From Syncephalis plumigaleata (lineage: Eukaryota; Zoopagomycota; Zoopagomycetes; Zoopagales; Piptocephalidaceae): a stretch of 22,889 nucleotides of DNA. This document shows positions 1 through 22,889 of the stretch, piece by piece. Made by a program: the position numbers and the translations under genes. The stretch lies in contig JAIXMF010000220.1 of NCBI GenBank assembly GCA_025201365.1, positions 1 to 22,889 on the forward strand, read 5' to 3'. Under the pieces are notes generated by a model. That model searched no databases, had not been told where the DNA came from, and saw nothing but the letters and a program-made list of their open reading frames with translations. Numbering within the stretch: the stretch's first letter is position 1; every line of letters starts with the position of its first letter.

Positions 1-193
1 ATACAGCGCGAATGGATGACATGCCTGCCTTTAGTTGAAACATGCCATCAATGTATTCTATACCATCCACCATTTTGGCTTGATTACCAGGCAATGGATT
101 AAATGGACTAATCGTGTTGGCTGCGCTTATCGAGTGCAATAAAGCAACGATTACGGTGAATGTAGCAAACTGCTTGGCTTTACTAAACATCAT
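1..193 (-). CDS. Secreted protein of unknown function, N-terminal part (runs off the left edge)
   Basis: An open frame starts at the paired ATGs at 193 and 190 (reverse strand) and stays open for 64 codons to the window edge. Residues 1-25 have the form of a signal peptide: a short basic start (FSKAK), a hydrophobic core (FATFTVIVALLHSI) and a small-residue cleavage zone (SAA). The mature part begins NTISPFNPLPGNQ and has no motif I recognise. The protein is therefore probably secreted or enters the ER; its function cannot be told from this fragment. The strand to the right (194-300) is AT-rich and looks like a promoter. It could be longer than seen or contain introns beyond the edge. Confidence 0.6.
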   Translation of the reverse strand, partial: MMFSKAKQFATFTVIVALLHSISAANTISPFNPLPGNQAKMVDGIEYIDGMFQLKAGMSSIRAV

Positions 194-955
194 GATGCAG
201 TTTACTATTATTTTCAATGAATAAGTAGTTCGTAAGTGGCGTGGAAAAATAATTATAAAAAAGCGTAAGCTATTTGGAAGAGATTACAGATGCGGATGGC
301 GAGACAGTCGCTACACATACTTATAGGATAGTTGGCATGGATGATGGGTCCATTAGCATGAACAAGTATGGCAATAATATGGAAGTAGCGGATCTATTTT
401 GGTTCAAGGACATGCTGCGCTATTGCCAAATAAGCCTTCAGCACTTTCAATGACAGATTGATTGGATGGAGAGGAAAAGAAGAAAACACCATATCCAGTC
501 AAGGATTGTTTTTCTCCTATATTTCATACCCCGCACATACCAGTTAAACCATGAATGTTTGCACTTATCATGTAAGTGACATGTTTAGAAATAATTAACG
601 TGTTCATCACCATAAATGATCAAGACACGTCCATAGTGATTTATAGAGTATGAGGGGAATATCATGCATCATAGATAACTTGCTTGTTAGTAGTCATCAT
701 AAAGTAAATAGTCCGATACACACGAATCTATAGGAAATGTTCGTTATTTACATAGTTTAGCCAATGCTGTCATCCATCTGTTTATATTACAATGCTATAT
801 CATAACATAAATAGAATCATTATCAATAGAATAAATTGAGGTGACATTAATGACTAATAAACAATTTATTAAGATTGAAAATAATAAAGAATAAGAAGAG
901 GTTGTTATTAGGGAAATGCGCACATATATCTATTTGTAATGAGAAAAAGACGAGG
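194..955. other. Intergenic region between the secreted-protein gene and the KDM4 stop codon
   Basis: This AT-rich stretch of about 760 bases holds the promoter of the leftmost gene and the 3' UTR of the demethylase gene. TTTATT near 864 would read as AATAAA, a possible poly(A) signal, on the minus strand. A short plus-strand open frame at 337-453 is described in the findings. No RNA gene was seen. Confidence 0.5.
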
Positions 956-3688
<2,733 letters not shown>

Positions 3689-4852
3689 ATGCTACGTATG
3701 CCGTCGTTAATAACACGTCTAGCTATTCTCGCTGTAACTGTATTGTTGCAAGGCGGTGATGCAGCTGAAGATTTCACAATTGAACCCGGTAAGCGGTAGT
3801 AGTTATTGCTGAATATCTCAAGGCAAGTAAGCTCATCTTGACGAGTAATAGGCTTCGAAGCGGTTACTTGCGGTAGTACTATTCGACTGGTTCATCAAGC
3901 AACGCAATATCAACTGCATTCCTTGGAGGCGAAATACGGTACAGGAATACACTAGTTTACACTGGCGAATAGAGTCTAATACTAGTGATACACGATAATA
4001 ATAATAATAACAATATACAGGACAAGGTCAAGGCAGTGGACAGCAAATTGTTACGGCATTAAAGACAGACTCTGATCAGGATTGTTTCTGGCTAGTGAAA
4101 GGATCCATTGGTACCAATTGTTTACGAGGGTAAGTGCTGTACTCGATTCCTTAGAAAAGACCATGTACCTATGGCAATGTCATCCATGACTTACGCATCT
4201 TGGATGATTCCCCTCTTCTAGAACACCCGTACAATGTGGTGATACCATTCGTCTTATGCATTATATGACAGGCAAACACTTGCATAGTCATACGTTTAGT
4301 TCACCCCTCTCGCAACAACAGGAGGTCAGTGGATTTGCCGATGAAGATGATGGTAAGTGATAGATGATGATGGTGGATCTCGTTAAATACTTTTATATTC
4401 ATTATTAGCAATGACTGTACTCATTGTATTTATCTAGGTGATCACTGGATTGTTGAATGTCCCACTGATCTAGCAGCAGCTAATGGTAAATCAGCATGGA
4501 TTGTTGATGGCACATCCGTATGGACACGAGAGATACCCGTGTATCTACGTCATGCCAATACTGACACCTATCTATCTGCATCATCTGACTACATCTACGG
4601 ATCACCCATTCGTGGTCAGATGGAGGTGTCGGCCGCTTCTTATTCGAATGATAACACACTTTGGCAAGCAGCTGTAAGTATAGAGTAGATTTACTTGAGT
4701 AATTAACTAGCTAAACAATATCATTGTTATAGAATGGCGTGTATTTCGGTATTCCTAAGAATAGCAGTAGCAGTAGCAGTAATAATACAGCATCGAATAA
4801 CGAATCTAGCAATAATGATGAACAGACTAAAGATGATCATGATGAATTATAA
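3689..4852 (+). CDS. SDF2-like MIR-domain ER luminal protein with HDEL signal
   Basis: Six exons: 3689-3788, 3852-3938, 4021-4129, 4222-4352, 4438-4673, 4733-4852; 260 aa. Residues 1-26 are a signal peptide (MLRMPSLITRLAILAVTVLL). Three MIR repeats follow, related to those of protein O-mannosyltransferases, with the SDF2 signatures VTCGSTIRLVH, GSGQQIVTA, CGDTIRLMH, LHSHTFSSPLS, QEVSGF and SPIRGQMEV. The protein ends in an acidic Ser/Asn-rich tail and HDEL, an ER retrieval signal. SDF2 proteins act in ER quality control with Hsp40/BiP-type chaperones. An in-frame ATG at 3596 would add 31 hydrophobic residues, but that stretch looks like a CT-rich leader and the 3689 start gives a normal signal peptide, so 3689 is preferred. 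A transposon-like element begins 6 bases after the stop codon. Confidence 0.93.
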
Positions 4853-4858
4853 TAACTA

Positions 4859-4887
4859 CAGTGTTTTTCCATCCAATTTGCGCATTT
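4859..4887 (+). repeat. Left terminal inverted repeat of the 537-bp element
   Basis: Starts CAGTGTTTTTCC directly after TA at 4857-4858 and is matched by the right repeat with two mismatches near the outer end and one near the inner end. Bases 4864-4884 match perfectly. Confidence 0.85.
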
Positions 4888-5080
4888 ATCCTTTAACTTT
4901 TGCGGGTTATTAATAAATAATCTATTCAATTGTTAATGCCATTATTACAATAGAAATGCCAATTGATATAGCATGATAATAATAACAATTCAATATGTAA
5001 TTAATACTTCATTGATAGCGATAATGATCATCATCAATTCTATAAGGTAGATGATACAAGTGTACTAGTATAGTTGGATA

Positions 5081-5287
5081 TTGCCATGTCATGTACTAAC
5101 AAGTAGCTATTGATTATCGTGTATGGAATCGGGATATGGCTGCATGTCTGAATTTCATTCAGATTATTCACGGTCATCGTGCTGATGGTCGTATTCCAAC
5201 ACAATTCCAACGAGGTGCCGTTCCTTCTAAACGTTCAAAGAAAGAAGGACAAGGACAACGGGGGTCCAAACAACGAAAATCAAATTA
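5081..5287 (+). pseudogene. TnpB/Fanzor-like nuclease, C-terminal remnant
   Basis: From 5112 the frame reads DYRVWNRDMAACLNF and continues to a basic tail (SKRSKKEGQGQRGSKQRKS) ending at TAA 5285-5287. The WNRDxxAAxNx block is the form of the third RuvC motif of IS605 TnpB and eukaryotic Fanzor proteins, where the Asp is catalytic. Just upstream (5081-5100) is a broken zinc-knuckle trace, YCH then SC, out of frame by two missing bases relative to the second copy at 13485-13817. The second CxxxxC knuckle is missing and no upstream nuclease domain is present, so this is a dead fragment. The Fanzor label is by motif only; another transposase-derived protein with this C-terminus is possible. Confidence 0.6.
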
Positions 5288-5366
5288 ACCGGGATAGTTA
5301 TAGCTATCTTTCACGAAAATACGTAAGTGTTATTATAACTATCATTTATTCGTAAAACAGAAGGCT

Positions 5367-5395
5367 AACTGCGCAAATTGGATGGAAAAAGTCTG
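5367..5395 (-). repeat. Right terminal inverted repeat of the 537-bp element
   Basis: The reverse complement starts CAGACTTTTTCC. TA follows outside at 5396-5397. It is also homologous to the 13388 end of the larger element. Confidence 0.85.
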
Positions 5396-5546
5396 TATCT
5401 ATTGCTGTCTTATTATATGAATTCATCCTAGAAATAAACAATATTTTGCAATATGTATGTGTATGTATGCATGTATATATTAGTTACACATATTTTATTG
5501 CTATAATTACGATGATAAGAAATGTAAACTGGAATGTTCTAATTGC

Positions 5547-7847
5547 TTATGCAGTTGGCGATGATGAAGTAATCGGTCCTGCACTAGTGGCTGCTTGTGA
5601 ATTAGATGTCGATGATGACGACACCGTAAGTAATGGTGGTGAGGATGATCGTGACTTGACCGACGATGATAGCGTGTCGATGCCCACATTACTCTTACGT
5701 CGACGATGACCGGCTTGCCATGCAGTCGATTCCGTTTGTCTAAATGCAACAATGGCACGATCCACTTCCTCCATCATCTCCAAGGCCATTTGATAGATTT
5801 CACTACCGACTGGATTGTACATGAGTGCATTCTGGAAGATTAATAACATGTCATGATGAAATTCATCTGTTGTATTAATTTTCTAATCAATCAGTCAATC
5901 AATCAATCAATAGTAATCGAGTTAGAAATATATGTTAATTCGCTATTACTGCTATTCTATAGAGGAATCTATTCAATGTTTACTTACACTATCACGTACT
6001 CGCTTGCGTACAGTGTTCAAATCCATAGGACGACGTACGATATCATAGTAGCCTGGTGCCTGTTGACGACGAATAGGCTGAGCAAATATCGAGGCATACC
6101 GATGATTGGCTAGATCGCGCCATATCATTAGTACGAGTTTGCGCCATGTCTTTAGTCGTTCGACCTCCTCCTCGGCTGTCATCTCAGGTCGAGTGATCGG
6201 TGAGGATGTCTTGCTCCAGTGACCGGGTTCACGCTCGGATTCCATGCCTGTCTCGCCTTCTGAGTATCGCATTAGTTATAATGTCGTTCATTCGTATTAT
6301 CTTCCTGTTGATCAAGCACTTACCTGCTAGTGCGGTATGTGTGTCCAATTCAGCGGTACTAACTATTGTGATGGCTAACGTGTTAGTCATGTATATATAT
6401 ATATTTATATTTATATGCAAGTGCACATCAACTATATCGTCTGGTTACCTTCTTCACGTTCTAATTCATTCATTGTTGATTCAGTGGCCGTTTCACGCTT
6501 AACACGCTGCGTGTCATCCGACAAATCCATCGGTGTGGGTCGTTTTCTCGTAGTCTTCGTGTCGGTATCCGTTGTATCCATATTGGTTGCATTATCCACT
6601 GTCTGTGTGTTTATATCTGTCATACTCGTGTCATGTACAATGGATGATTTATCCTTATTTGCATCTGGATTGCTTTCCGTGCTACGTGCACTATGCGATC
6701 TAGTGACCATAGGTGCTGGCAGTGCAGCATCTGTAATCTCTGTGTCCGATTCCATATTACTTGACTCCTTCTCCTGATCGACATCCATCTCTGTGGCAGA
6801 GTCACGTCTTGTTTCATCTACTAGTTGTGCATCATCATGATCACTTGATTGCACGGTTGTAGCTGGTATATCAGTTAATTGATCATCACTTTGTTTAGAC
6901 TCCATATGTTCTTGACTGGATGATTCCGCTTTCGTAATTGGCAATTTAGCAAGTGCATCCTTATTCTCAACCTTCTTGAGTTGTTCCTTATGTTTTGACT
7001 CTTCCTGTGGTACCTCTGCTACTGTCTGTTCAGTAGTAGTAGTAGTAGTAGTAGTAGCAGTCTTCTCATTATCAATATCCATAGTATCAGGTTTCGAATT
7101 AACTGCTGCTGTGGCTGTAGTTAACACCTTGTCCGAGTGCTTAATTAAATACTCATCCCATTGTCCAGTTCGTATTTGATGAATCTCCTCGACAAGCGTA
7201 CTAATCGCTTATGATTAACATGCTGTATCGCGTTTTTATATCATCTATACTACACCTACCGAAGACGATCTTCATCCTCTTTAATCGACTGTTTAAGCTC
7301 TTCCACTCGTAATGCATGAAAACGACCAGCCAACTTCATGACAGCAGGCATATCTAGAGTACGCGTAATATATTAGTACGATATACACATAGACACGTAT
7401 CGATTACATACCGCGTGCTCCACTAGTACCTGTTGATTCTTCAGGTCGACTCTTACTATAGTCATAGTTAGCAATAATAACAAGCGACTATTCACTTTAC
7501 TAACCGTTCTTCTTCAAGGTCAGCAATCAGCTGTTTATATTGCTTTTCGCAATTCTACACATTTGATCGATTGGTTACAATACTGACAAATAGTTTACGC
7601 ATTCCAGTGTAAATACCTTAGGAGTCAACGCTTCCGGTTGCGTAATCAAACGGTGTTGACGTAATATACGCGATACAGTAGGCCAACGATCATCGCCATA
7701 GTGATATATCGCTTGTAGTAAAAGTAGATTATTCAGTGTATTCCATACAGGCTGTGTGGTTATTTGCTCTGTAGGATCAGACACTGGTTGAACTGTAGGT
7801 TCCTCATTATTATTATTATTGCTATCACGCGTTGGACTTTTTAACAT
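5547..7847 (-). CDS. BRD8/Bdc1-like bromodomain protein, probable NuA4-type acetyltransferase subunit
   Basis: Eight exons: 7847-7617, 7554-7505, 7455-7412, 7353-7260, 7200-6449, 6362-6324, 6259-5988, 5882-5547; 605 aa. The N-terminus (about 35-95) has the SANT-like block of BRD8 (LLLLQAIYHYGDDRWPTVSRIL, then CEKQYKQLIADLEEER). A helical stretch follows (RVEELKQSIKEDEDRLR, about 120-160). Residues 165-390 are low-complexity, with a run of eight Thr from a GTA repeat at 7038-7060. The bromodomain is at about 435-545, with WRKLVLMIWRDLANHRY, APGYYDIVRRPMDL and NALMYN; Asn517 is the expected acetyl-lysine contact. BRD8 and fission yeast Bdc1 sit in Tip60/NuA4 complexes, so a histone-acetylation role in the nucleus is inferred. 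Exon 6 is only 39 nt. The gene converges on SDF2, with the 537-bp element between them. Confidence 0.88.
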
Positions 7848-8564
7848 GATGTATTCTGAGTAAAATGAGTGATGAGTAAAGGTAGAGAAAAGTAGTAGTA
7901 GTAAGGAGAGGAGAGGAAGGAGAGGATAGAGTCAAGTCACGACGAGTATTTAGATCAAACAAACAAACAAACAAGATAATACGATGACGTGAGTGAGACA
8001 TGCAGTTAAGTAGTAGTAGTAGTAGTGATATGAATATAACACAATATCATATTTGTTTGTAAACAAAACATAGAAATAGATTGAAATCAGATATACCGCG
8101 CTAAATTAAAAGAACAAAGAATACGCCATTGCTTGATATAGACATCGCAAGCAGAGAGAAATACTACAACGGTAGCAATAACGATGACGACAACAACGAT
8201 AATAATAATAGTAATGATAGTAGTAATAATAGTAATATAGAAGTAATAAAGTAAAACAAATAGTAAAGTGAATATCATGCACAGCACACACACACACACA
8301 CATCCATAAGCACAAACAAAAACATGCCAGAACATGTAATCGTATTCTCGATTCATCTGTCATTAGGCCATTTCTAGTCATATCCATATATCCATGTGTA
8401 TATGTCTATCTATACTCGATGAGACACGATATAAACGAGATCTATATAGCGTATAGTATAGTATAGTAGATCATGGTCTATAGCATGCATCATTCCTTCT
8501 TAGTAATAGAGCACACATACACACACACACACACAGAGAGAGAGTGAGAGAGAGACACGCGCAC
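7848..8564. other. Intergenic: BRD8-like promoter and VPS9 3' region, rich in simple repeats
   Basis: Near 7870-7930 the plus strand is GA-rich, so the BRD8 coding strand is CT-rich upstream of its ATG. Further right are AGT/AAT repeats, a CAAA run (7960-7972), a CA tract (8285-8302) and a second AC/AG tract (about 8515-8555). The open frames on the minus strand here are made of these repeats and are not convincing as genes. Confidence 0.5.
8285..8302. repeat. CA dinucleotide microsatellite
   Basis: Nine CA units. A second, AC-then-AG tract lies at about 8515-8555. Confidence 0.8.
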
Positions 8565-11489
8565 CTATTGACCAACCTCGTCGCCTTCATCGTCAAAGGG
8601 TTCGTCATGCTCACTAGCAATGCTATTGGATATTTCTAATAGAGCCTCGATGGCCGGTGGAAGATGACCGCGATTAGCCTGCAGTACCACTTCACACACG
8701 TCGACATCGACATTAGGGAACATGTCACGTAGCGTGTTAAAGGCAGCGCAATAATCTTTGCTACGCGAGATAGTGCTACGCGATCGAATGGATTGTGCGT
8801 CCGATAGGGTAAATAGCGACGTGCTTGAATCGATGGACATGGTACGTGCACGACGAACACCCATGGGTACATTGGATGTGCCATTGACGGTGTTACCATT
8901 ACTGCTACCATTACTACTACCATTACTACCATTACCGTTATGATGACCTTGGACACCTTGGTTATTGCTGCTCAGACCACGATGAGATGATGTTGTCGGT
9001 GACCATGCAGTAGTGGAGGTGGAGATGCTACTAGGCGGTGGGGACGCGGCACCCGGGAACAGCACCGAACTGGATGTGGTCGAGGCGGTGTCATCATGCT
9101 CGTTTGATTCTAAAAATTGATCGAAGCGTCGAACTGCCCGCTGAGCCATATGGGCGCCCTTGCTTAGAATGCTAAATCCGTTGGAACGTAACGGTGCAGT
9201 GGTATTAGTGGTGGGTGTACCCAATGTACCCAACGAGCCAGACAACGAGGGTCGCCGAGATGGGCCACGGGAAGAAGAGGAAGGCGTCATAGGAGGCGTT
9301 ACATTTTCATAATTAATAGGAGAACGCACTGGCAATGAGCTCACATCTGGTTTCTCGCGGGCCATTTCCTCGAGTGTTCGACTGATATGACTATAGCAGC
9401 AGCAATAATGATGATGATCATTAGAATATAGCTATAATGTTTACATTAGTCATAACTTACCTGTCAAACTCTTCCTTGGTAATTGATAGGAGACTCGCGT
9501 CTAATCGTTCCAGGAAAGATATGACACTTAGCTAAATGACAAGAGAAAAGAAAACAAGGAATCAGTCAGCTGTAATGATGATAATCGTAATATTGCTTAC
9601 CAGATTGGTTAAATAGTAACCTGCTTCTGACTCTAATCGAGATGGATGTCGAAATCGAGAGATATATCTAAGAATAACAAGAACAAGAACAGGGTCAATA
9701 GTTCAATCATTAATATTATGCAATCTCGCAGTGTTGCCACTGTCCTTCAATAATAATGATGATGATAATAACGTACTGAACATTGGAGACCAATTGTTCG
9801 GGATTGGCCTTAATAACTACATAGATAAGAATGGGTAGAAAGATATCGGCACCGGCTGATTCACCTTCCATACGACGAAGTAAGCCTAGTAATGGTACAA
9901 TTGTAATAGCAAATTGATTAGCTAATTGTATCTACTCATACTAAATGGTCTAGATATCTAGTAGTAATACTTACTAAATATAACAATGCAGCAGTTGAGA
10001 ATACAAATCAATTTATCACGCGGTGCTCGATAATTATTCATTTTCAATAATTCTAATCATCATCATCATCATCATCATCATCATGAATAAGCTACTCTTG
10101 CATAATATCCATTTGTTTTCATTACCTTTTTGTGCAAATTCGAAATAGGATGCATTATGTGGACTGGTAGGAATATCTAAATGTCTCTCCTCAATCCATC
10201 GGAATATCTGAATCTTTTGGTGAATAATCTCGTCACGCTCAGCATCATCGGTTGTTCTGGAGCAGAATATCCTAAATATTATCGTTATAATGTCTACTTA
10301 TAGCAATACTACTACTGTCATCATTATCATCGTTGTATACTTACTCGCCAAACAATCGATTCATTACTAGTTTCTCCATGCCTTCACGAGCATTATCGAA
10401 TTCCGCCTCTGGTGCATGTCGCCACTGGTCACACTCGAGCATCTTTCCCTCGATAAACTAGATAGTAAAGCATGTTAAGATGTCTACTTCATGAAGCATG
10501 TCTCTTTTTCTTGTTTGCTGATTAATCAACAAGACCTAGAAATAATACGTACCTCTAGAAAGTCGTGGATAATTCGAATCTGCTCGTTGACCGTCCATGC
10601 TTTCTTGTTAAATTCACGTAGAAAGCTAGTTTCATTGTATTACATTTAGCGATATTGTCTAATCATTAATGACATAATGTGCTCACCTTTTTAGATAGCG
10701 TGTAATGGGTGCAGAGCTACGGTGACGCATTTGCTCCAAGAATTTCCGGTAATCAAACTTTGGCTTTTCGTCCTTTTTATCGGTCTGTCCGCCATCTGCC
10801 GATACCAATGTATTATCTTGCTTCGTATTAGCCGATGATATGGGTAATAATGAGGATACAATAGTGGATAAAGAGGAGAATTGGGAGGACAAAAATGCAC
10901 TGCTATTGCTATTGCTTATAGTACCTTTGCTGTTAATCATGCTTCCATTCGGACTGGCTCCAATCGACGGCTGTCGTTCGCTGGCCTTTGGCGTACGATC
11001 TCCGGCCTCTTTATCGGATTTGGACGTCGACACTGTTAATCGCGGGGTTACTGGCGGCGAGTCTAGCGTGGTGGAGCAATAAAAGTTAGACAGTCGATAC
11101 ATATACAAACGAGGGATTGTAGTGTATATGGTCATTGACTACTTACTAGATAAATCTAGACCATCGCCAATACGTCCAGTTTCATTTAGTAGTGCTGATG
11201 TCGAGTGAATCTGTAGTACCACGGGACGAGACGAGGTTCGTGTGGGCGATTTAAGCGACACTGGTCTTTTCACCTCCGAGCCATTAGAACTACTATTACT
11301 ACTATTATTACTATTATTATTTACACCGATAGTCGGTGTAGTATGTCCCGTGTTGCCATTAACTTGAACATTATTCGGTTGTTGACGTGGGGAAGACTTT
11401 GTCACTGCAGCTGTTGTCGTCAAAGTGTCATCCAAATGGGGTGACTTTACCGATTGAGCCATGATTGCTCCTTCAGTAACACTGATCAT
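8565..11489 (-). CDS. VPS9: Vps9-type Rab5/Vps21 guanine nucleotide exchange factor with C-terminal CUE domain
   Basis: Ten exons: 11489-11147, 11062-10687, 10625-10553, 10457-10345, 10271-10126, 10052-9975, 9885-9777, 9667-9601, 9531-9461, 9390-8565; 733 aa, or 724 from the second ATG at 11462. The family activates Rab5/Vps21 on endosomes for vacuolar sorting. After a Ser/Asn/Thr-rich N-terminus, the helical bundle and VPS9 core run from about 215 to 460: YRKFLEQM, WTVNEQIRIIHDFLEFI, AREGMEKLVMNRLF, YRAPRDKLICILNCCIVIF, then GADIFLPILIYVVIKANPEQL, with the conserved Asp, and GYYLTNL, with the conserved Tyr and Thr. The last ~45 residues form a CUE domain (LRDMFPNVDVDVCEVVLQ, then AIEALLEI) with the MFP and LL ubiquitin-binding marks, as in yeast Vps9. 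A long low-complexity linker with Asn/Gly/Ser repeats joins the two. Which ATG is used is uncertain. Confidence 0.93.
10058..10084. repeat. CAT trinucleotide microsatellite in a VPS9 intron
   Basis: Nine CAT units lie immediately upstream (on the gene strand) of the acceptor of the intron 10125-10053, so they occupy the place of the usual polypyrimidine tract. Confidence 0.85.
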
Positions 11490-13387
11490 TAGCAAAAGGA
11501 TGTAGACTAGGATACTATGTAGAGGATAAGATGGTCGTTGTTATAGTCGTTGCTGTGGTTGATATAATAGTGCTACTCGTCACTGTGGCTGTTGTTGTTG
11601 TTGTTGTCGTATGATGAATACTAGTGTTGTATGCCGTGTTCGTTACCGCTATAGCTGTGGCAGTTGGCGCGGCTATCAGATGCTATGATAATGATAATAA
11701 TGGTCACACTATGTATATCAGATAGCCAATCAAACGCACACTATTTCCCTAGGAAATAAAGGGTCTATGTGGAATATAGGCCAGGGGGAGAGTACAACGA
11801 GCAGAGTGCGAACGCGGGAAATGAAGATGCGAATAAGTAGTAATAAAGAGAAGAAGTAGGACAGGTGCACGACGAATGAAGACGAAAGAGTTCAACGAAC
11901 GTGGCACACAGAAGATAAACGAAGGATAGCAACGGTAAAACAAACGAGATAATAAGCGATAGGATGGATAGAATAGGGACGACAATATTTGTGTGCGTGT
12001 GTGTGCGTGTGTTGTAGTGAAGGAAGCCTGGAAAAGCCAATGGTCTCTCGCCTTACTAAGCCCACATACAACTATCAAATGACCGCTACTCACTAGCTGT
12101 ATACTGTATGGGGAAGACGGCGGAGGCAGTCTTCTGGATGTTAGAAAAGGGAGAAAAGAAAAGTGTAGAGCGATGAGTATTTTGTTGGTCGTCTGTGTTC
12201 AAGGAGAGATGCGTGGGTGAGTGTGAGTGTGCGTGTGGCTGTATGCGGTATGAATAACGAAATGAGTGAGAGCGAATAAGGATGTGTATACTACAATAAT
12301 AATAATAATAAAAATATTGCTGGTTAATATATGTGTGGATGTATGGATGTGTTTACTACTTGCTTTCTTTGCTCTCTTATTCTATGAGTATGGAAGCATA
12401 CACAGCAATGGTAGTCTATGCTTAATGACCCAGAATAGCTTCCTTTAGAAATAAACTAATACGTAAATGAGATGACAGCAGTAAAGTAAATAATAGACAC
12501 AGACGACAAGTGTCAATGAAAGAATGCAGGTTATTAAAGTTAGCGCGGATGCTCTATTGCAGCATAACAATGACTGTAAAGAAGGCATAAAGCATCGCCA
12601 TACGCTTACCTTACAGTGTATCCACACGCTACAATAAGCGTGCAAGACCCGTTTATCGGTAGATGACTTGGCAAACTCGTGTGTGTGTTGACTGATGAGT
12701 GTATGCGTGGAGAACTGAACGGACAGAGAGAGATAGAAGGGAGAGGAACGCGAGCAAACGAAGAATCCGTACGACAGCCAGCGGTCGTGACTTGACTAGA
12801 TTGGCTATAAAAAACAAACAGACAACGTGCGTAGGTCCGCGTGGTATGAGATAGGCCGTGTCCAAACAGTAGGTAACCAAAAGGTCAGTATGGTGTGGAG
12901 ACGAAGCACGCGATGGAAGGCTATATGCCGCCAACAAACAAGCAAGCAATTAGGCAAGCAAAGACGAAGAGAAACCAAAAGTAAGATAGACACTAGGAAG
13001 CACGTGTCTACAGAGTAAGTTCAATGCTACTGAATATATAAACGGCCTACAAGAGCACGGAATGTAACTTAGATGTGCTATAGTAAATAGGTATTGTGTA
13101 AGAAAAACAAATGTATTAAAAAGAAATGTGGTTTTTTCGAGCTCGTTACTTGGTTGGTCAGTTGGTCGACTGGTTAATGCGATTGATTACAGAGAGAGAA
13201 GGTAAGGGAGAGAGAGACAGATCAGTGTAAGAGGGCTCATAAACAGGTCACCAAGATCATCATTAGTTGCATATCTTGCTAATTGAAACACTACAGCTGT
13301 TATAATCATGTTAGACATTACCTCATCTACCGTTTAGTTATTTATTTATGGAGATTACACAATGATTGAATCATGTAGAAACACCTA
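11490..13387. other. Long non-coding stretch upstream of VPS9
   Basis: About 1.9 kb without a convincing gene. Much of it (11760-12060, 12120-12260, 12680-13010, 13190-13230) is purine-rich on the plus strand, so CT-rich on the VPS9 strand, which fits a long leader or promoter. Open frames of 60-118 codons exist on both strands but are low-complexity and lack recognisable domains. GTT/GTC-type repeats lie near 11570-11620 and a GTGTGC run near 11990-12012. Introns in the VPS9 5' UTR cannot be excluded. No tRNA or snRNA was recognised. Confidence 0.45.
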
Positions 13388-13414
13388 CAGGACTTTTCCA
13401 GCCGATTAACACTG
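13388..13414 (+). repeat. Terminal inverted repeat, 13388 end of the 2.27-kb element
   Basis: Begins CAGGACTTTTCCAGCC and contains CCGATTAACA. The inner flank continues to match the right end of the 537-bp element for about 100 non-coding bases. Confidence 0.75.
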
Positions 13415-13484
13415 CTGGCCTTTCGTTTCTATAAATAAATAATAATAGTTATAATAATACGTAGTTTATGTGATTGAGGATACA

Positions 13485-13817
13485 TCACGGATAAGTTGTT
13501 TCTTGTTGTCCTTCATTTCTTGAATGTTTAGAAGTAATGGCACTTTGATGTAGTTGTGTTGGAACACCATTTCCATTGTGAAGACTGAGAATAATCTGAA
13601 TAAAGGTCAGACATGCTGCCATATCCTGATTCCATACACGATACTCGAATCCTTTACCATTCATGTCATCTTTACAATTCTGATGTGTGCATCTAATCAA
13701 ATAATGAATTAGTATATTGTTATAGATTGTACTCATATTAAGAAGGCATGACAAGTGACAGTAGGATATCTCGTCAATTAGAAAGACTTGAACACCATGC
13801 TTCATTGTTATCCACAC
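13485..13817 (-). pseudogene. TnpB/Fanzor-like nuclease, C-terminal remnant (second copy)
   Basis: The frame holds FLIDEISYCHLSC, a possible intron (GTAC...TTAG, acceptor near 13693), then RCTHQNCKDD, EYRVWNQDMAACLTF and a tail ending at TGA 13485-13487. This resembles the zinc ribbon (paired Cys knuckles) followed by the RuvC-III WN-x-D block of Fanzor/TnpB proteins. The catalytic-type Asp is kept, but the usual Arg before it is Gln. It is clearly homologous to the 5112-5287 fragment in both DNA and protein (QRGAVPSKRSKKEGQ against HQSAITSKHSRNEGQ). The upstream RuvC-I/II region is not present; the F-box-like gene on the other strand lies in that place. It is therefore a remnant, though it may still be transcribed. 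Confidence 0.6.
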
Positions 13818-13903
13818 TTGCGTATGATTTATTCGTGTATTCTTGATTAAAATAACGTCATCGTATTTCTCTACCCTTATTGCCTTTCTTATTCCATTCC
13901 ACT

Positions 13904-15525
13904 ATGTCTACTACTACTGCTACTGCTGAAGTATCGAGTAATCCCAACTCGTCTTGTAGATTACTACTTTGTCTGAATAGTCTTCCATTTCATGACCAGC
14001 GTGTCTTCCGTAGTCTACTTGGTCATATCGGATTATTGCGTTTATCAGCATGTTGTCGCTCGTTAAGAAGTAGTATTCGACATGACCAAATATTATGGCA
14101 TGAACTATATCATAGGGATTTTCTATCAGGAGCCTATTATGTTAAAGAAATGGATTTCGTATTATGGTGTATACGCACGGATGTCAACAATCCATGTGCA
14201 TCGGATAAACGAGCCGATCTACTAGAGAATGTGGACTGGTACAACACATATCGTCGACGAATGAGCACCGAGAATAATTGGCGATATGGACGATGCAAGA
14301 CCACGCGTATCGATATGAAATCTGACAAGGATGAAGTACATTATAGCAGATGTGGTAAAGATAGCTTAGTTACCATACAACAAAGTCGCTCAGACGAAAC
14401 ACCAGATCATAATTATTTTTTAGAATATCTACCGCATTCAAATCTTAGATCAAGCAACAATACTATATATAACAGTACATTATCTACATCGCCAAACATT
14501 CTTTTGTTAGATATTGGTAATGAAGCTCAGTGTTTTTATGTCCTGGGTGATCATTACATAGCTGTTCTCCCTGATGTAATCGAGAAAAATACCAACTATA
14601 ATGTAAAAATACTTACTCGCAAACATGGTGGCATTTTTACTACGTTCGATGTTTCAGCACGATATCGAGTGAGGACAATCGATGGAAAATGGGTATTATT
14701 AGTATATGGATCATACGAGTCATCCGATGATTTGCGAATTTGTAAGATTGATAATTGTACAATACTGCAATGTAACTAGTACTAATAATCAATGAATCTA
14801 GTCAATGCAATGGTATTCGATATAGAAGATAGTATTATGTGTCCAGGAAGCATTGATGGTACATGGAGCGTGGTATGCTTTATAAAACAACCAATAATAC
14901 AGCAATAATATACACGGCAAGACTAGTCAAAGATGATGATACGGATCGTATTGAATGGGCATTATATCAGTTCTCGAGCAATAATCCTGCTATACAATTA
15001 CAAAATGGCTGGTTTGAACTACCTATGAGGATGACGGATATGAGAATATATGCTCATAATTCATACGATTCGTATATGATAATTGAATTTGGTGACCATC
15101 CTGGTTATAATCCATACATAATCCATAGCCTAGCATCCAGTGGTCAAAGCCACATTCCACGTAATTGCTACACTATATCTGACCTACATATACCTATCCC
15201 ATTGTTAAGGGCTGGATACAAGTATTTAGCATTTGATTCCAAACCAGGAAAAGTATGGACAGACTTATCCTACAATGACGATCAAGTATTGCAAATGCGG
15301 GATATAGATTTTATCAGAAACCTTATTGGAGATCTCTATGTTTTTACTACGTATCATAATCAAACATACAATCGATTGCTTGTAGACATCAATACAAAAG
15401 AAATAATACGCAGACTGGACGTGCCAAACACAGACATGTACTTTAATGATTTTGCAATGCTTGGTACGATAAGTAGTTCTCGTGACAACGATGTACAAAC
15501 AATACAAGACTATGGTGAACTATAA
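13904..15525 (+). CDS. F-box-like protein, carried inside a TIR element
   Basis: Proposed exons: 13904-14741, 14802-14858, 14927-15525; 497 aa. The N-terminal region (about 18-72) fits an F-box: LNSLPFHDQRVFRSLLGHIG, then LLRLSACCRSLRSSI and ILWHELYHRDF. It is followed by the WYNTYRRRMSTENNWRYGR block common in fungal F-box proteins. The rest is beta-rich with no clear repeat and may be a degenerate propeller. F-box proteins usually recruit substrates to SCF ubiquitin ligases. Without splicing, the frame stops at 14778-14780. The first intron (14742-14801, GTAAGA...TACTAAT...CTAG, 60 nt) is well supported. The second (14859-14926, GTACAT...CTAG, 68 nt) restores frame but has a weak donor, and an acceptor at 14902 would also be in frame (505 aa). 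If intron 2 is wrong, the gene is frameshifted. Both flanks belong to the mobile element, so the gene is probably cargo. Confidence 0.68.
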
Positions 15526-15630
15526 CAAGCATCAATAAATCATTACAATTCATTATCATTTCTTATAACATAATGGCGTTAACAATTGTGCAAGATTATT
15601 TATTAATAAACTGCAAAAGTTAATGGTTAA

Positions 15631-15657
15631 CAATGTTAATCGGTTGAAAAAACATTG
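15631..15657 (-). repeat. Terminal inverted repeat, 15657 end of the 2.27-kb element
   Basis: The reverse complement begins CAATGTTTTTTCAACC and contains CCGATTAACA. It has about 7 mismatches in 27 against the opposite end and is closest to the left TIR of the 537-bp element over its first ten bases. Confidence 0.72.
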
Positions 15658-15659
15658 TA

Positions 15660-15726
15660 TTTATTTAGTTTTTTTATTTTTTATTTCTTTACCTTCATTC
15701 TTTTCATATTAAAGTTAATTGGAATC
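15660..15726 (+). promoter_or_regulatory. Short leader between the mobile element and the TRM6 start codon
   Basis: Only 67 bases separate the element's flanking TA from the TRM6 ATG. They are T/CT-rich (a TTTTTT run, then CTTTACCTTCATTC), like the leaders of other genes here. Any promoter sequence further upstream must lie in the element. Confidence 0.5.
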
Positions 15727-17957
15727 ATGGCCACTCAGGAACAAGCAGCTTGTTCGACGAATAATACATTGACTACAACAATGGAGAGTGAACATAGTTC
15801 TAACGATCAGAATGGTTCACTTTGTATACAAGAGCTGGTGTATACGTTTATTCGTATGCCTAGTGGCAACACCAAGATGGTACGCTTGCAACGTGGACAG
15901 TAAGTATATAGGAACACACATAAAGTAGCTAGAATAGTAGTATTGATACACGAATGATAGTACTGTGAGTCTGGGCAAATTTGGATCATTTCAAGCGGAT
16001 GATATCATCGGTAAACCATTTGGTCTGTCTTACGAAGTGGTTGGAAAGCGTCAACTTCGTGTTATACATCGATTAGACGAGGACGATGCAGGTAATGTAG
16101 CATCGACTAAACACTAGTAGATTGTCAAGCATACTTATTCGCTCACTCGACCGACACATCATCTCGTATAGCCTATGATTCTGATGCCAATAACAAGGAT
16201 ATTGTACAGGATGGAAGTAGTCAGCAATTAAGTTATACGGAAATTGAGAAATTAAAACGCGATGGTCTCGATGGCAAACTCGATGCTGAGGTGGGTCGAT
16301 GTGCATCCGCTCAACCCTAATGACTAACTAGCTCGTACACACCAATAGACCTTAATCCAAAAGGTAGCGGAAAATAATCAATCATTCGATAAGAAGACGG
16401 AATACTCAAAGGCCAAGTATATGAAACGTAAACGACAAAAGTAAGTGATCATGCAACGATGCTGACATACCATTAACGTGGCATTAGGTTCTCCAAAGTG
16501 TTCACGCCCATCCGACCTACACTTCACGCGGTATGCGATCATTTCTTTACAAAGACACCGTCTAAGATCATGCAAGTTCATGCGATCAAGGCATGAACGA
16601 TGGTTAACATGTAGATTATAGGGATATCCGATTGGATACACTATCGCAACTACTTACATTCGGTAATGTGTTTGCAGGCACACGAATGCTAGTGGTGGAT
16701 GACGCACAAGGCATGCTTGTCTCGGCCCTACTAGACCGTATGGGTGGTCATGGTCAGGTGCTAGCCATTCATGATGGAGAGAATCACAACTTTGACGTAA
16801 TACGCTACTTGAACTTTCCACGTCACTGCACGGAACCATTACGTACCATTAGTTGGGATCAAATATACAATACAAATGAAGATGAGGATGCTAATGAAGG
16901 TTAGTGATGATGAACGTAGACTAGCTAGTTATTGTTATTATTATTATAGATCTAAACAAAAAGCAATAGCAGAGAATACTACCGAGGAGTTAAGCGAGTG
17001 GCAACAAAGAAGCATGGATCGACGACGTATTCGTCGAGAGAGGATTCAAGAGGCGCGTAACCTATTGAATGCTGGAGGATTTGACGGGTAATTAATATAC
17101 ATCGTATATATCATATATATAATCTGACACTTTATATTACATTAGATTACTAGTGGCTACGCAATTATGTCCGATATCCGTGCTGAAGCATCTATTACCG
17201 TATGTGGCCGGTTCTCGTCCCATCATATTCTACGGTGCTTGTAAGGAGGTATGTATATGTACATCATAGGACATGATTAGTATGGATGATACTGACGAGT
17301 GTGTATTCATATATATATATCTTGTAAATATCTAGCTATTGGTAGATCTGACAGCTTATATGCGACGCTCGCCAGAATGTCTTAATGTACAACTGACCGA
17401 GAGTTGGCTTCGAGAACATCAGGTGAGTGTACAACAGTGTGTGTGTGTGTGTGTGTACTACCCATTTATTCGTGTTCATAAAGTGGACAGTAACAGACAA
17501 GTAAATCATGTATCCACTGACACAATGATGCCGTTTTATTGCATTACACAGGTACTATCAGGACGTACTCATCCATTAATGAATATGAGTTCAGGTGGTG
17601 GATTCCTCGTAACTGCCACCAAAGTGATTGATTGTCCCTCCTTACCAAGCTATCGCAACCAAGTGTCATCTTCATCAGCATCAGTAGCATTGAATAATGA
17701 ACAAGGTAAGTAGATACTATTACAGTAATACGAATAAATGATGGCATTGCTCATTATCATAACTAGTTGACATACCAATGGAAGAAGGAGAAGGAGAAGG
17801 AGAAGGAATGACAACATCTGTAGTGACATCTACTGAACCAGTTACCCTAGTTAACAACACGGTACAGCATGAATCGAGTGACAGTTCAACTAAACACTTG
17901 TCATCATCACCATTATCATCTGCATGTCCTAATGATAAAAAACCCCGATATGCATGA
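15727..17957 (+). CDS. TRM6: tRNA (adenine-58-N1) methyltransferase non-catalytic subunit
   Basis: Eleven exons: 15727-15899, 15961-16091, 16172-16290, 16349-16440, 16488-16571, 16622-16899, 16970-17087, 17146-17248, 17336-17422, 17552-17705, 17767-17957; 509 aa. Trm6 pairs with catalytic Trm61 to make m1A58 in tRNA, including initiator tRNA. Family marks in order: VSLGKFGSF, DDIIGKPFGLSYEV, NNKDIVQDGSSQQLSYTEIE, FDKKTEYSKAKYMKRK, RLDTLSQLLTFGNVFAGTRM, ALLDRMGGHGQVLAIHDGE, LNAGGFDGLLVATQLCPISV and the C-terminal ESWLREHQVLSGRTHPLM with NMSSGGGFLVTAT. As is usual for Trm6, no full SAM-binding motif is evident. Intron 5 (16572-16621) uses a GC donor (GCAAGT). The acceptor of intron 6 at 16969 is the one that keeps frame. 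The tail is Ser-rich and acidic with a GE repeat. Confidence 0.94.
17437..17456. repeat. GT dinucleotide microsatellite in a TRM6 intron
   Basis: Ten GT units lie shortly after the donor of the intron 17423-17551. Confidence 0.8.
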
Positions 17958-19416
17958 ATACATGTGTATGTATGCGTATATACGTGTATGCGTGTATGCA
18001 TGTGTGTGTGTGTGTGGTTTTCTTTTAATTTTTATTACTATAAATTCTACACTTTTTTGCTTAATCTTTTTATAATAATGACATGTCTCCTTGGCTAATT
18101 TGTTGTTTAACCTCCGATTAATTAACTCCGATCCGATTGTCTATAATTGCGCAGTCTAAATTGGATATGGATGACATCAAAGGAGAAGAAGAAAAAACCA
18201 CTATGGTACAGCTTCATGCTTGGCTCTGTGATTCACATTGTTATCACGATGTATGACATCATGTCAGATGATCCAGTAATAAAAAAACTACAATTGTACG
18301 CATGGTCAGATACCTGCTCATAAAACGGATAAAATCATCGTTGTACATAAAAGAGAGAGAGAGAAAGCCATTTACCGATGAAGTACGAGGGATGCGTCAT
18401 CTGTCACTATTATTACACTACTGCTTACTGTTCATCAAACCTATTTTTACTCAGTACAAAGGAATGAAGTAGTGACACTGTTCACGCGACATCTAGAAGC
18501 ACGAGACCCTGTTGATGTCACATCACTACGTTGAAATACTGCATTGACTGATTGAGTAGCCAATTCGTATCTACTTGTTCTTTCTCTTTCTTCTCTTCTT
18601 TTCTTTACTCTTACTTTATATCGCTTGCTCCATTTGGTTAAAGTAGAGAGACGTGTATATGTGTGTGTATGCGTTTTATTACTCCTTGACTAGTCCCGTT
18701 ACCCTACTCTTTTCATTCGTATCACCATAACACTCGGTGACAATTAGTGGAATTGCATCCAGAAAGAGATACGCTTTATTGTTTATTGACATTTGACGCA
18801 TTGGTGGTGTATTCCTCGCACATTTTCAAATTTCTTATTGTTTCTTCTTCTTCGTCATTATCATTGTCATCTCAACTCACCAACTTCTTGCTTCTTTCCT
18901 CACTCCCCTTTTTCTTATTGCTACTACTGCAGTTGTTCACACTTTGTCTAACAAGAGTGTAGTATATTCTCAACGAACTAGGGTTGACTTCTCTGCTATA
19001 TTCACCCTATCCTGTCTACGTTCATTTGTTTGTTTGTTTGTTTATTCACTTGACCAATTGCTTGCTTAGTCATATTAGCGACAACTTGTACTGATCAGCT
19101 TTCTCACTTTCGGACCTTTACTTCCTTCTTCTTTCCTGTTAGTATCCTTACTCCACTTCTTAACTTGCTTATTACTCTGCTATTGTAGTGACTCTATAGT
19201 CCCATCTAGTTGCATTGGACTGCCTTGTTTCTTTCTCGTCATTCGTATTAACGCTATACATCTTATTCTCATTCTACAAAGGCTGCTGAGTAGCTTTCCA
19301 TTCACTATTTGATACGTCTTTATTATCCTTGTCATTGTTGTTTATACTACTGCTGCACTACTATTGCATTACTGTTGCATTACTATTACTATCATATTCG
19401 TTCATTTTTATTAGTC
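17958..19416. other. Intergenic: TRM6 3' region and a long CT-rich leader of the kinase gene
   Basis: About 1.45 kb. 17958-18120 is AT-rich 3' flank with TG repeats. 18120-18540 contains short open frames (see the finding on 18171-18323) but no clear gene. From about 18580 to 19410 the plus strand is strikingly pyrimidine-rich (runs of TTC, CTT and a TTTG repeat at about 19025-19042), like the leaders of other genes here but much longer. The frame at 18747-18962 is leader-type low complexity (Ser/Leu-rich). Confidence 0.45.
19025..19042. repeat. TTTG tetranucleotide repeat
   Basis: About four and a half units in the CT-rich leader upstream of the kinase gene. Confidence 0.7.
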
Positions 19417-21604
19417 ATGACACCTAGTTCTTCACCGCACACCGATCCTGAAGAGCTCTTCACCATTTTGGAGAAGCTAGGCAGCGGTTCGTTTGGCAGC
19501 GTGTACAAAGCGTTAAACAATACAACGCACGAAGTAGTAGCTGTCAAAAAGATCGATTTAGAAACGGCCGAAGATGATATTAGCGATATCCAACAGGAAA
19601 TTGCCTTATTATCTCAGTGTGACTCGCCTTACATTACTCGCTACTTCTCGTCGCATGTCAAGGGATATAAATTATGGATTGGTAAGTGGATTGAACCGCA
19701 CTTTTCAATATAGTGGCAAATGGCTTATTTTACATGTCAATATGCTTATTCATAGTGATGGAATACATGGCGGGTGGTTCATGCTTGGACTTGGTAAGTA
19801 ATCATGTGATGAAAATGCTCTAGTAGGATGACACGCTAACTACTGTTCCCTGTTGCTAGCTTAAACCATGTCCATTCTCGGAGAATGATATCGCCGTTAT
19901 CCTACGTGAACTACTATTAGGTCTTTGCTACTTGCACAGCGAAGGAAAGATTCATCGTGACATTAAAGGTAGGTGTAATGAATTGCATTACATTTATGGG
20001 GAATAGATGCTTATGCCTACAACAATGATTTAGCCGCCAATATCTTATTATCAGGACAGGGTGAGGTCAAGTTAGGTAAGCTTTATTCTCCTAGTATATA
20101 TATATATATGATATTACGATATTATGAACTGACATTTACCTCAATTAGCGGATTTCGGTGTTGCCGCACAGCTTTCCAACCAGAAAGGAAAGCGCAAAAC
20201 ATTTGTGGGAACACCGGTAGGTAATCAGACATAATCGTAATCATTATTAATAACAAGAATGTATATTTCGTAGTTTTGGATGGCTCCAGAAGTGATTCAA
20301 CAATCGGGCTATGATACAAAGGTAAGTATAATATGTAATAGTATGTCTACTCCTTATGACTATCATACTAATTGCATCTATTCATTTAGGCAGATATTTG
20401 GTCACTTGGTATTACAGCAATTGAAATGGCCAAGGGTCAGCCACCTTATGGCGACTATCATCCAATGCGAGTTCTATTCCTAATTCCTCGCAATGATCCA
20501 CCCAAGCTTGAAGGGCGATTCTCAAGTGCATTCAAAGAGTTTGTCAGTCTGTGCTTGACTAAAGATGCAGATCAAGTAGGTTTCAATGAAGGAGCATTAC
20601 CTATTTATATTTATATATATCTCGTTTAGCGACCATCGGCAAGAGAACTATTGGAGCATAGGTTTATTGTTAATTGTACGCGTAGTACCGACGTGCTACA
20701 GGATCTAATTGAACGCTACGATAATTGGCGTTTATCATTGGGAGATGTAACACCGTCGGACTATACACAAACCATGTAAGTAGTAGTGCAAATAAATAGA
20801 TAATAATAATGTCCATTTGATTAACTCGACATTGATGATGATGATGATGATGATTCAGCCTTACAGAATCAACTGAAGACTTTATGTCAACTTGGAATTT
20901 CAGTACCATTAGACGGGAGTTACCCACGTCATCGACCGTGCGTGGAGCGGATAACATTCGTCCGGTATCCTTTTCATCCGAGAGTGTTGTACTATCGACT
21001 AGTCATACTGGCGACTATCATCTTCCATCAGAGATCAGTGAAAGCGATACTATTCGGGTGAGTAATTAGTAGTCAATGCATTATTACTATTACTATTTAA
21101 CTGTTTACACGTAACTGTAATGCTAATATATATACATGCTGAATGATATGTTATTAGTATCGAAATTCAACTATAGCCAAATCCACCATTAGACTAATGG
21201 ATCTACAGGCTACAACCGATGAGAATGGTAACACATCATTAGAAACGACCGAATATCCCGATGGCACTGTTCGACGTATTCCGCTAGCTCGTGCCTCGAT
21301 GGTCATTCCTCCTGACGAGGCAGAGGACACCTATTTGGTTGGAAAGGAGCTGGCTCTTTCAGTGCTACTACCAGCATTAGCGAAGATCAAAGGAAAGGGC
21401 GACTCGCAAACCGACAATGCTATCCTAAATGTAGAACAGGGTGTATTAGAGCTGGAGCGTACCCATCCGGAACTATTGCTCACCGCGGTAACCGAGATTG
21501 TCGCCGCACTTCAGAGTACACATCCTGAGATTCAGGAGCGTGTCGGTCTCCCCGCCACCGCAGTGGAGATTCATCATCCTGTAACGGCGACGCGGCCACC
21601 ATGA
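19417..21604 (+). CDS. Germinal-centre kinase, GCK-III type (STK24/25, fission yeast Nak1 group)
   Basis: Ten exons: 19417-19681, 19756-19793, 19860-19968, 20034-20075, 20149-20216, 20274-20321, 20390-20575, 20630-20775, 20859-21057, 21158-21604; 515 aa as read. The Ser/Thr kinase domain (about 15-265) is complete: [10 protein letters not shown] loop, VAVKK lysine at 44, HRDIKAAN with Asp135, DFG at 153-155, and the GCK T-loop [16 protein letters not shown] with Thr169. [13 protein letters not shown] is typical of GCK-III. The C-terminal helical part ([15 protein letters not shown] to [13 protein letters not shown], about 425-490) resembles the GCK-III dimer/MO25-associated tail. These kinases act in polarity, septation and Hippo-like pathways. 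The last 20 residues are unlike the rest, and an open frame continues in another register to 21939, so a one-base loss in CCCC at 21550-21553 is suspected. Exons 2 and 4 are only 38 and 42 nt. Confidence 0.92.
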
Positions 21605-21939
21605 TGACCATCATTCGTGGTAACACACTTAAACTACGCGGTGATGGTACCGTTAAAGTTGTACAAAAGGGCGAGACTGGCGTGCAAACAAGCATCATTA
21701 TTAGTCAGAAAGATCTGGAGGATTCGATTGCATACGAGGCAGGAATAACAGCGGATGCTGCTAATCCGACCGAGGCTGAAGCCGATGCATCAACCCTAGT
21801 TGATTCTGAACCAACTAATGCGAACGAGAAGACCAACAACGACGAGACTCAAGAAGCGGCAGGTGGTTTCTTCACTTTCAACAGTCCGATTGTCGCTTAT
21901 CTCTACAACCGCTGGTATACGAAATGGACATTTACGTAA
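21601..21939 (+). CDS. Probable C-terminal continuation of the kinase in another frame (or a separate overlapping ORF)
   Basis: A 112-codon frame starts with ATG ATG at 21601. It overlaps the kinase stop codon as ATGA and sits in a strong start context (GCCACC before ATG). The same frame is open back to about 21527, reading [19 protein letters not shown] before the ATG, so it need not begin there. Its content (IIRGNTLKLRGDGTVKVV, an Ala/Glu/Thr-rich stretch, and an aromatic end FNSPIVAYLYNRWYTKW) looks coding. One added C in the run 21550-21553 would fuse it to the kinase, giving about 628 aa. The alternative, reinitiation on a dicistronic transcript, is unusual for a fungus. I favour a single kinase with a frame error. 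Confidence 0.55.
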   Translation: MMTIIRGNTLKLRGDGTVKVVQKGETGVQTSIIISQKDLEDSIAYEAGITADAANPTEAEADASTLVDSEPTNANEKTNNDETQEAAGGFFTFNSPIVAYLYNRWYTKWTFT

Positions 21940-22331
21940 TCGAATGATCCATCGCGTTATTTCGTTTCCTTTAATTTCCCCCTAATATTATTGCTGGCAT
22001 GTTGTGTCAACATCATATGTGATGTCAAAACTTCGTATTATTGTTCTATCGTTTTATATTCTTTTTTTATAGTATTATGTCTATTGGAATATCACAGAAT
22101 ACCCACTCGTATAAGTTATGAATTGATTATTAAAATTTATAATAGAGTTGTCGTTGTATTTATTTACTTACTTACTAGTTGTCATGTTGGAGTAACACAA
22201 CAATTTGTAGCACTTTGATTTGGATGATTTGACAACACACACATTCGTAAAATGACGAGTCAACATTTACCCGTCATTGCCACGTATCGTTATTGTTAAC
22301 CACCAGCTTTTTAGTTTATTTGTTTGTTAAC
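21940..22331. other. Intergenic between the kinase and the RraA-like gene
   Basis: An AT-rich region that must contain the kinase 3' UTR and the next promoter. The open frame at 21991-22218 has no recognisable domain. A T-rich, GTTT-containing stretch (22309-22330) lies just before the next ATG. Confidence 0.45.
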
Positions 22332-22889
22332 ATGAGTCAAGATTACAAGCAACTCTTGCGCTATTCCACCTGTGATGTACGTCAATATTGGTTCTGATAA
22401 TTCAGTATACTAATATGCTAGTTTGAACTCATATCTCTACAGGTGGCCGATGCACTACAGGCCCTCGGACGTGATGGATTTCTACCTGATCTACACCTGT
22501 ATTCACCTGTGAATAAAACGACGCAGCACGTATCATTGGTCTTGCCCATACAGTGCAGGTAACTGCTATGTCTAGACTAGACTAGACTAGACTATAATGT
22601 AAAGTGCACTATATTAATCATGAATTCATTACATCCACGTAGCACGTCTCTGTCAACGATATGGTGCGCCCAAACCAAGTGGAACATTTCGTAAGTGTAG
22701 TTGGCATGCCATTCATATTCATTTACGACAACAAAGTCTAATGGATCTATCCTTGTTCTAGGTGGATTCCGCACAATCCGGCAGTATTATCGTGATGAGT
22801 ACACCTCAAGGTAATGACGTCATTATCTAGATGCTGAATGTATTTGATGCCATTCTGCTAAATCATACGTATTACTATGCGCTCCTATA
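22332..22889 (+). CDS. RraA-like (HMG/CHA aldolase / RraA superfamily) protein, N-terminal part with a one-base frame break
   Basis: Exons seen: 22332-22376, 22443-22558, 22643-22690, 22762-22810; the next exon lies beyond the edge. Conserved order for fungal RraA-like proteins: LLRYSTCDVADALQALG, DGFLPDLHLYSP, AARIIGLAHTVQ, VEHFVDSAQSGSIIVMSTPQG. Bacterial relatives are 4-hydroxy-4-methyl-2-oxoglutarate aldolases or RNase E inhibitors; the fungal role is unclear. Exons 1 and 3 are in phase 0, but exon 2 is 116 nt, one base short. The frame changes between SPVNK and DAARII, at the AAAA run 22515-22518. A single missing A explains it, so this is either an assembly error or a recent disabling mutation. 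The catalytic RraA core is partly beyond the window. Confidence 0.78.
22572..22594. repeat. CTAGA pentanucleotide repeat in an RraA-like gene intron
   Basis: About four and a half tandem CTAGA/TAGAC units just inside the intron 22559-22642. Confidence 0.75.

Follow-up and report, generated by a model that had tools for sequence, protein, structure and literature searches.

Here, we present an analysis of a 2270-bp element in a 22,889-bp contig (C136; the whole of this stretch of DNA is referred to as the window) and of the family to which this element belongs in the 32.6-Mb genome searched (383 contigs). The element is a non-autonomous TIR element with an F-box gene as cargo beside the decayed C-terminal remnant of a Fanzor nuclease, and it is one of a large recurring family. 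The composition of the family, its dispersal, and its TA flanks are documented directly; among good copies, which were the ones sampled, selection preserves the F-box reading frame, whereas the Fanzor remnant next to it is decaying. Moreover, comparisons of copies at shared loci strongly indicate frequent short-tract ectopic gene conversion among the copies. We consider it probable that the account holds as a whole, i.e., that a Fanzor-derived element carries a selected F-box cargo, that the copies undergo conversion, and that the encoded proteins are putative SCF adaptors.

Results

Composition of the element

The element (13388-15657) starts with CAGGACTTTTCC, ends with GAAAAAACATTG, and has a TA dinucleotide, the target-site duplication, on either side (13386-13387 and 15658-15659), as reported in the initial annotation. 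Based on end alignments, imperfect TIRs of ~33 bp lie at 13388-13420 (plus strand; the Fanzor 3' side of the element) and at 15625-15657 (minus strand). Between them, the decayed Fanzor C-terminal remnant (13488-13901, minus strand) is followed on the plus strand by exon 1 of the F-box gene (13904-14741), a 60-nt intron of the form GTAAG ... TACTAAT ... AG (14742-14801), and exon 2 (14802-15525); a 3' tail, which is longer in other copies, extends to the right end (15526-15657).

The window contains a second, 537-bp element (4859-5395), a deletion derivative (MITE) in which a Fanzor C-terminal remnant lies at ~5105-5288 on the plus strand. Alignment confirmed the earlier observation that both ends of the two elements match: after reverse complementation, the right end of the 2270-bp element can be aligned to the left end of the 537-bp element, and the left end of the former to the right end of the latter; both alignments include the inner flanks. 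Judged from these alignments, the two elements are related and inverted relative to each other. The shorter of the two is a high-copy MITE with at least 41 long matches, itself included, at 85-100% identity (best 40 of 1017 candidates scored). With the right end of the longer element (15555-15657) as the query, 40 places were scored, itself included, as the best 40 of 606 first-look candidates.

Copies, ends, and dispersal of the family

With the entire 2270-bp segment as the query, we found at least 39 other places (the best 40 of 848 first-look candidates were scored, the segment itself included). Thirty-two of these places are 82-85% identical to the segment over ~1.9-2.2 kb, and seven are shorter matches with 81-87% identity. 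The segment is, therefore, one recurrent unit and no chance pairing. A fusion of two insertions, which the initial annotation had offered as one possible origin, cannot explain the window copy because the same composite is present in dozens of copies; similarly, the two ends do not derive from two separate nested or partial elements. Using F-box exon 1 as a protein query, at least 134 genomic places were matched, some of which are the two haplotypes of one locus; according to a manual count, which is a lower bound, 107 of 134 matches have no stop. Among the matches listed (these 134, and 84 of 381 candidates scored), there was no F-box relative outside the family in the same genome.

For detailed analyses, we used 42 distinct copies, 30 selected by DNA score (window included) and 12 further copies by protein score; both rankings favor full-length, open copies. 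The TIRs are common to the family: left ends were recognized in 28 copies, right ends in 30, and both in 25. Thus, the idea that F-box paralogues are flanked by the same ends stands for 25 of the 42 copies, while 17 have no recognized end on at least one side; nine of the latter have none on either side, including three of the 11 locus pairs described below (L026/L032, L047/L049, and L048/L068). An exact TA abuts 26 of 28 left ends and 21 of 30 right ends, compared with a TA background of 0.098, and is present on both sides in 18 of the 25 two-ended copies (15/19 when one copy per pair is counted). The length of these 25 copies ranges from 2245 to 2771 bp, with most of them near 2.4 or 2.66 kb. 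The spread in length is largely due to differences in the tails after the gene; in 15 copies, the stretch from ~20 nt before the stop region to the element end measures 117-148, 282-290, or 511-531 bp.

At the threshold used, a comparison of flanks identified 11 pairs of copies with shared flanks and no further cases; accordingly, the 42 copies represent 31 sites. There was no empty site at the window locus, the other haplotype of which also carries the element. Because the same combination of F-box gene, Fanzor remnant, and two TIRs is found at many sites whose flanks are unrelated, two of the origins suggested earlier gain support, namely capture of the gene by the element and the spread of a lineage-specific F-box family by transposition.

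The F-box gene

The spliced gene (13904-14741 joined to 14802-15525) encodes, in the family, a protein of ~522 aa. Thus, an F-box-like gene does fill the interior as initially described, with a single intron and a length that differs from the 497 aa proposed at the time. The GT, the TACTAAT-like box, and the AG of the intron are kept in nearly all 42 copies. This intron type, together with the Fanzor relatives described below, suggests that the genome is probably fungal. In L064, the intron is absent through a larger deletion. We considered intron loss as proof of splicing and rejected it: the ~79-bp gap in L064 (on C318) and in the copies on C321 and C54 is imprecise and removes the exon end and the intron together, so it does not prove splicing.

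The gene had been described as apparently intact in the window copy. This is not so: one base is absent near 14880 relative to other copies, and the spliced frame consequently ends after residue 314; the missing base may reflect either a genuine frameshift or an error in the assembly. The frame is open to the common stop near residue 522 in 30 of the 42 copies (22 of the 30 DNA-ranked and 8 of the 12 protein-ranked copies), including L067, the aligned part of which starts just past the ATG. The remaining 12 copies are L053 and L056, which are cut by the alignment at the start and may contain intact genes; L064, which is open over 530 codons despite an in-frame deletion; and nine broken copies including the window copy.

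At residues 34-70, the protein of the window copy matches the F-box-like profile PF12937 with an E-value of 0.00098. All of the eight other copies scanned also have this match (best E-value, 0.00023), which, among the matches listed, lies below the Pfam cut-off. A PDB profile search with the F-box protein found no F-box chain, and for the protein outside the F-box module there was no convincing Pfam or PDB relative. As to the C-terminal fold, single-sequence structure models had mean pLDDT values of 45 and 33 and were too poor for a fold search. Searches for relatives in viral and prokaryote contigs gave 60 and 100 pattern matches, respectively, none of which were confirmed. Altogether, we consider the label F-box gene, which is based on the domain match, fair but weak.

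The Fanzor remnant and candidate transposases

The antisense nuclease remnant noted beside the gene by the initial annotation could be assigned to Fanzor. Using a profile of seven remnants (from five F-box elements and two MITEs) against 177,635 distinct PDB sequences, the top two matches were Fanzor 1 of Parasitella parasitica (E-value, 0.00054) and the Fanzor of Spizellomyces punctatus (E-value, 0.0028); the C-terminal half of the antisense ORF corresponds to the C-termini of these two proteins. A Pfam scan of the remnant gave no match. The remnant comprises only ~130 C-terminal residues, and the full RuvC domain of a working nuclease was not encountered. Stops, indels, and pN/pS were scored in the 36 of 42 copies in which blastn found the remnant. 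Among these, 22 have an in-frame stop in the remnant, and its pN/pS is 0.85 (27 copies, one per pair); the value varies along the remnant, from 0.5-0.7 over the first 70 codons to 1.5 in its final stretch. The remnant is a fossil and is perhaps not evenly neutral. Searching the genome with PF07282 for a full-length Fanzor gave 25 matches, all below the cut-off; some of the matched frames are 614-667 aa long. On 30 Fanzor-side ends (26 from F-box elements and four from MITEs), RNAalifold, which addresses shared structure only, predicted 0 pairs for a guide RNA; having found no consensus structure, we do not claim a retained omega-RNA.

The genome contains 31 matches to Tc1-like DDE_3 at 26 places, and five of these are 383-aa frames with equal scores. 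Intact Tc1-like frames lie on C39, C90, C116, C344, and C362. No matching ends were found by eye in the 361 bp beside one DDE_3 frame, and a transposase with matching ends was not identified among the DDE_3 frames examined. On C216, a DDE_3 match lies close to a remnant, but we rejected it as a partner, since a right end at C216:14192-14273 shows that this remnant belongs to a short MITE-like element ~2 kb away.

Selection and diversity

Frame-breaking indels are distributed unevenly along the 36 elements: they are present in the remnant in 16 of 36 (388 bp), in the F-box module in none (346 bp), and in the rest, which includes the intron, in nine (1190 bp). For 21 open copies, counting one per pair, we obtained pN/pS values of 0.47 for the F-box module (approximately the first 140 residues) and 0.69 for the C-terminal part. 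For the 435 pairs of the 30 open copies, dN/dS ranges from 0.21 to 0.93 with a median of 0.61. Because no pair exceeds 1, a claim of positive selection is unsupported; in some 20-codon windows of the C-terminal part, pN/pS is above 1 and reaches 1.29 (no formal test). Diversity is 0.067 in the remnant, 0.04-0.12 over residues 1-135, and 0.135-0.32 beyond; thus, the protein is hypervariable after residue ~135. L064 was left out of the diversity and linkage calculations.

Copies at shared loci are mosaic

The flanks of the 11 pairs are 93-100% identical (L047/L049 matched on the left flank only); in L026/L032, L047/L049, and L048/L068, the ends were unrecognized, and their "flanks," therefore, begin at arbitrary points further out. 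Most simply, the members of a pair are two haplotypes. Within the pairs, the F-box module is 90-96% identical, as in random pairs (mean, 92.5%), and the Fanzor remnant is 92-98% identical (nine of the 11 pairs measured; all-copy pair mean, 93%). The C-terminal part of exon 1 is 92-100% identical in seven pairs and at the random level of 73-77% in four, while exon 2 is at the random level in two pairs; in the other nine, the partner is closer in exon 2 than nearly any other copy. In six of the 11 pairs, differences amount to 0-4% in the C-terminal part of exon 1 but to 4-8% in the module, although the module is the more conserved region. Mutation alone would not diverge a conserved module faster than a hypervariable part, and exchange with other copies is the simplest cause.

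When the pairs were compared in 220 windows, the partner was less than 85% identical in 47, and in all 47, another copy was closer. Over whole blocks of the paired elements, the partner is no nearer than a random copy, and the blocks switch along the gene at differing places in different pairs. Consistently, the excess mutual information between variable sites in 30 independent copies falls from 0.093 for neighbors to 0.004 at 80-160 bp; by this multi-state measure, linkage decays with distance and is nearly gone by ~100 bp. The biallelic r2 is low over almost the entire range of distances and is difficult to interpret by itself. At 1190 of 1568 differences within pairs, both states are present in at least two other copies, whereas random change would be expected to give 34-37%; this yardstick takes no account of site tolerance. 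A count of 49 of 64 patches, made on 12 pairs including the window/L069 pair, has a best-of-many bias. Because of these two weaknesses, the block comparison and the region identities, which, like the both-states count, are based on the 11 pairs, carry the argument for conversion.

At the window locus, the other haplotype (L069, at about C90:274001-276235) has the same insertion with 92.9% identity, and stretches with 97-100% identity alternate with stretches of 78-90%. L069 has many single-base gaps inside the element relative to the window, which indicates that polishing was imperfect. C90 also carries the MITE at 4859, in two matching pieces, flanks included, that are 96% and 94% identical; it follows that the general haplotype difference there is larger than the 2% measured beside the F-box element.

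Discussion

Proposed history and function

We propose that the family started as a Tc1/mariner-type element (TA target and ~33-bp TIR) that once encoded a Fanzor. In the order of events that we favor, most of the Fanzor gene would have been lost, an F-box gene would have been acquired antisense in the interior, and the element would have been amplified to more than 100 places, presumably by a transposase acting in trans. Selection would hold the F-box frame beside the decaying Fanzor remnant, and short-tract ectopic gene conversion would homogenize the 5' half (Fanzor remnant and F-box module) while also reassorting the hypervariable C-terminal part. Based on the F-box label and the pattern of diversity, we suggest that the proteins may be SCF ubiquitin-ligase adaptors in which a constant F-box would bind Skp1 and a variable domain the target, and that the family may represent a dispersed, recombining repertoire of recognition specificities.

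Alternative explanations

The alternative that we take most seriously, and which we regard as possible rather than likely, is that the F-box protein serves the element, e.g., by directing the ubiquitination of a silencing factor of the host, of a competing transposase, or of the element's own transposase, with the variable part tracking a fast-changing target. Consistent with this idea, the gene recurs as part of a mobile element and amplifies with it, and the windows of the C-terminal part with pN/pS slightly above 1 (no formal test) would fit a fast-changing target. However, the element is apparently non-autonomous, and the encoded protein would act in trans for all copies, weakening selection on each copy; still, 30 of the 42 sampled copies are open.

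The evidence for conversion rests on one assembly, and the main rival to conversion is that reads of different copies were mixed during assembly or polishing, in which case the mosaics in the pairs would be unreal and the transposon family itself real. The single-base gaps in L069, the base missing from the window copy, and the finding that the most similar part of the element lost pair identity, as mis-mapping would predict, all point in this direction. In contrast, the C-terminal parts of exon 1 that are only 73-77% identical in four of 11 pairs are too distant for mis-mapping; the lengths of the elements differ within the pair L015/L025 (2640 versus 2410 bp); in 10 of 11 pairs, the flanks correspond on both sides, an outcome that a single chimeric join could not produce; and both members are open in eight of 11 pairs. 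For these reasons, we think that an artifact is rather unlikely.

It is also conceivable that the gene is a passive passenger, i.e., a neutral cargo that appears conserved because the copies are young or were copied again from a few functional masters, or because the best matches were sampled. At least nine of the 42 sampled copies are broken, the sample was picked by match score, and conversion can restore frames. Nevertheless, the remnant in the same elements is also converted, yet it decays; the C-terminal part, with two to four times the diversity of the remnant, is still open; and 107 of at least 134 exon-1 matches have no stop. Together, these observations make the passenger hypothesis improbable to us.

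We give little credence to a host F-box multigene family that lies near TIR debris by chance and was spread by segmental duplication; the 17 copies without a recognized end on at least one side, nine of them on both, would agree with it, whereas the recognized ends keep a similar distance from the gene even though the flanks of the sites are unrelated, and only 11 pairs share flanks at the threshold used. Finally, targeted hypermutation in place of conversion is hardly credible: transitions do account for 1044 of 1558 differences between paired loci, but the hypervariable part differs less than the conserved module in six of 11 pairs, the divergent blocks are at differing places in different pairs, and the within-pair differences mostly involve states present in other copies (with the caveat on the yardstick given above).

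A possible recombining repertoire on mobile DNA

Beyond the account of a Fanzor-derived element with a selected F-box cargo and conversion among copies, we speculate that the family could be a transposon-borne, genome-wide, hypervariable SCF receptor repertoire that recombines like a single population and functions in allorecognition- or immunity-like processes. Here, breaks at element sites would arise from excision by a transposase or from intact Fanzor relatives guided from the retained Fanzor end; these breaks would feed ectopic repair, by which the F-box module stays uniform and the target-binding parts are reshuffled. We find this extended reading unlikely; if true, the organism would gain an allorecognition- or immunity-like diversity system on mobile DNA.

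At the level of titles and abstracts, and with thin coverage of subscription journals that makes this weak evidence, we found no report of an F-box gene in a Fanzor or mariner element. What appears to be new, as a combination that we did not find in the literature, is Fanzor-derived transposon ends together with a selected F-box cargo and signs of pervasive conversion among dispersed copies. If confirmed, this would be a natural case of a mobile element becoming a recombining gene repertoire. It would also provide a testable setting for the role of Fanzor-type ends in elements that lost the nuclease and for how a eukaryote diversifies ubiquitin-ligase targeting quickly.

Comparison with known systems

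The var, VSG, and pilin systems are repertoires for antigen variation or receptors that are built by gene conversion. The F-box elements resemble them in having constant and variable parts, mosaic copies, and conversion; they differ in that the proteins are probably intracellular F-box proteins encoded on a DNA transposon, and we know of no expression switch or single expression site for the family. Pack-MULEs and other Pack-type elements are gene-capturing, non-autonomous DNA transposons. Like Pack-MULEs, the element described here is a non-autonomous TIR element with a putatively captured coding sequence. In the portion of the report on Pack-MULEs available to us, six of the coding regions in 10 Pack-MULEs were pseudogenes (PMC3053390); by comparison with what is described there, the elements analyzed here carry a complete spliced gene, open in 30 of the 42 copies sampled, and their ends have a TA target.

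According to the accessible text of Bao and Jurka (2013; PMC3627910), Fanzor1 is present in mariner elements with TA flanks, SPu-1 of Spizellomyces punctatus has 33-bp TIRs, and some Fanzor1 elements of the Tc1/mariner type are without their own transposase. As far as these elements are described there, the family shares with SPu-1 and its relatives the TA flanks, the TIRs, and a Fanzor gene; unlike in them, all that is left of the Fanzor is a truncated C-terminus in decay, and the interior is taken up by an F-box gene. The word F-box is absent from the main text of that paper and from PMC10711439. The fbx-a family of Caenorhabditis, from the part of PMC10015627 at hand, apparently arose by tandem duplications. 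Going by the same part of that source, the two families are alike in their high copy number, fast evolution, and combination of an F-box with a partner domain; unlike the fbx-a genes, the copies described here are dispersed on a transposon and mosaic.

F-box copies elsewhere in the genome

Searching the genome with the protein, we found among the matches listed five F-box copies that form a single open frame without an intron, with the full 514 aa aligned. They lie at 266676-268217 on contig C318, 14886-16427 on C321, 758478-760016 on C351, 7343-8884 on C54 and 26123-27661 on C157, and their identities to the C318 copy, among the same matches, were 66-87%. When the whole element was used in a DNA search, the C318, C321 and C54 copies had a gap of ~79 bp that takes out the last part of exon 1 together with the intron; thus, the intronless copies look like a sublineage that has spread.

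Based on the search with the exon-1 protein, F-box copies also adjoin each other on C1 (579102-579914 and 580976-581854), C85 (15882-16694 and 17759-18634) and C223 (83238-84110 and 85027-85905), and we consider a tandem or divergent subfamily possible. One copy in each of the C1 and C85 sets is only 53% identical to the query.

Host genes and apparent haplotypes

Matches of C90 to window 1-22889 fall between 264987 and 276583, with 98% identity beside the F-box element. The window contig appears to represent the other haplotype of this C90 stretch, and several further small contigs likewise look like haplotigs. Compared with the window element, its C90 counterpart (L069, 273960-276260) has many single-base gaps, suggesting poor polishing within repeats. 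The MITE at 4859-5395 aligns to C90 as two overlapping pieces, with the DNA between 265666 and 265722 unmatched; from this alignment, its counterpart holds an insertion or internal duplication. Judged by their Pfam matches, the window genes with a bromodomain (5973-6275, minus strand), a CUE domain (8565-9431, minus strand) and a protein kinase (19294-19713, plus strand) are ordinary host genes.

Transposase and Fanzor candidates

Of the 25 weak matches to PF07282 in the genome, 13 lie within open frames of 614-667 aa (e.g., C347:12358, C354:30676 and C4:22358), which are candidates for intact Fanzor genes. In a separate search of the genome for DDE_3 transposases, five Tc1-like frames, each 383 aa long, had identical scores (C39:2343, C90:384266, C116:3680, C344:8816 and C362:904567); they may represent a recently active autonomous element.
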